Source of the DNA: Mariniblastus fucicola | GTDB lineage: Bacteria; Planctomycetota; Planctomycetia; Pirellulales; Pirellulaceae | Direction: 5' to 3' | DNA: 64,000 bases | Assembly: GCF_008087665.1 (NCBI RefSeq) | Contig: NZ_CP042912.1 | Span: 744,001 to 808,000, forward strand | Shown here: positions 1 through 64,000 of the stretch, piece by piece | How positions within the stretch are numbered: the first letter of the stretch is position 1 | Layout of the letters: every line of letters begins with the position of its first letter | The notes under the pieces: generated by a model | Told to the model about the DNA's origin: nothing | Databases searched by the model: none | Seen by the model: the letters and a program-made list of their open reading frames with translations, nothing else | Position numbers and translations under genes: made by a program

Positions 1-2
1 GA

Positions 3-1100
3 GGAACGCTGGTTGAGCTTTCGAGTTCCCAGTTGGACCTCATTGTTGACGGCGCGGAAACGGAGCCGAAGGGCAAGTTTCTTGCATCGGTCAACGTGGA
101 TCGAATTCCGGAAACGGAGCTTTGGGAGTCATTGGGCTTCATTGAATCCGAAGCAGAAATCGGCCGGCTCTATACTCCCGCAATGCTGGCTGAACTGCTG
201 AACGTGCCGCTATCCACGGTTCGTCGTTGGCACCGCCGTGGTCTGATCAAGCCGCTGCGGCAAGTCAAAAAGTTGCCCTACTTTGATTTCGAGGAAGTCG
301 CATCGGCGCGGCGAATCGCAAGGCTGATCGCGGCGGGAAACACTCCAGCGGATATTGAAGCCAAGCTTTCCCGAATTGCCAAAGCTGAAAACTTGAATCA
401 GCGCTCACTTTCGCAGCTTTCGGTCATCGTCGAAGGCAAGGACGTTCTGCTGCGACAGGGCGACGGTTTGATTGAACCGGGAGGACAGCAGGTTTTGCCT
501 TTCGATTCGTTTGGTGATTCAGAAGAACAGACTGCGTCGCTCATTCCAATCGAGTTGGGACATCGAGCCAGTTTCAGTTCGGAAAACGATGCTTTTGCAT
601 TCAAGCTGGGCGATGAAGAAGATCTCTCTGTGCTTGCTCCTGACGAGTTGATCGAACTGGCGATCGAGCTTGAGGATGAAGGGGAGCTCTTCGGTGCGAT
701 TGATTGTTATCGATCGATTTTGATGTCGACCGGGCCGTCTGCTGATATTTCGTTTCGCATTGCCGAGTTGCTGTATCAGGCCGGCGATCTGTCGGCGGCC
801 CGCGAGCGATACTACGGTGCGGTTGAGCTTGAGCCGTCGTACGTTGAGGCACGAGCGAGCTTGGGTTGTGTGCTGATGGAGCTGGGTGAAACGGAAATGG
901 CAATTTCCTGCTTCGAAGGAACGCTGGATCAGCATCCGGATTACCCCGACGTGCACTTTCATTTGGCAAAACTGCTGACCGAATCCGGTCGGGCCGACGA
1001 AGCCAAAAATCACTGGGAGGCGTTTCTGCAACTGGCTCCCAAAAGCCCTTGGGCCGAAGAAGCCCGTTCGCAGCTTGGCGAAGAGTCGTCGCGCGGGTAG
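3..1100 (+). CDS. MerR-type HTH and TPR protein (5' end outside window)
   Basis: The reading frame is open to the left edge of the window. The first possible in-window start (TTG at 33) has no convincing ribosome site, so the gene is probably truncated by the window. About 50 residues after that codon is a MerR-like winged-helix segment (YTPAMLAELLNVPLSTVRRW, then RGLIKP), followed by a linker. From about residue 205 there are tetratricopeptide repeats (DELIELAIELEDEGELFGAI, and a repeat with ARASLGCVLMELGETEMAI). The HTH suggests DNA binding and the TPRs protein-protein contacts. This domain pairing is known from planctomycete proteins of unproven role. Its regulon cannot be inferred from the sequence. 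hslV follows on the same strand after about 115 bases and could be co-transcribed. Confidence 0.75.
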   Translation, partial: GTLVELSSSQLDLIVDGAETEPKGKFLASVNVDRIPETELWESLGFIESEAEIGRLYTPAMLAELLNVPLSTVRRWHRRGLIKPLRQVKKLPYFDFEEVASARRIARLIAAGNTPADIEAKLSRIAKAENLNQRSLSQLSVIVEGKDVLLRQGDGLIEPGGQQVLPFDSFGDSEEQTASLIPIELGHRASFSSENDAFAFKLGDEEDLSVLAPDELIELAIELEDEGELFGAIDCYRSILMSTGPSADISFRIAELLYQAGDLSAARERYYGAVELEPSYVEARASLGCVLMELGETEMAISCFEGTLDQHPDYPDVHFHLAKLLTESGRADEAKNHWEAFLQLAPKSPWAEEARSQLGEESSRG

Positions 1101-1214
1101 GTTGTGCAGCTGCCAACCGTTCGTTCGACGCCACGCCGCAGGCGAGTGCGCCGCATTGCTGCCGCCACTATCGCCCACTGCGTGCTGTTAAGCATTCCTG
1201 AATTCCAGACCGTT

Positions 1215-1751
1215 ATGAAAATTCACGCAACTACCATTCTCACCGTTGAAAAAGACGGCCAGGTCGCCATGGGCGGCGACGGACAGGTCACTCTCGGCAG
1301 CGCCGTGATGAAGTCGGACGCGATGAAAATCCGCAAATTGCTTGATGGCACAGTCCTCGTCGGATTCGCTGGTAGCAGCGCCGATGCGTTTGCCTTGATG
1401 GAGCGATTCGAATCGTTTCTAAAGGATTCACCGAAGAATATCACGCGTGCGGCTACGGAATTGGCGAAGCAATGGCGGATGGACAAGGCCCTGCGTCAAC
1501 TGGAGGCGCTGCTGATCACCACGGATGGCAAAACGATCCTGCTGGTTAGCGGAACGGGCGACGTCATTTCACCCACCGACGGAATCGCCGGAATCGGATC
1601 CGGAGGAAACTTTGCAATCGCCGCAGCACGTGCACTCAAGCAGCACAGCGAACTGTCGGCGGAAGAGATCGTAAAAGAGAGTCTTACCATCGCTGGCGGC
1701 ATCGATATCTATACCAACACGAACATCGTCGTCGAGAAAATCGACGACTGA
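1215..1751 (+). CDS. hslV: ATP-dependent protease peptidase subunit HslV
   Basis: This is the proteolytic core of the HslUV (ClpYQ) machine, a cytoplasmic threonine protease that forms stacked rings capped by the HslU unfoldase. The protein of 178 residues begins [11 protein letters not shown]. The nucleophile should be the first Thr of TTI, exposed after removal of a short MKIHA leader, as in HslV proteins of several non-enteric phyla. Family motifs include [43 protein letters not shown] and a C-terminal IYTN. The frame is open upstream to 1104, but the ATG at 1215 gives the family's usual N-terminus. hslU follows after 109 bases, which fits the conserved hslV-hslU order. Confidence 0.95.
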
Positions 1752-1754
1752 ATT

Positions 1755-1805
1755 ACAAGCCCGAAGCGCAAGCGAGTGAGTCGACCGCGATATTCACTGG
1801 CTTGT
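1755..1805. repeat. REP-like element with ACAAGCC/GGCTTGT ends
   Basis: Between hslV and hslU is a small dyad. ACAAGCC (1755-1761) pairs with GGCTTGT (1799-1805), and between them lies the phrase CCGAAGCGCAAGCGAGTGAG. From memory, this kind of phrase recurs between genes in Rhodopirellula-like genomes, so I read it as a REP-type dispersed element. Only one copy was seen in this window. It could also form a weak attenuating hairpin inside the hslVU transcript. Confidence 0.4.
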
Positions 1806-1860
1806 ATTGGCAAACCCAAACCAACTACTTCACACTGCACACTGCCAACTTCAAACTAAA

Positions 1861-3213
1861 ATGAAAACCCAACTCAAACCTCGCGAAACCGTAGAGCAAC
1901 TTGACCGCTACATCGTCGGCCAGGCTGATGCCAAACGCGCTGTCGCCGTCGCGATGCGAAACCGTTGGCGCCGCCAGCAACTATCCGCAGAGATGCGCCA
2001 CGAAGTCTCGCCCAAAAATATTCTGATGATCGGCTCTACCGGTGTCGGGAAAACGGAAATCGCGCGGCGTTTGGCAAAGTTGACCGGTTCGCCGTTTATA
2101 AAAGTAGAAGCCTCCAAGTACACCGAAGTCGGCTACTACGGTCGTGATGTCGAGAGCATGGTCCGTGAACTGGTCGACAACGCGATCACGATCGTAAGAA
2201 CTTCGGAGCAGGAGCGGCTTAAACCGCAAGCCGATCAGAAAACGGAAGACCGGTTGGTAGAATTGCTCTGCCCGTCTCCCGGCAGCACACCATTTGGCGG
2301 GAGTCTGTCGGACGCGATGAAGCCGGAGCCTGATGAGTCTTTCGAACGCACTCGCGAAAAGATGCGAAAAATGCTGGTCGACGGCGACCTCGAAGACCGC
2401 CTGGTCGAAGTCCGTGTCGAGCAGAAATCGGCGCCGATGATGATCGGCGGCATGGGCATGGATCAGATGGACGGCGACTTCCAGGGCATGCTGGAAAAGA
2501 TTATGCCGAAGTCGCAGTCGAAGCGGGAAGTGAAAGTCAGCGACGCGCGAAAGATCATTTTCGAGCAACAGTGCGATGCAATGATGGATGAAGAGGCCGT
2601 CAATGCGACTGCGATCGCGCTGGCGGAAAACGAAGGCATGATCTTTCTGGACGAAATCGACAAAGTCATTGCTTCTGAATCCAAGTCCGCCGACGTTTCA
2701 CGCCAGGGGGTTCAGCGTGACTTGTTGCCGATCGTCGAAGGAACATCGGTCAAGACTCGCCACGGCTACATCCAGACGGATCACATTCTGTTCATCGCTG
2801 CCGGAGCCTTTCACAAAAACCAACCCAGCGACTTGATGCCGGAGCTACAGGGACGATTTCCGATTCGTGTCGAGCTAAGCGATTTGACTGAAGGCGATTT
2901 CGTTCGCATCCTCACCGAACCGAAAAACAGCCTGACGCGTCAGTATGCGGCGCTGCTGGATACCGAAGGCGTGAAGCTGGAGTTCGCTGACGATGGCGTT
3001 TTGGAACTTGCCCGAATCGCGACGCGAGTCAACGAGACGACGGTGAACATCGGTGCTCGTCGGCTGTACACGATTCTGGAACACTTGCTGGAGGAGCTCA
3101 GTTTTGAGGCTCCGGACATGTCGACAGGAGAGATTACGATTAACGCGGCCTACGTCCAGGAACGGCTCGGGAAAATCGTGGAGGACGAAGACTTGAGCCG
3201 CTACATTCTCTAG
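1861..3213 (+). CDS. hslU: ATP-dependent protease ATPase subunit HslU
   Basis: This is the AAA+ unfoldase that recognises substrates and threads them into HslV. It has 450 residues starting MKTQLKPRETVEQLDRYIVG. Walker A is GSTGVGKTEIARRL, followed by the HslU pore-region sequence KYTEVGYYGRDVESMVREL. Walker B is GMIFLDEIDKV, and the family block VSRQGVQRDLLPIVEG follows. A large I-domain insertion lies between, including the Met-rich MMIGGMGMDQMDGDFQGM. The C-terminus ends DLSRYIL, the tail that normally docks into HslV. The frame is open back to 1807, but that extension reads low-complexity intergenic DNA and the ATG at 1861 matches the family start. Confidence 0.96.
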   Translation: MKTQLKPRETVEQLDRYIVGQADAKRAVAVAMRNRWRRQQLSAEMRHEVSPKNILMIGSTGVGKTEIARRLAKLTGSPFIKVEASKYTEVGYYGRDVESMVRELVDNAITIVRTSEQERLKPQADQKTEDRLVELLCPSPGSTPFGGSLSDAMKPEPDESFERTREKMRKMLVDGDLEDRLVEVRVEQKSAPMMIGGMGMDQMDGDFQGMLEKIMPKSQSKREVKVSDARKIIFEQQCDAMMDEEAVNATAIALAENEGMIFLDEIDKVIASESKSADVSRQGVQRDLLPIVEGTSVKTRHGYIQTDHILFIAAGAFHKNQPSDLMPELQGRFPIRVELSDLTEGDFVRILTEPKNSLTRQYAALLDTEGVKLEFADDGVLELARIATRVNETTVNIGARRLYTILEHLLEELSFEAPDMSTGEITINAAYVQERLGKIVEDEDLSRYIL

Positions 3214-3243
3214 TGGCCCGTCAAACCTGCGTTGACAGGCCCA
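3214..3243 (+). terminator. possible weak hairpin terminator after hslU
   Basis: Immediately after the hslU stop, TGGCCCGTCAA can pair with TTGACAGGCCCA, with one bulge and one mismatch. Only a short T-rich stretch (CGTTTCC) follows, so termination would be partial at best. The rest of the gap to pgk shows no other clear signal. Confidence 0.35.
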
Positions 3244-3343
3244 TCGTTTCCGCATCGTCCGCGGTTCAAAATCCGAGGGTGGATGCGACGCTCTTAATCG
3301 ATTAAATTTCCTCTCTCCAGAAACTCCTAAACACAGAAACACC

Positions 3344-4528
3344 ATGGCCAAACAAACCATTGCCAACGTCGATGTCGCTTCAAAAACTGTACTCATGCGA
3401 GTCGATTTCAATGTGCCGCTCGATGATGACCTGAAAATCACTGACGACCGTCGCATCGAAATGGCTTTGCCCAGCATCAAATCCGTCATCGAACGCGGTG
3501 GCAAGCTGATTCTCATGAGCCACCTCGGCCGTCCGAAGGGCGAAGCCAATCCGAAGATGAGCCTCAAGCCTGCGGCCGATCGCTTGGCAGAGATTCTTGG
3601 ATCGCCGGTGTACTTCGCCAGCGATACGGTTGGTCCGGATGCGAGTGCGAAAGTCGAAGCCCTCGCCGATGGAGAAATTCTGGTTCTCGAGAACCTGCGT
3701 TTTGATGAGCGCGAGAAGAATGGCGATGAAGGGTTTTCGGCACAACTGGCTGCTTTCGCTGACATCTATTGCAACAACGCGTTCGGAACGTGCCATCGCG
3801 AGCACGCATCCATGTTCGGCGTTCCCAAAGCGATGGGCGACAAGCCAAAGGTTGTCGGTTCGCTTGTTGAGAAAGAAATCAAATATCTCAGCGACGTGAT
3901 CGCGAATCCGGAACGGCCCTTCGTCGCCATTCTCGGCGGCGCGAAAGTCAGCGACAAAATCAAAGTCATCGAAAACCTGTTAGGCATCTGCGATCACGTT
4001 ATCATTGGCGGAGCGATGGCCTATACGTTTTCGCTCGCTCAAGGCGGCAAGGTCGGAGGCAGTTTGGTCGAGCCGGACTATGTTGAGCTTGCGAAATCGC
4101 TGATCGAAAAAGGTGGCGACAAGTTGGTGCTTCCTGTCGATACCCATTGCGGCGACGACTTCAGTGCCGACTGCAACAAGCAGGTTGTTGCCGCAGGCGA
4201 AATTCCGGACGGCTGGGAAGGATTCGACATCGGCCCTGAATCGGCGAAGAAGTTTGCCGAGATCATCAAGTCAGCGAAAACAGTGGTTTGGAACGGGCCG
4301 ATGGGCGTGTTTGAGATGGCTCCGTTTGCCGAAGGCACTAAAACCGTTGCACAGGCGATTGCCGATGGCGACGCGGTTTCCATTATCGGCGGTGGCGACA
4401 GCGCCGCAGCCGTGGCGCAGCTTGGCTTCGAAGATTCGGTGACGCACGTCAGCACCGGCGGCGGGGCAAGCCTGGCGATGCTTGAGGGTAAAAGCTTCGC
4501 CGCAGTCGAAGCACTGGACGAAGCCTAG
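3344..4528 (+). CDS. pgk: phosphoglycerate kinase
   Basis: This glycolytic and gluconeogenic enzyme interconverts 1,3-bisphosphoglycerate + ADP and 3-phosphoglycerate + ATP. The 394-residue length is normal for bacteria. Diagnostic segments are [10 protein letters not shown], the substrate loop [38 protein letters not shown] and the nucleotide loop [11 protein letters not shown]. One oddity is that the usual NDAFGTAHR block reads [14 protein letters not shown], with Asn in place of the common Asp. It is transcribed alone and converges on the signalling operon on the other strand, 75 bases away. Identity is secure. Confidence 0.97.
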
Positions 4529-4603
4529 GTTTCCGGCGCGCGACTGCCAAAAGAAAACGGGCGATGTGCTCGCTCTAAATTGCCAATCTGGCATTGGGAA
4601 GTT

Positions 4604-6199
4604 TCAATTCTGACGGACGCTGCACCAGCGGTCCAGCGTCTGCAGAAACTGAGCTCGGTTGATCGGCTTGGTCACCAAGTCGTTGGCACCTGCCGAAAGA
4701 GCACTTTCGCGAATCCCGCCAATCGCGTCAGCAGTAAGAATGACAATCGGAATTTTCACATCTTGCGATCGCAGTCGGCGGGTGACTTCCAGACCATCGA
4801 CTTGTGGCATTTGAATATCGGTCACGATTACGTCGGCTGCAGCGTTGTTTGAGCCAACAAAATCCAGAAGCTGTTGGCCATCTTCGACAACGATCACCTT
4901 CCCACCAGCGCTTTCAATAAACTTTGTAATGACAAAACGGGTGGCCCGCATGTCTTCCGCGACCAGAATTTTTCGCCCGCGAAGATTCTCGTTTTCGGCG
5001 GTTTCCCTCGCGACCGATTGATCTGAGACGATGGTTGGTTGAGTGAGTTCGCGAATTGGAATGATGACCGTAAAGCAGCTTCCTTTTCCGGGCTGGCTCT
5101 CCGCGTGAATCGTTCCATTCATCGCGGTGGCCAGTCGGCGACAGATCGCCAGGCCTAAACCGGTTCCTTTGACCTGCTCCGTTTTGTCCTGTCCGACCTG
5201 AACGAACGGCCTAAAAACGTTTTCCAGGTCTTGTGCATTTATGCCCCGACCGGTGTCGCGAATCTCAAACTTTAGCTTTGACTGATTTCCGTCACGATCC
5301 AGATCGACATTGACCGCGACCTCACCCGAAGGCGAAAACTTGATCGCGTTGCCAATCAGATTCACCAAAATTTGACGCAGCCGGATCGGATCAAGCTCGG
5401 CAGCGACGGGAATCGAATCCGAAGCGTTGAGCGTCATCGAGATATCGTTGTCTTTGGCGCGCACCGCCATCATTTGAGTCGTGTCTTCGAGAAACGGCAG
5501 CAAGTCAGTGGGCTGAGGATTAATCTCCAGCATTCCGGCTTCCATTTTGGTCAGGTCCAGCAGGTCGTTGACGATTTCGATCAGATAGTTGCCATTGTCG
5601 CGAATCATTTCCGCCATGTGATGCTGTTCGTCGCCTAGTGACTGGCCGAGCAACAGTTCCGCCAGTCCAACAACAGCCGTCATCGGCGTGCGGATCTCGT
5701 GGCTAATGTTCCCGATCAAAGTCGATTTTGCGCGGTTGGCTGCGTCGGCAGCACGCTGGCTCTCGCGCAGCTTGAGCATCATCTTGTGGCGTTCGATCGC
5801 GTTGTCGACCGTCCGATGCAAGACCTCCGGATAGATCGAATCCTTCCCGATATAGTCCTGTGCTCCGTTCTGCAGCGCGATCTTCGCGTTGTCAGCGTCC
5901 CGGTTTCCCGTCAGGACAATGACGGGCAAGGAAGTCGTCGAGTTTTCATCCGTTGAAAGGTTCTCTAGAAACTCCAGACCGCTCATGATCGGCATGTCGA
6001 GATCCACGATCACACAATCGGGTTCCCAGTCATCGTCTGCGTGGCACAGTTCAAGACCATCGCGACCGTTGTTCGCTTCACGAAACGAATACCGCCGCAG
6101 CGGTGCGCCGCGAATCAGCGCCGAGCGGACGCGTGCGCGGTCTTCTTGCGAGTCGTCGATCAAAATGATTCTCTGGTTGCCACCGTTGCTATTCGGCAT
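4604..6199 (-). CDS. hybrid histidine kinase, REC-HisKA-HATPase-REC
   Basis: This is a cytoplasmic signalling protein of 531 residues with no membrane segment. An N-terminal receiver (LIDDSQEDRARVR, phospho-acceptor in VIVDLDMP, conserved Lys in YIGKD) is followed by a coiled linker. Next come HisKA with its phospho-accepting His (GNISHEIRTPMTAVVGLAEL) and HATPase_c (N-box LVNLIGNAIKFS, DTGRGI, GTGLGLAICRRL). A second receiver ends the protein (ILVAEDMRAT, acceptor in IVTDIQMPQVDG). I chose the ATG at 6199 because it overlaps the stop of the preceding response regulator by 11 bases. That overlap suggests translational coupling and membership of the bacteriophytochrome operon. The receiver at each end suggests it takes phosphate from the upstream kinase and passes it on (inference). 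Confidence 0.9.
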   Translation of the reverse strand: MPNSNGGNQRIILIDDSQEDRARVRSALIRGAPLRRYSFREANNGRDGLELCHADDDWEPDCVIVDLDMPIMSGLEFLENLSTDENSTTSLPVIVLTGNRDADNAKIALQNGAQDYIGKDSIYPEVLHRTVDNAIERHKMMLKLRESQRAADAANRAKSTLIGNISHEIRTPMTAVVGLAELLLGQSLGDEQHHMAEMIRDNGNYLIEIVNDLLDLTKMEAGMLEINPQPTDLLPFLEDTTQMMAVRAKDNDISMTLNASDSIPVAAELDPIRLRQILVNLIGNAIKFSPSGEVAVNVDLDRDGNQSKLKFEIRDTGRGINAQDLENVFRPFVQVGQDKTEQVKGTGLGLAICRRLATAMNGTIHAESQPGKGSCFTVIIPIRELTQPTIVSDQSVARETAENENLRGRKILVAEDMRATRFVITKFIESAGGKVIVVEDGQQLLDFVGSNNAAADVIVTDIQMPQVDGLEVTRRLRSQDVKIPIVILTADAIGGIRESALSAGANDLVTKPINRAQFLQTLDRWCSVRQN

Positions 6200-6638
6200 G
6201 GGTCTCGCTCCTCGCCGGTTCGGCCAGATCCGCTTCTTCAAGCCAGTAATTCAGAATCGTCTTCAGCCGCGCAATCATCGTGGGCGTCTCCACCAGCTTT
6301 TCGTGAAACGCGTTGGCACCCAGCCGATAGCATTCGGCGACTTCGATCGGATTCGTTGACGTCGACAATACAACACAGGGCACCGTGCACAATCGCGCGT
6401 CTGATTTGAAGGCTTCCAAAGCTTCCATTCCGCCGACTCCCGGCATTCGCAAATCGAACAGCGCCAGAGAAGGATAATCAATCGTCGCGTCCCCAACCTG
6501 TTCGATCAGCGGTTCGGCTCGGTTGAAACGGGTCACCCGAATCGCTCGATCCGAATCTTCGCATGCGATTTCGAGAGCCTGGAAGTCCTCGTCGTTGTCT
6601 TCGAGCACCAGCAATTTCGCCACGCCAATTTTGGTCAT
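6189..6638 (-). CDS. single-domain response regulator (phytochrome-associated, Rcp1/CheY-like)
   Basis: A stand-alone receiver of 149 residues with no output domain. The acidic pocket is LLVLEDNDEDF, the phospho-acceptor Asp lies in LALFDLRMPG, the switch Thr/Ser region is VVLSTSTNP, and the conserved Lys is in AFHEK. The extended alpha4 insertion (NPIEVAECYRLGANAF) is typical of the Rcp1-type regulators that sit next to phytochromes. Its start overlaps the end of the phytochrome gene by four bases (ATGA-type junction). The obvious inferred role is phosphotransfer from the phytochrome kinase, perhaps onward to the hybrid kinase encoded next. Confidence 0.9.
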   Translation of the reverse strand: MTKIGVAKLLVLEDNDEDFQALEIACEDSDRAIRVTRFNRAEPLIEQVGDATIDYPSLALFDLRMPGVGGMEALEAFKSDARLCTVPCVVLSTSTNPIEVAECYRLGANAFHEKLVETPTMIARLKTILNYWLEEADLAEPARSETHAE

Positions 6639-8875
6639 TCGGTTTCGCCCAGAGTAAAGTAAAACGAAGTTCCGTTGCCGACAGACTCTATCGCAATCGT
6701 GCCGCCATGTCGTTCGACCATTCTTCGGACGATCGTCAATCCAGCACCTGATCCTCCTCCGTAAACGTCGCGATCGTGCAGCCGTCGAAAGATCTCGAAT
6801 ACCTGCTCGTGATGTTCCGGCGCGATCCCAATGCCATTGTCCTTGACCTGAACCGTCTTGACGCCTGTTTCGGGGAGATGACTGAGCGGAGTTTCTGCAG
6901 TCGGGAGCACCGCAATTTCGATGCGTTTTGGATTGGAGTCGTTGTATTTTATGGCGTTAGTCACGAGGTTGCCAATAATTTCCCGGACACAGGCGAAATC
7001 ACCACGAAGCTGCCCGCCGGTCACGATTTTGATCTCGACGTCGTCCGGTTGCCGACCCGCAAACAGGATGTCTTTCGCTTGATCAATGACTTCCTCCACC
7101 GGGAACGTTTCAAGGTTCAGGTCCGCCCGGCCTGCCCTCGAAAATCGAAGCAATCCGTCGAGCAAATCGTTCATCCGTTTCACGATCCGCTTCAGGCCTT
7201 CCATTGACGACTGATAGTTGTCGTCCGACAGCGTTGCGGCGCGCTCCAGCAGATAAACGTAATGATGGATTCCACGCAGCGGTTCTTTCAGGTCGTGTGA
7301 AGCGGCATAGGCGAACGCGTCGAGGTCCGTGTTCAGACGCCGCAACTCATCGTTGGCCTGACGCAACCGCTCGGCCTTTTCGACAACCATTCTCTGTAGA
7401 CCGGTCGCCAGTGAATTCGCTGTCTCACGATCCGCTTCGGTCCAGGGGTTGCTTTTGTTTTCGCTTAATTTCTGCCAGGCCGCAAACGACTTCCGTGGAG
7501 TCAGGCGACCGGATTCGTTCGTGACCGATTTTTCCGGGTTGCCAGCCCAGAGGATGGTTTCCTGGACCGGTTTGCGGAAAAACAGCAGCATGCCGCCAAG
7601 ATGGTTGCCCAGTCGAATTGCCAACATGCCTGCGAGCCGATCGTGGTAGTCGTCCGCGGTCGGCAACCAACGCCTCAGCTCTTCGGTGTAAGCAACTGTT
7701 TCTTCCGGTCGCCGCGATAGCTCGGTCGCAATCTCCTCCACCGCTGTCAGGTTCGGAACTTCGCCCCAGAAAAAATTCTGCTCTTCTGAAAACCAAACCA
7801 GCCCGTCCGCGTCAAGCAATCCACAAATCGGCTCTGCAGATCGCTCGAGGCCTTTGGCGAGATCATCAAAGTTGGTCAGCACGACCAGATGCTCGCCAAT
7901 CGTATCTGAAATCATGACCTGTCGACGCAAGTATTCCTGCTGCCGACGGCTGGTCAGGTAGGCCGACAGCACAGAGCCGCACAACTCGCAGGCGTCTCGC
8001 AGTTCTGGCGACACGATCTTCGCCGAATTGTGATGACAGGCGATAAGTCCCCAGAGTTGATTGCCTTTCATAACCGAGATCGACATGCTCGCGCCGACGC
8101 CCATGTTCGTCAGGTATTCGATATGAATCGGCGAGATCGCTCGCAAGCTCGAAAACGTCATGTTGAGCCGTGGCTGGTCTGGCGTCGCGTGTAGAATTGG
8201 CACGGGCATCGCACTGGTGTCGGCGATCGTGCGAATCCAGTTCAGCTCGTACAACCGCCGTGCGGGAAGAGGAATATCGGTCGCCGGGTAGTGCAGTCCC
8301 AGATAGGCTTCCTGGTTTTCGTTTTTCGATTCTGCAATCACGTTGCCATGGCCGTCAGGCAAAAACTGATACAACATCACTCGGTCAAACCCGGTGAAAT
8401 TACGGACTCGATCGACGACGGTGCGATAGGCGTCCTCGAGCGGTTGGCGTTCGATTTCGATGAATAGCTGCCCTACCAAGTCGGCAACTTTCGCGGGCTC
8501 CTTGCCGATGGCTTCAAATTCAAAAATCGCCAAGCCATCACATCGATGTGCTGAAACAATCCAGCTACCTTTTTCGTTGCCGAAAGGTTGTCGCTTCGCA
8601 TGATCGCCGGAGTTCAGCGTGGAGACGGCGGCAAGCTGTGAAGCGAGATCAGGAAATGCCTTGACGAAGGTAAATCCCATCAGGTCTCCATCAGGCATCG
8701 CGGCAACTTCGCCACAATGTTCGCTGGCAGAGGCAATCGTTCGCGTAGACAGGTCGACCGCAATCAGATGGCCGTGTGGCTGGATCGTTTCGGGAACATG
8801 AATTGGTTCACGGTCGCAATTGGTGAGTTCGGTTTCGCCTTGCAGCGGCGTGTCTGGGAGTCTGGAATCACGCAT
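6635..8875 (-). CDS. bphP: bacteriophytochrome histidine kinase
   Basis: This is a red/far-red photoreceptor kinase of 746 residues. The domain order is PAS (about 15-120), GAF (about 140-300), PHY (about 315-490), HisKA and HATPase_c. Cys20, in NCDREPIHVPETIQPHG, is the biliverdin-attachment Cys of bacterial phytochromes. The GAF pocket motif HYPATDIPLPARRLYEL (Asp200) and the GLIACHHNSAK histidines are intact. The PHY tongue PRKSF and the WTEAD segment are present. The kinase part shows SHDLKEPLRG, NLVTNAIKYN and GGGSGAGLTIVRRM. The frame runs back to a TTG at 8893, but the ATG at 8875 gives an 8-base overlap with the heme oxygenase stop and the normal N-terminus. All residues needed for a functional biliverdin photoreceptor are visible. 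Confidence 0.95.
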   Translation of the reverse strand: MRDSRLPDTPLQGETELTNCDREPIHVPETIQPHGHLIAVDLSTRTIASASEHCGEVAAMPDGDLMGFTFVKAFPDLASQLAAVSTLNSGDHAKRQPFGNEKGSWIVSAHRCDGLAIFEFEAIGKEPAKVADLVGQLFIEIERQPLEDAYRTVVDRVRNFTGFDRVMLYQFLPDGHGNVIAESKNENQEAYLGLHYPATDIPLPARRLYELNWIRTIADTSAMPVPILHATPDQPRLNMTFSSLRAISPIHIEYLTNMGVGASMSISVMKGNQLWGLIACHHNSAKIVSPELRDACELCGSVLSAYLTSRRQQEYLRRQVMISDTIGEHLVVLTNFDDLAKGLERSAEPICGLLDADGLVWFSEEQNFFWGEVPNLTAVEEIATELSRRPEETVAYTEELRRWLPTADDYHDRLAGMLAIRLGNHLGGMLLFFRKPVQETILWAGNPEKSVTNESGRLTPRKSFAAWQKLSENKSNPWTEADRETANSLATGLQRMVVEKAERLRQANDELRRLNTDLDAFAYAASHDLKEPLRGIHHYVYLLERAATLSDDNYQSSMEGLKRIVKRMNDLLDGLLRFSRAGRADLNLETFPVEEVIDQAKDILFAGRQPDDVEIKIVTGGQLRGDFACVREIIGNLVTNAIKYNDSNPKRIEIAVLPTAETPLSHLPETGVKTVQVKDNGIGIAPEHHEQVFEIFRRLHDRDVYGGGSGAGLTIVRRMVERHGGTIAIESVGNGTSFYFTLGETE

Positions 8876-9485
8876 GGAGAGACGGATCCTCAAGCAGGCT
8901 TAACTCGGTGCGATTCCAACTTGAAAACTCACGCTCGAACTGGGCAAAGGCAAATCTGGCGGCCTGCACAACGTCGTCTTGGGACGCGTCGATTTGTCCG
9001 ATCCACGCAGTGAATCGTTTCCACATCTGCGGCGTCTCCGAGCCGTAGGCAGCAAAGAAGTTCGCTCCGTCGCTGGCTGAAAGTCCGAGTGAACGTTCGA
9101 AGCGCGGTAGCATCCCGGTGGCGCCGAGCGTCATGCCTTCCATTACGTAAGCGTATCCAGCAGCAGTCGCCAGCGAAATGGAATCGCGTCGCGGTACCGC
9201 GTGGAGTTCATCGGGGACGGATTCGCCAAGACTGATCAAATCACTACCGAGCCAGTTTGATTTTTGCAGTCGATCTTTGTAGTCCGGCATCGCGATGGAC
9301 GGATTGCAGGATGAAAAGAACGCGACGGCTGCTTCGCATGGCCTTATGGCTCGTAGATAGGCCACCAAGGCGGTGATGTAGGTTCGCCTGGAGCCAAGCA
9401 TGATCTTCAAGTCAATGAGCTCATGCAATCGCATATGTTGGTCCCGCGTTTTGGCGCGGAGCAGTTCCCGAATCCCGTTTGGCAC
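8868..9485 (-). CDS. bphO: biliverdin-forming heme oxygenase
   Basis: This enzyme opens heme to biliverdin, the chromophore of the phytochrome encoded directly downstream. The 205 residues carry the proximal-His helix of the family (LLRAKTRDQHMRLHELIDL) and the distal-helix glycine region AYVMEGMTLGATGM. The start is a GTG at 9485, supported by a GAAAGGG ribosome site a few bases upstream on the minus strand. The stop overlaps bphP, so oxygenase and photoreceptor should be made together. The family also includes plain iron-scavenging heme oxygenases, but this context argues for a chromophore role. Confidence 0.9.
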   Translation of the reverse strand: MPNGIRELLRAKTRDQHMRLHELIDLKIMLGSRRTYITALVAYLRAIRPCEAAVAFFSSCNPSIAMPDYKDRLQKSNWLGSDLISLGESVPDELHAVPRRDSISLATAAGYAYVMEGMTLGATGMLPRFERSLGLSASDGANFFAAYGSETPQMWKRFTAWIGQIDASQDDVVQAARFAFAQFEREFSSWNRTELSLLEDPSLHA

Positions 9486-9523
9486 ACTGTGCCCTTTCTC
9501 GTTTCAGCCTTTAATAAGCGACA

Positions 9524-9551
9524 ATTATATACTGGTCGGGAAGTTCGAACA
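9524..9551 (-). promoter_or_regulatory. candidate promoter of the bphO-bphP operon
   Basis: On the minus strand a perfect TATAAT lies at 9529-9524, about 40 bases ahead of the bphO GTG. At the -35 distance (9551-9546) there is only a poor match (TGTTCG), so an activator or an alternative sigma factor may be needed. The rest of the gap from here to 9753 holds no gene that I can support. Confidence 0.35.
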
Positions 9552-9753
9552 TAGGATCAATATGCCGTATCAAGTCGAAATGCCGTCGGTCAGCATGGTC
9601 ACGTTAGCCAATGAAATAATTGCTTGCCGCCCGGGTGAGTTCTGTCAAATGGGCCCAAGGGCGTCTCTCGCTTCGACTTATGCAGCCGTCGAAATTCCGC
9701 TCGGTATCTGGTGATGCTGTCCTCGGAACTTTAAACGTGAAAGCCACCACACG

Positions 9754-9785
9754 AAAAAACGCCGCAACGAAAGCTCGTTGCGGCG
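9754..9785 (-). terminator. strong intrinsic terminator of the ECF sigma gene
   Basis: CGCCGCAACGA (9760-9770) and TCGTTGCGGCG (9775-9785) form a perfect 11-base stem with an AAGC loop. On the minus strand it is followed by six T residues (9759-9754). It sits 30 bases beyond the stop of the sigma factor gene at 9815. Confidence 0.9.
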
Positions 9786-9814
9786 GTAAAAAGTTTATGG
9801 ATTACTCGTGGTCG

Positions 9815-10387
9815 TCAAACCGTGGCCAGTTCGTCAACTTCGCGAGCCAGACGCTTACGCGCTGTGTGCAGACGACGCTTGATGGTTCCAAGTGGAGCCT
9901 CAAACGAGTCAGCCATTTCCAGCAAGGACTGTCCGTTGACATAGAACGCGACCAGGGTGTCACGATCCATCTCGCCAAGTCGGTCCAGACCAGCGCGGAC
10001 TTCGTCCTTACGCTCAGCTTCGAGAGCGAAGTCCAGTGGCGACGAGTCGTCTGTCACAGTTGCTTCAAGCATTTCTGGCTCAACTGCAACCGAGTTCTTG
10101 CGTCGAACAGAACGGTTGATTGCCATGCGGACGGTGATCTGACGAAGCCATCCGATGAACGCTTCCGGTGTACGAAGTTGTTCAATCTTCAGCATCGCCT
10201 GAACGAAAACGTCCTGGCAAAGTTCTTGAGCATCGGCGTGGTCGCGCAGGCGACGCATGGCGATGGCGTAAACCGTAGGCTGGAATCGCTCGAACAGTTC
10301 GCCGAAAGCATCTCGGTCACCAGCTTGTGCAGCTCGAACCAGATCCGCTGTAGTCAGGATTTGAGTGTATGTGTTGATAGCGTTCAT
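9815..10387 (-). CDS. ECF-type RNA polymerase sigma factor
   Basis: A small sigma-70 family factor of 190 residues. Region 2 comprises DRDAFGELFERFQPTVYAIA and DHADAQELCQDVFVQAMLKI, with FIGWLRQITVRMAINRSVRR. Region 4 is the HTH that reads the -35 element (YVNGQSLLEMADSFEAPLGT, then IKRRLHTARKRLAREV). There is no region 1 or 3, which defines the ECF type. The ATG at 10387 follows an AAGAG/AGAAG-type ribosome site. No obvious anti-sigma gene is attached. The only upstream neighbour on the strand is a small unknown gene at 10600-10959. The stress it answers to cannot be told from sequence. Confidence 0.92.
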   Translation of the reverse strand: MNAINTYTQILTTADLVRAAQAGDRDAFGELFERFQPTVYAIAMRRLRDHADAQELCQDVFVQAMLKIEQLRTPEAFIGWLRQITVRMAINRSVRRKNSVAVEPEMLEATVTDDSSPLDFALEAERKDEVRAGLDRLGEMDRDTLVAFYVNGQSLLEMADSFEAPLGTIKRRLHTARKRLAREVDELATV

Positions 10388-10599
10388 CTTCTTGTTCTCT
10401 TGTTTGATTCATCAGCATGTAGCGGTTGGCATGAGAACGCGAGCAAGGCACGAGCGTTCATGCGCGAGCAGCGTCAGAGGCTTTCGAGAGAAAATCAGAT
10501 CGATGTACGAATGCACAAATCGAACTGGCTTTCAGCGAAAGCAGCGATTCAGGAGGTGGAGTAAAGTTGTTCCGCCGCGGAGGCGGGCTCTGGAATGAG

Positions 10600-10959
10600 C
10601 TAACTAACTCGGGTGCTACCTGAACTGCCCGTCATCGAGGGGCACTGCTGACAACTGCTGCCGGTCGTCTCCACAAATAGCCGTTCAATGGCCGGTTTGA
10701 GGAGCTTTGCCATGGACTGGGAAAGCGATTTGCCTATCCCATTACCACCATTGGTGGCGTTGCCGTTGGCATTGACGACGGAGGTCAGTAACCCGCCGTG
10801 ACGTCTCTGGTGAGAGTCACCTGCCGGTTGGACCGCGGCGCAAAGCTGGATGTGCCATTGAGATGACGCGGAGTCACTGACAATGCGCAACATGTCCACG
10901 GCTGTGACGCGATAACGACGGATGACGTTTGCGATTGAGCTGTTGATGTATTGACGCAT
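10600..10959 (-). CDS. small hypothetical protein with C-terminal CxxC
   Basis: I do not recognise this 119-residue protein. The frame is open to 11070, but the ATG at 10959 has a GGGAG ribosome site seven bases upstream and is the better start. The N-terminus is MRQYINSSIANVIRRYRV. The middle is Asn/Gly-rich (VVNANGNATNGGNGIG), and the tail contains SSCQQCPS, a possible metal or disulfide CxxC. There is no signal peptide or membrane helix. It lies upstream of the ECF sigma gene on the same strand, about 210 bases away, so shared regulation is possible but unproven. Confidence 0.5.
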   Translation of the reverse strand: MRQYINSSIANVIRRYRVTAVDMLRIVSDSASSQWHIQLCAAVQPAGDSHQRRHGGLLTSVVNANGNATNGGNGIGKSLSQSMAKLLKPAIERLFVETTGSSCQQCPSMTGSSGSTRVS

Positions 10960-11559
10960 TTCAAAACTCCCACGTGCAAGGCACGGAAAAGAGAACGTTG
11001 CGAGGGAAACGATTTCGCTCGCTGTATCCTTGGCGAGCAGGCTCGCCGTATCAAAGTATTGTCGGCTCAAAAGAAGAATCCAATGAGCCTTCCCAACTCT
11101 ATCACAATAAAGCGTTTAGAGCCGGCGTGAAAATCCATTCACGCCAATCAGACGCGATCGGACAGTAAAGGTTCGCCTAAATCTTTGGCTTTTCTTTCGC
11201 TGGCTGAAAGCTGCACGCTGCTGGCACTTTTCTGTGTTGAAAGTTCGCTTCAGTCCGCGTTTAGGGATTTGCAGCCAACGAAGAGTCGCATCAGACACTT
11301 TCTGAATTAATATGGACCTTCTTCCATTGCCAAAACCGCCAGAAAGCGCACAATCTGGGAGTGAATCCAGGACATCGCCACCAATTGATTGTGGTTTTGG
11401 TTGCCATTAGAGGCGTTTACGGGAATAATTTAGCAACGAAAACCCGCTGTACATAATTCTAAAAGTGGTTTCGTCGGGCATCGATCCGATATAGAGTGGG
11501 ATGAGAACCACTAACCGCCGATGGGAATTTGGGATAGAAGAATTTAGGAGCAAGGGCGT
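10960..11559. other. 600-base gap without a supported gene
   Basis: Short open frames here (such as 11116-11298 on the minus strand) have no ribosome site or family look. One neat dyad is present: GGCGTGAA (11124-11131) and TTCACGCC (11138-11145) around a six-base loop. It has no T-tract and so is not a clear terminator. It could be an operator or a small-RNA fold. The region should hold the divergent promoters of the 10600-10959 gene and the FHA gene. Confidence 0.5.
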
Positions 11560-12219
11560 ATGCAGGTTGTTTTGAGAGTTGTCGGGGGCAAGCACAATGG
11601 TCGGGAAATAAAACTAGCCGTCCCCAAGTTCATTATCGGTCGCGGTGAAGGTGCCCATCTCCGACCTTCGAGTGATTTGGTCAGCCGCCACCATTGCGGC
11701 ATCTCCGTCACCGACGGACAGGTAATCGTTGAAGACCTTGGAAGTCGAAACGGAACCTTCGTCAACGGCGAGCAATTGAGTGGTCCGCACAACGCTCGTT
11801 CCGGCGACACGATCCGTATCGGCCGCCTCCAGTTCGAACTGGTGATGGATCCAGCGCGGTCTGCGAAGAAGGCGAAAGTCACCAACGTCGTCGAAGCCGC
11901 CGCGCGAACTGCAACCGCTTCCAAAGAAGGCATCGAAGACAGCATCTCCGATTGGCTGGAAAACGAAGTTGCGCCACCAACTGAATCTCGCGCCGAAACC
12001 GTTCAATTCAGCATGGAAGAAACGCAAACGATCTTTGGACCGGGAGCGGAAGGCAGAGAGCAATCGTCCGGGGAGATCGTCGTTGATCAAGTAGAGCAGG
12101 ACTCACAAGAGCTCAAGAAAAAGGGAAAAGGCAAACTCCCGCCGATTCCAAAAGTCGTTCATGAAAACTCAAAAATTGCAGCGGACGAAGCTCTGAAGAA
12201 ATTCTTCAACCGCCGCTAG
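11560..12219 (+). CDS. FHA-domain protein
   Basis: The 219-residue protein has one forkhead-associated domain (residues about 1-100), a phosphothreonine-peptide reader. The FHA signature is complete: FIIGRGEGAHLRP (Gly-Arg), SRHHCGI (Ser-x-x-His), VEDLGSRNGTFVNG (Asn-Gly) and GDTIRIG. The second half is acidic and probably disordered. It ends in a Lys-rich stretch (LKKKGKGKLPPIPKVV) and a short helix. The ATG at 11560 follows an AGGAG ribosome site. There is no kinase gene nearby, so its phosphorylated partner is unknown. A strong terminator follows, so it is transcribed alone. Confidence 0.9.
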   Translation: MQVVLRVVGGKHNGREIKLAVPKFIIGRGEGAHLRPSSDLVSRHHCGISVTDGQVIVEDLGSRNGTFVNGEQLSGPHNARSGDTIRIGRLQFELVMDPARSAKKAKVTNVVEAAARTATASKEGIEDSISDWLENEVAPPTESRAETVQFSMEETQTIFGPGAEGREQSSGEIVVDQVEQDSQELKKKGKGKLPPIPKVVHENSKIAADEALKKFFNRR

Positions 12220-12249
12220 GACGTCGGTTCAATCAATTCAGCCAATTAT

Positions 12250-12283
12250 GGCAGCAACACGAATCGTGTTGCCGCCATTTTTT
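12250..12283 (+). terminator. intrinsic terminator after the FHA gene
   Basis: A GC-rich stem (GGCAGCAACACGA with TCGTGTTGCCGCC, one internal mismatch) spans 12250-12276. It is followed by a run of six T residues at 12278-12283, about 30 bases after the stop codon. Confidence 0.88.
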
Positions 12284-12612
12284 GTGCGCCGATTGCCGAT
12301 CAGCTAAAAGCGTAACCCCAAGGCAATCTGCGGTAAGTCCGCGGTCAAAGCGTCAACACCTGCCTTGGACCTCCTAATCCAAATGGCTTCAGGCCGCTGG
12401 CTCAATACATACAGGTTAAGGGGGGCGTTTCAGATTCCATGCGATTTGATGAATAATTCACCAATATCCGGTCCAGTCCGACGAAATACTGGCTCAAACG
12501 AATGACAAAGCTGAAACCCGGGGCTCGAACCTGGAGTAGGCTTTCCGTGTGACAGTGGCGAATTGCAGCTATAATCAGGCAAAATCGCCGCACATTGGAG
12601 AGGGGTGAGACC
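12284..12612 (+). other. intergenic region upstream of the second ECF sigma gene
   Basis: This 329-base gap holds no supported gene. An open frame on the minus strand (12402-12650) runs into the sigma gene and looks like a shadow. The promoter of the sigma/anti-sigma pair should lie here. I could not pick out a convincing -35/-10 pair, which would fit autoregulation by the ECF factor itself (inference). Confidence 0.4.
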
Positions 12613-13176
12613 GTGTCAGAAGACTTTCCTATTTTGGTAACCAGATGCATCGCAGGGAATCAGCCTGCGATTGGAGAGCTTGTAAATCAGTTCCGTGGCC
12701 AGGTCTTTGGGCTTTGCTACCGAATGTTGGGCCAACGTGAAGACGCAGAAGACGCGACTCAGGAAACCTTTGTCCGGGTCGTCAACAATTTGCACCGTTG
12801 GGATCCCACGCGAGCTTTCGAACCCTGGTTGCTGACGATTGCAGGAAATCGCTGCCGTACCAGACTTGCAAAGCGCAAGCGGCGTCCGACAGTTCTGACA
12901 CTTGACTATCCCGTCCCGGATGCGACTGTTGAGAAACGAAAGGCCGAACTGTTGGCCGAAGAAGTTTCACTGGGACTGGTTGGAATCCGCGACGAATATC
13001 GCAAGGCATTTCTGTTGTTTCATCAGAAAGAAATGTCGTATCTTGAAATCGCCGAAGTCATGGAAGTTCCGTTGGGAACGGTCAAGACTTGGGTGCATCG
13101 GGCTCGTCGCGAGTTGATCAATCGTTTGAGAAAAAGGGGCGTACTTGGTGAAGGATCCACAGGACAAAAAATTTAG
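12613..13176 (+). CDS. ECF sigma factor with adjacent anti-sigma gene
   Basis: A sigma-70 family ECF factor of 187 residues. Region 2 reads QFRGQVFGLCYRMLGQREDA, then EDATQETFVRVVNNL and RAFEPWLLTIAGNRCRTRL. Region 4 is EMSYLEIAEVMEVPLGTVKT followed by WVHRARREL. I chose the GTG at 12613 over an in-frame TTG at 12595 because a GGAGAGGGGTGAG ribosome site lies just before it. The anti-sigma gene begins inside its 3' end, so the two are translationally coupled. That is the classic arrangement for a membrane-controlled stress response. Confidence 0.93.
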   Translation: MSEDFPILVTRCIAGNQPAIGELVNQFRGQVFGLCYRMLGQREDAEDATQETFVRVVNNLHRWDPTRAFEPWLLTIAGNRCRTRLAKRKRRPTVLTLDYPVPDATVEKRKAELLAEEVSLGLVGIRDEYRKAFLLFHQKEMSYLEIAEVMEVPLGTVKTWVHRARRELINRLRKRGVLGEGSTGQKI

Positions 13177-13939
13177 CTCGGAAACGGGTGCGTCTGACTG
13201 TACATCAAGTTGTGAATGCGTTGAGGACCGGATTCATGAGTTGATGGACCTTCGACAGCCACTGCTTTCTGACGAATTGGTTCGCAATCACATTTCCGGG
13301 TGCGATCGATGTGCCGAGTTGGTGATCGACTTTGGTGCGCTCAACGATTCGCTTTCACAGATCCCATTGTCTACGCTGCAACGGCTTTCTGGATTGCAGG
13401 AGTCCGAGTTCGAAACGGTTGAGCCGCGTTCTCGTATGCATCCGTTTTCTTTCATCGGATCGATTGCTTGCGTGCTGTTGGTCATGCTCACTTCAGGCAT
13501 CTGGTTCTCAGGTCAGGCTGAACAATCGGCACACGAAAGCCCAGTAGCGCAGAACGTTGAATTGGCCAGCGAGCAGATTGCGTCGGAAGAGTCTTTGGGC
13601 GCTGAATCGTTTCATTCCGGCGACGACAGAGAGCCGTACGCTTCGCAAGTGCTGCACCAGCTTGCTTTTGTTTCTAATCATAGTGCTCCGTCGCCAGCAG
13701 AGTTTATCAACACCGCCAGTCTGGAACAGATCAGTGGCCGTGTGGAACCTTTTCAGGGCTATCTCGGGATGACAGCAGACCTTCCGGGAATCGGTCCGGT
13801 TAGTAATTCGTTCAACGCGACGCTACAGCTATTTAAATCCATTTCGGAGAAGCAATCAGCGCCTAAGAAACGCAAGAATGATGATGCACCTGATGTGGGC
13901 TGGAATGATGATGCCGCTCTGCAAATCTGTTGTGCCTAG
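13148..13939 (+). CDS. membrane anti-sigma factor with zinc-binding motif
   Basis: The 263-residue protein is predicted to hold the adjacent ECF sigma factor inactive at the inner membrane. The cytoplasmic N-terminus carries the zinc anti-sigma motif H-x3-C-x2-C (NHISGCDRCAELV). Near residue 100 there is one transmembrane helix (FIGSIACVLLVMLTSGIWF). About 140 residues then lie outside, probably the sensing part, with no fold that I recognise. A GTG start at 13148 gives a 29-base overlap with the sigma gene. The TAG stop spans the target site of an IS630 element, whose first base supplies the G. The flank beyond the element also begins with G, so the protein end appears unchanged by the insertion. 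Confidence 0.85.
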   Translation: MKDPQDKKFSSETGASDCTSSCECVEDRIHELMDLRQPLLSDELVRNHISGCDRCAELVIDFGALNDSLSQIPLSTLQRLSGLQESEFETVEPRSRMHPFSFIGSIACVLLVMLTSGIWFSGQAEQSAHESPVAQNVELASEQIASEESLGAESFHSGDDREPYASQVLHQLAFVSNHSAPSPAEFINTASLEQISGRVEPFQGYLGMTADLPGIGPVSNSFNATLQLFKSISEKQSAPKKRKNDDAPDVGWNDDAALQICCA

Positions 13940-13961
13940 TGGTCTGTCAGAGCTGAATTGA
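13939..13961 (+). repeat. left terminal inverted repeat of the IS630 element
   Basis: Begins GTGGTCTGTCAGAGCTGAAT directly after the TA target. It matches the reverse complement of 15127-15149 at 19 of 23 positions (differences at positions 3, 12, 15 and 19). Confidence 0.9.
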
Positions 13962-14669
13962 TGGGTAAAGCTTCTTTAGTTTTATTCTTGCATCGTCAGT
14001 TTTGAATTGCCAATCAACGGTTGCTTCCGACTCGTTTCTTCCACGGTTCCAGGCTGCAACCTGTTTTTCGAGTGTCTTTTTGGTTGGGATTCGCCTGTTG
14101 AGACATTGCTTTGCCAGCGAAGCCAGTTCGGTTTCGGCCATGTTGAGCCAGCTGCCGTGTTTGGGCGTATAGTGGATTTCCAACTTCTCGATCAACCGAC
14201 GAGCCTCCTGCGGTTCAAAGGCCTCGTACAGTGAGCCAGGCTTGTGGGTGTTGAGGTTATCCATGACCAAGACAATTTTCTCCGCGTCAGGATCAAGCTC
14301 GTCAACAAGTTTCTTGACGACATGGGCGAAGTCAACTTTCGTTCGTCGATCGGTCACCTCGACGTGGCGCCACCCTGCCAGTGGCTCAAAAAGCATAAAC
14401 AGGTTCGCAACACCGTTGCGTTTGTATTCGTAGTCCTCTCGAGCTGGAGTGCCCGGCTTGGCGGGGATTGGAGTTCGAGTTTCGCCAACGAGTTGCTTGC
14501 TCGTTTCGTCAAGACACACAACAGGACGTTTGGCGTCGTAGGGGCGTTGATACACCTCAAGGACATCTTCCATGGCAGCTACGAATTCAGCGTTCTTCTC
14601 GGGAGGGATCACCCACTGCTCCTTCAAGTGAGGCTTGAGTTCGTTTTTTTCAGCGTCTCGCGGACACAC
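13947..14669 (-). CDS. IS630 transposase, catalytic C-terminal half (orfB)
   Basis: This frame carries the DDE integrase-like catalytic domain. The first Asp is in PVVCLDETSKQLVGE and the second in IVLVMDNLNTHKPGSLYEAF. The Glu is in KHGSWLNMAETELASLAKQC, the order and spacing of IS630 transposases. There is no good independent start. The frame overlaps orfA by about 45 bases and is probably reached by a -1 ribosomal shift on a run of seven A residues (complement of 14644-14650). The listed start is just the first in-frame ATG. The fused product would be about 360 residues, a normal length. Confidence 0.88.
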   Translation of the reverse strand: MCPRDAEKNELKPHLKEQWVIPPEKNAEFVAAMEDVLEVYQRPYDAKRPVVCLDETSKQLVGETRTPIPAKPGTPAREDYEYKRNGVANLFMLFEPLAGWRHVEVTDRRTKVDFAHVVKKLVDELDPDAEKIVLVMDNLNTHKPGSLYEAFEPQEARRLIEKLEIHYTPKHGSWLNMAETELASLAKQCLNRRIPTKKTLEKQVAAWNRGRNESEATVDWQFKTDDARIKLKKLYPSIQL

Positions 14670-15076
14670 TCGTGGCTGACCGAGTCGACAACTTCCAAAG
14701 CGATCAGACGATCAGCAAGCAAACGCAATGTCCACCGACTTCTGCCCTCGGGAGCTTCACTACATGCAGTTGCAATCAACGTCGCCTCAGCTTTACCGTC
14801 AAGCTTACGATAAATTCGCTTGCCAGTGTTCTTGCGAAACACTGCCGACTCCAACCCCTCTTCGACGAACCGCCGACGAATGCGAAATACCGTCGAAAGG
14901 CTCACTCCGGAAAACTCTGCGTTCTCCTGATCAGTCTTTCCCTGGTCGGCTTTGAGCAGAACGCGAGCTCGACCAAGAACAGAAACCGACTTACCGCCTT
15001 TGCGAATCAAGTCTTTGAGTAAATGACGTTCGCTATCAGTCAAATCAACAACAAAACGTTCTGACTTCGTTTTCAT
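14624..15076 (-). CDS. IS630 transposase, DNA-binding N-terminal half (orfA)
   Basis: The 150-residue protein has the helix-turn-helix that binds the element's ends (GKTDQENAEFSGVSLSTVFR, then IRRRFVEEGLESA) and the second N-terminal domain (RSRWTLRLLADRLIALEVV). The ATG at 15076 follows a GGAGGGCGAG ribosome site. A longer frame back to 15130 would begin outside any such signal. The frame closes soon after the A7 run at 14650-14644, where shifting -1 joins it to orfB. Confidence 0.88.
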   Translation of the reverse strand: MKTKSERFVVDLTDSERHLLKDLIRKGGKSVSVLGRARVLLKADQGKTDQENAEFSGVSLSTVFRIRRRFVEEGLESAVFRKNTGKRIYRKLDGKAEATLIATACSEAPEGRSRWTLRLLADRLIALEVVDSVSHECVRETLKKTNSSLT

Positions 15077-15126
15077 CTCGCCCTCCGTGGCAAAAAAGAA
15101 GACAATGAACGATAGCCAAAAACTAG

Positions 15127-15149
15127 TCAACTCAACTTTGACAGACTAC
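15127..15149 (-). repeat. right terminal inverted repeat of the IS630 element
   Basis: Read on the minus strand from 15149 it begins GTAGTCTGTCAAAGTTGAGT and pairs with the left end at 13939. The next bases outward are the TA duplication. Confidence 0.9.
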
Positions 15150-15403
15150 TAGAATTTGCCGGGTAGTTTGCTGGTGCAGGCTGGACTCGGGCGCGAGCTT
15201 ACCCATCCGTTCTTCGATGGGCGTGCTTATTGGGCGTTACTGCATCAATTGCTATCGCTCCGTGATTCTGCTGGCACTCGTCGATTGAGACATTTACGAA
15301 ACGTGAATCCTACGAAACGTGAATCCTTATTGAGCTTGAGCTCGAATTGTCGATTCGCTATCGTCCGCCAAAAGCCCAGTTTCAAAACGTGGTAATTTTG
15401 GCG

Positions 15404-16144
15404 ATGTCTGCAACTAAACCCAACACCAGTATGCCTTGGCAGGCATTGGCGATTCTCGCATTGTGCGTATCAGCTGTGGGTTGCAACCTCGGCGCCCAGC
15501 AGAGCAATATTGTTGGCCAGCAAGCGTATCAAAACGGAAACTACATGCAGGCGTTGGGCCGATTTCAGCAGGCCCTGTCGCAGAATCCGAACAATCCTGA
15601 CGCGAACTACAACCTCGCGGCAACGTTCTATTCAATGGGAAAAAATCAGGGCAACGCGCAGTACCTGAGCCAGGCGGAACAGCTGTATCGAAAAGCAATC
15701 AGCCTCAACGGGCAACACTCCGAAGCACACCGGGGGCTCGCAGCGTTGCTGATCGAAACCGGTCGCGAACAATATGCTTTCGACTTACTTGACGGTTGGA
15801 AACAGCGGGTGCCAAACTCGGCCGAACCTCTGATCGAACTGGCCCGACTGTACCAGGAATATGGCGACAACCAGCACGCAACCGATTTGCTGGCGGATGC
15901 ACTCAAGGTCGATGGAAACAACCTTCGCGCTCTCAAGGCGATGGGTCGCGTGCGGGAAACGCAGGGACAATCATTGCTGGCGCTCGACAACTACATGCGC
16001 GTGTTGCAGCTCGATGGAAGCCAGACAGACGTTGCTCAACGGGTTGCGTCGCTGCAGCAGCAGTTTTCCCAGTCGGGTGGCCTGCAACAAAATCAGAACT
16101 ACTCGCCTCGCTACGGTTCGACCAACCCATGGCAAACGCGTTAG
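15404..16144 (+). CDS. TPR lipoprotein
   Basis: The 246-residue protein is probably anchored to a membrane by a lipidated Cys. The N-terminus MSATKPNTSMPW is followed by a hydrophobic stretch and a lipobox-like VSAVGC at about residue 27. At least four tetratricopeptide repeats follow (QNGNYMQALGRFQQALSQNP, QAEQLYRKAISLNGQHSEAH, ELARLYQEYGDNQHATDLLA, KAMGRVRETQGQSLLALDNY). The C-terminal tail is Gln/Asn-rich. It most likely scaffolds an envelope complex, as Pal-linked and PilW-like TPR lipoproteins do, but no specific partner can be named. The upstream 250 bases to the IS end hold no supported gene. The gene converges on der. Confidence 0.88.
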   Translation: MSATKPNTSMPWQALAILALCVSAVGCNLGAQQSNIVGQQAYQNGNYMQALGRFQQALSQNPNNPDANYNLAATFYSMGKNQGNAQYLSQAEQLYRKAISLNGQHSEAHRGLAALLIETGREQYAFDLLDGWKQRVPNSAEPLIELARLYQEYGDNQHATDLLADALKVDGNNLRALKAMGRVRETQGQSLLALDNYMRVLQLDGSQTDVAQRVASLQQQFSQSGGLQQNQNYSPRYGSTNPWQTR

Positions 16145-16167
16145 TTCGCGAGCCGTCGTCCCGTCGA

Positions 16168-17520
16168 TTACGTGTCCAGCAATTCTTCTTGTGACTCTGA
16201 ACTGCTGCTCGCTTCAAGCACCATTCGAATCGGGACTTCGCCGAAATCCAGCGTGTCGCGGAACACGCCCAGCAAATACCGGCGATACGTTTTCGAAAAC
16301 GAATCCGGATTGTTGCACTTGAGCATGATCGTCGGAGGCGAGACTCCGATCTGCGAGGCGTAATAGATCTTTGGGCGGCGTCGGTTCGAAGCGATCGGCG
16401 GCGGGTGTCGCACCAGGGCTTCTTTCACGATCCTGTTCAGCCGCGGGGTCGGAACGCGATAGAGGCTTTGCTTGAACAGCATTTGCGCGTGGTTCATCAG
16501 CCGCTTACAGTTCTGTCCTGTCAGCCCGGTTACGAATGCTACGGGGCAGCAGGCCATCGACGGAAAGTTGTCATGGATGTAGTCCGCCCAACGTTGCGTC
16601 TCCATGTGCTCCGCCATCTTGTCCCACTTGTTGACGACGAACACGCAAGGCTTGTAGTTCTGCTCGATGTAATTGCACAGCTTGCGATCGACTTTGCTGA
16701 TCCGTTGGGTGCAATCGAACATCATCAGCGCGACGTCCGCGTGGCGAATCGAACGATGTGCCCGATGCGTTCCATAGAAATCGATGTCAGTTCGGCTTTT
16801 GCCGCGCCGCAACCCCGGCGTGTCGATCGCAACCATGGTTTTGCCGTCCATCTCGAAACGAACGTCGACGCTGTCTCGAGTGGTCCCGGCGACTTCGCTG
16901 ACGATCATCCGGTCGGCTTCGGAAAGCGTATTGATGAACGTGCTCTTGCCAACGTTCCGCCTTCCAACGATGACGAACTTCATATCCGGATCTTCGATCT
17001 CCTTGGCATCCGGCTGAGACTCTGGCGGTAGCGATTCATGCAACGCTTCGGTAAGCATTGATTTGCGACGGTTGTTTTTTGCACTGACAAGGATCGGTTG
17101 GCCGAAACCAAGTGCGAAAAATTCGCTGGCCTGAGTTTCCCAGTTGTCACCATCACACTTGTTCGCCACCAGCAGAACCGGTTTTTCAAGTTTGCGAAGT
17201 CGCTTCGCAACCGATCGGTCCAGCGGTGTGATTCCGTCACGAGCATCGACGACAAACATCAGTACGTCAGCGCCCTGAATGCCGAGCTCAATTTGATGTT
17301 CGATTTCCTCATCGAGTTCGTCGACATCGTTGATTCCGATTCCGCCGGTGTCCACAATTTCGAAGTAACGGTCCTTTTCGTTGATCAGAAACGTCATGCG
17401 ATCCCGCGTCACTCCAGCCATATCGTCAACGATCGCCAGCCGACGTCCGGCTAACCAGTTGAAGATGCTAGATTTACCGACGTTGGGTCGACCAACGATC
17501 GAAACTTGTGGCAGAGACAT
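16168..17520 (-). CDS. der: ribosome-assembly GTPase Der (EngA)
   Basis: A double-GTPase of 450 residues needed for maturation of the large ribosomal subunit. Domain 1 has G1 GRPNVGKSSIFN, G3 DTGGIG and G4 NKCD. Domain 2 has G1 GRRNVGKSTFIN, the G2 region AGTTRDSVDVRF, G3 DTPGLRRGK and G4 NKWD. A KH-like C-terminal domain follows (RVPTPRLNRIV, then PPTIMLKCNNPDSFSKTYRR). The tandem arrangement is unique to Der. Its stop lies 23 bases from that of the TPR lipoprotein gene. It begins close to the uracil-DNA glycosylase gene, with divergent promoters between. Confidence 0.97.
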   Translation of the reverse strand: MSLPQVSIVGRPNVGKSSIFNWLAGRRLAIVDDMAGVTRDRMTFLINEKDRYFEIVDTGGIGINDVDELDEEIEHQIELGIQGADVLMFVVDARDGITPLDRSVAKRLRKLEKPVLLVANKCDGDNWETQASEFFALGFGQPILVSAKNNRRKSMLTEALHESLPPESQPDAKEIEDPDMKFVIVGRRNVGKSTFINTLSEADRMIVSEVAGTTRDSVDVRFEMDGKTMVAIDTPGLRRGKSRTDIDFYGTHRAHRSIRHADVALMMFDCTQRISKVDRKLCNYIEQNYKPCVFVVNKWDKMAEHMETQRWADYIHDNFPSMACCPVAFVTGLTGQNCKRLMNHAQMLFKQSLYRVPTPRLNRIVKEALVRHPPPIASNRRRPKIYYASQIGVSPPTIMLKCNNPDSFSKTYRRYLLGVFRDTLDFGEVPIRMVLEASSSSESQEELLDT

Positions 17521-17652
17521 GAGAATTTTACGAACAGCGCGAAAGGGATGCGGAATTCGGAATCCGCCCGTTCAAAATGTTAGCTATTTCCGATAATTTA
17601 ACAGGGTGAAAAAACGGTTTCGACGCAGGAACCTCAATCAAAGGCGTACATT

Positions 17653-18543
17653 GTGGACCCAGAGCAGACCGAAATCGACCTCCAGAAGCTACTGCAGCAA
17701 CAGCTACACTCGCTCGCTCAATTTGGAGTTCGCGAAATCGCTGCTGGAAATGGTGACGTGGCGTTTCAGTTCGTGTCGGCCGCAACCGAGTCGCAGCCCG
17801 ACTCTGATACTGATCCAGCGGAAGGCTCTGAAGCAAAAACGCTGCCCCATGCGACGACCAGCGCGACGGCGGCGATGACCGTCAAAGAGTCTCGCCCGGT
17901 CGCAGTTTCCCCGGCCGCTGTTCCGAAACAGAAAGTCGTGAGCGAGAATTGGGGGCCAGCAACAGATGTCGCAGACCGACCGGCGGCGCTGGAGGTCATC
18001 AATGCCGAAGTTCGCGGATGCACGCAATGCGAAGAACTTTGTGCCCATAGGACTCAAACGGTCTTCGGTGTTGGCAATCCAGCAGCTCGCCTTGTGTTCG
18101 TGGGTGAGGGGCCGGGGGCCGACGAGGATCGGCAGGGAGAACCTTTCGTCGGAGCGGCCGGCAAGCTGCTCAACAAGATCCTGGCCGCTTCAAAGCTGAA
18201 ACGGGAAGACGTCTACATCCTCAATACCGTCAAATGTCGCCCGCCCCGAAATCGCAACCCGACCGAAACGGAGATTCGCAGTTGCTGGGGATATGCGGAT
18301 CGCCAGCTGGAGGTCATTCAGCCGGAGTTTATTTGTTGTCTGGGCTCAGTTGCCGCGAAAACAATGCTGCAGACGACTCAATCGCTTGGCCGGCTGCGCG
18401 GTAGATTTCACCCGTGGAAGGGAGCAAAGCTGATGGTGACCTATCACCCCGCTTATTTGCTTCGCAACGAAGGCGCGAAACGTCACGTTTGGGAAGACAT
18501 GAAAATGCTGGTCAAAGAGATGGGCATCGAGCTGTCGAACTAG
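17653..18543 (+). CDS. family-4 uracil-DNA glycosylase
   Basis: This base-excision repair enzyme removes uracil from DNA and carries a 4Fe-4S cluster. It has 296 residues from a GTG start (an AAAGG precedes it). The first ~110 residues are an Ala/Pro-rich, probably flexible extension. The catalytic domain then begins at the cluster motif CTQCEELC. Active-site motif 1 is [20 protein letters not shown], followed by [22 protein letters not shown] (cluster region) and motif 2 TYHPAYLLR. The N-terminal extension resembles that of SPO1 polymerase-related proteins in the same superfamily, but the motifs fit family 4. Transcribed divergently from der. Confidence 0.92.
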
Positions 18544-18854
18544 CAATAGGGCCACTGCCTTTCCCTTTGAGCCATTGGTCTTTTGACGCTAATTCAGGCG
18601 GCGAAACAGGAAAAATCCGTAATTCCCCGCGTCGTTGGGGAAATTCAGCGACTAAGCTTGAAAACTCGGGAATTTCTTGCTTGTTCGTTTAGCGGTAACT
18701 AATATTCAAGAAGGGATTTTCTGCATTATATCCATCGCTCCGGCCCGTGTCGGTTTGGCGACCGGAGTATTCTCCGCAGAATCGAATCGACAAGAAAACA
18801 CAAACAATCGCGTCGTGATTTCGACGTCGGATAAACACGCAACTGGAGACTTCA
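18544..18854 (+). other. intergenic leader upstream of the DUF1598 gene
   Basis: This 311-base gap has no supported gene and no clear terminator for the glycosylase gene. It should contain the promoter of the next gene. An in-frame open stretch across it (from 18677) is in a different frame from the secreted protein and carries no family features. Confidence 0.4.
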
Positions 18855-20261
18855 ATGCGGGCTCATTCAAACAGGTTTTTTGCTTTTGCCATCGCTGCTC
18901 TGCTGATGTTCGGAGCGGCCTCGGCTTACGGGCAAACTGATGGCGGTACTGACGATGGCGGCGACGGAGATCCAGTGACCGGTGGTGTTCAAATCGACGC
19001 CAACAACGTCCTGACTCGACGAAGAGTCGTCGCCAATTCGGATGCCCTCTCGCGTGAGCGATGGAAGCAGGCTCAAGTCAAACTGAACAAGGAGATCCAG
19101 AAGGTCAGCGACCTTCGCAAGGTTTCACTGGTTCGCCTTGAGAAAGAAGTCGCACGCCTCAAAGCCGCAGGAAAGCCTGTCAACGACGACATCCGCTACC
19201 TCGCAGGGCTGACTCGAATCACTCACGTTTTCTTCTACCCTGAAGAGAACGATATCGTAATCGCAGGACCAGCCGAAGGATTCTTCCTCAACGGTCAGCA
19301 TCGCGTCGTTGGCATGGACAGCGGCAAAGCGACCTTGCATCTTGAAGACTTTGTTGCTGCGTTGCGAGCATTTGGTCCGGACGGAAAACGAGCTTCTCTG
19401 ATCTCTTGCTCGATCGATCCGACTCAGGAAGGCCTGCAGCGTTTCCAGGAAGCACAACGCTACGTACAAGCTAACTACCGCGGTCTGCATCAGGCACGCG
19501 AAGTCGCCCAAACTTTTTACAAAGCGATCGGGCATCAAACGATTACCATCAACGGCGTTTCTAACGAAACACGTTTCGCTCAGGTTCTTGCCGAAGCCGA
19601 CTATCGCATGAAGCTATATGGAATCGGCGTTGAGCAGCCTCCTGTTCGAATGACAACGTTCATCGAAGCTGCTTCTCCCGCGACCGGCGGTGCTGGAAAG
19701 CTTCAACGTTGGTATTTCCAGCCAGACTACGAATGCGTCAAAGTAAGCGAAGATCGCAACTCGATGGCTCTGGAAGGCACCGGAGTCAAACTGGTTTGCG
19801 AAGACGAGAGCGTTTCGGCTGATGGCAAACGGACTCGTAAGAGTGGAGCCAATGGAGCGAGCAGAAAGTTCTGTGCTTCGTTCACCAAGAATTACGACAA
19901 GGTCGCTCAGCGAGCAACCGTTTTCGGCGAACTGCGTAACCTGATCGACATGAGCATCACGGCGGCGTACATTCAAAAATCAGATCTGTATCGCAAAGCC
20001 AACTGGGACATGACCACGTTCGGCAGCGAAGACAATTTTGCGATTGAAGTTTATCCGGCACCAGAAAAGGTTGCTCCGGTAATCAACGCTGTCGTCAAAC
20101 AGGGACGGCTGATGACTCCAATCGGAGGCGGCGTCAACATTCAGCCGCGAATCGCACTCAACAGTGATAAAGCGTCAGTCGACGCCGATGGGAAGGTCGA
20201 GTCCGTTCGTGACTCGATCAAGTTTGAGAACTTGGCCGATGGCCAATGGTGGTGGGACTAA
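18855..20261 (+). CDS. secreted DUF1598-type planctomycete protein
   Basis: A 468-residue protein with a Sec signal peptide (basic MRAHSNR, a hydrophobic core, then ASAYGQ). The mature protein starts Asp/Gly-rich (DGGTDDGGDGDP) and continues with a Lys/Arg helix. The conserved core follows (RYLAGLTRITHVFFYPEEND, IVIAGPAEGF, SLISCSIDPTQEGL, FYKAIGHQTITINGV). I recognise this as the DUF1598 family, which is largely restricted to Planctomycetes and has no known activity. A GGAG ribosome site precedes the ATG and a strong terminator follows, so it is a single-gene, probably well-expressed unit exported to the periplasm or beyond. Confidence 0.85.
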   Translation: MRAHSNRFFAFAIAALLMFGAASAYGQTDGGTDDGGDGDPVTGGVQIDANNVLTRRRVVANSDALSRERWKQAQVKLNKEIQKVSDLRKVSLVRLEKEVARLKAAGKPVNDDIRYLAGLTRITHVFFYPEENDIVIAGPAEGFFLNGQHRVVGMDSGKATLHLEDFVAALRAFGPDGKRASLISCSIDPTQEGLQRFQEAQRYVQANYRGLHQAREVAQTFYKAIGHQTITINGVSNETRFAQVLAEADYRMKLYGIGVEQPPVRMTTFIEAASPATGGAGKLQRWYFQPDYECVKVSEDRNSMALEGTGVKLVCEDESVSADGKRTRKSGANGASRKFCASFTKNYDKVAQRATVFGELRNLIDMSITAAYIQKSDLYRKANWDMTTFGSEDNFAIEVYPAPEKVAPVINAVVKQGRLMTPIGGGVNIQPRIALNSDKASVDADGKVESVRDSIKFENLADGQWWWD

Positions 20262-20285
20262 TCCTCGAACGCTTAGTTTCCAAAG

Positions 20286-20317
20286 AGCCGTGAATCACCT
20301 GATTCACGGCTTTTTTT
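20286..20317 (+). terminator. strong intrinsic terminator after the DUF1598 gene
   Basis: AGCCGTGAATC (20286-20296) and GATTCACGGCT (20301-20311) form a perfect 11-base stem around ACCT. They are followed by a run of seven T residues to 20317. Confidence 0.95.
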
Positions 20318-20428
20318 GTGGCTGTCACCAAGCTAGCACCAACTGAAATTGCTCCCTGAGCCATTCGTCTCTACCATCGCGCGGAATTTTGAACGCGGCG
20401 CCGATTTCGTACAACCGCACAACCTTCG

Positions 20429-21352
20429 ATGGTGGGAGTTCCCTTGGTGAGTGGACGAACTTACTTTTGCATTCGTGGATACATGAAGTCCGGTACCAAC
20501 TGGGTCTGTCGGTTGCTGAATTTGCATCCCGACATTCACAGTTCGGGCGAGTTTCATTGGTGGAAATATTTCGAAACTTACAATGAAAACAACCGCGTCT
20601 TCCAGAACCTCGCCAACCAGGAAAAAGAGGACGCGATCGTCCGCCGCGGTCTGGAGAAAATGACGCTGGAAACGCTCGACTATCTGGCTCCGGCACACGC
20701 CAAATTTGTCGGCGATCGAACGCCACACACGCTTCACCCGATCGTCATCCGCAACGCGCCCCATATCTCAATCGTACGCGACTGCCGCGACATCATTGTC
20801 AGCCGCATGTTTCACTACTTCAACTTTCCGAACATCTCGAACTACTTCCGACGCTATCCGGCTCGTGAAAATATTCGTAAGCAGTTCGTGAAAGATCCCT
20901 GGTTCTTCCATCAGTCCCCGGACCTGCTGCTGGCCGATGAATCCTTCGTGCGCCAAACCGCACGGCAGTGGAAACAATATCTGGTCGCTGACCGGAACAC
21001 GATGAAATGCCATCCAAAGCTGCCGGTCAAACTGGTGAAGTACGAAAACCTTCACGAAGACCTACAGGGTAAAGCGGAGGCGCTGGTCAGTTTTCTCGGT
21101 GCCGATCCGTCGAAACTGCCGCAGATCCCCAGCCATTTGATGCCCGGGCATCGCGAAGAAAAACCCAACAGCTTCAATCGAAAAGGCGTCGTGGGCGACT
21201 GGATGAACTACATCAATCCGGAAGTCGCCGGATGGATTCATGACGAAGCCGGCGATGAATTGATACATCAGGGCTACGTTGAATCCAAGGCATGGATCAC
21301 CCGAGTTACTCCGGCGCAACCCGAGCAGGTGCGTGCAAATCGCGCAGCCTAA
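20429..21352 (+). CDS. sulfotransferase
   Basis: This enzyme transfers sulfate from PAPS to a hydroxyl or amine, here probably on a surface glycan or lipid, since planctomycetes handle many sulfated sugars (inference). The 5'-phosphosulfate loop is YMKSGTNWVCRLL near the N-terminus. The 3'-phosphate motif is SIVRDCRDIIVSRMFHYFNF. Later conserved parts include VKYENLHEDLQGKAEALVSF and a C-terminal KGVVGDWMNYINPE, the usual GxWxxxF-like region. The ATG at 20429 has no ribosome site of its own. A GTG at 20447, with GGGAG nine bases upstream, may be the true start and would give 301 residues. The acceptor cannot be predicted. Confidence 0.88.
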   Translation: MVGVPLVSGRTYFCIRGYMKSGTNWVCRLLNLHPDIHSSGEFHWWKYFETYNENNRVFQNLANQEKEDAIVRRGLEKMTLETLDYLAPAHAKFVGDRTPHTLHPIVIRNAPHISIVRDCRDIIVSRMFHYFNFPNISNYFRRYPARENIRKQFVKDPWFFHQSPDLLLADESFVRQTARQWKQYLVADRNTMKCHPKLPVKLVKYENLHEDLQGKAEALVSFLGADPSKLPQIPSHLMPGHREEKPNSFNRKGVVGDWMNYINPEVAGWIHDEAGDELIHQGYVESKAWITRVTPAQPEQVRANRAA

Positions 21353-21473
21353 TCGTTGCGTGGTTTAATTCTGACCGCAGCAGCTCTCGGCAATCGTTTG
21401 CCAGAACAGGGCTCAGTTTCCGCTCGCTCGATCACTCCGTATCAGCAAGACAAACGTTCGCTTTCGTCGCAAA

Positions 21474-22667
21474 CTAATCCTCGGACAGGATCTTGCGAAT
21501 CTCCGTTTGAATGCCGCCGGTGACGTGTACTTTGGACTCACCGTCGACGAATACGTTGATCTCGCTACGGATACCGAAGGGCTTCATGTAGATTCCTGGT
21601 TCGATAGAGAAGCAGGTTTTGGTCATCACCAAACGCTCTTCTTTCGTTTCCAGGTTGTCCATGTGAGCACCGTTGCCGTGCGTTTCACGACCGATGTTGT
21701 GCCCTGTTCTGTGGATGAAGTATTCGCCATAGCCCGCTTCATCAATCACGTCCCGTGAAGCCTTGTCGACTTCCCAGCCCTGAAGTTCCCGACCCGCTGC
21801 AAACGCATCTTTCGCGCATTTGATTCCCGCGTCCCGCGACGCTGCCACGATGTCGAAAATCTCTTTGTATTCGTTCGGTACAGAATCGCCAACATAGCCG
21901 ACCTTGGTCAAGTCGCTGTACACGCCCAGCGGCACGTCCATCTTGGCCCACATATCCAGTAGCAGGAAATCACCCTCTTTGATTTCAGCGTCCGATCCCG
22001 GTTGCGGCGTGTAGTGTGGGTCTCCACTGTGCGGCCCGACGGCGACAATCGGCGGATGATAGGTCGTCATGTTGTTCGCGGCATAGTAAGACATAACGTG
22101 GTTCTGCAGATCTGTTTCACGGAGCGTTTGACCGCTTTCGATACTGTCGCGAACCATTGACCAGGCCATCTCGAACGCGGCTTGATTCAGTCGGTCGGCT
22201 TCAAGGTGAAGCTCCCATTGTTCGCTCGACCAGCGAGCTTCGAAATACTGAACGAGATTTCCGGAACTGGCAACATCGGGCCCCAGCGATCGAATCAACT
22301 CTACGGTTCCACCATCAACGCGTGAAACGTATGGATTGGCGTTGTTAGGCGAGTATTCCATCGCGATTTTTCCGGCGGAGCCCAAAATCGACTTGAGTTC
22401 TTCGTGAAGTTCCTGCCAGCGAAGGTAAATTCGCTTCTGCCCCGGCAAGTGGTCGAGGGCTTCCGTTTCGATGCGATGGACCAGTTTTTGTGGATCGCCT
22501 TCCGCCGGAACGTAGAAAAAGTATCTTCTTGAACCGACGTCATCGGGCTCGATTCCCAGAACTCGCTGAGCCAAAACATTGAGCCCGCGAAAGTCATACA
22601 ACAACCAGCCATCAAATCCAAATTCCTTGATGGCGTTCTGAATCGCTGGAAGGTCAAAATTGATCAT
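21474..22667 (-). CDS. M24-family metallopeptidase (Xaa-Pro peptidase-like)
   Basis: A 397-residue protein of the creatinase/prolidase fold with two metal ions. An N-terminal creatinase-like domain (DGWLLYDFRGLNVLAQRVLG) precedes the pita-bread catalytic domain. The five metal ligands are visible: Asp in LLLDMWAK, Asp in VYSDLTKVG, His in HRTGHNIGRETHG, Glu in FSIEPGIYMK and Glu in IRSEINVFV. It is expected to cut dipeptides or N-terminal Xaa-Pro bonds in the cytoplasm. No signal peptide is present. It is followed upstream on the same strand, 43 bases away, by the large membrane protein, so the two may be co-transcribed. Confidence 0.92.
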   Translation of the reverse strand: MINFDLPAIQNAIKEFGFDGWLLYDFRGLNVLAQRVLGIEPDDVGSRRYFFYVPAEGDPQKLVHRIETEALDHLPGQKRIYLRWQELHEELKSILGSAGKIAMEYSPNNANPYVSRVDGGTVELIRSLGPDVASSGNLVQYFEARWSSEQWELHLEADRLNQAAFEMAWSMVRDSIESGQTLRETDLQNHVMSYYAANNMTTYHPPIVAVGPHSGDPHYTPQPGSDAEIKEGDFLLLDMWAKMDVPLGVYSDLTKVGYVGDSVPNEYKEIFDIVAASRDAGIKCAKDAFAAGRELQGWEVDKASRDVIDEAGYGEYFIHRTGHNIGRETHGNGAHMDNLETKEERLVMTKTCFSIEPGIYMKPFGIRSEINVFVDGESKVHVTGGIQTEIRKILSED

Positions 22668-22710
22668 GATCTTGCGCTCGAGAGTACACAGGTAACTGCA
22701 ACCATTTTAG

Positions 22711-25140
22711 TCAGTTCGTCTGCACGTCGGAACCAGTGCGTAGTTCTACGGAACCGGTATCAGTGTCTTTCGCGGACAGATTTCCAAGGAACGCTTTCAC
22801 CTCAACCGCTCGTTGGCGAACCGCGGAGTCCTCGTCAGTGGTTAACGTTTCCAGCAGCGACATGTATCGCGGCAGCGGCCGAGCCTGGATCAATCTGGCG
22901 ACGGTGCTACGATGTAGCGGGTTATCGCTACGAGCCAACGCTTCGATTCGATCTTCTTTCCAACTCCGTCGCTCAGGGATGTACTTGTGCGGCGCGTCGG
23001 CGAAAACAAATTTGGATCTCCGCCAAACTTCATAGTCATCCTCGATCGCTGCGATTTTCTCGAACCATTGAGATCTTAGCTTCAAGAACATCTCGGCGCC
23101 TTGTTTGCAATCAAGATTCGCAATCGCATAGTCAATCGACTCCAGTTCATCGGCTGATTCCCTGTCGCCAGGAAACAGACGAACTCCATCGGCTACGCCG
23201 TCCGGGCTCTGTTTAACTTCATCCTTCAGTTTCGACAGGATTTCCAGTTGAACTTCCGCGGGAATGGTTTGAGGAATCCCGACGCTGTTTTCATAAATGC
23301 CTAGCAAGCATCTTTGGCGGACGTCGGGCGGCGAATCCAGATAGCAGTCGACGAACATTTGAGGCGTCGATTCAGGCCACAGGCGAGCAAGATAGTTCAA
23401 TCGCAACTGAAGCCGAACTGTCAGATGCATCGTTTCGATTTTATCGATGCCGGAATCAAGTTCAGGCCAGAACTCCATCGCTATCGAAGGACGAGGTTCG
23501 TTCGCATGATCCAGAAACAGGAACTCAAGGTGTGGAGCGATTGGCCATGGATCGGTCGGAGTCTTAAGTGAAAGTAAATTCGCGATTGCAGCCATTGCGG
23601 TATCGGCGTCTTGATCTTTACTTTTAGCCAGCAACGGGTTCGGTGCGATGCTTTGCTGAGCCAAATCAAGAACGTACTTCCGGTTCGACTTTCGCCATTG
23701 GGCTCCGCCTTTGGAATCGAGAAACAACATTTCGTATTCGGATAGCTTTACCTTCGTGCTGCCAAAAGGTTGTTGCGGTCCCATTGACCACAACCAGCGA
23801 CGCCGTAGAAACTCGTCTGACTCATGTCCACCGCAAATCGGCTCGCGATATTTTTCGAGATGAAGCATCCCGGTTTCCAAGAGCGATGCCAGCTCCCGAG
23901 TGTCTGAATTCGAGAAACTCAAGGCGTGACGCTGGTACATCCGCCACGCACTCGACGTTGGCTTGGGCGGAGCAAGCCGGAAGCGATGCCGGCCGATTTT
24001 GCGTTCCAGCTCGTTGTATTGATCCGGGTTTTCGAGATTGAGTTTTTCGTCGAGATACCACGCTGCATAGATCCATGGCTTCAGGTGATCGATTTCCGGG
24101 ACAGATTCCCATTGGAAAATTTCTCGCGATGAGCCTTCATAAAATTTTGGCCATCGCTCCCAGTGGCTATCGGTTAGCCGTGTGATCAGCTGCTCTTTGT
24201 CCAGGCTTTGGGCAACCAGTTCCGCTAATCGTATGGTTTCCATCGCCGTCTGATTGTCGATTACTCGATTTCCCAATCGGTCCAGCGTGCGGGCGGCCAG
24301 TTCAGCAGTGATTTCCGTTTCAAGCCCATACTTCTTCAACAGGAAACGATCGATTGCATTCTGGAGCAAAGGTTCGGTCAGCGTAAATCGATGGACCGCA
24401 AACCATGACCGATCCTGACTCAAAAACTCAGCCAAGGATTGATGCCATGCATCGGATGGCTCGAATTCGCTGACGCAGGCCGTACGGAACAGCTCCCAGA
24501 GTTCCGCTTCTTGGCGATCTCGTTGCGCATAGTCGATAGGCTTCGCTTCGGTTTGCGCACGCGAAGGCTCGGTTGTGACAGCGACGGCAGCTAATTTCAG
24601 CAACGGAAAAAAGTAAACGAGAAGAGCGAGTGGGATCAGCCACAGGGAAACCAGAATGAACAGCTTGCTCCGCTGTGGCTCGTGTCGGTTCGCTGCAATC
24701 AGCAGGCTGAGGAACACTGGCAAAAAGATCATGAACCAGAACAGCGGCATCCATAACTCAGCCCACAGCGGTGCGAGAAAGTACGGGTTGAGGAACAGGT
24801 CCTGAACGGTGCTGCGAATTTGCAACGCCATCATTAGCCAACACGCTCCGTACACCAGCATTCCGGAATAAAACGCTGCTCGAATCACGGGCCGATCACC
24901 GCGTATCTTGGTAAGCTTCCACGCAAGACTCGTCGCATGGATCAGTACCAGAGTGACGGAAATGAAATCTGGTTCCAGAAACGGACGCGGCGACAAAATT
25001 ACGTAGAGGCCGAACACGATCATCCAGCGTCGGTTAAATGGTCGCAGTGCACAATGCAACGCTTCAAGTGAAGAATCGCCCTCGCGGGATTGGATGGCCG
25101 AAGCGTCGAGAGTGTCGACTTGTAAGCTGCTGCCGGCCAT
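22711..25140 (-). CDS. large hypothetical membrane protein
   Basis: I do not recognise this 809-residue protein as a named family. The first ~210 residues contain about five hydrophobic segments (for example WMIVFGLYVIL, FYSGMLVYGACWLMMALQI, PLFWFMIFLPVFLSLLIAA, LVSLWLIPLALLVYFFPLL). A large soluble C-terminal part of about 600 residues follows. Its last ~100 residues include helical-repeat-like sequence (NPLHRSTVARLIQARPLPRY, SAVRQRAVEVKAFLG) of HEAT type. There is no catalytic motif. It lies 142 bases downstream of the Lon-like protease gene on the same strand and could be the last gene of that unit. Confidence 0.75.
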   Translation of the reverse strand: MAGSSLQVDTLDASAIQSREGDSSLEALHCALRPFNRRWMIVFGLYVILSPRPFLEPDFISVTLVLIHATSLAWKLTKIRGDRPVIRAAFYSGMLVYGACWLMMALQIRSTVQDLFLNPYFLAPLWAELWMPLFWFMIFLPVFLSLLIAANRHEPQRSKLFILVSLWLIPLALLVYFFPLLKLAAVAVTTEPSRAQTEAKPIDYAQRDRQEAELWELFRTACVSEFEPSDAWHQSLAEFLSQDRSWFAVHRFTLTEPLLQNAIDRFLLKKYGLETEITAELAARTLDRLGNRVIDNQTAMETIRLAELVAQSLDKEQLITRLTDSHWERWPKFYEGSSREIFQWESVPEIDHLKPWIYAAWYLDEKLNLENPDQYNELERKIGRHRFRLAPPKPTSSAWRMYQRHALSFSNSDTRELASLLETGMLHLEKYREPICGGHESDEFLRRRWLWSMGPQQPFGSTKVKLSEYEMLFLDSKGGAQWRKSNRKYVLDLAQQSIAPNPLLAKSKDQDADTAMAAIANLLSLKTPTDPWPIAPHLEFLFLDHANEPRPSIAMEFWPELDSGIDKIETMHLTVRLQLRLNYLARLWPESTPQMFVDCYLDSPPDVRQRCLLGIYENSVGIPQTIPAEVQLEILSKLKDEVKQSPDGVADGVRLFPGDRESADELESIDYAIANLDCKQGAEMFLKLRSQWFEKIAAIEDDYEVWRRSKFVFADAPHKYIPERRSWKEDRIEALARSDNPLHRSTVARLIQARPLPRYMSLLETLTTDEDSAVRQRAVEVKAFLGNLSAKDTDTGSVELRTGSDVQTN

Positions 25141-25282
25141 TGTTGCACACCAAAAAAGCGAGATCGTTCAATGTCATCCTAACAGCTGGCTGTTCCTGCT
25201 GCGAACTTTCAGCGGATACATACATGCACGAGGCGCGAACGCGACGTGCTGCAGCGAGCAACATTGAGGATCACAACCGGCT

Positions 25283-27745
25283 TCAGTCGCGGATGCTGAT
25301 GGGCGGAGGCGTGGGAGGCATGTCCTCGGGATCAGGTTCGGCCTTTTCAGTTTGTGTGAACTGGGCCGGGCTGGACAGCGTGCGACGCCAAAACTGGTGG
25401 GCTTTCTCAACGGCCATCCCAAGCATCGAGTCGTCTGGATAGTTTCCTTCCTCGTCCAGCGCTCCAATTTCGTGGCCCGTCATCAACGCGAGAGCCTCGT
25501 GAATCGTTTCGACCGCGTAAACATGAAAGGCACCTTTGCTGCAGGCTTCGACCACATCATCGCGAAGCATCAAATCGCCAGCGTTGGACTTGGGGATTAC
25601 GACGCCCTGGTCACCTGTCAAAGTTGAAAAGTTGCACGCGTCGAAGAATCCTTCGATCTTTTCGTTCACGCCGCCGATGGCTTCGATGTTCCCGTGTTGG
25701 TCGATCGCTCCTGTCATCGCCATCGATTGCTTGACGGGAATATCAGTCAACGCACTTAGCAGGCAAACCATTTCAGCACCGGATGCCGAATCGCCATCGA
25801 TTCCGCCGTAGGATTGCTCGAACGCCAACGAAGCGCTGAACGCCAGCGGATGTTTCGTGCGAATCAGATGACGCAGCAACCCGCCAAGGATGTGAAAGCC
25901 CTTGGTGTGAATGGTGCCGGACATCTGTGCGCGACCTTCGATGTTGATCAGCCCTGCCGTTCCCGGTCCAATCGTCGCGGTGATGCGAGCCGGGAATCCA
26001 TAAGTTAGCGGCCCCGAATGCATGACAGCCAAGCCGTTGATCTGTCCGACAATCGCGCCGGAAGTTTCCACCATGATCGTGCGGTTGTTAACCATCTCCT
26101 GAAACTTTCGCGACGGAAGACTGGCCCGTCGCTTGGTCCGCCGCACGGCTTCGACAATGTCGGATTGCTGTACCAGTTCGCCGTCTGCCAGGAACGCGGC
26201 TTCGCGAGCAATGTCAGCGATGCGTCCAAACTTTGCGGTCAGTCGATCAGGCCTGGCAACGATCCGGGCACCGTGCTCAGCCAGTTCCGCAACGGCGGAT
26301 TTGTGAAAGTGAGGCAGCGACTCTTCTTCGCAAAGATTGGCAATCACCTGCCCGTAAGCGGCGATGCCGAGGCTGTCTCGCAGGATCTCGCTATCGAAAT
26401 CCGCGAGGACTTTAAACAGCTCGCGAAAGTCAGGGTCGACATGGTCCAACTGATACCACGTCCGCGCGTCGCCAATCAAAATGACACGCACGCGGATTTG
26501 AATTGGTTCCGGTTGGGTGACGACTGTCTGTCGCATCCAGCTTGCTTCTGGTGGCACGATTTCCAGCATGCCAGTTCTCAGCGTACGCATCAACGCTCGC
26601 CAAGCGCCGGGTTCCGACAACAGATCGTAGACATCCAGAATCAGATAGCCTTCATCCGCTCGAAGAATCGCACCGGCATGCACGCCGCGATAATCTGAAA
26701 CTGCAACGCCGTTGGGACCAAAGTCCGGTTCGACGGTTCCCAGCAGGTTCATCAGATTCGGCATCGACTCCTCAACTACCGGTCGGGATTTAGCGTCCGC
26801 CTGAGTCAGCACGACATTGACGCCGTAGAGAATTTTAAGCGGCGGGTCTTCTTCGGAATCAATTCGAAACTCAATGATGTCTTTGACGACATCGGCAAGA
26901 AACTCACGGACGCTCTTCAGGTCCCAAGTGTTCGAAATCCGCGTGACCCAGGGTTCGATCAGTTCGTTCGCCGCAGTTTCGTTGATGGATTTGATCTGTA
27001 GTGAGGCCTCGCGGATGTGCTCATTGATTTCTCGACCAATGTCCTTGAGTTGTTTTTGATAGCCGTTAATTGCCGTCTCGATCTTTTCGACAGCTTCGCT
27101 CGTAAGTTGGCCCTGCGCGACGAGCGCACCAAGCCGATCGGTCGGCACGGGCTGACCCTCAATGACAGGAAAGATTCCGGCCTGTCCGGGCCCCTGCCCC
27201 TGAACCAAAGCGAGCCCGTCGCCCTGAAGCGCGTCCTCCAGCGGTTTCATTTTCGCTTTGATCTCTTGTTGAACGGACTCCTGGATCTCGTGTCGTTGCG
27301 AGGACCACGGTTCGCCTTCGAGCGATTTGACCAGATCCGATTCTGCGAACTCGGCCAGCTCAATCATCTGCTTGCGAAACTTTGGGCCGTCGCCAGGCGG
27401 AAGCTCAATTAACCGAGGGTGCTCGGGCCGTGAGAAGTTGTGCACATAGCAGAAATCGCGTTTGGATTCTGAAGTCGGCGCCAGTTCAGACAGCAGGTGC
27501 CGAACCATGCGGATGCGACCCGTGCCTCGCGCGCCTCGCACATAGATGTTCTGGCCGGGAGCCAGACAGGTGATCCCGAACTCGATGGCTTCGCGAGCGG
27601 TTTGCTGTCCTTCGACATCGCGCGAGCCAACCAGTTCAGCTGTGGTTTCGAATCCTACGTCGCCTGAACAGCAGGACCAACGAAGATCTTCAACAGGTAC
27701 CAGGGTCTTCAGTTTCACGGGAGAGTCGTGTTGCTTGTCGCTCAT
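25283..27745 (-). CDS. Lon-like ATP-dependent protease (LonB/AAA_32 type)
   Basis: An AAA+ domain of the Lon-related family is followed by a C-terminal Ser-Lys peptidase domain. The 820-residue protein starts at the ATG at 27745. The longer frame to 27976 overlaps the neighbouring gene and lacks family sequence. The P-loop reads VRGARGTGRIRMV, with Arg in place of the usual Lys. That substitution is common in this family, but the following Ile for Thr is less so. A long helical insertion follows, then sensor-type sequence and the peptidase. There the catalytic Ser is in GDSASGAEMVCLLSAL and the Lys in GGVNEKIEGFFDAC. The block AMTGAIDQHGNIEAIGG is diagnostic. There are no membrane helices. 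Three membrane or coiled-coil genes share its strand. Confidence 0.9.
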   Translation of the reverse strand: MSDKQHDSPVKLKTLVPVEDLRWSCCSGDVGFETTAELVGSRDVEGQQTAREAIEFGITCLAPGQNIYVRGARGTGRIRMVRHLLSELAPTSESKRDFCYVHNFSRPEHPRLIELPPGDGPKFRKQMIELAEFAESDLVKSLEGEPWSSQRHEIQESVQQEIKAKMKPLEDALQGDGLALVQGQGPGQAGIFPVIEGQPVPTDRLGALVAQGQLTSEAVEKIETAINGYQKQLKDIGREINEHIREASLQIKSINETAANELIEPWVTRISNTWDLKSVREFLADVVKDIIEFRIDSEEDPPLKILYGVNVVLTQADAKSRPVVEESMPNLMNLLGTVEPDFGPNGVAVSDYRGVHAGAILRADEGYLILDVYDLLSEPGAWRALMRTLRTGMLEIVPPEASWMRQTVVTQPEPIQIRVRVILIGDARTWYQLDHVDPDFRELFKVLADFDSEILRDSLGIAAYGQVIANLCEEESLPHFHKSAVAELAEHGARIVARPDRLTAKFGRIADIAREAAFLADGELVQQSDIVEAVRRTKRRASLPSRKFQEMVNNRTIMVETSGAIVGQINGLAVMHSGPLTYGFPARITATIGPGTAGLINIEGRAQMSGTIHTKGFHILGGLLRHLIRTKHPLAFSASLAFEQSYGGIDGDSASGAEMVCLLSALTDIPVKQSMAMTGAIDQHGNIEAIGGVNEKIEGFFDACNFSTLTGDQGVVIPKSNAGDLMLRDDVVEACSKGAFHVYAVETIHEALALMTGHEIGALDEEGNYPDDSMLGMAVEKAHQFWRRTLSSPAQFTQTEKAEPDPEDMPPTPPPISIRD

Positions 27746-27773
27746 CTTGTTCGGTCGTAGAGGTCGTGGTGGG

Positions 27774-28490
27774 TTATTTGCGCGGATTCGGATAGGGATA
27801 GCGTATCCGACGGCCTGGATTCCAAATTCTTTGTTCTTCCAGCACAAGGTGGGCGAACCTTCGATGCGTCGCCAGAGGATAGAGTTGCCGTGTCTGTCGA
27901 ATTCCATATTCGGTCGTGCAGCCGTGCTTGAGCATTTCCTCAAGAGCCGCGATCGCTTTTTCGGATTCGTCCTCATATTTCAACTTGGCGAACCGCATCG
28001 AATGTAGGCAGGCAACACGTTCGTAGCATCGCCGTCGATACCTCGCGTTGTCAAACAATCGGCTCCACGCAAGGATCACTTGATTGAAAAGGACCTCTTC
28101 TTCAGCAAGGATCGTTTCCATCGCTTCGTTCTCCACGCTCGAAACATCAGATACTTTCTCGCATTCTTTCCATTTCTCAAGTAGCTCGTTGTGGCGTGCT
28201 TTTGCAATTTTCAGAATGACAAACCCATTGTCAGGGTCGTCTTTGAGCATCTGGTTATAAACTGAGACGGCCTTGTCCCAATCGCTATCTTCAAAGTGCG
28301 AATCGGCGATCTGGTTTCTGGACTCAGTGATCGGAGTAGCAACAGAGGCAGGAAGAAACGGAGCCACCACGAGCCATATCAAATAGCCCAGGCCGCCAAG
28401 CAACAACAGCGCCAACAGGCCTGATGAAAGCCGGTGCTCGTCAATTGAGAACAGACTGAAACCGGATTTAATTTCCGCGGAGTTTTTCAA
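27774..28490 (-). CDS. membrane-anchored TPR-like protein
   Basis: A 238-residue protein with one N-terminal transmembrane helix (SSGLLALLLLGGLGYLIWLV) and an external or periplasmic helical part. A TPR-like unit is visible (SDWDKAVSVYNQMLKDDPDN), then a second helical pair (SEKAIAALEEMLKHG). The TTG start at 28490 is supported by an AAGGA site five bases upstream and lies inside the 3' end of the preceding coiled-coil gene (23-base overlap), so the two are coupled. Its stop is only 28 bases from the Lon-like start. Function is unknown, and context suggests an envelope complex. Confidence 0.8.
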   Translation of the reverse strand: MKNSAEIKSGFSLFSIDEHRLSSGLLALLLLGGLGYLIWLVVAPFLPASVATPITESRNQIADSHFEDSDWDKAVSVYNQMLKDDPDNGFVILKIAKARHNELLEKWKECEKVSDVSSVENEAMETILAEEEVLFNQVILAWSRLFDNARYRRRCYERVACLHSMRFAKLKYEDESEKAIAALEEMLKHGCTTEYGIRQTRQLYPLATHRRFAHLVLEEQRIWNPGRRIRYPYPNPRK

Positions 28491-30162
28491 AGTATTCCTT
28501 CGCGTGGTCGCGTTGCGATTTCGGCAACACCTGATTTTCCAATGGGTCCGCTTTATCGCTCATGCTTTGCCGAACGATTTCCCGAACTTCGCTCGTCGAG
28601 CGACCGGAGATGTTGTTGCCGTCCGCGTCGCCCGTGACCACGGTTTGCCCTTTTTGCAGCTGGCCTTTGACACGAGATTTATACTTGCCGGTTTTGTCCT
28701 CTTCTCGCTCACGTTCACCGGCGCCTTTACCTTTGCCCTTGGCGTTCTTGGACCATTGCGGCTTGTCGCTTTCCTTACCGTTCATGCCGCCCTTGGCTTC
28801 GCCGATCGCCTTTTCGAGATCTTCCAACGCCTCCATCTCTTTAAGCTCTTCTTCCATCTGCTCCATTTCCTTGGCCAGGTCTTCCAAACCTTTCGCCGCG
28901 TCTTCAAGGTCTTGCTGTTGTTGAGCCTGACCCTGTTCGCCTTTCTTGCCGTTCTGCGGTTGGCCATTTTTCTGCTGCTTCTTGCCGCCGCCCTGCTTCA
29001 TGCAGTTGGCACAGTCTTGCATCTTCTGAGCCATTTTTTTCATCTTGTCCATCTGACGCTGCTGCTTTTCCATCTCGTCAAGCTTTGCCTGAAGCTTCGC
29101 GGCCTTGTTCGGGTCGCCCTGCTCCATCGCTTTCTTAATGTCTTTTTTGAGCTGCTCTTTTTTCGCTTTGTGTTGCTGTTGAATTTTCTGGAACTCTTTG
29201 GCCAGCTGTTTGATATCGTTAGCCAACTTTTTCTTTTCAGCCTCCGACATTTTTCCGGACTTGAGTTTCTCAGCCAATTCCTTGACCGCCTTGGCCGCCA
29301 TCTTCATGTCGCCCTTGGACATCGCTTCAGCAACCTTCTTGGCCGGACCATTGCCGACGTCTTTCAGTTTGTTGAGCGACTCTCTCAGGTCCTTGCTGCC
29401 GCCAAGCTCTTTCTGGCGTTCTTCGATTTCTTTCTTGATGTCGTTGAGTTCCACCAGAGCCTGTTTCTTGTCAGGCATGTTTTCCGGTTCGAGGCCATCG
29501 AATTTTCGTTTCAGCGAATCGAGTTTCGCCAGAGCATCCTTCAGCCCAGCGGCCTCGAGTGACTTGCGTTGTTTCTCGATCTTCTTTTGCATCTCCTTGA
29601 CCGCTTTTTTGACGTTCTCAACCTCGACCGTTGCGTCCGAAGCAGCGGCTTCTTTATCAAACACCGCGTTGGGCAAGAATGTGATCGCGAACAGGATTGC
29701 AATCGGGATCAGTGGAAGCGCCAAATCCTTCAGTCGCTCGAATCTGAATTTGTCGCGAACGTCGATGACTTCGGCACTGCGGTCAGCGTCCTTGAGCAAA
29801 GCTTGACCCACTTCGGTTTCGGCAGTGCCATCGTCAATCGATAGCGCGCTCGACAGCCGCTCTTTCAAACCGAATCTTTTGTCGACTTCGATGGCTGCTG
29901 TGCTCGTGTCCACAAACTTTCGGATGGAAAGCAATCCAGCCACGATCAGCGAAAGTGCACACCCACCGATCAGCCAACCCGCTGTCCACGCGTCATGATG
30001 GTCCTGCGTTTCGAGAAATGAGAGGTACCAGACCTTCGGCACCAACAATCCGATCGCGGCCACGATCAGCCCGGCGAACAAGGCCCACGACAGGACGTGC
30101 ATGAAGCTGTATAGGTTCAAGCGGCGTCGCGCTTGAGTTACCTGGCGATTGACATCGTTCAT
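28468..30162 (-). CDS. membrane protein with long Lys/Gln-rich coiled coil
   Basis: This 564-residue protein has three hydrophobic segments in the first ~180 residues (LSWALFAGLIVAAIGLLVP, WLIGGCALSLIVAGLLSI, LALPLIPIAILFAITFLP). A very charged coiled coil of about 300 residues follows, rich in Lys, Glu, Gln and Met (for example EKQQRQMDKMKKMAQKMQ). The coiled coil includes a CANC pair and a Gly/Gln linker. The C-terminus returns to a folded-looking tail (EVREIVRQSMSDKADPLENQ). The topology recalls DUF4175-like proteins of alphaproteobacteria, but I cannot assign it firmly. It is the first gene of a set with the TPR-like protein and the Lon-like protease. Confidence 0.8.
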   Translation of the reverse strand: MNDVNRQVTQARRRLNLYSFMHVLSWALFAGLIVAAIGLLVPKVWYLSFLETQDHHDAWTAGWLIGGCALSLIVAGLLSIRKFVDTSTAAIEVDKRFGLKERLSSALSIDDGTAETEVGQALLKDADRSAEVIDVRDKFRFERLKDLALPLIPIAILFAITFLPNAVFDKEAAASDATVEVENVKKAVKEMQKKIEKQRKSLEAAGLKDALAKLDSLKRKFDGLEPENMPDKKQALVELNDIKKEIEERQKELGGSKDLRESLNKLKDVGNGPAKKVAEAMSKGDMKMAAKAVKELAEKLKSGKMSEAEKKKLANDIKQLAKEFQKIQQQHKAKKEQLKKDIKKAMEQGDPNKAAKLQAKLDEMEKQQRQMDKMKKMAQKMQDCANCMKQGGGKKQQKNGQPQNGKKGEQGQAQQQQDLEDAAKGLEDLAKEMEQMEEELKEMEALEDLEKAIGEAKGGMNGKESDKPQWSKNAKGKGKGAGEREREEDKTGKYKSRVKGQLQKGQTVVTGDADGNNISGRSTSEVREIVRQSMSDKADPLENQVLPKSQRDHAKEYFEKLRGN

Positions 30163-30526
30163 TGGATTCTGCCTTGGTAAGAAACAGCCGGGAATTCGCG
30201 TCCTAAATTATAGGACGATCGTCGCCCTGTTCAAAATCGGAAAACGAACCCGTTATTGCGGAATTCGGCTTTTCCGAACTTGATTGTACAATTTTTGCGA
30301 TAAACGTACCGGTTTGACGGTTAATACCCCGAATCAGGACGGTACGATTCAAAAGAAGTACGAATTGTGACATCGAGATGGCATAGGCATCCAGTTAACG
30401 TCGTCTGAATCACAGTAGGGTGGCATAGGCTCCCAGCCTGTGATTGCATCCGCCGGCTCTGTCGCCTGTCCCCTTTCGATGCCGCCGCGAACTTCAACCG
30501 TCGTCAAACCCTCACTCCCAGCAACA
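30163..30526. other. intergenic region with two degenerate REP-like copies
   Basis: This gap separates divergent genes. It contains two same-direction copies of a phrase found elsewhere in the window as a palindrome: GATGGCATAGGCATCCAG at 30377-30394, and a longer copy at 30419-30445 that includes TGGCATAGGCTCCCAGCCTG. The matching inverted arms are missing here, so these are probably decayed half-units. No gene is supported. Confidence 0.55.
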
Positions 30527-31030
30527 ATGTCGGTAGACACAAAACCTCAAACCAAACCGACCGACGAAAGCCCGTCCAACGATGCGGCCATGGCCAGAGA
30601 TCCGAACCTCAAGTCGCCCGCGGATTTGCCTGACGCCGATGTGGTGATCTATGACGGCAAATGCGTTTTTTGCAAGAAGTCCGTCAAACTGTTGAACTGG
30701 TGGGTCGCGAAAGACCAGTTGGCTTACGTTTCGTTGCACGATGATTGGGTCGCCCAGCACGTTCCAGATTTGACTTACGATCAAATGATGAAGCAGATCT
30801 ATTTGATCGATCGCGAAGACGGCTCGAAACATGGCGGCGTCGAAGCGATTCGCTATTTGAGCACGCGTTCGTGGAAGCTCTGGTTGGCGGCTCCGTTTCT
30901 GTACTTCCCTGGCAGCATGCCGCTGTGGCAATGGATCTACCAGCAGATCGCAAAACGCCGCTACCTGATCGCCGGCAAAGATGATGATTGCGACGAAGAC
31001 GGCACCTGCAAAATTCACTTTGATAAGTGA
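30527..31030 (+). CDS. DCC-family thiol-disulfide oxidoreductase-like protein (DUF393)
   Basis: A 167-residue protein of the DCC family, which has a thioredoxin-like fold. The family motif appears as VIYDGKCVFCKKSVKLLNWW, retaining the CxxC pair, followed by FLYFPG-type sequence and a Cys-containing acidic tail (DDDCDEDGTC). Electron transfer or disulfide handling is presumed for the family but not proven. The frame is open back to 30440 through the REP-like sequence. The ATG at 30527 is the more credible start. It is a single gene ahead of the PEP carboxykinase-like gene. Confidence 0.85.
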   Translation: MSVDTKPQTKPTDESPSNDAAMARDPNLKSPADLPDADVVIYDGKCVFCKKSVKLLNWWVAKDQLAYVSLHDDWVAQHVPDLTYDQMMKQIYLIDREDGSKHGGVEAIRYLSTRSWKLWLAAPFLYFPGSMPLWQWIYQQIAKRRYLIAGKDDDCDEDGTCKIHFDK

Positions 31031-31220
31031 TCGTCAGTGTGATCCTCTGAGCGGCAACGTCAGCTTTTTTCTTTTTCTGCACCATTCGCGGCGGCTAAGG
31101 CTGAGCTAGTTGCCGTTGGGCGAATGGTCGTGAGCACTTTTCGGTAAGCCTCCTCTTAATTCGATAGACTCGGAGCCACGCACACGCTCGTGTCCGAAGC
31201 CATTGAACGAGAGGATCGAA

Positions 31221-34200
31221 ATGCCACTGCACCAAAACCCGTCGGAACAGGAACTGGAACGTAGCCTTGGATGGAGTCGCAAGATTCACACCAACGCCAA
31301 GGAACGAAAACAACTTCGACGCTACATCAGTTTGCAGCTTTCGGCGATGGGAGTCACGCCGCCAGAAAAGCATCAATCGCAAGCGGACTTTTCGCAAGGC
31401 TTCCTTGAAAGCCTGCGCGAGCGCAGCCGACTGCTCGCTGGCTTTCGTGCTCCGATCGATCAGCGTATCGAATCATTCCTGGCGGATTACTTCGCTGATC
31501 AGAATCTCGAATCGCCGCTGAGCCTCCCCGACGCCACCTTGGTCCTCGACCGTCACGGAATGGCTCGCGAACTGAGCCTTCCCGCGGACGAAGATCAGTT
31601 CACCAACGAGCTGGTCGATTCGCGCCGGCTGGAAAACGGTATCCTCAACAATCCCGTTCACGATCGCCGAACGACCAAAGGTACCTTTCACGTTGTCGAC
31701 GGTGGATTGCCGATCCCGGGAGACAAGCTGATCGTCCCCAAAGTCACCTTCGTCAGGCTGATGCAAGCTGCGTTACAGCCGCCAAAAGAGTCGCTGCAGC
31801 TTCCGTATTCGAGCCAGTGGGACGAGCAAGCCAGCACATGGGTTTCGCTGCTGCTGCGTCCGCTCGTTTGCCCGCCGGTCGATGGCGTCTGCTGCTCCCG
31901 ATCGATGGAGACCCGTTTTTTCGTTCCCGGAAGTTTGGTCAGCAATCTGGATTTCGTCGAATCCATCTTCGGCAACGCTGGCGATCCGCAAATCCCCAAC
32001 AACGATGCTGCGCTCGATGTCGAACGTTGGAGCGGCCACACCGGTTGCGTGATTCTCGCGCCGCACTTGACTTCGATTCCAAAGAAAGACCTTGGCCTGC
32101 CGCACATCGATGATGCCACTGATCGTCAGAAGCGTGACGGGATGTGCTGGAGCGAACCCGACGAACCGTACAACAACGGCACCGCGTTCAAACTGACCTG
32201 TCGCAATGAAAGGGGCGTTGTCGTGACGCTGATTGCGGATAACTACTACGGCTACTGCAAAAAAGAAGTCAAAACTCAGATCAGCTACGCGACGAACCTG
32301 ATGGGCGGCGTCGAAGAAGAACACGCCGGCGGCGCGCTCGCGTTTGCATCGTACTCGCTCGGTGATGAATTTCGCGTCAACAGCCGGCGTTACAACGGTC
32401 GCACTTTTGAAGATGTGGCTCGTGATTATGAATCGTTCGTTGACGTCAAATCCGAAGGCTACGGCATTGATCGGAACTGGTCGTCGATCATTTACATCCC
32501 GGAAAACTCGCTCGTTTCGCTGGCCAGTCGTAGCGTTTCCTGGACCACGACCGGCGGCGATCAGCAACAGATTCCGCTGTCACCCGAACAGATCTATATC
32601 GCGCCCAGCGGCTATCAAATCCGTCTGGAGAAGCACCCGTCGGCTCCGTCGTGGCGCCTGGTCGGAACGGTCGGAGAAGGCATCTTTTGTCACAAACCCT
32701 GCACCGTTAGCGGCGGCGGCAAGAGCGAAATTAGTAAGAGCTTGCGAGACTATATGCTCTACGGCCCGATCTTTGTCGTCGATCAGGATGCGGATTTCGC
32801 GAAGCTCGATGAGATCTTCGAGTACGACTATCAAACTCGATGGAGTGATGGTTTTGAGAATCGGCCGCCCGAGGAGAAAGCAGCTCGGACGTTCCTCGAT
32901 CCGGCACGTTCGCTCGGGAGTTGCATCAAGATGCTGTCGCAATCGCCCGACTTCAACGATCAGTACAACCAGTGGCTGGCCAGCATTCCGGACCACATTT
33001 ATGGTCTGGCTCTGATCATCAAACGCTTCACCCGTCCCGGCATGGAAGATTCCTGGCGCGAGCATTTCCGTGTCGATATCGTTAACGGATCGCCCGGCCA
33101 TGAGTTGAAAATGGACGAACGATCTCTGGTCGGGACCTATCTTCGTGTTGGGCTGAGCGAAGGTCGTTGGCGAACTTTCAAGGTGCGGCAGGACTTCATC
33201 GCGGCGTCCAAAGTTCAGATGGAAGATGACATCAGCGCCAGCACTGTCGTCCCCGGTGAGCTGATTCCCAACCCCGGTCCGGCGGTGAAGGACGAGTTCA
33301 GCTACAAATTTGTTCGCAACTGTGAGTTCCGTTTGTTCCAACGTCCCGACGACGCCGTGCATCGCGGGCTGGACAAGCAAACCGAAATCGATCTCGCGCG
33401 GCCGGGCAACTTTATCAGCAACTTCGAACCGCTGACAACGGAACAGAGCAAAGAGATCGTCAGCGATGTGATCGACTTCGATCAGTACTCAGCGCCGATG
33501 CAAAAGATGCTCAAGTCGGCCAGCAAGAATGATGGCTTCGTCGTCAGCAGCGCTCACCCGCGGATCGTCAACGGAGCTCCGACGAAAAACCCAAGGTACC
33601 TTCAAGATCGCCCCGACATGGTGCGGGCTCGTGACACTTACATCGCCAACGTCGGCATGAAACTATTCCGGGCGCTTTCCGATTCCGATCCGCTGCACGT
33701 TCCTGTCGGCGCGGTGCTGAGTGGTCGTCGCAATAATCCGCCGTCGCGCGAGGAAGGCATTCGCTCGCTCGCGGTCTACAGTCCGTTGCACTATCAGGAA
33801 CTGCCTGAGCTAATGATGGACTACATCGCATCGCTGACTGGAAAAAGTCCCAGTACAACCGGCGCGGGCAGCGAAGGCGCTTTGACAAAAGGCCCGTTCA
33901 ACATGCTGACCACGACCGCCGACCTCAACGCGACCTTGGTTTCGGCGATCCTGACCGGAATGGGCGGCTTCAGTACTCCCGCCGGCCACGTCGGTCCCGA
34001 TTTCGAAGTCGGCCACGATATCAGCTTGTTGATCCCGGAAGTTTGGTGCCGCATGGGGCCTCACGAACGCGATCCCGACAACCTGATCGCCAACGGAATG
34101 ATGGAGAAAATCGATGACTTTGAATACGAAGGCCAAACGGTGAAAGCCAGTCGTCTTGGCTATCGCATCACGGAAAAATTCCTCAGCAATTATCTGTCCC

Positions 34201-34751
34201 GAGTCTTCGACAATCCGACGCGCGTGTTTACCGAAGACGTTTTGCGGCCTGAGCTCCAGGATCATGAATCGTTCGCCGACGGAATTCTGCACATCACCGA
34301 AGCCCAACAGCGCGTCGCGAATCAGTACCTCGACGACGGCAGTCTGCTTTCGGCTTGTCCTCCGCTGCAGGCGTTGATCACGATCATGGCGACCGGAATC
34401 TGGCAAGGCCACGATATCAACAGTCCTGAAATCCGCAAAATGTTTACGCGAGATTACTTGCTGACGAGCGATTGGTATCGTGATCGTTTGCGACAGAAGC
34501 AGGAGAACGACATTCGGCTTTGGCAACGAAAAGTCGACTCGTTGAATGCGTTCATGAGCCAGCCTTCGAATCGACCGCTGATCGCGGAGATGGATTTGGA
34601 GTCCCGTTTCGAGTTCGCCAAGTCGGAGCTGGAGAAAGTCTCCTCGCCGGACTACGTCAACGAACTCACCGGCACCCTTGGCGCTGATCCCATGCGAGCG
34701 ATCAACCTCAAAGGACCGCTTGAGCAGGAACTGGCAACGTCGTCGGCGTAA
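31221..34751 (+). CDS. probable PPi-dependent phosphoenolpyruvate carboxykinase
   Basis: A very long single-chain protein of 1,176 residues with no signal peptide or membrane helix. Length and sequence character match, from memory, the PPi-type PEP carboxykinase of Propionibacterium and Entamoeba (about 1,140 residues). That enzyme makes PEP from oxaloacetate with pyrophosphate, or the reverse. Segments that support this are NPVHDRRTTKGTFHVVDGGL, FIVP-like FFVPGSLVSNLDFVESIFGN, HTGCVILAPHL, IADNYYGYCKKEVKTQISYA, VSGGGKSEISKS and GKSPSTTGAGSEGALTKGPF (about residue 874). The ATG at 31221 has a GAGAGGATC ribosome site. Databases often carry such proteins as hypothetical, and the assignment needs an alignment. 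It would control carbon flow at the PEP/oxaloacetate node, near pgk in function though not in position. Confidence 0.65.
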   Translation: MPLHQNPSEQELERSLGWSRKIHTNAKERKQLRRYISLQLSAMGVTPPEKHQSQADFSQGFLESLRERSRLLAGFRAPIDQRIESFLADYFADQNLESPLSLPDATLVLDRHGMARELSLPADEDQFTNELVDSRRLENGILNNPVHDRRTTKGTFHVVDGGLPIPGDKLIVPKVTFVRLMQAALQPPKESLQLPYSSQWDEQASTWVSLLLRPLVCPPVDGVCCSRSMETRFFVPGSLVSNLDFVESIFGNAGDPQIPNNDAALDVERWSGHTGCVILAPHLTSIPKKDLGLPHIDDATDRQKRDGMCWSEPDEPYNNGTAFKLTCRNERGVVVTLIADNYYGYCKKEVKTQISYATNLMGGVEEEHAGGALAFASYSLGDEFRVNSRRYNGRTFEDVARDYESFVDVKSEGYGIDRNWSSIIYIPENSLVSLASRSVSWTTTGGDQQQIPLSPEQIYIAPSGYQIRLEKHPSAPSWRLVGTVGEGIFCHKPCTVSGGGKSEISKSLRDYMLYGPIFVVDQDADFAKLDEIFEYDYQTRWSDGFENRPPEEKAARTFLDPARSLGSCIKMLSQSPDFNDQYNQWLASIPDHIYGLALIIKRFTRPGMEDSWREHFRVDIVNGSPGHELKMDERSLVGTYLRVGLSEGRWRTFKVRQDFIAASKVQMEDDISASTVVPGELIPNPGPAVKDEFSYKFVRNCEFRLFQRPDDAVHRGLDKQTEIDLARPGNFISNFEPLTTEQSKEIVSDVIDFDQYSAPMQKMLKSASKNDGFVVSSAHPRIVNGAPTKNPRYLQDRPDMVRARDTYIANVGMKLFRALSDSDPLHVPVGAVLSGRRNNPPSREEGIRSLAVYSPLHYQELPELMMDYIASLTGKSPSTTGAGSEGALTKGPFNMLTTTADLNATLVSAILTGMGGFSTPAGHVGPDFEVGHDISLLIPEVWCRMGPHERDPDNLIANGMMEKIDDFEYEGQTVKASRLGYRITEKFLSNYLSRVFDNPTRVFTEDVLRPELQDHESFADGILHITEAQQRVANQYLDDGSLLSACPPLQALITIMATGIWQGHDINSPEIRKMFTRDYLLTSDWYRDRLRQKQENDIRLWQRKVDSLNAFMSQPSNRPLIAEMDLESRFEFAKSELEKVSSPDYVNELTGTLGADPMRAINLKGPLEQELATSSA

Positions 34752-35028
34752 GTTGGTGGGGCACGATCGAATGCGTTCCCATTGTTGGAAATTACTGGAT
34801 GCCAGGTCGTGCTGCGGGTGAGCGCGGCCCTGGCGGTTTCGTGCTGTCTCGAAACGTAAATTCTTTCTCGGAATCTTTTTCAGTTTCCTTGTCGGGCAGC
34901 CGGAAAATAAAGCGGGTGTCAGGGTAGAGGGCTGATACCCGAGCACGTCGTTCGGGCAGTACTCGATGGTTGAAGATCGCTTTTGATCCAAAGCCAATCC
35001 ACCGAAAGGCCGTTTCACCGAGGAAATC

Positions 35029-35532
35029 ATGAACAATACCACAGCAGTACTTTCGCATCCTGAATCCAAGCCAGCGAAAGGAATACTCTTTCGGATGTGG
35101 CAAGCGTTCTGGTTGGCCACGCTGGTATTGTCGCTCGCCTACGCATGGTATTGCTTCTACGTGCCTGGCAACGGCATCGCTTGGGCGGACGAATTTCCGT
35201 CGGGCCAACAGCAGTCCGTGCAGTCCGGGAAACCAATGGTTCTGTTCTTCACCGGCGAGTGGTGTGTTCCCTGTCGGATCATGAAGCGAACCGTCTGGGC
35301 CGACGACGAGGTTGAGTCTATCGTCAACGCGAGTTTCACGCCGGTCCTGATCGACATGGGGAAACCCGGCGATTCGGCAGAAGCCATCGAACGTTATCGA
35401 GCCCACATCACTCCAACGACAATCATCACTGACGCTGAAGGCAACGTGATCGAAGAGGTCCGCGGTGCGATGAGCAAATCCGAATTTCTTGCGTTGCTCA
35501 AGAAGCCAGATGTCTCCCGGCTGGTGCAGTAG
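35029..35532 (+). CDS. membrane-anchored thioredoxin-like protein
   Basis: A 167-residue protein with one N-terminal signal-anchor helix (FWLATLVLSLAYAWYCFYV) and a thioredoxin domain outside. The redox site is FFTGEWCVPCRIMKR, and the cis-Pro loop is ITPTTIITDAEGNVI. The fold is that of DsbD-C/thioredoxin_7 proteins, which reduce disulfides in exported or cytochrome-related proteins. The ATG at 35029 follows a GAGGAAATC ribosome site. The 277-base gap before it holds no supported gene. It converges on the LysR gene with 12 bases between stops. Confidence 0.88.
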   Translation: MNNTTAVLSHPESKPAKGILFRMWQAFWLATLVLSLAYAWYCFYVPGNGIAWADEFPSGQQQSVQSGKPMVLFFTGEWCVPCRIMKRTVWADDEVESIVNASFTPVLIDMGKPGDSAEAIERYRAHITPTTIITDAEGNVIEEVRGAMSKSEFLALLKKPDVSRLVQ

Positions 35533-35544
35533 AATTCGACGTCG

Positions 35545-36450
35545 CTATTTGACTTCGAAGATTTCGCTTCGCGCCTGTTCTACGATCGCCTGAACGGCGG
35601 GATGGTGCACTCGTTTCTCAACCGAGATTGCGAAGAACCGATCGACCACGTCTTCGAGCCGTCCGACAAGCTGCATGTCGTATTGCTCTTTAACTTCTTT
35701 TTCGATGGCGGTTGGAATCGGCACGATGCCCAATCCGGACTGACCGAAAACTTTGAGCAAAGCACTGTCTTCAAACTCCGCAACGATTCTTGGATGAATA
35801 TCGTTGTCATCCATCCAGTGATTGAGCGCACGTCGTACCGCGGTATGTTCTGTCGGCAAACATAGCGGTGCTCCTGTCAACGACTTGGGAAATTTTTGGC
35901 GATGCTTCCTGGCCAGTTCGGGGACTGCCAGAAAAGAAAGCCCACATTCCCCCAGTCGGTGACTGTAAGCTTTCACATCAACCGTTGGAGGAGCCACTGA
36001 GTCCGAGATGATCAGGTCCAAACGATGCAACGCGAGGTCCGCCATCAGTTCAGGCAGTTTGCCCTCGTAGCACACGATCTGAAAACCCTCAGGATGATGA
36101 ATTGCTGGTTTGAGCAATTCAAATGCCACCAGTTTGGGCACGACGTCGGGCATGCCAACAACGAACTTTTTCGTCATCCCCGGTTGGCCTGTTTTCATAA
36201 AATCGGTCAGCTCTCGACCGATCAGAAAGATCTCTTCCGCGTAGTGAAAAACGTGCTGGCCGAACTCCGTCAGCTCCAGATATCGCCCTGATTTGCGAAA
36301 CAGTTTCGCTCCGGCTGACTTTTCCAACTCGCGAACCTGAGCGGTGATCGTAGTCCGGGCCACATGAAGTTCTTTTGCAGCCGCTGTTACAGTTCCCTCT
36401 CTGGCGACGGTCCAGAAGTAGAAAAGGTGGTGATAGTTGAGCCATTCCAT
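35545..36450 (-). CDS. LysR-family regulator, NhaR-like
   Basis: A 301-residue LysR-type activator. The N-terminus MEWLNYHHLFYFWTVAREGT, followed by VTAAAKELHVARTTITAQVR, is the HTH of the NhaR-like branch. The effector-binding domain covers the remaining ~200 residues (FVVGMPDVVPKLVAFELLKP, LDLIISDSVAPPTVDVKAY, FGQSGLGIVPIPTAI). The frame opens at 36537, but the ATG at 36450 is the family start. It is divergent from the SulP transporter. A perfect 10-9-10 palindrome sits in the shared promoter region, the usual place for its operator. The effector is unknown. Ions, bicarbonate or pH are reasonable guesses from the neighbouring transporter. Confidence 0.92.
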   Translation of the reverse strand: MEWLNYHHLFYFWTVAREGTVTAAAKELHVARTTITAQVRELEKSAGAKLFRKSGRYLELTEFGQHVFHYAEEIFLIGRELTDFMKTGQPGMTKKFVVGMPDVVPKLVAFELLKPAIHHPEGFQIVCYEGKLPELMADLALHRLDLIISDSVAPPTVDVKAYSHRLGECGLSFLAVPELARKHRQKFPKSLTGAPLCLPTEHTAVRRALNHWMDDNDIHPRIVAEFEDSALLKVFGQSGLGIVPIPTAIEKEVKEQYDMQLVGRLEDVVDRFFAISVEKRVHHPAVQAIVEQARSEIFEVK

Positions 36451-36473
36451 AAGCAAAAGATATGTCGCTTTTG

Positions 36474-36502
36474 TCAACATGTCAATATTTTCGACATGTT
36501 GA
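36474..36502. promoter_or_regulatory. palindromic operator between LysR and SulP genes
   Basis: TCAACATGTC (36474-36483) and GACATGTTGA (36493-36502) are perfect inverted arms around the nine bases AATATTTTC. The site lies 24 bases upstream of the LysR start and 90 bases upstream of the SulP start. A TATAAA at 36542-36547 could be the -10 of the transporter gene. The dyad is the likely LysR binding site controlling both directions (inference). Confidence 0.75.
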
Positions 36503-36591
36503 ACCAAAATAAACGACTTTTCCTTCGTGGTGTGCACAGCCTATAAATATAGATGAGACTTCAGTGTCGCATCATCAAAAGGGATTACCGA

Positions 36592-38301
36592 ATGTTGAAC
36601 TCAGCTGAATCTGGCCCAAAGGTTGAAGAAACCGAACAAACGGGAGCGTTTCGCTACTTCACCAACGACCTGCTCGCATCGGTTGTTGTCTTTCTGGTCG
36701 CCCTCCCGCTATGCATCGGGATCGCCGTAGCAGTCGGCGTCAACCCGGCCCGGGCACTGATTACGGGCATCATCGGTGGTCTGATCGTCGGTTCCATCGC
36801 AGGTTCTCCGTTGCAAGTCAGCGGTCCAGCAGCGGGACTGTTTGTGATCGTGGCGGATATTATCTTCACCAACCGCGACAAGCATCTTCAACTGGTTGGT
36901 GACGTTGCCGGAGCCGAACAGTCGGCGATGGCCTATGCAATGGCCGCGTTGGGCTGCGCCGTTGTGCTTGCGGGCATCATGCAGCTTGTGGCTGGAAAGA
37001 TGAAGCTGGGGCGATGGTTTCGAGCTGTGTCACCTGCTGTCATCAAAGGCATGCTTTCGGGGATCGGAGCCCTTATTCTGATCAGCCAGTTTCACGTGAT
37101 GCTGGATCATTCCGCGATGTGGGGCGACAAACCTGCACGAGGTGGGTTGCAGTATCTCGCGACGATTCCTGCCGCAATTACAAAGTGCTTCACCGAAGGT
37201 GCAGAGAATCACCACCTGGCCGCAATGATCGGGATTGTCACGATCGGAACTATTATCGCGTGGAGTAAGTTCGCCCCCAAGAAAATCAGCTTCATTCCTG
37301 GAGCTCTCGTCGGAATTGTCGTCGCTACGCTGTTCGCCATCATTGCAAATTTTGAGGTCATCCAGCTATCGGTCCCTGACAATATGTTCAGCGAAGTTTC
37401 GTTTCCGAACGTCTCGTGGTTTGGCCTGATCATCGAACCATCCATTTGGGTTTCTGCGTTTGTGATCGCGCTCGTCGCCAGCGCGGCGACGTTGTTGACG
37501 GCCGCTGCGGTCGACGACATGTCACGCGATATTGGTGTGAAAACCGACTATGATCAGGAATTGATATCGCAAGGAGTCGGCAATACGCTTTGCGGGCTGG
37601 TCGGCGCACTGCCCATGACCGGAGTCATCGTGCGGAGTTCCGCCAACGTCCACGCAGGAGCACGGACTCGGAAATCTACGATTATCCATGGAGCCTGGTT
37701 GCTGCTGTTCGTCTGCTTCCTTCCGCAACTGCTAACTTATATTCCGAAATCAGCATTGGGTGCGCTTCTGGTTTACACCGGATTCAAGCTTCTCAATCCG
37801 GCTCAATTGAAGGGGCTCTGGAAAGTCGGCAAATCCGAAGCAGCGATCTATCTGACAACTCTTGCTATTATTGTGTCGGTCGACCTTTTGATCGGCGTGA
37901 TGGTGGGGGTTGCCCTTTCGGCAGGCAAGCTTTTGCATCGATTCAGCCACCTCGATGTCGAGTTGGTCGCTGACGAGGCAAAGCATCGCTATGAGCTAAA
38001 ACTTCGGGGAGCAGCTACATTTCTTCGCTTGCCGATCCTCGCGGAGTATCTTGACCAATTGCCTGGAGATGCGGAGCTCCATGTGTGTCTCGAGAAAGTT
38101 GACTACATTGATCACGCCTGCTTCGAGTTGCTGATGAATTGGGCTGAATCGCATGTCGAAGATGGCGGTTCTCTGGTGATGGATTGGGATCGCTTGCACG
38201 GAGCGTTTCAGTCAGAGGCCAGTGAGTCCGCAGAAGATTCGACAGCCTCTTCTGCTGCTGTGCTTTCCGATAAAGTGCATCCTGCGGGAGTGGCAGTGTG
38301 A
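36592..38301 (+). CDS. SulP-family anion transporter with STAS domain
   Basis: A 569-residue inner-membrane transporter. The first ~420 residues contain about 10-12 membrane helices with the SulP signature region (LLASVVVFLVALPLCIGIAV, ITGIIGGLIVGSIAGSPLQV, SGPAAGLFVIVADI). A C-terminal STAS domain follows (LRGAATFLRLPILAEYLDQL, VDYIDHACFELLMNWAESH). Substrates in this family include sulfate, bicarbonate, chloride and dicarboxylates. The N-terminal sequence resembles the branch often linked to carbonic anhydrase or bicarbonate uptake, but that is only a leaning. The ATG at 36592 has an AAGGGA site. An upstream ATG at 36553 has none. It forms a unit with the Usp-like gene. Confidence 0.92.
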   Translation: MLNSAESGPKVEETEQTGAFRYFTNDLLASVVVFLVALPLCIGIAVAVGVNPARALITGIIGGLIVGSIAGSPLQVSGPAAGLFVIVADIIFTNRDKHLQLVGDVAGAEQSAMAYAMAALGCAVVLAGIMQLVAGKMKLGRWFRAVSPAVIKGMLSGIGALILISQFHVMLDHSAMWGDKPARGGLQYLATIPAAITKCFTEGAENHHLAAMIGIVTIGTIIAWSKFAPKKISFIPGALVGIVVATLFAIIANFEVIQLSVPDNMFSEVSFPNVSWFGLIIEPSIWVSAFVIALVASAATLLTAAAVDDMSRDIGVKTDYDQELISQGVGNTLCGLVGALPMTGVIVRSSANVHAGARTRKSTIIHGAWLLLFVCFLPQLLTYIPKSALGALLVYTGFKLLNPAQLKGLWKVGKSEAAIYLTTLAIIVSVDLLIGVMVGVALSAGKLLHRFSHLDVELVADEAKHRYELKLRGAATFLRLPILAEYLDQLPGDAELHVCLEKVDYIDHACFELLMNWAESHVEDGGSLVMDWDRLHGAFQSEASESAEDSTASSAAVLSDKVHPAGVAV

Positions 38302-38357
38302 AGTGACCGTTCAAGTTTTGACTTGATTTCAGTTTTTAATTGAACAAGGAGTTGGAC

Positions 38358-38864
38358 ATGAATATGCGTTATGAACCCAGAGAGCTATTGTTTGTCTGGG
38401 ATGGGACGAAGAAGTCCATCGCGATTGCGGACCGTTACGTCGGAACGTTGAAGGACGTTTCGGTTGCCTGTCTGCGAGTCATGCCTCACGAGTCGATTTA
38501 CGCATACTCGACTCCCGGCCATTCGGACTTACCGCCTTCGCGGTTGGAAACCAAAATTCGGACCGTTTTCGACAATGCCGTGAAATGCTCCAGCTCGTTG
38601 GCTGGAGCCCGGTTGGAAATTGATTTCGGAGACAGAGTCAGCACGATCGTTCGCTATGCAGAATTCTGCAAGGCGAAAGTCATTCTGATGCCTCGCTTCG
38701 AGCAGTCGAGGTTTTCGATCTGGATTCACGGCGACCTGAACAAACGAATTGAAGAGCAATCCAACTGTTCAGTCGTCTTTTACGACTCCGAGTCTGGCGA
38801 CCAGATCATTTCTGATCGGTTCCGACCCGGTGAGTTGGAAAACTTTAATCCGAACTCGAACTAG
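38358..38864 (+). CDS. universal stress protein-like protein
   Basis: A 168-residue protein with a Usp/Rossmann-like pattern. A short beta-strand start (LLFVWDGTKKSIAIADR), a central helix, and the DFGDRVSTIVRYAEFCKAKV and ILMPRFEQSRFSIWIHGDLN segments resemble the ATP-binding end of UspA, although the classic G-x2-G-x9-G-S/T loop is degenerate. AAGGAG precedes the ATG at 38358. It follows the SulP gene by 56 bases, so a partner or cytoplasmic regulator of the transporter is likely (inference). Confidence 0.72.
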   Translation: MNMRYEPRELLFVWDGTKKSIAIADRYVGTLKDVSVACLRVMPHESIYAYSTPGHSDLPPSRLETKIRTVFDNAVKCSSSLAGARLEIDFGDRVSTIVRYAEFCKAKVILMPRFEQSRFSIWIHGDLNKRIEEQSNCSVVFYDSESGDQIISDRFRPGELENFNPNSN

Positions 38865-38943
38865 CCACCAACGTTTCAGGTTGCTGCTTCGACGCGTCAG
38901 ATTGTTTTCGCCGATATCAATTCGGGCGCTGACCGTACGTCTG

Positions 38944-40446
38944 CTACAGACTAACGCACACCGATTTCGTTTGCAGATAATTCTCCAGAGCCGCGTGGCC
39001 CATTTCACGACCCCAACCGGATTGCTTGTAACCGCCGAAGGGCAAAGCGGCGTCAAAGATGCTGTAGCAGTTGACCCACACGGTTCCGGCTTTCACCTGT
39101 TTGGCTAGTTTGTGAGCCTTGGAAATGTCACGAGTCCAAATGCCGGCCGCCAAACCGAAACTCGTGTCGTTGGCCTGGCTCGCGATTTCGGCTTCGTTGT
39201 CGAATGGCATCGCGGCGACCACTGGGCCAAAGATCTCTTCCTGGACAATCGACATTTCTGTGGTCGCGTTCTTCAAAACCGTTGGTTGAACGAAATAGCC
39301 GGGCCGATCGATCGCCGCGCCGCCGGCCGATGCTTCTGCGCCCGCGTCGAGTCCGGCTTTCAGGTAGCCAGCAACGCGATCGAACTGCTCGCGCGAAACC
39401 AGCGGACCCATTTGCGTTGCGGCGTCGAAACCACTGCCGACTTTCATGTTGTTGGCGATCTCGCTGACGCCAGCCACGACTTCATCGTAGATCCCAGACT
39501 GCACAAACAGTCGCGAACCAGCACTGCAGACTTGCCCCTGGTTGAAAAAGATCGCGTCCGCTGCACCGGCAATGGCAGTATCCAGATCCGCGTCGTCGTA
39601 GACCACGTTCGGGCTTTTGCCGCCAAGTTCCAGGGTGACCTTCTTCAAATTTCCAGCAGCGGCTTTGAGGATAATCTTGCCGACTTCTGTTGAGCCGGTG
39701 AAAGCGACTTTGTCGATGTCGTCGTGAGCCGCGATTGCAGCACCGGCTGTTTCCCCGAAACCAGTGATGATGTTCACGACGCCATCGGGGATGCCGGCTT
39801 CCTGACAAAGCTCGCCCAAACGAATCGCACTGATTGGAGTTTGTTCGGCTGGCTTTAGTACGATCGTGCAACCGGTCGCCAGCGCCGGTCCCAATTTCCA
39901 CGCCGCCATCAACAGCGGAAAATTCCAGGGGATGATCTGTCCAACGACACCAATGGGTTCCTTGAGCGTATAAGCATGGAACTGGCCGCCCGGAACGTAA
40001 GGCACGTTTAACGGAATCGTGTTGCCTTCGATTTTCGTCGCCCAGCCCGCCATGTAGCGAAACATGTCAGCCGCCAACGCCACGTCGGCAGCTTTGGCAA
40101 CGCCCAGCGGTTTGCCATTGTCGAGCGTTTCCATCGCCGCAAGTTCATCCGCGTTCTGCTCGATCAGATCTCCGATCTTCCAGATGATTTGGCCTCGTTG
40201 TGACGCCGTCATCCTCGACCACGGGCCGGCGTCAAATGCCTTTCGCGCCGCTGCAACGGCAAGGTCCACGTCGGCGGCATCTCCCGCGGCAGCCTGGGCG
40301 ATGACCTCGTCGGTCGCCGGATCGAAGACGTCAAAAGTTTTACCTGATTTGGCTTCCACCCATTGTCCGCCGATCAACAGCTTCCTTGGCGTAGCGAGAA
40401 ACGAGCGAAGACTTTCAGGAACCGAAGAGTTTGTGGCAATGGGCAT
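38944..40446 (-). CDS. NAD(P)-dependent aldehyde dehydrogenase
   Basis: A 500-residue enzyme that oxidises aldehydes to carboxylic acids. The NAD-binding and general-base region is VTLELGGKSPNVVYDDADLD (catalytic Glu). The nucleophile is the Cys in FFNQGQVCSAGSRLF. Oxyanion-type Asn is in GQIIPWNFPLLMAAWKLGPA, and the cofactor loop is FTGSTEVGKII. It ends SIFDAALPFGGYKQSGWGRE, the family's C-terminal signature. The sequence is closest in style to the betaine/retinal-type (ALDH2-like) group, but the substrate cannot be told. The ATG at 40446 gives the normal length. It is a stand-alone gene. Confidence 0.95.
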   Translation of the reverse strand: MPIATNSSVPESLRSFLATPRKLLIGGQWVEAKSGKTFDVFDPATDEVIAQAAAGDAADVDLAVAAARKAFDAGPWSRMTASQRGQIIWKIGDLIEQNADELAAMETLDNGKPLGVAKAADVALAADMFRYMAGWATKIEGNTIPLNVPYVPGGQFHAYTLKEPIGVVGQIIPWNFPLLMAAWKLGPALATGCTIVLKPAEQTPISAIRLGELCQEAGIPDGVVNIITGFGETAGAAIAAHDDIDKVAFTGSTEVGKIILKAAAGNLKKVTLELGGKSPNVVYDDADLDTAIAGAADAIFFNQGQVCSAGSRLFVQSGIYDEVVAGVSEIANNMKVGSGFDAATQMGPLVSREQFDRVAGYLKAGLDAGAEASAGGAAIDRPGYFVQPTVLKNATTEMSIVQEEIFGPVVAAMPFDNEAEIASQANDTSFGLAAGIWTRDISKAHKLAKQVKAGTVWVNCYSIFDAALPFGGYKQSGWGREMGHAALENYLQTKSVCVSL

Positions 40447-40723
40447 GAGCGTTTCCTTTGTTGACGTCGTGAATGGTGACGACAAATTTTACAGCTCAAA
40501 GGATTGAGTTGGCAAGCAATTTCGGATTGAACCTTATGTCGCGATTTCAAGCCAATTGAGCTGTCGCTTCGCGAAACAAGGAAAACGTGCATCGACTTCC
40601 AGCGTGTGATTGCGCAAATCGTGTTAGCTGCTTCGCAAAAAAAATGAATTGATTTGCGATGCTTAACAGAGCGATCGTTTCACAGGCCAAAAGCCGATGT
40701 CACCTTCGTTCATGGCGTTTCAA

Positions 40724-42073
40724 TTAACTTGCTGGAAGCAGGACTTCATTCACCAAATGAACGACTCCGTTCTTGGCGCGGATGTCAGTCGCTGCCAGCG
40801 TTACGTTGTCATTCAACAACACGCCATCGTCATTGAGTTCGACAGTAAACGATGGGCCGAGCAACGTTTCGACTTCGGTGCGTGTAATCAGCTCTGAAGC
40901 AAAGACGGATTCTCCCAAAACGTGAAACAGCAGAATGTTGGAAAGCTGTTCTCCTGTCAGGCTCTCCAGAGTTCCGTCAGGCAGCTTGTCAAAGGCCGAA
41001 TTCAGCGGAGCGAACACAGTCAGGTTCGGCGTGTCGTTGAGCGCTCCGGCCAAATCGGTCGCCACCACCGCGCCGGTCAATGTAGAAAGATCGGGTGTCA
41101 GAATCGCCAGTTCAGTGACCGTGCCCAACCGTGCCCCGCTGACGATCAAATCGTCAAACACCATCTTTCGTCTGGCTACATCGTCTTCCAGACCGCCCAG
41201 CTCAAATGTTCTCAGTTCGATTCCGTCACGCTGAACGTCCGGTACGTTGATGGCAAATCGATCGAAGTTGCTCTGGCCTCCAACGATGGTGTTGCGAACA
41301 AAGGCAACGTTGGAATAGTCGAGGCTAATGTCGTCATTGCCGTCGCCCCCGAAGACGCCAGTTCGCTCTCCCACGAGAACGTTTTCCAACGAAACATAGT
41401 CGTTGCCATTTTGCGACAGGACTAACAGTTCGTTCAGCACGGTGCTATCCTTAACCGCAATCGCGTCCCTGCCATTGCCTCCCACGACGAACACATCGCC
41501 TTCAAGTTGAGCCGTGTCGATTCCGATCGTGTCCGAGCCATCGAGAGTCAGGATGTAGAGATCTTTTCCCACGTCGGCCGTATCAAGGGAGACCGAATCG
41601 TTGCCGGTGAAGGTTTGTAGCAACAGACGGTCCCGGAAGTTGGTCTGATACGCTCCGACCGAATCATCGCCAGGCCCGCCGTAAACGATTGAGCTGCCCT
41701 TAAATTCGACGCCTTCGATCAGCAATGAGTCATCGCCCTGCCCAACGTTGGCGCGAAGCCCAAAGTCATAGGAAGCTCGTACGCCATTGATCTGCGTGTC
41801 GATCTCGCCACCCGCGATCGTCAGCGGAGTCGCCTGTCCATTGACCGTGGTCCCATTTTTTCCAATTACTGAAATTGAGCCATCATCATTGCCGATGATT
41901 TCGATCTGGTTGTCCAGGCTGTCGCCGCGAATATAGAGGTTGTCGGTGTTGGCGACGGTCACGTTCCCGGCCAGCAATCGCCTGTCTTCGAGTGATCCGT
42001 AGCTGGTCGTTTGAACGTCTTGGCGGCGGTGACGCCTGTTTCGTCGCGAACGGGTTCGAGAATTCTTGAACAT
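40724..42073 (-). CDS. LEPR-XLL-leader surface protein with hemolysin-type repeats and fasciclin domain
   Basis: The 449-residue protein has a very basic N-terminus (MFKNSRTRSRRNRRHRRQDV). The planctomycete surface-sorting-like motif SLEDRRLLAG comes next, the LEPR-XLL type known in this phylum. Residues about 40-300 contain Gly/Asp-rich repeats (YGGPGDDSV, VGGNGRDAI, FGGDGNDDI), typical calcium-binding hemolysin-type turns. The C-terminal ~140 residues form a fasciclin domain (LTVFAPLNSAFDKLPDGTLE, LLFHVLGESVFASELI, GVVHLVNEVLLP), usually adhesive. It is probably secreted and placed on the cell surface for attachment. The frame is open to 42184, but the ATG at 42073 fits the leader. Confidence 0.88.
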   Translation of the reverse strand: MFKNSRTRSRRNRRHRRQDVQTTSYGSLEDRRLLAGNVTVANTDNLYIRGDSLDNQIEIIGNDDGSISVIGKNGTTVNGQATPLTIAGGEIDTQINGVRASYDFGLRANVGQGDDSLLIEGVEFKGSSIVYGGPGDDSVGAYQTNFRDRLLLQTFTGNDSVSLDTADVGKDLYILTLDGSDTIGIDTAQLEGDVFVVGGNGRDAIAVKDSTVLNELLVLSQNGNDYVSLENVLVGERTGVFGGDGNDDISLDYSNVAFVRNTIVGGQSNFDRFAINVPDVQRDGIELRTFELGGLEDDVARRKMVFDDLIVSGARLGTVTELAILTPDLSTLTGAVVATDLAGALNDTPNLTVFAPLNSAFDKLPDGTLESLTGEQLSNILLFHVLGESVFASELITRTEVETLLGPSFTVELNDDGVLLNDNVTLAATDIRAKNGVVHLVNEVLLPAS

Positions 42074-42358
42074 GACAATGCCTTTCGGGAAATCAAATGG
42101 ATGAAAGTGGTGCCTGCCGCAACGAACAAATGATAAATAGAGCGACAGCACCGAGTCGCAAGGAAGCGACCAAGAGTGAACCAATCGTCAGCAGCCCAGT
42201 TAACGCTGTAAGCTGACTCAAATCGAAAATCGCTGAAAAAAGAAAACGCACTTTCTCGCGGCATTCCTCGAACCTTTCTGCGGTCGCCTCGTAGCTGACC
42301 GCTGGAAGCCAACTGCGTCCCGGCGTAAAATGCGAGATTCCATCCTCAGGACGCGGAC

Positions 42359-43618
42359 ATGCAATCCGAACAAATCCTCAATCATCAATACGACAACGGT
42401 CTGACCCTGGTCGCTCAGCCAATGCCTTGGCTGGCCTCGGCTGCCTTCTCGATCCTGTTGCCAGCTGGCGGTCGCTACGACCAGGCCGGAAAACATGGCC
42501 TTGCGAACTTCACCTGTGAGATGGTGCAACGCGGCTGCGGAGAGCTTGACTCGCGGCAGTTCATCGAACAGCTACAGTTGCTGGGCGTGGACTACACTTC
42601 GTCGGCTTCGAACTATCACACTCGCTTCGGCGGTGCGATGAAAGCCACCGAACTGCACGACACGCTTTCGGTCTATCGCGACGTGCTGCGGAAGCCTCAT
42701 TTGCCTGAATCACAACTCGAAGACGGCCGCCAGGTTTGCTTTCAGGAGATCTGGGCCACCGAAGATGATCTTTCACGCCGCGCGATTCGCAAACTGCGCG
42801 AGCGGTTCTTTGGCGATCCCGACGGGCGGCACGCGGACGGCACGATCGAGTCCATCACTGGCATTGGCCAGCAAGATATTGAGGATTTTTGGAAGCGATA
42901 CTACCAGCCTGCGGGCACGATCATCGCGGTCGCCGGAGGAATCGATTTTGAAGCTCTCAAGGCACACGTCGGCCAACTGTTTGACGATTGGCAGCCGAAT
43001 CCGGTTGAGCCCATCGAATCGAGCGGCGAAGTTCATGGCCCGTTCCATATTCCATTCGAAAGCGAACAGACGCAGATCGCGTTGGCCTGGCCGGGCGTGG
43101 CTTACAGCCATCCTGATTTCTACAAGCATCGCGCGGCGATCGGCGTGCTATCCGACGGCATGAGTTCACGGCTGTTCCATGAAGTCCGTGAAAAACGTGG
43201 GCTGTGCTACAGCGTATTCGCCTCGGCGGTTTCGGTCGGAGATCGCGGCGCTGTGATTGCTCATAGCGGAACTTCGGCGGCCCGAGCCCAGGAAACGCTC
43301 GACGTGCTGGTGCAGGAGCTTTCGAAGATCAGCGAAGGCGTTCGGGAAGATGAACTTTCGCGATTGAAAGTCCAGTTCCGCAGCGGCATGATCATGCAAC
43401 AGGAATCGTGTCGATCGCGAGCCGGCTCAATCGCTTCGGACTGGGATCGGCTCGGTCGCGTGCGAACGCTCAAGGAAATCACGGACATCATCACCGGCCT
43501 GGATGTCGAATCGATCAACGAACATGTTGCTTCCTGCCCACCGCAGAATTTCGATTTGGTAACGCTTGGCAACGCTCCTCTGGAAATGAAAAATGGAATA
43601 CCGACAACATCAGCTTGA
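42359..43618 (+). CDS. M16-family peptidase homologue lacking the zinc motif
   Basis: A 419-residue member of the pitrilysin/MPP-like family. Where the catalytic HxxEH should be, the sequence reads KHGLANFTCEMVQRG, so the zinc ligands are lost. The C-terminal half keeps the family's Arg-Tyr segment (HEVREKRGLCYSVFASAVS) that holds substrate. This is the non-catalytic partner, like the alpha subunit of mitochondrial processing peptidase. It overlaps the catalytic M16 gene by 26 bases, so the two are co-translated and presumably form a heterodimer (inference). The role may be cytoplasmic or peripheral peptide processing. Confidence 0.92.
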   Translation: MQSEQILNHQYDNGLTLVAQPMPWLASAAFSILLPAGGRYDQAGKHGLANFTCEMVQRGCGELDSRQFIEQLQLLGVDYTSSASNYHTRFGGAMKATELHDTLSVYRDVLRKPHLPESQLEDGRQVCFQEIWATEDDLSRRAIRKLRERFFGDPDGRHADGTIESITGIGQQDIEDFWKRYYQPAGTIIAVAGGIDFEALKAHVGQLFDDWQPNPVEPIESSGEVHGPFHIPFESEQTQIALAWPGVAYSHPDFYKHRAAIGVLSDGMSSRLFHEVREKRGLCYSVFASAVSVGDRGAVIAHSGTSAARAQETLDVLVQELSKISEGVREDELSRLKVQFRSGMIMQQESCRSRAGSIASDWDRLGRVRTLKEITDIITGLDVESINEHVASCPPQNFDLVTLGNAPLEMKNGIPTTSA

Positions 43619-44816
43619 CAATGGATTGACGGTTTTGGCCGAGTGCAATCCGCAGGCTCATTTTTCGGCGTTCGGTTTCTTCGTTCGCACTGGAGCACGC
43701 GATGAAACGGCTGAGATCGGCGGCGTGAGTCACTTTCTGGAACACATGGTCTTCAAAGGCACGCCGAATCGCTCCGCGGATCAGGTGAATCTTGAGCTGG
43801 ACGAAATGGGCTCGAGTTCCAATGCGAGGACCGGCGAAGAGAGCACGATTTATCACGCCGCGGTACTGCCCGAGTTTCAAACTCCGATGGTGAATTTGCT
43901 CAGCGATATCATGCGTCCGAGCTTGCGGGAAGAAGACTTCGAGACCGAAAAACAGGTGATCATCGAAGAGATTTTGATGTACGCCGACCAGCCTCCCTAC
44001 GGCGGCTATGAAAAGATCATGGAAGAATTCTTCGCCGGCCATCCGTTGCAACAAAGTGTTTTGGGTACGGTGGAGACCGTTGGCGATCTGTCGGCCGAAC
44101 AAATGAAGCGTTACTTTGACCAACAGTACAGCCCGGGAAATATCGCGTTTGCGGCGTCAGGTAAAGTGGACTTTGATCGACTGGTTGAAGACATTGAGCA
44201 AAATTGTGGCGACTGGAAGCCGTTTGACGTGAGTCGCGATTTGACCGAAGCCAAGGTGAGCTCGGGCGTTCACACGATCCATCGGGAAAATTCGGCTCAG
44301 CAGTACATTCTGCAAATGGCTCGCGGTCCCGCATCCAATGATCCACGACGTTTTGCGTCGCGAGTCGCGATGAGCATTTTTGGAGACGACGCAGGCAGCC
44401 GTCTGTATTGGGAATTTCTGGATTCGGGTCGCGCGGAATCGATCGGCGTCGGTCCATGTGAATATTTGGGTAGCGGTGCCGTGATGACGTTTCTGTGCTG
44501 CAGTCCGGATGCGGCCAAGGATAATTTCGAACGGCTGACGAAGCTGCAAAAGGAGATTCAGGCTGGTGCCAACGAGCGTGAGCTGGAGATGGCAAAGCGA
44601 AAGATTGCGTCGCAGATCGTGTTGGGCAGCGAAGCGACCGAGGCGCGGATGTTTTCGATCGGCACGCAGTGGCTCAACGGGGCGGACTACAAAACGCCGG
44701 AGGAGATTGCGACGCTTTACGAAAGTGTGACGCTGGACGAAGTGAATGAGGTGCTGGTCGAGTTCCCGCTGGATGTGAACACGACGGTTTCGATCGGGCC
44801 GAACGAGTCGTTGTAG
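43593..44816 (+). CDS. catalytic M16-family zinc peptidase
   Basis: A 407-residue protease with the inverted zinc motif HFLEH (GGVSHFLEHMVFKGT). The third ligand Glu is in a downstream helix (RTGEESTIYHAAVLPEF). The N-terminus DNGLTVLAECNPQAHFSAF and the strand FFVRTGARDETAEIGG are typical of bacterial M16B enzymes. The C-terminal part (ILQMARGPASNDPRRFASRV, DAGSRLYWEFLDSGRAESIG) completes the two-lobe clam. It is coupled to the inactive partner upstream, and together they resemble the two-subunit M16B peptidases. No signal peptide was found. Confidence 0.94.
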   Translation: MEYRQHQLDNGLTVLAECNPQAHFSAFGFFVRTGARDETAEIGGVSHFLEHMVFKGTPNRSADQVNLELDEMGSSSNARTGEESTIYHAAVLPEFQTPMVNLLSDIMRPSLREEDFETEKQVIIEEILMYADQPPYGGYEKIMEEFFAGHPLQQSVLGTVETVGDLSAEQMKRYFDQQYSPGNIAFAASGKVDFDRLVEDIEQNCGDWKPFDVSRDLTEAKVSSGVHTIHRENSAQQYILQMARGPASNDPRRFASRVAMSIFGDDAGSRLYWEFLDSGRAESIGVGPCEYLGSGAVMTFLCCSPDAAKDNFERLTKLQKEIQAGANERELEMAKRKIASQIVLGSEATEARMFSIGTQWLNGADYKTPEEIATLYESVTLDEVNEVLVEFPLDVNTTVSIGPNESL

Positions 44817-44959
44817 GCAATTGCTGGGAAGTTGGTTGGTGTCGGTATGATTCGGCTGTGGCGTCGTTGTCTGCGTGATTCGTTTAACGGCTTGCCGTTA
44901 AACGATGTGCGACTTGATCGAACAGGCCCAACCATGGGATTCGACAACGAAAGGCAATC

Positions 44960-45877
44960 ATGAGCAACTTCACACTCCAAACCATGCAGCCCGATCAGTG
45001 GCCAGAAGTCGCCTCGCTGATTCACGATTCCACCAACGCGTGGTACCGGGCCAATCGGAACTTCGACATCTTCACCGAAGGCCCTGAATCGACATTGTTG
45101 TTCTGCGAAGTCTACGAATCGCTCGATCCGGGCTGCTGTCTGGTTGCGGTGGAAGACGATTCAAAACGAGTCCTGGGCTCCTGCTTTTATCATCCGCGTG
45201 AGACGCATTTTTCGTTGGGCATCATGAACGTGCACCCCGATGCGTTTGGCCGAGGAGTGGCTCGCACGATGCTGGGGCGAATCATGGAACTCGCGGAATC
45301 CGAAAACAAACCGGTTCGTCTGGTTTCCAGTGCGATGAACCTGGATTCCTATTCGCTGTACACGAAAGCCGGCTTCGTGCCTCGGGAAACGTATCAGGAC
45401 ATGATCCTTGAGATACCAGATAGCGGAATCGGCACGTCAAATCTGCATGTTCGCGACGCGACGATAGATGACGTTGAGGCGATAATGGAACTGGAACGCC
45501 GTGTGGCACATATCACTCGCGAAAAAGACTACCGACACTTCATCGCCAATGAATCGGGCCAATGGCACACTTCGGTACTATACGATGACGACGAGTTGGC
45601 GGGCTGGATCGTGTCGATCTCTCATCCTGCATCCAGCATGATCGGGCCGTGCATTGCTCGGGATGAGCAGTCCGCGATCGCGTTGTTGCAAGCCGAGATC
45701 AACCACCGCGCCGGCAACACGATGGTCTTTCTGGTGCCCGTCGAGGCGTCGCAAATCGTGCGCGCCGCTTACGGTTGGGGCGCGAAGAACTGCGAGTTAC
45801 ATGTGTCTCAAGTCTACGGCGAATTTAAGCCGTTTAACGGAATCGTGATGCCAACGTTTATGCCAGAGACGGCATGA
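44960..45877 (+). CDS. tandem GNAT acetyltransferase
   Basis: The 305-residue protein has two GNAT-like halves. The first (about 1-150) keeps the acetyl-CoA loop (IMNVHPDAFGRGVARTMLGR) and the following FYTKAGF-like LYTKAGFVPRET strand. The second (about 155-290, starting LHVRDATIDDVEAIMELERR) is weaker in that loop. Such tandem proteins usually have one active and one structural half. The acceptor is unknown and could be an amino acid, antibiotic or protein N-terminus. The ATG at 44960 is the natural start. It converges on the DUF2461 gene, with a REP-like hairpin between the stops. Confidence 0.85.
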   Translation: MSNFTLQTMQPDQWPEVASLIHDSTNAWYRANRNFDIFTEGPESTLLFCEVYESLDPGCCLVAVEDDSKRVLGSCFYHPRETHFSLGIMNVHPDAFGRGVARTMLGRIMELAESENKPVRLVSSAMNLDSYSLYTKAGFVPRETYQDMILEIPDSGIGTSNLHVRDATIDDVEAIMELERRVAHITREKDYRHFIANESGQWHTSVLYDDDELAGWIVSISHPASSMIGPCIARDEQSAIALLQAEINHRAGNTMVFLVPVEASQIVRAAYGWGAKNCELHVSQVYGEFKPFNGIVMPTFMPETA

Positions 45878-45878
45878 T

Positions 45879-45950
45879 GTGGCTGTGGCTTCCAGCCGCA
45901 GTGGTTCAGTTAGATACCTGCAAAATATTGCGGCTGGAAGCCGCAACCAC
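45879..45950. repeat. REP-like palindrome between convergent genes
   Basis: The 22-base arms (45879-45900 and 45929-45950) share the core GGCTTCCAGCCGCA / TGCGGCTGGAAGCC with only two mismatches, around a 28-base loop. The core GGCTTCCAGCC also appears, with small changes, in the palindrome at 56485-56546 and the half-units at 30377-30445, so these are one dispersed family. Lying between two stop codons, it could also end transcription from both sides. Confidence 0.75.
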
Positions 45951-45952
45951 GA

Positions 45953-46645
45953 CTAGCTCGGCACGTGCAACGCGTCGCAGAGAAAGGTTACCAGTGGTTT
46001 GGCGCGTTTGAAACGATCGATGGTCAGGTCAACAATTTCAGGTGACTTCATGTCAGCAGCTTTCAATTGCGTCACCGCGATGAAGTCCTTGCGTTTCAGA
46101 TCCTCGATCAGTTTATGCTCTGGATCGAAATCTCGCGGAGGCCGTTTCAGCGTGTCGCCGCTGAGTTCAAAGCATTCTTTGAACTTCTTGCCGCCTTTGG
46201 CACGTTTCCATCTCACGTCATACTCCACGATCGCGGTGCGAATCTGTTTCAGCGGTTCGCGATCCGGATGCCAGATGCCGGCGCCGAGGAAAACTTCCGT
46301 TGGCGAATAGTGAAAATAGAACCCGGGAGCATGTACGTTCTTGCCCATCTCGTGGCGAAAGTGAATTCCAAGGTTCGTCTTGTATGGCTGTTTGTTTTTC
46401 GAGAACCGCGTGTCGCGATAGATCCGCATTAGTGAACCGCCGCTGCGTTTGGCGACCGCCGTGAAGTATGGCGAGACTTTCTTTAGCTTTGGTTCGATCG
46501 CGGTGATGAAGGCCAGGGCAGGATCGACTACGTGGTCAAGGTAGCGGTCCTTGTTTGCGTTAAACCAGTCACGTTCGTTGTTCTTGACCAACTCTTTGTA
46601 GAACTTGAAAAACCCGGGTGGGAATCCATTAAACGTATCAGCCAT
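45953..46645 (-). CDS. DUF2461 (TIGR02453-type) protein
   Basis: A 230-residue protein of unknown activity that I recognise by the N-terminus (FPPGFFKFYKELVKNNERDW, then FNANKDRY) and the core RIYRDTRFSKNKQPYKTNLG. The family is widespread in bacteria and fungi, with no proven reaction. There is no signal peptide. The ATG at 46645 follows an AAAGGTAG site. It lies 10 bases downstream of the helix-hairpin-helix gene on the same strand and is probably co-transcribed with it. Confidence 0.9.
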   Translation of the reverse strand: MADTFNGFPPGFFKFYKELVKNNERDWFNANKDRYLDHVVDPALAFITAIEPKLKKVSPYFTAVAKRSGGSLMRIYRDTRFSKNKQPYKTNLGIHFRHEMGKNVHAPGFYFHYSPTEVFLGAGIWHPDREPLKQIRTAIVEYDVRWKRAKGGKKFKECFELSGDTLKRPPRDFDPEHKLIEDLKRKDFIAVTQLKAADMKSPEIVDLTIDRFKRAKPLVTFLCDALHVPS

Positions 46646-46655
46646 TCAGCTACCT

Positions 46656-47075
46656 TTATTGAGTGACGTCGTCCAAAGACTCAAAATGCAAAAACGGGCG
46701 TACCTTTTCCAGCAACCCGTTCGAAACACCAGGAACGTTGGCCAACGCATCGATGGATTCAAACGGGCCATGTTCGTCTCGCCATTGCGTGATGGCCGTC
46801 GCGGTTTTGGGGCCGATCCCGGGAAGACACTCGAACTCATATTTGGTGGCTGAATTAACTTCTACTAGAAACTGAGCCGATTGTTGTTGAGCCTGATCAA
46901 TGTCGATCAGATCGATTCCGCGTGCCGTCGCCAGATACCATCCACATCCCAGGACAACCACCAGCCAAGCCAGGGAAAATGCGGTCTGGTCAGCGTTTCT
47001 CAGGAACAGGGCGCCCCAATTCGAAGCACGCTGGGACGGCTGATTTTCGGCAGATTTGGGCGGAGTTGAGTTCAC
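46656..47075 (-). CDS. membrane-anchored helix-hairpin-helix protein (ComEA-like)
   Basis: A 139-residue protein with one transmembrane segment (TAFSLAWLVVVLGCGWYLAT) and a C-terminal helix-hairpin-helix pair (VNSATKYEFECLPGIGPKTA, then TAITQWRDEHGPFESIDALA). The layout matches ComEA, the DNA receptor of natural competence, although other membrane HhH proteins exist. The start is probably the GTG at 47075, and no ribosome site is obvious. No other competence gene is nearby, so a competence role is only possible. Confidence 0.85.
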   Translation of the reverse strand: MNSTPPKSAENQPSQRASNWGALFLRNADQTAFSLAWLVVVLGCGWYLATARGIDLIDIDQAQQQSAQFLVEVNSATKYEFECLPGIGPKTATAITQWRDEHGPFESIDALANVPGVSNGLLEKVRPFLHFESLDDVTQ

Positions 47076-47234
47076 AGCGGGATTTTATTTGATTTCAGGC
47101 CCATCTAAACGCCTGAACTGGCGTTTTTTCCCGGAATGGTCGATAAAACGCAGAAGTAATGTCTTGAGCCAGTTCGCTTCAATGCGTACACTCATCCGTC
47201 CTGAATCACAGAAACCTCAGCAAAAATCAATCCG

Positions 47235-47438
47235 ATGACAATCGACAAAAGCCTGAAAATCAAAGCTGGATCCGCGAAAATGCGAAACGTGATGACACGT
47301 GCGGAGCGATTGGCGAAACTGATCGATACTGACCGCTGGAGCGAAGGTGATCCGGTTTACGGCATGCCGAAAGTTCGCGTTCAAAAGATCTCGCTGAAGA
47401 AAAAGAAGAAGGTCAAAAAGGCCGAAGACGAGAAGTAA
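47235..47438 (+). CDS. small basic protein (TIGR04137-like)
   Basis: A 67-residue, strongly basic protein starting MTIDKSLKIKAGSAKMRNV. It continues MTRAERLAKLIDTDRWSEGD and VYGMPKVRVQKISLKKKKK. I recognise the pattern of the small basic protein family shared by Planctomycetes, Verrucomicrobia and Chlamydiae, thought to be tied to RNA or the ribosome but not characterised. A hairpin terminator follows about 60 bases later, so it is its own transcription unit. Confidence 0.85.
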   Translation: MTIDKSLKIKAGSAKMRNVMTRAERLAKLIDTDRWSEGDPVYGMPKVRVQKISLKKKKKVKKAEDEK

Positions 47439-47494
47439 TTTGGCTCGATTCATCGAGGCGTTTGCTCCAAATCGCTTCGAAATTTGCTTACGAA

Positions 47495-47517
47495 AAAGCA
47501 CGGTTTTGCCGTGCTTT
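47495..47517 (+). terminator. intrinsic terminator after the small basic protein gene
   Basis: AAAGCACGG and CCGTGCTTT pair as a 9-base stem around TTTTG, ending in a short T run (CTTTCTTG). Confidence 0.8.
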
Positions 47518-47785
47518 CTTGCTGCGCTCTGCGGAACTTCAGCCAGCACATTCTTTAATCGTAAATTTCGCCACTTTTTGAATTGTGTCCTGCCAGAGGG
47601 CTGTATTCTTTGGCAAAATGTGCGGATCAGTCAGGTTGTCGTTCCCTCTTTCGGTTACTGCCTCTGGTCTGTGCGGCGAATTCGAATACTCTGGCCGCTT
47701 AACAACAAAAGTGTTTTGCCTCGTCAACCTTCGAGAGCAGAAAAAAATTTGTGACGGTCACGTCAATCCTATCAGGAGATACCCA
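47518..47785 (+). other. promoter/leader region of the secreted repeat protein
   Basis: There is no gene here. The frame is open in phase with the next gene from 47585, but that part is not signal-peptide-like. The AGGAG site at 47774-47778 fixes the downstream ATG at 47786. I saw no convincing -35/-10 pair. Confidence 0.4.
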
Positions 47786-48424
47786 ATGAAAAAGTTTGTT
47801 TCGTTTTGCGTGGCAGTTGCTGTCGCCGTTTGTGCTGTACCTGCGATGGCTCAGTGCACTTCTTGCGGTGGTGGAGCTCCCGTTTTCAGTCAGCCAGTAA
47901 GCTCGTACGTTCCACAGGCAACTTACTCTGCACCTGTCATGAGCCAGCCAGTTTACAGCGCTCCAATGACTCAGCAAGTTTACAGTGCTCCAGTCATGAG
48001 CCAGCCAGTTTACAACGCACCAGTTTACAGCTCGCCAGTTGTTAGCTCTCCTGTCATGAGCTCACCAGTTGTCAGCTCACCAGCAATTTACTACAGCTCT
48101 CCAGTTGTTAGCAGCGGATGCGGTAGTTGCGGCGGATCGATGGTTGGGACTCCAGTCATGAGCGGCCAAATCATCAGCGGTGGCGTTGTTGGCGGCACAG
48201 TCATCAGCGGTGGACAGAATATCGTTTGGGAAGGCGGAACTGAAATTCAGGGAACGATCGTTTCTGACGTTCTTCTCGAAGACGGCAAAGCAGTTACTGA
48301 AGAAGCAACTGCTGGCGAAAACGCAGTTGACGTTGTCGAGCCTCCTGTCGCTGAAGAAGAAGCAGCAGAAGAGTCGCCAGGCCCGGACACTGACGAAGAA
48401 GAAAGCACTGAAGGCGAAACTTAA
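47786..48424 (+). CDS. secreted low-complexity Val/Pro/Ser-repeat protein
   Basis: A 212-residue protein with a clear Sec signal peptide (MKKFVSFCVAVAVAVCAVPA, then MAQ). It continues with a repeat domain built on PVMSQPVYSAP/PVVSSPVMSSP units. Cys-Gly clusters flank the repeats (CTSCGGG at the start, SGCGSCGGS after). A Gly/Ile segment (SGQIISGGVVGGTVISGG) and a very acidic tail rich in Glu and Asp (EEEAAEESPGPDTDEEESTE) follow. It looks like a cell-wall or matrix structural protein. Cys pairs could cross-link it. An AGGAG ribosome site and a strong terminator suggest high expression. No named family was recognised. Confidence 0.82.
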   Translation: MKKFVSFCVAVAVAVCAVPAMAQCTSCGGGAPVFSQPVSSYVPQATYSAPVMSQPVYSAPMTQQVYSAPVMSQPVYNAPVYSSPVVSSPVMSSPVVSSPAIYYSSPVVSSGCGSCGGSMVGTPVMSGQIISGGVVGGTVISGGQNIVWEGGTEIQGTIVSDVLLEDGKAVTEEATAGENAVDVVEPPVAEEEAAEESPGPDTDEEESTEGET

Positions 48425-48451
48425 TCGTTTCCGGCTTAATCAGTCATTAAG

Positions 48452-48488
48452 TGACCGTCGCTCTTCGGATCGACGGTCATTTTTTTTT
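48452..48488 (+). terminator. strong intrinsic terminator after the secreted repeat protein
   Basis: TGACCGTCG (48452-48460) and CGACGGTCA (48471-48479) form a perfect 9-base stem with a 10-base loop, followed directly by nine T residues. Confidence 0.95.
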
Positions 48489-48627
48489 GGCCCTGCTCCC
48501 GGTCTGGACGATGCTACCATCTGTATGCTGCCTGGACAGGGCACGGCCCATTCTTTCCGGCTCTGCGAGCAGACTCATCGACGCCATGTTGTTGATAACG
48601 ATATTGCAGCGTTTCGAAGCAGATTGT

Positions 48628-51600
48628 TCAATCGTTCTCTGCACCGGAACTCTGTGGCGGTTCCCCGGTCGCAGGATCTTCGACCATGTGCAACACGCGT
48701 TGCGGGAACGGGATCTCGATTCCCTCTCGCACAAACGCCTCATTAATCGCCGAGTTAATCTCGTCCACCAAATGCCAGCGGCGTTTGATCGAAGTCGTGC
48801 AGCAGCGAATTACAAAGTTCAAACTGCTGTCGCCGAACTCTTCAAAAGTGATGACTGCCGCAGGCTCCTTGAGAACATCCGGATGGCGATCAACGATCTT
48901 GGTGATGATTTCACGAACCTTGCCAACGTCTGTTCCGTAAGCCACCCCAACCTTCAAAGCGATCCTGTTGATAACACTCGACAGCGTCCAATTCAGAAGC
49001 TTTCCCGAAATCAAATCCTTGTTCGGAACGACCAGCTCCTGATTGTCCCAGTTCGTCACCGTCGTAGCTCGCATTTGAATCCGTGAAACGACACCTGTTA
49101 CCCCGTCGATTGTTACCACGTCTCCGACACGAACCGGTCTTTCGAGTAACAGGATCAAACCGGAAACGAAGTTCGCGACAATTTCCTGCAAACCAAATCC
49201 GAGGCCAACGGAAATCGCAGCGACCAACCAGCTGTAATTGGACCATGGGATTTTCAGATAACCGAGCGCGACAATCACACCGACAACCAACAGAATATAT
49301 CGAAAGATCGACGCCACGGCGTATCTCGCACCCGCGTCGAGCGGCAATCGCTGTAGGAGCAACAGCTCCAGCATTCCTGGAATGTTACGCACACAGAAAA
49401 AGGTGATTGCAAACGCGACCAGCGACAGCAGCAGGTCTCGCGCCGTTACCAGTTCGACCGCTGAGCCGACGGTGATCCGCCAAAGCTCCCAGCTGTCGAG
49501 GATTTTTGTGGCCGGCAACAGGTACTGCCAAATCCCCAGCAGGCTAAGTCCGACAACAATCAAAAAGATGACTCCGGTAAGTTCGCGAGCTTGCCTGCTG
49601 ACGTCCGTGATATCCATTCCGGATTCGTTTTGCAGATCGATGTCGAGAGCTTCGCTGGCGATACTAATTCCGCTTTCGGCCTGTTTTTCCGCTGCAGCGA
49701 TTGCGGCTTTTCGTTGCTGAATCAGTTGTTCGAATCGCAGGTTCCTGCGGCGGACCAGAAAAAATCGCATTGCCAATCCGAACACGATCACCGTCCAGAT
49801 CAGCAACTGAATGGACTGCAGCAAACTGGCGCCGATCTTGTACACGGACTCGTAGTAGCCCAGGACCGCGAACAGGAACAGCAACACCAGGCCGATAATG
49901 ACGGCCACGAAAACCAGCGATCGAAATCGGCTGACCGTTGCGTCGAAGCCAGACATTTCTGGATCGAAGGATGCTCCTCCGGGGCGGAAGACCGAAAAGA
50001 TTCGCAACGTGAACACGATGCTGACGGCCAGCAGAACCAGCACTGCCGCGCGGCCAAGCCGGTTGTACTCGTTTTCGTTTGATGATTCGATCGCAACGAT
50101 GATGAACAGGACTGGCAGTCCAATGGCCATGAACCAGCCCGAATGTTTTCTGACCGCGACACGGAATCCTTCGGTCCATGAAAAGTGATTTTGGGCCAAG
50201 CCTTCGTTGCGGCAAACGCAACGCATCAATTCCAACGTGATAGCGATCAGGGTGGTTACCGTCAGGGCTCGGCCGATCGACCAGGAAAAGTTACTTTCAT
50301 TCTGCGTTGTCATCAGCCAACCGAGCGCCAGCCCGATCGCGGGCCAGAAAAACGTCAGAACGGCCGTTTGCAGAAAAGCTGAAAGCGTGGGGCCGAACTC
50401 GCGGCATCCGCGTTTGGCAGCGATTGAGCCCAGCCGTTTGATTTCGCTGCGAGAGCGAGGTTGCAACAGCGCAAGCCCCAAGAGTCCCAGTGCAATTAAA
50501 GTGACGCTGGGCGAATTGTCTCTGGATCCCTTTGAGATCGCAGCCGCGACGGATCGCCAGTTGTCTGGTTTGGCAAACCAGTCGAATGCCTTTTGAATCC
50601 CAATCAGGTCCGTGAACTCGCCCTTTTCATTGCGGTGCCCAATCGCCGGTTCTGAACGCACCCAGAGTATTCGCTCGTCAAGAAAGTCGGCGAACTGCTG
50701 GCTTTGGTTGGCATACTGCGACTGCAACGATTTGACTTCGATCAGGTCGTGTAGTAGATCGGTTTCTGCGTCTTCGAGTTTTTCCAGAATACGACGCCGT
50801 GCGGTCAACAGTTCTGTCGCAGTACTTGCAAGGTTCTCGCGAATTTCGACGGGCACGTTGGCGGCATCGAAAGCCTGCGTCAAAGCCATCGGCATGTCCG
50901 AAAGATCCGCGCGTTCGTCCTGAAAACGGAACTTGTTCAGCTGCACCGACTGGAGCTGGCTGGCAACGTCTTTGTTTTGAAACGGAGTCTGCTGGTTGAT
51001 CAGGTTAACTTTGTCTCGCCGCAGCATCGCTCCAACTTCGTAGTTGAGCCCGATTGCATCCACGCGAGACTTCATCGTCTCCAGTTCGGCTTCGACTTTT
51101 TGAACAGCAATCTGACCTTCGCTACGCAACGCCTTGATGGCTTGCAGTTCGTCTGTTTCCTTTGCCAGTCGCTGCGCAAGCTGAAGGTTGTACTCCGCGA
51201 TCGGTTTCAATGGCGAATTAAGATTATTGGTGACCGCCTGTTCAGCTTCCTGACGCATATCCTGCGTTTCTTTTTCGCGGATCCGACCAATTGCATCAAC
51301 GATGACTTTGAGATTTGAGTTAACCCGTTCGAGTTGCCTCGCCGCGAAAGACTTTTGCAAGGAAAGGATTCCCGAGGTGGCCTCGTAGACATCCCGTTCC
51401 ACCCGGTACAGCTCCAGGCGTTGCTCCAGATTCTGTTTCTCCGCACGGAGCTCAACCATTCGACCACGCGTCAGCAGTGGGTTGTCAGCGTCGGGAGCTT
51501 CGGTCGCCAACTGAACCCGGACTTCCGCCAGCCGATTCTGAGCATCATTTTCGAGGGTCGGAAGTTCCAGCAACCGCGCCCGACGCCTCGCAGGTTCCTC

Positions 51601-52131
51601 GGTCGCAAGTTTGAGCTGTTGCTGAACCGTTTCTGCATCGTTCTCAAGTCCAAGTTTTTGCTGTTCAAGCTCCGCAAGACTGCCATTCGGTCGCTGGACT
51701 ACATTTCCGGTGGCGTCCAGCTCGTCGATTTTTGATCGAAGTTCTTCGCGTGTCTCGACGACACTCTGCGACTTGAGTCGATACTCGGCGGCTTCCGCGG
51801 CGTCCGTGTTCGCCAGCGCCAGATACTGCCTCGCGGCGACGTAGTGTTTGACGATCGCGCCTTTATCCAGTTCGTCCAGTTCGGCCTTTTCAACCTTGGC
51901 CAACTCTTCGTCGATCATCTGCATCGTGATCAGATCACGCTTGCCGGCCGGCGCGTTCGCGGCATCTGCCGGCGGATCTTGCGGGTCCTGTTGCGATTCG
52001 TTTTCGACAGGACTTCGCCGCGACGATTCCAGCTGTATGGATTGACTCGGGGCGGCGGTTGACGACAGCATGGTGCTGGTCAGCATCAACAGCAGGCTGG
52101 TTACGCGCCGGAATTTTGATCGAATGAACAA
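48628..52131 (-). CDS. giant MscS-family mechanosensitive channel (MscK-like)
   Basis: A 1,167-residue channel of the large MscK/MscM type. A signal-like N-terminus (FRRVTSLLLMLTSTMLSS) leads into a long periplasmic coiled-coil domain of about 500 residues. Roughly ten membrane helices follow. The C-terminal MscS core has the pore-lining helix (VGLGFGLQEIVANFVSGLIL) and the beta domain (RPVRVGDVVTIDGVTGVVSR, TTVTNWDNQELVVPNKDLIS). It protects cells from sudden osmotic downshift. The listed start is a TTG that gives the signal peptide. A later ATG (codon 16) would remove its basic end. It is read together with or just after the glycosyltransferase gene, 72 bases upstream. Confidence 0.94.
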   Translation of the reverse strand: MFIRSKFRRVTSLLLMLTSTMLSSTAAPSQSIQLESSRRSPVENESQQDPQDPPADAANAPAGKRDLITMQMIDEELAKVEKAELDELDKGAIVKHYVAARQYLALANTDAAEAAEYRLKSQSVVETREELRSKIDELDATGNVVQRPNGSLAELEQQKLGLENDAETVQQQLKLATEEPARRRARLLELPTLENDAQNRLAEVRVQLATEAPDADNPLLTRGRMVELRAEKQNLEQRLELYRVERDVYEATSGILSLQKSFAARQLERVNSNLKVIVDAIGRIREKETQDMRQEAEQAVTNNLNSPLKPIAEYNLQLAQRLAKETDELQAIKALRSEGQIAVQKVEAELETMKSRVDAIGLNYEVGAMLRRDKVNLINQQTPFQNKDVASQLQSVQLNKFRFQDERADLSDMPMALTQAFDAANVPVEIRENLASTATELLTARRRILEKLEDAETDLLHDLIEVKSLQSQYANQSQQFADFLDERILWVRSEPAIGHRNEKGEFTDLIGIQKAFDWFAKPDNWRSVAAAISKGSRDNSPSVTLIALGLLGLALLQPRSRSEIKRLGSIAAKRGCREFGPTLSAFLQTAVLTFFWPAIGLALGWLMTTQNESNFSWSIGRALTVTTLIAITLELMRCVCRNEGLAQNHFSWTEGFRVAVRKHSGWFMAIGLPVLFIIVAIESSNENEYNRLGRAAVLVLLAVSIVFTLRIFSVFRPGGASFDPEMSGFDATVSRFRSLVFVAVIIGLVLLFLFAVLGYYESVYKIGASLLQSIQLLIWTVIVFGLAMRFFLVRRRNLRFEQLIQQRKAAIAAAEKQAESGISIASEALDIDLQNESGMDITDVSRQARELTGVIFLIVVGLSLLGIWQYLLPATKILDSWELWRITVGSAVELVTARDLLLSLVAFAITFFCVRNIPGMLELLLLQRLPLDAGARYAVASIFRYILLVVGVIVALGYLKIPWSNYSWLVAAISVGLGFGLQEIVANFVSGLILLLERPVRVGDVVTIDGVTGVVSRIQMRATTVTNWDNQELVVPNKDLISGKLLNWTLSSVINRIALKVGVAYGTDVGKVREIITKIVDRHPDVLKEPAAVITFEEFGDSSLNFVIRCCTTSIKRRWHLVDEINSAINEAFVREGIEIPFPQRVLHMVEDPATGEPPQSSGAEND

Positions 52132-52203
52132 GCGACTGCCTAACTGCGTTTCGTGTTGGTCAGGCCGCAGTTTAGAGCATTTGGCAATGCCAGCGAAGAC
52201 GAA

Positions 52204-53175
52204 TCACTTGCCCAGTTCGATTGCCTGGCCGGCCGCGAGCGAGCTTTCGAGCATCAGCGAAACCCATTGTTCCGACGGTGCGAACTGTCGCTTGAATCGA
52301 TATGCCGCGAACTTCCGAAACGATCGCCATTTGAGTCCGCCGACGCTGTCGCTCCAGGCTTCTCCTTTGGCGGCCAACGCCCTGCCCTGACCGACGAAAT
52401 ACTCGCGTACATACAATTCAGTCGTGCGAGACCGGTCGATGAAGTGTCGGACGGTCGCGGCAGGAACCCAGCTACCATCGTAACCCGCGACGATCACGCG
52501 ACGCATCATCTCAAGTTCGTCTTCGCCGTTGACTTGTTGGCCCCGACGGCCAAGCGTGGCATCGAAAGGAAAGCACTTTTGTACCTCCGTCCGGATCGCA
52601 AAGTTCGCTCCATAAGGCAGCCGGTCTTTGGTCAACGGCAACGGTTCGTCGCCAAGGTCGCGGGCCGCGAAACAGCCTTTGAGCTTGTCCCAGTTTTCGG
52701 TGATCCATGGCTCCGGAGTGATCTCAAAATCTGGCTCGATCTTGCCGCCGAAAAAGGCGATGTCCAGATTCGCGTCGGCGAATTCAACGTAGCCCTGGAC
52801 CATGGAGGCATCCAGCAGAACATCGTCGTCGGTCCAGATCAGCAAGTCGCTGTCGATGTGCTCGACGGCTCGATTGCGGGCGTATGTGTGGCCCTGTTGG
52901 TCTTCCGTTAGCAACAGCACGCGATGTCGCTTGGTGAAAGCGTGGTCGTTCGCAAAAGCACGCAGTACGTTTTGCGTGTCGTCCGTGGAGCCATTGTCCA
53001 CGACGATGACTCTCAGTTGAACCTGGTACGGCACGATCAGCCGTTTGATGCTGCCGAGCGTCTTCTCCAGAAGTTCGGCTCGATTCCACGTGCAGATCGC
53101 GATGTCAATTTTTTCGATCGGCGCAAACGGTGGCTGAGGGAGTTCGTGGATCGGTTCTGGCGCGACGGAGATCAT
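52204..53175 (-). CDS. family-2 glycosyltransferase
   Basis: A GT-A-fold glycosyltransferase of 323 residues. The nucleotide-sugar pocket begins IDIAICTWNRAELLEKTLGS. The structural Asp motif is VIVVDNGSTDDTQNV, and the metal-binding DxD region is LLIWTDDDVLLDASM. The acceptor-side acid is in the later NGEDELEMMRRVI segment. There are no membrane helices. It probably builds an envelope polysaccharide, with donor and acceptor unknown. The frame is open to 53271, overlapping the DUF2237 gene. The ATG at 53175 avoids that overlap and fits the family. Confidence 0.9.
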   Translation of the reverse strand: MISVAPEPIHELPQPPFAPIEKIDIAICTWNRAELLEKTLGSIKRLIVPYQVQLRVIVVDNGSTDDTQNVLRAFANDHAFTKRHRVLLLTEDQQGHTYARNRAVEHIDSDLLIWTDDDVLLDASMVQGYVEFADANLDIAFFGGKIEPDFEITPEPWITENWDKLKGCFAARDLGDEPLPLTKDRLPYGANFAIRTEVQKCFPFDATLGRRGQQVNGEDELEMMRRVIVAGYDGSWVPAATVRHFIDRSRTTELYVREYFVGQGRALAAKGEAWSDSVGGLKWRSFRKFAAYRFKRQFAPSEQWVSLMLESSLAAGQAIELGK

Positions 53176-53242
53176 GTCGCCATCGTAATCGTTGTGGGCC
53201 GTGCTACAATAGTCTGTGTCAGGCAAACAAAGGGCAGAGAAA

Positions 53243-53614
53243 ATGGCGCTTCCGAAAAACGTTCTGGGCACTGAACTTGAGTGCTGCTGTACGGATCCGA
53301 TGACAGGTTTTTACCGCGATGGCTTTTGCCGAACTGGCATGGGGGATCATGGTGTGCACACGGTTTGCGCGATCATGACGGAGGAGTTTCTGAAGTTCTC
53401 CAAAGAGGCGGGCAATGATTTGTCGACGCCGATGCCGGAGTATAAATTTCCGGGGCTCAAGGCGGGCGACAAGTGGTGTCTTTGTGCGTCGCGTTGGCAG
53501 GAAGCGTACGACGCCGGGATGGCGCCAAATGTTGTCCTGGAGGCCACGCATATGTCGAGTGTCGAGTTTGCGGATCTTGATGCTTTGAAAGAGTTTGCCG
53601 TTGAAGAGTGTTGA
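53243..53614 (+). CDS. DUF2237 protein
   Basis: A 123-residue protein of the DUF2237 family, recognised by MALPKNVLGTELECCCTDPM and TGFYRDGFCRTGMGDHGVHT, then VCAIMTEEFLKFSKEAGNDL, and PGLKAGDKWCLCASRWQEAY. The family is common in marine bacteria and algae and has several conserved Cys, so metal or redox chemistry is possible but not shown. A GGGCAGAG site precedes the ATG. It is divergent from the glycosyltransferase, with 67 bases between the two starts. Confidence 0.93.
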   Translation: MALPKNVLGTELECCCTDPMTGFYRDGFCRTGMGDHGVHTVCAIMTEEFLKFSKEAGNDLSTPMPEYKFPGLKAGDKWCLCASRWQEAYDAGMAPNVVLEATHMSSVEFADLDALKEFAVEEC

Positions 53615-53634
53615 GAGGCTGAGGCCTTGGGAAA

Positions 53635-53662
53635 TACCCGGTACCCGGTACCCGGTACCCGG
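53635..53662 (+). repeat. four tandem copies of a 7-base repeat (TACCCGG)
   Basis: Exact head-to-tail TACCCGG units at 53635, 53642, 53649 and 53656. The unit is nearly palindromic, so it overlaps GGTACC sites. It sits in the gap between the DUF2237 gene and the split-Rad50 operon, 30 bases before a second heptamer array. Confidence 0.95.
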
Positions 53663-53690
53663 CAGCAAATACGCAGTCCTCAGTCCTGAC

Positions 53691-53721
<31 letters not shown>

Positions 53722-53866
53722 AAACCTTGCCAAAACCTGCTTTTCCCCGATAATTTCAACCAATCTCCGCCGCTGGACCAAACGTGTCCATTCCTCGGCG
53801 AAAGATAGAAGGATCGACAGCCCGTAACGTCGCGGGCTTCATTGAAACGCTTCACCAGGCCTTCCA

Positions 53867-55207
53867 GTGATCAAACGGATTGAACTTGTCAACTTCATGT
53901 CGCACCGGCATACCGTCATCGAACCGGCGGCCGGTCTGACGGTTCTTGTTGGCCCCAACAACTGCGGCAAATCCGCGATCGTCACCGCCCTGCAGATCCT
54001 CTGCCACAACGACAACTCCACCTACGTCTTGCGGCACGGCGCCAAAGAATGCCGCATCATTGTCGAAACCGATGACGGGCATCGCATCGAATGGATTCGC
54101 AAAAAAAGCGGATCGCCCAGCTATAAAATCAACTGCAAAGATTTCGATCGGCTCAACAAGAAAGAAAGCGACGTCTGGGACGAGCTGAAGAAAACGCTTC
54201 GTCTACCGCGTGTCGAGTTCGACAACAATAAATTCGACGTTCACATCGGTGAGCAACGAAATCCCGTGTTCCTGCTGGGCGATAAAGGCAAGGGTGCCGC
54301 CCAGTTTTTCGCTTCGTCCTCGGACGCGATTCGTCTGGTCGAAATGCAGGACTTGCACAAACGGCAAACGGCCGAAAACAAACGTGAACGAAAACGCCTG
54401 GCCACGCAACAAACCCAAGTCACCGAGGCGATCGAGTGTCTCGAATCGGTCCCGGAAGTCGACGCCGCGATTGGCAAGATCGAAGAACAATACGCAGTGC
54501 TCAAAACCGAAGAAGCCAAAACCGCTCGGCTGGATCAGGCTCTTGCGGACCTGACGCTTCGCCAGAAAGAAACCAAACGCTTCGCGGCGATCAATTCCGC
54601 ATTGCAAGCTCTGCCCCAACCGCCGCAGTTCAGCAATCCTGCTTCGCTGCAGAAACTGATTGAGCAAATCGGCATCGAACGTGCTTCGGTCAAAAAAAGT
54701 CAGGCACTACAGTCTGCGCTTCAATCGCTCACCAAACCGCCGACCTTTGGCAATCCGGCCTCTCTGCAAAAACTGATTGAACAACTCCGATCCGAGCAAA
54801 ATTCGATTCGCAAAAGTTCTTCGTTGAAGGCCACGTTCAATTCGCTGACCAAGCCTCCTGCTTTCTCCGATTCTGAATCGCTAAGGACGAAGCTTCGATC
54901 GATTCGCAAGCTGCGCAGAACCGTCGCCAAACTTTCGGCCGAGCAACAGTTGCTTTCCAAAGTCCAAGAACCTCCCGAATCCAAAGATTCCGAAACTGTT
55001 TCAGCACTTGCGAAATGCATCGTCGATCTTCGCACGGAAATCGAGTCCTGCAATGAAGTTCGCGCGAAACTGAAACAGGCTCAACAGCAACTCGGCCAGG
55101 CAAAGGCGGAAATCGAACAGTGGGTTTACGAAAACCCTGGCTGCCCGACTTGCGGAAGCGAAATCAGCGCCGACGTGATCCTCAGCGGAGGCCATCAGCA
55201 TGGCTAA
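53867..55207 (+). CDS. Rad50/SbcC-like N-terminal half with terminal zinc hook
   Basis: The 446-residue protein looks like the first half of a Rad50/SbcC ATPase. The N-terminus MIKRIELVNFMSHRHTVIEP and Walker A VGPNNCGKSA (residues 29-36) are of SMC/Rad50 type. About 130 residues of ATPase lobe I follow. A helical arm then includes four repeats of exactly 39 residues (249-404), each opened by a Pro-Pro break. It ends with the zinc-hook-like GCPTCGSEI (Cys426, Cys429) only 17 residues from the C-terminus. In ordinary Rad50 the hook lies mid-chain and a returning arm plus lobe II follow. Here lobe II is in the separate gene at 56576-57229. The GTG start lies after an AGG. It overlaps the Mre11-like gene by 8 bases. 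It is presumably a DNA-end processing or tethering factor. Confidence 0.85.
   Translation: MIKRIELVNFMSHRHTVIEPAAGLTVLVGPNNCGKSAIVTALQILCHNDNSTYVLRHGAKECRIIVETDDGHRIEWIRKKSGSPSYKINCKDFDRLNKKESDVWDELKKTLRLPRVEFDNNKFDVHIGEQRNPVFLLGDKGKGAAQFFASSSDAIRLVEMQDLHKRQTAENKRERKRLATQQTQVTEAIECLESVPEVDAAIGKIEEQYAVLKTEEAKTARLDQALADLTLRQKETKRFAAINSALQALPQPPQFSNPASLQKLIEQIGIERASVKKSQALQSALQSLTKPPTFGNPASLQKLIEQLRSEQNSIRKSSSLKATFNSLTKPPAFSDSESLRTKLRSIRKLRRTVAKLSAEQQLLSKVQEPPESKDSETVSALAKCIVDLRTEIESCNEVRAKLKQAQQQLGQAKAEIEQWVYENPGCPTCGSEISADVILSGGHQHG
54611..55078 (+). repeat. four in-frame 117-base repeats encoding the 39-residue arm units
   Basis: Units begin at 54611, 54728, 54845 and 54962. Their protein openings are LPQPPQF, LTKPPTF, LTKPPAF and VQEPPES. 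Units 1 and 2 share NPASLQKLIEQ, while units 3 and 4 are more diverged. The exact 117-base period points to duplication within the gene. Confidence 0.88.
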
Positions 55208-56168
55208 GTCCGTTCGAAACTACCGCGGTTTGCTGGTCATCGGCGATCCGCACATCGAAGGCCGCAACCCGGGGTTCCGCAAAGGCAACTATCCCGAAGC
55301 GATCCTTGGCAAAGTCCGTTGGTGTCTTGAACATGCGCGAAAGCACAAATTGCTGCCGGCGTTTCTGGGCGACGTGTTCGACAAACCTCGCGACAATCCG
55401 ACTTGGGTGATCGGCGAGCTAATCGAAATGCTGATGCCCTATCCGGCAATCGGAATTTACGGAAATCATGACTGTGCGGATCCGCAACTGAGCGAAAACG
55501 ATTCGCTTTCGATCCTGATCAAAGCCGGCTGTTATCAATTGGTCGGCGAGCAGGATTTTTGGACGGGAATGGTCGAAGGCCGCCGCGTCGTCGTTGCCGG
55601 TTCGTCGTATCGCCAGCGGATTCCGCAGTGCTTCGACACGGACAACGTGCCGCGCGATTCACTTTTCGACGCCAAGCCAACGGTCGTTTGGCTGACGCAT
55701 CACGATATCGACATCGGCAATTATGAAAACGGAAAATTCGGTCCGTTCGAGATGATGAACGTCGACTTGTTGATCAACGGGCACATTCACCGACCCGCCA
55801 AACCCGTCCGTCGCGGCGACACAACGTGGATGAGCCCGGGCAACATTTCCCGCCGTTCCCGTTCGGCACACAGCCGCGCTCACGTGCCAACGGTCACGGA
55901 AGTCACGTTTCCGGAATCGGGTTTCGAAGTCAAATCAGTCGTCGTGCCGCACGAACGATTCGAAGACGTGTTCTTTCTGGACGACGTTGACGAATCGAAA
56001 ACGAGCGAGCCGCTTTCAAGTTTCGTTTCGGGGCTGAGTGAACTTACGAAACGCCGCACCTCTTCGGGAGCCGGTTTGATTCAGTTTTTGGACCAGAACC
56101 TGGACGAGTATAGCGATAGCGTCGCCGCAGAAATTCGCTCGCTTGCCAAACAGGTCGTAGAGAAATAA
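55200..56168 (+). CDS. Mre11/SbcD-like metallophosphoesterase
   Basis: A 322-residue protein with the five phosphoesterase motifs in order: GDPHIEG, LGDVFDKP, YGNHDCADP, WLTHHDI and NGHIHRPA. Two metal ions bind these His and Asp residues and cut DNA phosphodiester bonds. The last ~100 residues form a helical tail (LSSFVSGLSELTKRR, ending IRSLAKQVVEK) that may bind the Rad50-like coils. The overlap with the Rad50-N gene makes an Mre11-Rad50 complex the clear expectation. Strict SbcD proteins are longer (about 400), so this is a compact form. The metal ligands are complete, so nuclease activity is expected. Confidence 0.88.
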   Translation: MAKSVRNYRGLLVIGDPHIEGRNPGFRKGNYPEAILGKVRWCLEHARKHKLLPAFLGDVFDKPRDNPTWVIGELIEMLMPYPAIGIYGNHDCADPQLSENDSLSILIKAGCYQLVGEQDFWTGMVEGRRVVVAGSSYRQRIPQCFDTDNVPRDSLFDAKPTVVWLTHHDIDIGNYENGKFGPFEMMNVDLLINGHIHRPAKPVRRGDTTWMSPGNISRRSRSAHSRAHVPTVTEVTFPESGFEVKSVVVPHERFEDVFFLDDVDESKTSEPLSSFVSGLSELTKRRTSSGAGLIQFLDQNLDEYSDSVAAEIRSLAKQVVEK

Positions 56169-56180
56169 CGGGAGTTGAAA

Positions 56181-56471
56181 ATGAGCAACGAAACTATTGA
56201 TCAATTGCAAAAGCGTTTTGCGCGACTGGACAAGCAGCAGACCGTCGTCCAGACGCAGCTTGACGAGGCGCAAAAGCGTCTCGCTGAGTTGCAGGATCAG
56301 GCGAAAGCCGAGTTTGGCACTGATGATGTGGATGCGCTGCAGGAGAAGCTCGAGGCGATGAAGCAGGAGAACGAACAGAAACGTTCTGCGTATCAAAAGG
56401 GCCTCGATGAAGTCGAAGCGAAGTTGAAAGAAGTCGAATCTCAATTTGCAGAAACGGAAGTTGAGGATTAG
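56181..56471 (+). CDS. small coiled-coil protein of the split-Rad50 operon
   Basis: A 96-residue, almost entirely helical and charged protein (ETIDQLQKRFARLDKQQTVV, ALQEKLEAMKQENEQKRSAY, LDEVEAKLKEVESQFAETEV). It lies between the Mre11-like and Rad50-C-like genes on the same strand. GGGAG before the ATG at 56181 supports this start over the TTG six bases earlier. It may supply helix for the returning arm that the split ATPase lacks (inference). No homologue was recognised. Confidence 0.78.
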   Translation: MSNETIDQLQKRFARLDKQQTVVQTQLDEAQKRLAELQDQAKAEFGTDDVDALQEKLEAMKQENEQKRSAYQKGLDEVEAKLKEVESQFAETEVED

Positions 56472-56484
56472 TCCGCTGCATTCG

Positions 56485-56546
56485 GGTGGCATCGGATTCC
56501 AGCCTGTGTTTTGCCGTCCGATCACAGGCTGGAAGCCGATGCCACC
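56485..56546. repeat. large REP-like palindrome inside the split-Rad50 operon
   Basis: Arms of 24 bases (56485-56508 and 56523-56546) match at 23 positions around a 14-base loop. Their core is GGTGGCATCGGATTCCAGCC and its complement. It lies between the coiled-coil gene and the Rad50-C gene, in a transcript that would have to read through it. The family core also occurs at 30377-30445 and 45879-45950. Confidence 0.9.
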
Positions 56547-56575
56547 GCTGCTACGACACCTAAAACCCAAGCCGC

Positions 56576-57229
56576 ATGATTCAATCTCCCGAAAAACTTC
56601 GCGACCGCGTCAAGCGCCTGTCCTGGGAGCGTACGAAGCTCACCGACAAAGCGAAACGTGTCGCTGCGCGAATCGGTGAACTTGACGAACATCTTGAAAT
56701 CGCGGCGGAGGTTTCCGAAGCCCTGGAACATCTCGGCAAAGAGCTGTTCGAAGAAGTTCTTGGCCTGATGGAAGAAAAGCTTTCCAAGGCCGTCGAAGAA
56801 GTCCTCGACCAACCGATCAAATTCAAGTCTCACGCGGCTTTCAAAAGCGGTGCCGCGTCAGTGAATTTCTCCGTTGAACGTGACGGCAACAAGGAAGACG
56901 TGCACCGCGGCCAAGGCGGATCGGTGCAGAATATTCTGAGCGTCGGATTGCGAATGTTTGCTTTGGCGAATCTTGATCCCGACGAACATCGCCGATTTCT
57001 GGTGCTTGACGAGCAGGATTGTTGGCTGCGTCCAGAGCTCGTCCCACGACTGGTGAACATCGTGCATCAGGCGGCCAGAGAGCTGGAGTTTCAGGTAGTC
57101 ATGATTTCCCATCATGACATCGGCCTGTTTGAAAGATACGCCGACAAGGTCTATCGGCTCAGCCCGAATCGCGATGGTTTGGAGATCGCCGAAGTCAACG
57201 CTCAGCCAGAAGAGAGCGACGAAGAGTAA
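56576..57229 (+). CDS. Rad50/SbcC-like C-terminal ATPase half
   Basis: A 217-residue protein. The first ~80 residues are a charged coiled coil (RDRVKRLSWERTKLTDKAKR, LEHLGKELFEEVLGLMEEKL). ABC-ATPase lobe II follows: a signature-like loop GQGGSVQNILSVGLRM (112-127), Walker B RFLVLDEQDCWLRPE (Asp145, Glu146) and the H-loop VVMISHHDIGLFE (His179/180). Walker A is absent, as expected if it is supplied by the protein at 53867-55207. The signature loop differs from the usual LSGGE. It could also act as a dedicated partner in an SMC-like ring. The short length of the arm compared with the N-half is the main puzzle. Confidence 0.82.
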   Translation: MIQSPEKLRDRVKRLSWERTKLTDKAKRVAARIGELDEHLEIAAEVSEALEHLGKELFEEVLGLMEEKLSKAVEEVLDQPIKFKSHAAFKSGAASVNFSVERDGNKEDVHRGQGGSVQNILSVGLRMFALANLDPDEHRRFLVLDEQDCWLRPELVPRLVNIVHQAARELEFQVVMISHHDIGLFERYADKVYRLSPNRDGLEIAEVNAQPEESDEE

Positions 57230-57303
57230 ACCGTTTAACGTTGGCAAAAATCTCTGGGCGGAGTTTTTAATCCAGCCAAACTCTCACGAACGTTCGTCGA
57301 ACT

Positions 57304-59013
57304 TCATTCCGGTTTCGCCTCGTAAACTGTTTCGCCGCCGATGACCGTTTGCAAAACTTTTGTGTCCAGAATCTCATCGTCGGCACAAGTCAAAAGGTCA
57401 TTCGAAAGCACGACGAAATCAGCCAGCTTGCCGACTTCGATCGAACCCTTGATGTCTTCCTCAAAAGCCGCCTTCGCGTTGTTGATCGTGTAGGCCTCAA
57501 GTGCCTGCTGCCGCGACATGCACTGCTCGGGAAAGAACGTCACGCCGGGTTTTAGCTGACGCGTGACCGACGCGAAAAAGCACGGAATCGGATCGACGTC
57601 TTCGACAGGAGCATCCGTTCCGTTGGTCACGATGGCTCCGCTTTTTAGCAGTGATTGCCAAACGTAAGCACCGTCTTTCGATCGTCGTTGGCCCAAACGT
57701 TTCGGTACGAAGATCGCGTCCGAAGTACAGTGCACGGCCTGCATCGCAGCAATCACTCCCAGCTTTCCAAAACGGGGAATGTCGTCCGGATGGAGATGTT
57801 GTGCGTGTTCAATTCGCCAGCGTCGCGAGTCTTCCGATGGGTTAGCCGTGAACTGTTTCTCAAAGATGTCCAGCACTTCACGGTTCGCCCGATCGCCGAT
57901 CGCGTGGACGCAAAACTGATAGTCGTGCTTGATCGCCAACGCCGCCGCTTCTTCAATCGAGGCAATCGAACGCGTGTTCAATCCGCGGCTCAGCGGCATG
58001 TCTTCGTAGGGCTGCAGTAACCATGCTCCGTGAGCGCCGAGTGCTCCGTCGATCGCACGCTTGATCGCCCGAACGGTCAGGTGGTTGTCGGCGAAGCCAA
58101 TCGTTCGAGCCGATTTCAAATTAAGCATCAGGCTCTGGTTGCTGTCCCGGACCATAACCCATAATCGAGGTTTGACGCGCGTACCAACAACTGATTTCAG
58201 ATAGTCAATTTGTGCGAATGGCATTCCTGCGTCCTGGAAACTGGTGATGCCTTTGCGGACACACTCCTCGGATGCCAGCTCCGCTGCGCGATTCAAATAG
58301 GCGACGTCGGAGACTTTCGTTTTGCTCTGGCCTTCATCAGCGTAACGAGCCGAATGAATCAGCCCGGACGCCCGTTCGCGGAACACACCCGTCGCGGATC
58401 CATCCTCGTTGCGAAGAATTTCACCGCCCTTGGGGTTCTTCGTTTCATCTTCCACGCCGGCCAATCGCATCGCGTAGGCGTTGGCGAAATCCATGTGACC
58501 ACTGGCGTGCGTCAGCAACACCGGGTTGTTTGGCGACGCTTGCGAGAGCGATTCATGCGTCGGATAGCCCTCGACGTTGGGGCTTGGCGGCGCATCCCAT
58601 TTCGATTGATGCCAACCGCGACCGATGATCCATTTTCCTGGCGGCGTATTGGCCGCGGCAAGCCGAACTTGATCGACGATCTCGTCCCAGGAGTTGGCTT
58701 TGGTCAAATCGAGATTCATCCGCATCTCGCCAAGCATCAGAAAATGGCCGTGGCCTTCGATGAAGCCCGGCATCAGAAACTTGCCGTCGAGATCGAGCAC
58801 TTTCATGTCGGCGTCGATCTGTTTGGAGATTTCTTCCGATGTTCCAACCGCTGCGATCCGGCCATCTTTGACGATGAAAGCCTCGGCTTTTGGATTGTCG
58901 GAATCCATCGTTGCGACGTTGGCGTTGATGATCGCCATGTCCTGAGAAAAACAGGGATTCACACAGATGGTGGCCAGGAACAGAAGAATGGCTGTCTGAA
59001 GCATGTTGCGCAT
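57304..59013 (-). CDS. exported amidohydrolase (YtcJ-like)
   Basis: A 569-residue metal-dependent hydrolase of the amidohydrolase superfamily. A signal peptide (MLQTAILLFLATICVNPCFS) suggests periplasmic location. The N-terminal beta sandwich ends at the metal motif FMPGFIEGHGHFLMLG (HxH). Later ligands are in CVHAIGDRANREVLDIF, RWRIEHAQHLHPDDIPRFGK and TNGTDAPVEDVDPIPCFF (Asp). The substrate is unknown. Relatives act on N-acyl or cyclic amides. It converges on the split-Rad50 genes and diverges from adenine deaminase. Confidence 0.92.
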   Translation of the reverse strand: MRNMLQTAILLFLATICVNPCFSQDMAIINANVATMDSDNPKAEAFIVKDGRIAAVGTSEEISKQIDADMKVLDLDGKFLMPGFIEGHGHFLMLGEMRMNLDLTKANSWDEIVDQVRLAAANTPPGKWIIGRGWHQSKWDAPPSPNVEGYPTHESLSQASPNNPVLLTHASGHMDFANAYAMRLAGVEDETKNPKGGEILRNEDGSATGVFRERASGLIHSARYADEGQSKTKVSDVAYLNRAAELASEECVRKGITSFQDAGMPFAQIDYLKSVVGTRVKPRLWVMVRDSNQSLMLNLKSARTIGFADNHLTVRAIKRAIDGALGAHGAWLLQPYEDMPLSRGLNTRSIASIEEAAALAIKHDYQFCVHAIGDRANREVLDIFEKQFTANPSEDSRRWRIEHAQHLHPDDIPRFGKLGVIAAMQAVHCTSDAIFVPKRLGQRRSKDGAYVWQSLLKSGAIVTNGTDAPVEDVDPIPCFFASVTRQLKPGVTFFPEQCMSRQQALEAYTINNAKAAFEEDIKGSIEVGKLADFVVLSNDLLTCADDEILDTKVLQTVIGGETVYEAKPE

Positions 59014-59151
59014 GGAGTGTCTTTTTCAAAAAATAGATTTGCGAAACGTTGTCGGCAGATTCCATCATACCGCGGCAGCGTTTTTGTTGCACTTCGGATG
59101 CGCCAAAGAGGCACGGTTGACCAATCGCGGCGTTTTAGGTGTGATGGTGGG
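59014..59151. promoter_or_regulatory. divergent promoter region of the amidohydrolase and ade genes
   Basis: 138 bases lie between the two starts. No clear operator or riboswitch was seen. The in-frame open extension of ade through the antisense of the amidohydrolase (58210 onward) is a shadow. Confidence 0.45.
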
Positions 59152-60786
59152 ATGCTTTCCCTTCCCGAATACAACCTTGTCGACGTCCTTGAAGGCGAGA
59201 TTTGCCTCGCCCGCGTCTGTGTTGAAAACAACGCAATCGCTTCGATCGAACGCCTTGGCCCGACAGACGATTCCCGCCCGTTTTTGATGCCCGGGTTTGT
59301 CGACGCGCATATCCATGTCGAAAGTTCGATGTTGCTGCCAGGCGAGTTTGCCCGCATCGCCGTCACGCATGGAACCGTGGCGACGGTGTCCGACCCGCAC
59401 GAAATCGCCAACGTGTGCGGGATCGAAGGCGTCGAAATGATGCTGCACAACGCCAGCCAGACTCCCTTCAAATTCTGTTTCGGTGCACCGTCTTGTGTGC
59501 CAGCGACGCGATTTGAGACCGCAGGTGCTGAACTGGATGTCGCTGCCGTGACACGGTTGCTTGACGATCCGCGGATCGGATATCTCAGCGAAGTCATGGA
59601 CTTTCCCGGCGTACTCAGTCGTGCTCCCGAGGTGATGGCCAAGATTCGGGCCGCCATCGAGCGTGGCAAACCGGTCGATGGTCACGCACCTGGATTGCGG
59701 GGCGAGGAAGCCAGGAATTATCTTGCCGCCGGAATCACCACGGACCACGAATGCTTCACGATCGAAGAGGCGATCGACAAACTGGCTTACGGTTGCAAGA
59801 TTGCGATTCGTGAAGGTTCGGCAGCGCGGAATTTCGCTGCGCTCGAGCCGCTTATCGATTCGCATCCCGACATGTGCATGCTCTGTAGCGACGACAAGCA
59901 TCCGGACGAATTCCTGTTGGGGCACATCAACAAATTGGCGGCGCGTGCCGTGGCTGCCGGTCGCGATTTGATGAACGTGTTGCAAGTCGCCTGTGTGAAC
60001 CCGGTCCAGCACTACGGGCTTGATGTTGGATTGCTGCGTGTCGGAGATCCGGCAGATTTCATTGTCGTGAAGGATTTGAAATCGTTTGACGTGTCAGAAG
60101 CGTGGCTGGATGGTGAAGTCGTAGCCCGAAACGGAAAACCGTTATTCGATGCGCCGGTGGCAGAAGTCCTTAACAATTTTGTCGCGAATCCGGTTGAGGC
60201 AAGCCAACTGTCGGCGCGGGCCGAGGGTGACTGTATTCGGCTGATCGAGGCGATTGGCGGCCAATTGATTACGGGGCACGCCACGGTGAAGTGCACAAAG
60301 GAACAGGGTATTCTGGTTCCGGATCCCGCAAACGATGTGCTCAAAATTGTGGTCGTCAATCGGTATGCCAATACGCAGCCAGCGGTCGCTTTTGTCCGCG
60401 GTTTCGGATTGAAGGATGGAGCACTGGCTTCTTCGGTGGCTCACGATTCTCACAACGTCGTTGCGGTGGGAGCCAATGATGTCGATCTGGTGAACGCGAT
60501 CAATGCGGTAATTGCCGAACAGGGAGGCCTTTCGTTTTCGAACAATGGCGACACCGAGGTGTTGTCGCTGCCAATCGCAGGGCTGATGTCCGGTGATTGT
60601 TGCGATAAAGTTGCTGAGAAGTACGAGCGTCTGGATCAGAAAGTGAAAGAGGTTGGTTCGACGTTGCGAGCACCGTATATGACGCTCTCGTTCATGGCGT
60701 TGCTCGTGATTCCGTCTTTGAAGATCAGTGACAAAGGTTTGTTCGATGTCGACAAGTTTGAGTTTGCGTCGCTTGCCGCAGATTGA
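59152..60786 (+). CDS. ade: adenine deaminase
   Basis: A 544-residue enzyme converting adenine to hypoxanthine and ammonia. The metal motif is LMPGFVDAHIHVESSMLLPG, then VATVSDPHEIANVCGIEGVE, GHAPGLRGEEARNYLAAGIT, DHECFTIEEA and the Asp of MLCSDDKHPDE. The C-terminal domain carries VVNRYANTQPAVAFVRGFGL, VAHDSHNVVAVGANDVDLVN, and the terminal block PYMTLSFMALLVIPSLKISD, typical of Ade. It probably feeds hypoxanthine to the xanthine dehydrogenase encoded on the opposite strand 1 kb away. A purine salvage or degradation cluster is likely. Confidence 0.95.
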   Translation: MLSLPEYNLVDVLEGEICLARVCVENNAIASIERLGPTDDSRPFLMPGFVDAHIHVESSMLLPGEFARIAVTHGTVATVSDPHEIANVCGIEGVEMMLHNASQTPFKFCFGAPSCVPATRFETAGAELDVAAVTRLLDDPRIGYLSEVMDFPGVLSRAPEVMAKIRAAIERGKPVDGHAPGLRGEEARNYLAAGITTDHECFTIEEAIDKLAYGCKIAIREGSAARNFAALEPLIDSHPDMCMLCSDDKHPDEFLLGHINKLAARAVAAGRDLMNVLQVACVNPVQHYGLDVGLLRVGDPADFIVVKDLKSFDVSEAWLDGEVVARNGKPLFDAPVAEVLNNFVANPVEASQLSARAEGDCIRLIEAIGGQLITGHATVKCTKEQGILVPDPANDVLKIVVVNRYANTQPAVAFVRGFGLKDGALASSVAHDSHNVVAVGANDVDLVNAINAVIAEQGGLSFSNNGDTEVLSLPIAGLMSGDCCDKVAEKYERLDQKVKEVGSTLRAPYMTLSFMALLVIPSLKISDKGLFDVDKFEFASLAAD

Positions 60787-60808
60787 TTCACGTTATTCGC
60801 TCGTGGTT

Positions 60809-61696
60809 TCAGCCGTCGCGATCTGAATTTAGTTGGTCTCGTTGCTGTAGTAATTGAGCCGCGATGCTGATCGCGATTTCAGCTGGTTGGTTTGAGCCGA
60901 TCGGCAAGCCGACTGGGCAAACTATTTGATCCGCGATGTCGGCCGCAACGCCGTCGGATTTCAGTTCCCGTAGCAGGACGCCGCGTTTGGACTTGCTGCC
61001 AATGACGCCGACGAAAACTGGCTCGGAAATCGTCTCGAACAGAGACTTCAAGATCGGGCGATCGGTTGAATGGCCCATCGTCATGCAAATCACATAGTCG
61101 CCGGCTCGCAGGTTTGAAATAAAATCAGACGGACTTTCAACGCAAATTTTCGATAGTCGCTCATGATCATCCATGCGATCGATCCATTCGCATCGCGGAT
61201 CCACACAAGTCACACGGCAATCAAGTGTTAGCAGAACTTTGACCAACGCCTGAGCCACATGGCCGGCGCCGAAGACAACGATATGCCAGTCGTGGCGATT
61301 GTAGACTTCAAAGAACAGCTTCACCCAACCGCCGCATGTCATGCCGACGTCGCGCTGCAGATTCCAGTGTTCGATTTCAAGCCTTCTGGCCGGATCCCGC
61401 AGCATCGCCAAAGCATGCTCGATCGCCTGATGCTCGACCTTGCCGCCGCCGACCGTGCCGTGAACTCGTCCCGATTCGTCGACCAACATCTTCGAGCCAG
61501 CGTCTTGCGGAGTGCTGCCAGTCGCCTCGATCATCGTGACGGAAACAAACGGCTGGCCAGACACCGCAAGTGTCGAAAGGGCTTCGATGTAGGGCGTGGG
61601 ACCGGGCAAGAAACGTTCTCTACTTTCTAAGGTTTGATTTGGATTTGGCTGACGTCGCAGAAGCGGTTTGGCGTATTTGAAAGTTGACAGGCGCAC
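60809..61696 (-). CDS. xdhC: XdhC-family molybdenum-cofactor chaperone
   Basis: A 295-residue protein that binds molybdenum cofactor and helps load it, after sulfuration, into xanthine dehydrogenase. The N-terminal XdhC domain (FVSVTMIEATGSTPQDAGSK, GTVGGGKVEHQAIEHALAML) and the Rossmann-like C-terminal domain (WHIVVFGAGHVAQALVKVLL, ICMTMGHSTDRPILKSLFE, VGVIGSKSKRGVLLRELKSD) are both present. The Cys in DVGMTCGGWVKLFFEV is conserved in the family. I chose the GTG at 61696, which has a GGGGG site. A TTG at 61711 is the alternative. It follows xdhB on the same strand by 35 bases. Confidence 0.92.
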   Translation of the reverse strand: MRLSTFKYAKPLLRRQPNPNQTLESRERFLPGPTPYIEALSTLAVSGQPFVSVTMIEATGSTPQDAGSKMLVDESGRVHGTVGGGKVEHQAIEHALAMLRDPARRLEIEHWNLQRDVGMTCGGWVKLFFEVYNRHDWHIVVFGAGHVAQALVKVLLTLDCRVTCVDPRCEWIDRMDDHERLSKICVESPSDFISNLRAGDYVICMTMGHSTDRPILKSLFETISEPVFVGVIGSKSKRGVLLRELKSDGVAADIADQIVCPVGLPIGSNQPAEIAISIAAQLLQQRDQLNSDRDG

Positions 61697-61731
61697 ATGC
61701 AGTGCCCCCAATCGTTCTGGCTAACCACGTT

Positions 61732-63999
61732 TCAATCTTCAAGTAGCGTCAGGCATCGAAGGATCTCTTCGCCCGTTGCCGGCAGCGAAAGGTTCGGATC
61801 AATCGAATTTGATTTCGGCATCGCCTGCAAAGCATTCTTGACCGCAGCCCAGACCGCGGAGCCCAACAACAACGGCGGTTCCCCGACGGCCTTGCTGCGC
61901 CGGACACAATGCAGATTGTCCTCGTTGGGGAAAAACTCGCAGCGAAAGTCTGGCGGCAAATCGGTGATCGCAGGGATCTTGTACGTTGTTGGCGAATGCG
62001 AAAGCAGCTCGCCTTTTTCGTTGTAAATCAGCGCCTCCGTCGTCACCCAGCCCATTCCCTGAATGAAGCCTCCGGTAATCTGCCCCATGTCGATTCCCGG
62101 GTTGATTGATTTCCCAATGTCCATCAATAAGTCGACTCGTGGAACTCTCAAGTCGCCTGTGAAGCGATCAATTTTCACTTCGGCAACTGCGGCTCCCTGA
62201 GTAAAGTACAGAAACGGATTTCCCTTTCCCGTTTCGCGATTGAAATCCACGCCTGGCGTTTTGTAAAAACCTCTCGCGCCCAAATCAATTCGCTCACGTC
62301 GGGCTCGATCAGCAAGTTCCGCAAACGCAATGCCGCTTTCGGGCTGCCGCGAATCCGACACGACACCGCCGCGAAAAACAATGTGTGTCGGCGACGGAAT
62401 CAAGCCAGCGTCGGGATTGGCGAAAAACTCAGCCGCGAACCGGTTCATGCGATCCCGAATTTTCAGGCAGGCGTTGATTGCCGCGGCACCATTAAGATCT
62501 GTTCCCGCAGACGCGGCAGTCGGCGAGGTGTTATTGTTCTTTTCGGTAGAAGTCGGCATCACGATCACGTTCTGCCACGCGATGCCAAACTCGTCGGCGA
62601 CCAACTGGCGAATTTTCGTGTTCAGCCCCTGCCCCATTTCGGTTCCGCCGGTGGAAACCTGAATCGTGCCGTCGGTATAGACGTTTACCAACGCGTTCGC
62701 CTGGTTGAGGAACTTCGACGTGAACGAAATCCCGAACTTGACCGGAGTCATCGCCAACCCGCGAAGCGACACCCGATCCGCAGCATTGCTTTCCGCAATC
62801 CGCGCGACCCGATTTCGATAGTCTGACGATTCTTCCAGCGTTCGAATCAGCTCCGGAAGATGGTTGCCCGTGAACAGTTGACCGTAGTGAGTTACGTTTC
62901 GATCGGTCGTGCCGTACAGATTTCGCTTCCGCACATCGAAGGAGTCAATTTTCAGAAACTCGGCAACTCGTTGGACCACGTTCTCTGTCGCCGCAACGCC
63001 CTGCGGCCCGCCAAACCCGCGAAATGCCGTATTGGGAGGCAAGTTCGTGCGACAGACCTGTCCGTTGACTTCGAGATGCTCAATAAAGTAAGCGCTATCC
63101 GCGTGCAGCAGCGTTCGCTCCATCACGGAAGTCGAAAGGTCGGCGGTCGCGCCACCGTCGGAGTAGAAATCGATCTTCAGGCCGACCAACGTTCCATCGG
63201 GCTCGAAGCCAACTCGCCAACGGCACAGGTAGGGATGTCGCTTGCCAGTGACACACATGTCAGTGTCCTTGTCGTACACGATCCGGGCCGCACGACCGGT
63301 TCGCGACGCCACCAGCGCGACCATGATCGCCGGAATCGCGGCCTGGGTTTCTTTGCCTCCAAAGGCGCCGCCCATGCGTTTGCAAGTGCAAACAACCTGA
63401 TGCATTGAAAGGCCAAGCACTTCAGCGACGACTGCCTGAATCTCCGTCGTGTTTTGCGTGGAAGAGTGGACGACCAATTGGCCCTGCTCGCCGGGGAACG
63501 CCAGCGCCGCCTGCGACTCAAGATAAAACTGCTCCTGGCCTTTGATGTGGAATTCGCCTTCAAGCTGGTGCGCAGCCGTCGGGATGGCAGTGTCGGGATC
63601 GCCGCGTTTGATTTGACGTTGAGGGCCGATGAAATGCTTGCCAGCGACCGCAGCTTCGATATCGAGCACGGGTTCTTCGGCAGCGAATTCGATTTGAATC
63701 AGAGATTTCGCAGCCGAGAGTGCTTCGCGGGTCTCCGCAGCAACAACGACGACCGGTTGCCCGACATACAAAACGCGATCGTTGGAGAGAAATGGCTCAT
63801 CGCAGATAATCGGGCCAAAAATGTTGTGCTGGCCGACATCCGCGTGCGTGAAGACAGCGACCACGCCATTTTGCTTTTCTGCAGCCTCAGTTTTCACCGA
63901 CAGAATTCGGCCGTTGGCGATTGGGCTGCCTACGAAACCGACGAAAAGCTCGTCCTCGCGACGCGGCAAGTCGTCGATGAAGGGTGCCGTACCGGTGAC
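61732..63999 (-). CDS. xdhB: xanthine dehydrogenase molybdenum-binding subunit (5' end outside window)
   Basis: The C-terminal ~755 residues of the large subunit, which oxidises hypoxanthine and xanthine to urate. The gene is open through the right edge. The first in-window residues, VTGTAPFIDDLP, are close to the normal N-terminus. Cofactor motifs are MGGAFGGKETQAAIPAIMVA, NTAFRGFGGPQGVAATENVV and QVSTGGTEMGQGLNTKIRQL. The catalytic Glu is in KAVGEPPLLLGSAVWAAVKN. These place it in the bacterial XdhB group rather than the aldehyde oxidoreductases. XdhC lies directly downstream and ade converges, which fits purine breakdown. The small FeS/FAD subunit should lie beyond the window. Confidence 0.93.
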   Translation of the reverse strand, partial: VTGTAPFIDDLPRREDELFVGFVGSPIANGRILSVKTEAAEKQNGVVAVFTHADVGQHNIFGPIICDEPFLSNDRVLYVGQPVVVVAAETREALSAAKSLIQIEFAAEEPVLDIEAAVAGKHFIGPQRQIKRGDPDTAIPTAAHQLEGEFHIKGQEQFYLESQAALAFPGEQGQLVVHSSTQNTTEIQAVVAEVLGLSMHQVVCTCKRMGGAFGGKETQAAIPAIMVALVASRTGRAARIVYDKDTDMCVTGKRHPYLCRWRVGFEPDGTLVGLKIDFYSDGGATADLSTSVMERTLLHADSAYFIEHLEVNGQVCRTNLPPNTAFRGFGGPQGVAATENVVQRVAEFLKIDSFDVRKRNLYGTTDRNVTHYGQLFTGNHLPELIRTLEESSDYRNRVARIAESNAADRVSLRGLAMTPVKFGISFTSKFLNQANALVNVYTDGTIQVSTGGTEMGQGLNTKIRQLVADEFGIAWQNVIVMPTSTEKNNNTSPTAASAGTDLNGAAAINACLKIRDRMNRFAAEFFANPDAGLIPSPTHIVFRGGVVSDSRQPESGIAFAELADRARRERIDLGARGFYKTPGVDFNRETGKGNPFLYFTQGAAVAEVKIDRFTGDLRVPRVDLLMDIGKSINPGIDMGQITGGFIQGMGWVTTEALIYNEKGELLSHSPTTYKIPAITDLPPDFRCEFFPNEDNLHCVRRSKAVGEPPLLLGSAVWAAVKNALQAMPKSNSIDPNLSLPATGEEILRCLTLLED

Positions 64000-64000
64000 G

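Follow-up and report, generated by a model that had tools for sequence, protein, structure and literature searches.

Four genes on the plus strand, g1 to g4, at positions 53867-57229 of the window (the whole 64,000-nt stretch of DNA analysed here; open reading frame list and translation, Table 1), appear to build a Rad50-Mre11-like DNA-end-processing machine in which Rad50 is split and its arm ends at the zinc hook. Because the set is conserved in many genomes, neither chance nor an assembly error can account for it. In SbcC and SMC proteins the chain forms a hairpin whose tip carries a hook or hinge. Rad50 is likewise described, in passages of PMC6969161, as a hairpin that runs out along one strand, carries the hook at its tip and comes back, so that its lobes meet at the head. 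The set resembles the Rad50-Mre11 and SbcC-SbcD systems (archaeal, bacterial and T4 gp46-gp47) in its two-lobe ABC head, its CxxC hook and its adjacent gene for an Mre11-family nuclease. It differs from them in that the lobes lie on two chains, the hook sits at a chain end with no returning arm, the arm consists of 39-residue repeats and an extra 96-aa coil protein is encoded.

Table 1. Features of the split Rad50-Mre11-like locus, in positions of the window.
Feature	Position	Strand	Basis
g1, predicted N-half of split Rad50 (446 aa: N-lobe, then helical arm with the zinc hook at its end)	53867..55207	+	ORF, family profiles, model
Walker A of g1, GPNNCGKS, residues 29-36	53951..53974	+	invariant residues in 44 g1
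39-residue arm repeats of g1, about residues 258-365	54638..54961	+	arm-length comparison, model
Predicted zinc hook CPTC of g1, residues 426-429	55142..55153	+	17 residues from C-terminus; GHQH in tail; zinc-hook profile match
g2, Mre11/SbcD-like metallophosphoesterase (322 aa)	55200..56168	+	PF00149, active-site residues, structure-profile match
g3, 96-aa coiled-coil protein, perhaps a helical hairpin	56181..56471	+	read from sequence
REP-like hairpin between g3 and g4	56485..56546		genome-wide repeat
g4, predicted C-half of split Rad50 (217 aa: long N-terminal helix, then C-lobe)	56576..57229	+	motifs, model
ABC signature loop of g4, GQGGS, residues 112-116	56909..56923	+	kept in relatives
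Walker B of g4, FLVLDE, residues 141-146	56996..57013	+	kept in relatives
H-loop of g4, SHH, residues 178-180	57107..57115	+	kept in relatives

The N-lobe with Walker A and Q-loop, as in Rad50-Mre11 and SbcCD, is present in g1: G29, N31, N32, G34, K35 and S36 of Walker A are invariant in the 44 g1 sequences aligned, and so is Q130 of the Q-loop. PF13476 is matched at E = 6.6e-11, and the best-scoring stretches align with the N-terminal ends of the AAA_23, AAA_15, SMC_N and Rad50 models; the head also matches SMC, and the NCBIfam Rad50 equivalog cut-off was not reached (54.7 bits vs 1000). By structure comparison, the modelled head lies near the N-halves of Smc6/SMC and Rad50, with Smc6 ranking first.

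The complementary C-lobe, with signature, Walker B and H-loop as in Rad50-Mre11 and SbcCD, is present in g4. The initial annotation had assigned both genes to one Rad50/SbcC and proposed profile searches of each half; these led g1 to the N-terminal ends of Rad50/SMC models and left g4 unplaced. The best NCBIfam matches of g4 are ABC-transporter ATPases (4.8e-04; Rad50 0.018), SMC_N is matched at E = 0.12, the solved structure closest to its profile is a cohesin SMC chain (0.0054), and Rad50 was not found among the best 60 structure matches of that profile. Sequence alone does not place g4, which by this measure lies farther from Rad50 than from SMC and ABC-transporter ATPases. Its AlphaFold2 model (pLDDT 89.4) comprises a single N-terminal helix (residues 5-77, 73 residues) followed by the C-lobe, and a Foldseek search with this model ranked P. 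furiosus Rad50 C-half chains best and SMC heads next. The G(Q)GGS signature, LDEQD and SHH are kept in 14 g4 relatives found without motif selection; the three C-lobe motifs are also kept in 62 g4, a set biased by its retrieval with the patterns LDEQDCW and FQV[LI]MISH. GQGGS stands in place of the usual signature LSGGE. We call the pair Rad50 on the strength of the hook, the Mre11 partner and the ranking of fold matches for g4; both modelled folds, g1 and g4, match SMC heads as well.

Further evidence for a split head comes from viral contigs L179 and L185, in which the halves are fused in permuted order: C-lobe, N-lobe, arm and end-of-chain hook. Only in these two does one chain hold both lobes, which the window and its relatives encode in separate genes; the stretch surrounding the L179 fusion yielded no Mre11-like gene. 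The permuted fusions are strong evidence that g1 and g4 would form one head, with no arm returning past the hook. That g1 and g4 might instead be parts of two different ATPases merely sharing an operon would fit the poor recognition of g4 by sequence libraries, and then as an ABC transporter or SMC. We consider this most improbable, given that the two genes share the same 15 genomes out of 149 in the family, that their folds match complementary halves of one kind of head and that natural fusions join them. Two further viral matches, L180 and L183, were dropped as complete single-chain ATPases, which we take to be OLD-like.

A total of 127 g4 relatives were found in genome_contigs, and 80 were kept. 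Of 81 loci, counting the window, 61 have all four genes on one strand; the other 20 comprise 15 with g4 alone in the fetched stretch and 5 cut at contig ends. A frameshifted or degraded sbcC was rejected, since the separate reading frames recur and g4 is 43-62% identical across 61 relatives, and so was a restriction of the set to this genus, as the g4 relatives span several phyla. Most belong to Planctomycetota, and others, judged by their record titles, to Desulfobacterales and other Deltaproteobacteria, a proteobacterium, Chlamydiota, Sumerlaeia, Poribacteria, Bacillota/Clostridiales and Spirochaetes; they are mostly MAGs, so a contig may be misbinned. Within the family all four genes are confined to the same 15 genomes, apart from one weak g4 match (G051) and one g1 match of 31 residues (G064). 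The co-occurrence of g1 and g4 has a hypergeometric P of 1.7e-18 with kinship ignored. The genes are clearly unlinked in G132, G136, G141 and G146, and in G095 the separation may be a contig break. In the phylum sample 17 of 392 genomes carry the set, 14 of them in one family, which suggests vertical retention there.

The start of g2 overlaps the end of g1 (55200 vs 55207), and its product passes PF00149 and keeps the D-H/GD/NHD/H/GHxH active-site residues. Against solved structures its profile matches only Mre11/SbcD at E 0.01; TIGR00619 (sbcD) was not among its matches at E 1. Thus g2 is predicted to be an Mre11-like nuclease with intact active-site motifs. A Tunturi_5 protein matches g2 by blastp (E 5e-12), which is the independent comparison, since this sequence is part of g2 profile A4 and its profile match is a self-match. 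In a midpoint-rooted g2 tree a bacterial clade is set apart from most phage sequences and phyla are mixed; because of the root, a junk row in the wrong frame (L126), the omission of L124 and a long branch among the bacterial rows (L115), the tree was not used for the direction of transfer.

The CxxC of g1 is a predicted zinc hook at the arm tip. A profile of 44 g1 matches the Rad50 zinc-hook structures 6zff_A (7.3e-06) and 1l8d_A (1.2e-04), and both matches stop just past the CxxC; the window g1 alone matches 6zff_A weakly (0.045). Among 61 g1 (the window and the genome_contigs loci with four genes on one strand), 59 have the terminal CxxC, the exceptions being L066 and L085. Given these two and the N-half of phage Magritte, from which CxxC is absent, the hook is, as judged from the sequences, not indispensable everywhere. 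Of 50 g1 taken as complete, two are without a hook and the remaining 48 run on for 15-42 residues from hook to chain end, with no returning antiparallel arm after a mid-chain hook. A His follows the hook in 54 of 59 bacterial g1 (26.7 expected from g1 bodies) and in 21 of 26 viral ones (3.4 expected), several of the 26 viral rows being duplicates (21 distinct arms). Since 4 bacterial and 3 viral tails have neither His nor Cys, we regard an intramolecular zinc site using the tail as a possibility only.

Measured g1 arms span 227-507 residues, and in bacteria their lengths mostly differ by multiples of 39, with 10, 8, 5, 5 and 1 arms of 231, 270, 309, 348 and 387 residues, respectively; the step is absent from the phage proteins as a group. 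The g1 model has helices at 258-286, 297-324 and 337-365, but with a pTM of 0.34 it does not give the direction of the arm helices. An up-down zigzag of repeats is disfavoured, as odd and even repeat numbers both occur. In principle, the arm could still be a full hairpin built from several chains, with g3 and the g4 N-terminal helix forming the descending strand of an ordinary antiparallel coiled coil. This would suit both the g4 helix and g3, a conserved coil that shares its 15 genomes with g1 and g4. However, with lengths taken from the first start codon, most g3 have 96-112 residues and most g4 have 45-60 ahead of the lobe, nearly constant values while the g1 arms step by 39; coverage of a full arm would take several g3 copies, and in the permuted fusions g4 precedes g1, so its helix cannot follow the hook in the same chain. 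We therefore judge a multichain hairpin unlikely. The initial annotation had suggested that the small protein completes an arm; since g3 is near-constant in length and the step between most g1 arms is a whole number of 39-residue units, this can hold for at most the head-proximal part.

A single-chain arm with end-of-chain hooks is our preferred architecture, and we think it quite likely that the set is an ATP-gated end-processing complex of Mre11-Rad50 (SbcCD) type with Rad50 in two chains. In each ABC head g1 would supply the Walker A and Q-loop, and g4 the signature, Walker B and H-loop, as homology, co-occurrence and the permuted fusions support; two heads would close on two ATP, and a g2 dimer at their base would cut DNA ends, as in the respective families. 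The g4 N-terminal helix, and probably g3, would brace the head-proximal part of the g1 arm, and the distal arm would be g1 alone, extended in 39-residue helical units up to the CxxC. Zinc would join the chain ends of two arms, within one complex or between two, perhaps helped by the His-rich tail. The most likely role would be resection or end clearing that feeds recombination, accessory to an intact Rad50-like/SbcD-like pair of the host. Such a pair, for which a survey had been proposed, was found in the same genome (L148), with a single-chain ATPase of 1181 aa, unlike the split one, adjoining an SbcD-like protein whose match lies below its family cut-off; we take it to be of YhaN/YhaO type.

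More tentatively, with chances slightly below even, Rad50 may here not be a hairpin at all but a head with a single-chain arm of addable 39-residue modules and a chain-end zinc site with His-tail ligands, the arms zipping to each other. If arms zip together rather than to their own return strand, dividing or permuting Rad50 costs nothing, which would explain the split, scattered and reversed phage forms.

The initial annotation had also raised an anti-invader nuclease, that is, a defence system cutting phage or plasmid DNA like those related to SMC/Rad50. We found no direct support for this and consider it decidedly unlikely. SMC-like defence systems do exist, according to the abstract of PMC10586767; the spread of the set is patchy (15/149 family and 17/392 phylum genomes) and extends over several phyla, mixed in the g2 tree, and among the matches of g1 and g4 are ATPase parts from defence systems (AriA 8.7e-14, mad3 9.1e-07). 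Yet these matches (AriA, LmuB, GajA and mad3, among the best 25 of 86 for g1) are to unrelated systems with the common ATPase fold. In PADLOC no described defence system was matched over most parts: g2 has no match and g3 matches only coils, at E 0.001 or worse. The neighbours in 8 loci, read by eye, are varied, none resembling defence genes or an island; the four genomes with unlinked genes do not fit a defence cassette, and the concentration in one family suggests vertical retention. Moreover, in some phages the genes for RecA, a sliding clamp and a PD-(D/E)XK nuclease lie close to both halves, a replication and recombination context.

The remaining predictions of the initial annotation held up: the head is divided between g1 and g4, as seen from motifs, folds and fusions; the chain, like the fusions, stops shortly past the hook; the partner is Mre11-like; and the four-gene order recurs in relatives. 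In our literature search no paper on a split Rad50-Mre11 with an end-of-chain hook was found. Virus-borne rearranged genes are known from Mre11/Rad50 fusion proteins of the Mimivirus R555 type, and in SbcC of Bacillus phage 0305phi8-36 one P-loop segment was not seen (both from passages of PMC3175470); in the R555 type Mre11 is fused to Rad50, whereas here Rad50 itself is divided or permuted. A chain stopping at the hook, together with the permuted fusions, would separate the role of the hook from that of paired arms, and the arm properties needed for end tethering and nuclease gating become testable.

Functions would also follow for two phage families. PHROG 16465 ('exonuclease') matches the g1 head (residues 2-138, E 6e-18) and PHROG 15167 ('ATPase') matches g4 (residues 7-181, E 1.5e-08); these are the same halves, but catalogued as separate proteins, and we found them nowhere described as the halves of a single Rad50. 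In Bacillus phage vB_BboS-125, gp32 and gp35 match the two PHROGs, respectively, almost end to end, and gp32 ends in CPLC. Within the locus itself, g3 has 96 aa from its ATG and 98 aa from an upstream TTG, and the REP-like hairpin that follows it is a genome-wide repeat outside the conserved system.

Genes g1 and g4 carry complementary halves of a Rad50-like ATPase, as the initial annotation had proposed, with Walker A in the first and the signature, Walker B and H-loop in the second (motifs and fold matches). In a library profile search, the best matches of g1 were the N-terminal parts of Rad50/SMC models. With a profile of 44 relatives, the last ~60 residues of g1 match Rad50 zinc-hook crystal structures; protein and match alike end shortly past the CxxC, which bears out the proposed C-terminal hook. 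The g1 model has a head resembling Smc6, SMC and Rad50 N-halves, followed by helices at 154-247, 258-286, 297-324, 337-365 and 375-422; the hook comes next, at 426-429. Sequence alone does not place g4 in Rad50: its top library matches are ABC-transporter ATPases and the best solved match of its profile is an SMC chain. By fold, g4 is nearest to Rad50 C-halves: the model (pLDDT 89.4) comprises a 73-residue helix and one lobe, for which Foldseek ranks P. furiosus Rad50 C-halves best, then SMC heads. P. furiosus Rad50 was reportedly first crystallised as two halves made separately, which fits its appearance as two chains, 1f2t_A and 1f2t_B, among the fold matches of g4 and g1. Mre11 motifs are retained in g2, and its profile matched only Mre11/SbcD among solved structures, at E 0.01.

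Features of the four-gene locus and its surroundings in the window
Feature	Position	Strand or location	Remarks
Two short tandem repeats	~53634-53722	upstream of g1	GGTACCC units, CCGAAAA units; by eye
g1	53867-55207	same strand as g2-g4	Walker A, terminal hook
g2	55200-56168	same strand as g1, g3, g4	calcineurin-like phosphoesterase
g3	56181-56471	same strand as g1, g2, g4	coil, 96 residues
REP-like near-perfect hairpin	56485-56546	between g3 and g4	z-score -7.2
g4	56576-57229	same strand as g1-g3	signature GQGGS, Walker B LVLDE, H-loop SHH

The two halves very probably form one head, because two permuted fusions carry both in a single chain. At L179 (5266-7221) one chain of 651 residues matches the C-half at 4-189 and, in matches lying within 229-636, the N-half plus arm, with CPLC at 630; PHROG assigns residues 7-189 to the C-half family and those from 228 onward to N-half families, and Pfam places AAA_23 at 228-434. 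The second fusion, L185, has the C-half at 24-212, the N-half from ~247 and CQTC at 596 of 607 residues (a frame counted from the preceding stop; 604 from ATG). A metallophosphoesterase gene lies upstream of the L185 fusion, and a search of the region surrounding L179 revealed no g2-like gene. The chain terminates at the hook even where the halves are fused, in line with the earlier claim that no arm returns after it.

The gene order recurs in relatives, as anticipated. A scan of genome_contigs yielded 127 relatives of g4 by profile, of which 80 were kept; since the peptide LDEQDCW or FQV[LI]MISH was required, this set is motif-selected and misses divergent relatives. Together with the window, all four genes are present at 61 of 81 loci, on one strand in every case. 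Five loci end at contig edges without g1 or without g1 and g2, and 15 show only g4 within the fetched stretch, two of them at contig ends. Some g1 genes are truncated at the start by contig ends; 59 of 61 carry the terminal CxxC, and the other two (L085, 4395-6665; L066, 429-1889) have C-terminal ends of different sequence. Both hookless proteins finish in a similar unrelated domain, and that of L085 has an apparent transmembrane stretch.

Among 149 genomes of the host family, g4 was found in 16 (E 1e-3), g1 in 16 (1e-10), g3 in 15 (1e-6) and g2 in 15 (1e-40), all four being common to 15; the search alignments were built partly from the same genomes, so positive matches are not independent. 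The surplus g4 is a weak match (G051) and the surplus g1 a 31-residue fragment (G064). Absence from the remaining genomes is likely, not certain, because in many only some first-look candidates were scored for g1 and g2 (up to 10 and 14). In three genomes (G132, G136, G146) g4 and g1-g2-g3 lie on different contigs, in G141 g1-g2 are separated from g3-g4, and in G095 g1 is separate from the rest, which may be an assembly break since g2 sits at a contig end. In three Pirellulaceae MAGs (L036, L038, L040) the lone g4 has the same neighbour, a gene that by eye resembles accD, so the split from g1-g3 may be an old, inherited arrangement there. In the phylum sample, g4 occurred in 17 of 392 genomes, 14 of them in one family (up to 7 candidates scored in genomes listed).

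The set also occurs in phages. An end-of-chain CxxC on the N-half was found in Tunturiibacter phage Tunturi_5, Bacillus phage vB_BboS-125, LR745208.1 and viral contig L115, where RecA is encoded upstream; in Microbacterium phage Magritte the two halves are present and the CxxC is missing. All five carry the C-half and a small coil gene with 15-20% identity to g3. The g3 profile matches two coils (Magritte, 2.5e-07; vB_BboS-125, 1.8e-04); the other three were assigned from size and position. Three of the five have an Mre11-like gene, the other two genomes having been examined in part only. The g1-profile scan of viral_contigs gave 29 loci, 26 with a terminal CxxC and one being the L179 fusion; L180 and L183, unrelated complete single-chain ATPases, were dropped. 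At five loci (L181, L177, L169, L163, L153) the order is RecA, g1, g2, PD-(D/E)XK nuclease, g3, clamp, g4, with additional genes in some; g2 of L169 spans two ORFs, and in L177 an overlapping ORF stood at the g3 place in the gene listing. Pfam confirms RecA and PDDEXK in L181, L169 and L153, and PHROG 947 the L181 clamp; three clamp-like phage proteins had no Pfam match, and the remaining neighbours were identified by eye. Magritte gp247 (L003, 1006-2244), annotated 'ASCE ATPase', is by eye sliding-clamp-like, and the protein at the corresponding place in L181 is the one matching PHROG 947. In viral contig L170 (7381-9708), a 775-aa ORF matches the g2 profile and may be a fusion of the Mre11-like domain with something else.

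FFASSSD and the hook are separated by exactly 36 + 39n residues in 29 of 46 measurable g1 (among 50 taken as complete; related sequences, hence counts not independent) and by one less in four; the spacing deviates more in 13. Arm autocorrelation peaks at lags 39 and 78; the phage arms, only 21 of them distinct, show no common 39 step when taken together. With lengths taken from the first start codon, most g3 proteins have 96-112 residues, and the part of g4 that precedes the lobe mostly has 45-60. As these nearly constant lengths cannot line a g1 arm that varies more than two-fold, we infer that the arm is single-chain beyond its head-proximal part and that two arms pair with each other.

An Mre11-type nuclease with a Rad50-type gate implies that the complex would perform ATP-controlled DNA-end processing, and the phage neighbours point to a putative role in recombination. 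The host genome has an intact Rad50-like/SbcD-like pair in addition (the SbcD-like match lies under its family cut-off), and the four-gene set is therefore probably accessory. A defence role is possible, given the patchy spread among genomes and an ATPase similarity shared with defence systems, but the neighbouring genes at eight loci, judged by eye, do not point that way; the anti-invader nuclease once proposed gained nothing beyond those two points.

By title or abstract start, no split or permuted Rad50 was found in the open-access literature (subscription papers and bioRxiv preprints lie outside this scope). Excerpts of PMC7824862 describe SbcC and SbcD as practically universal in jumbo phages and contain no split Rad50; excerpts of PMC3175470 describe Mre11/Rad50 fusions. 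According to excerpts of PMC6969161, the hook serves for dimerisation, as a module interchangeable with the SMC hinge.

Copies of the arm of the hairpin between g3 and g4 number 86 in the genome at up to one mismatch, against none in the reversed control.
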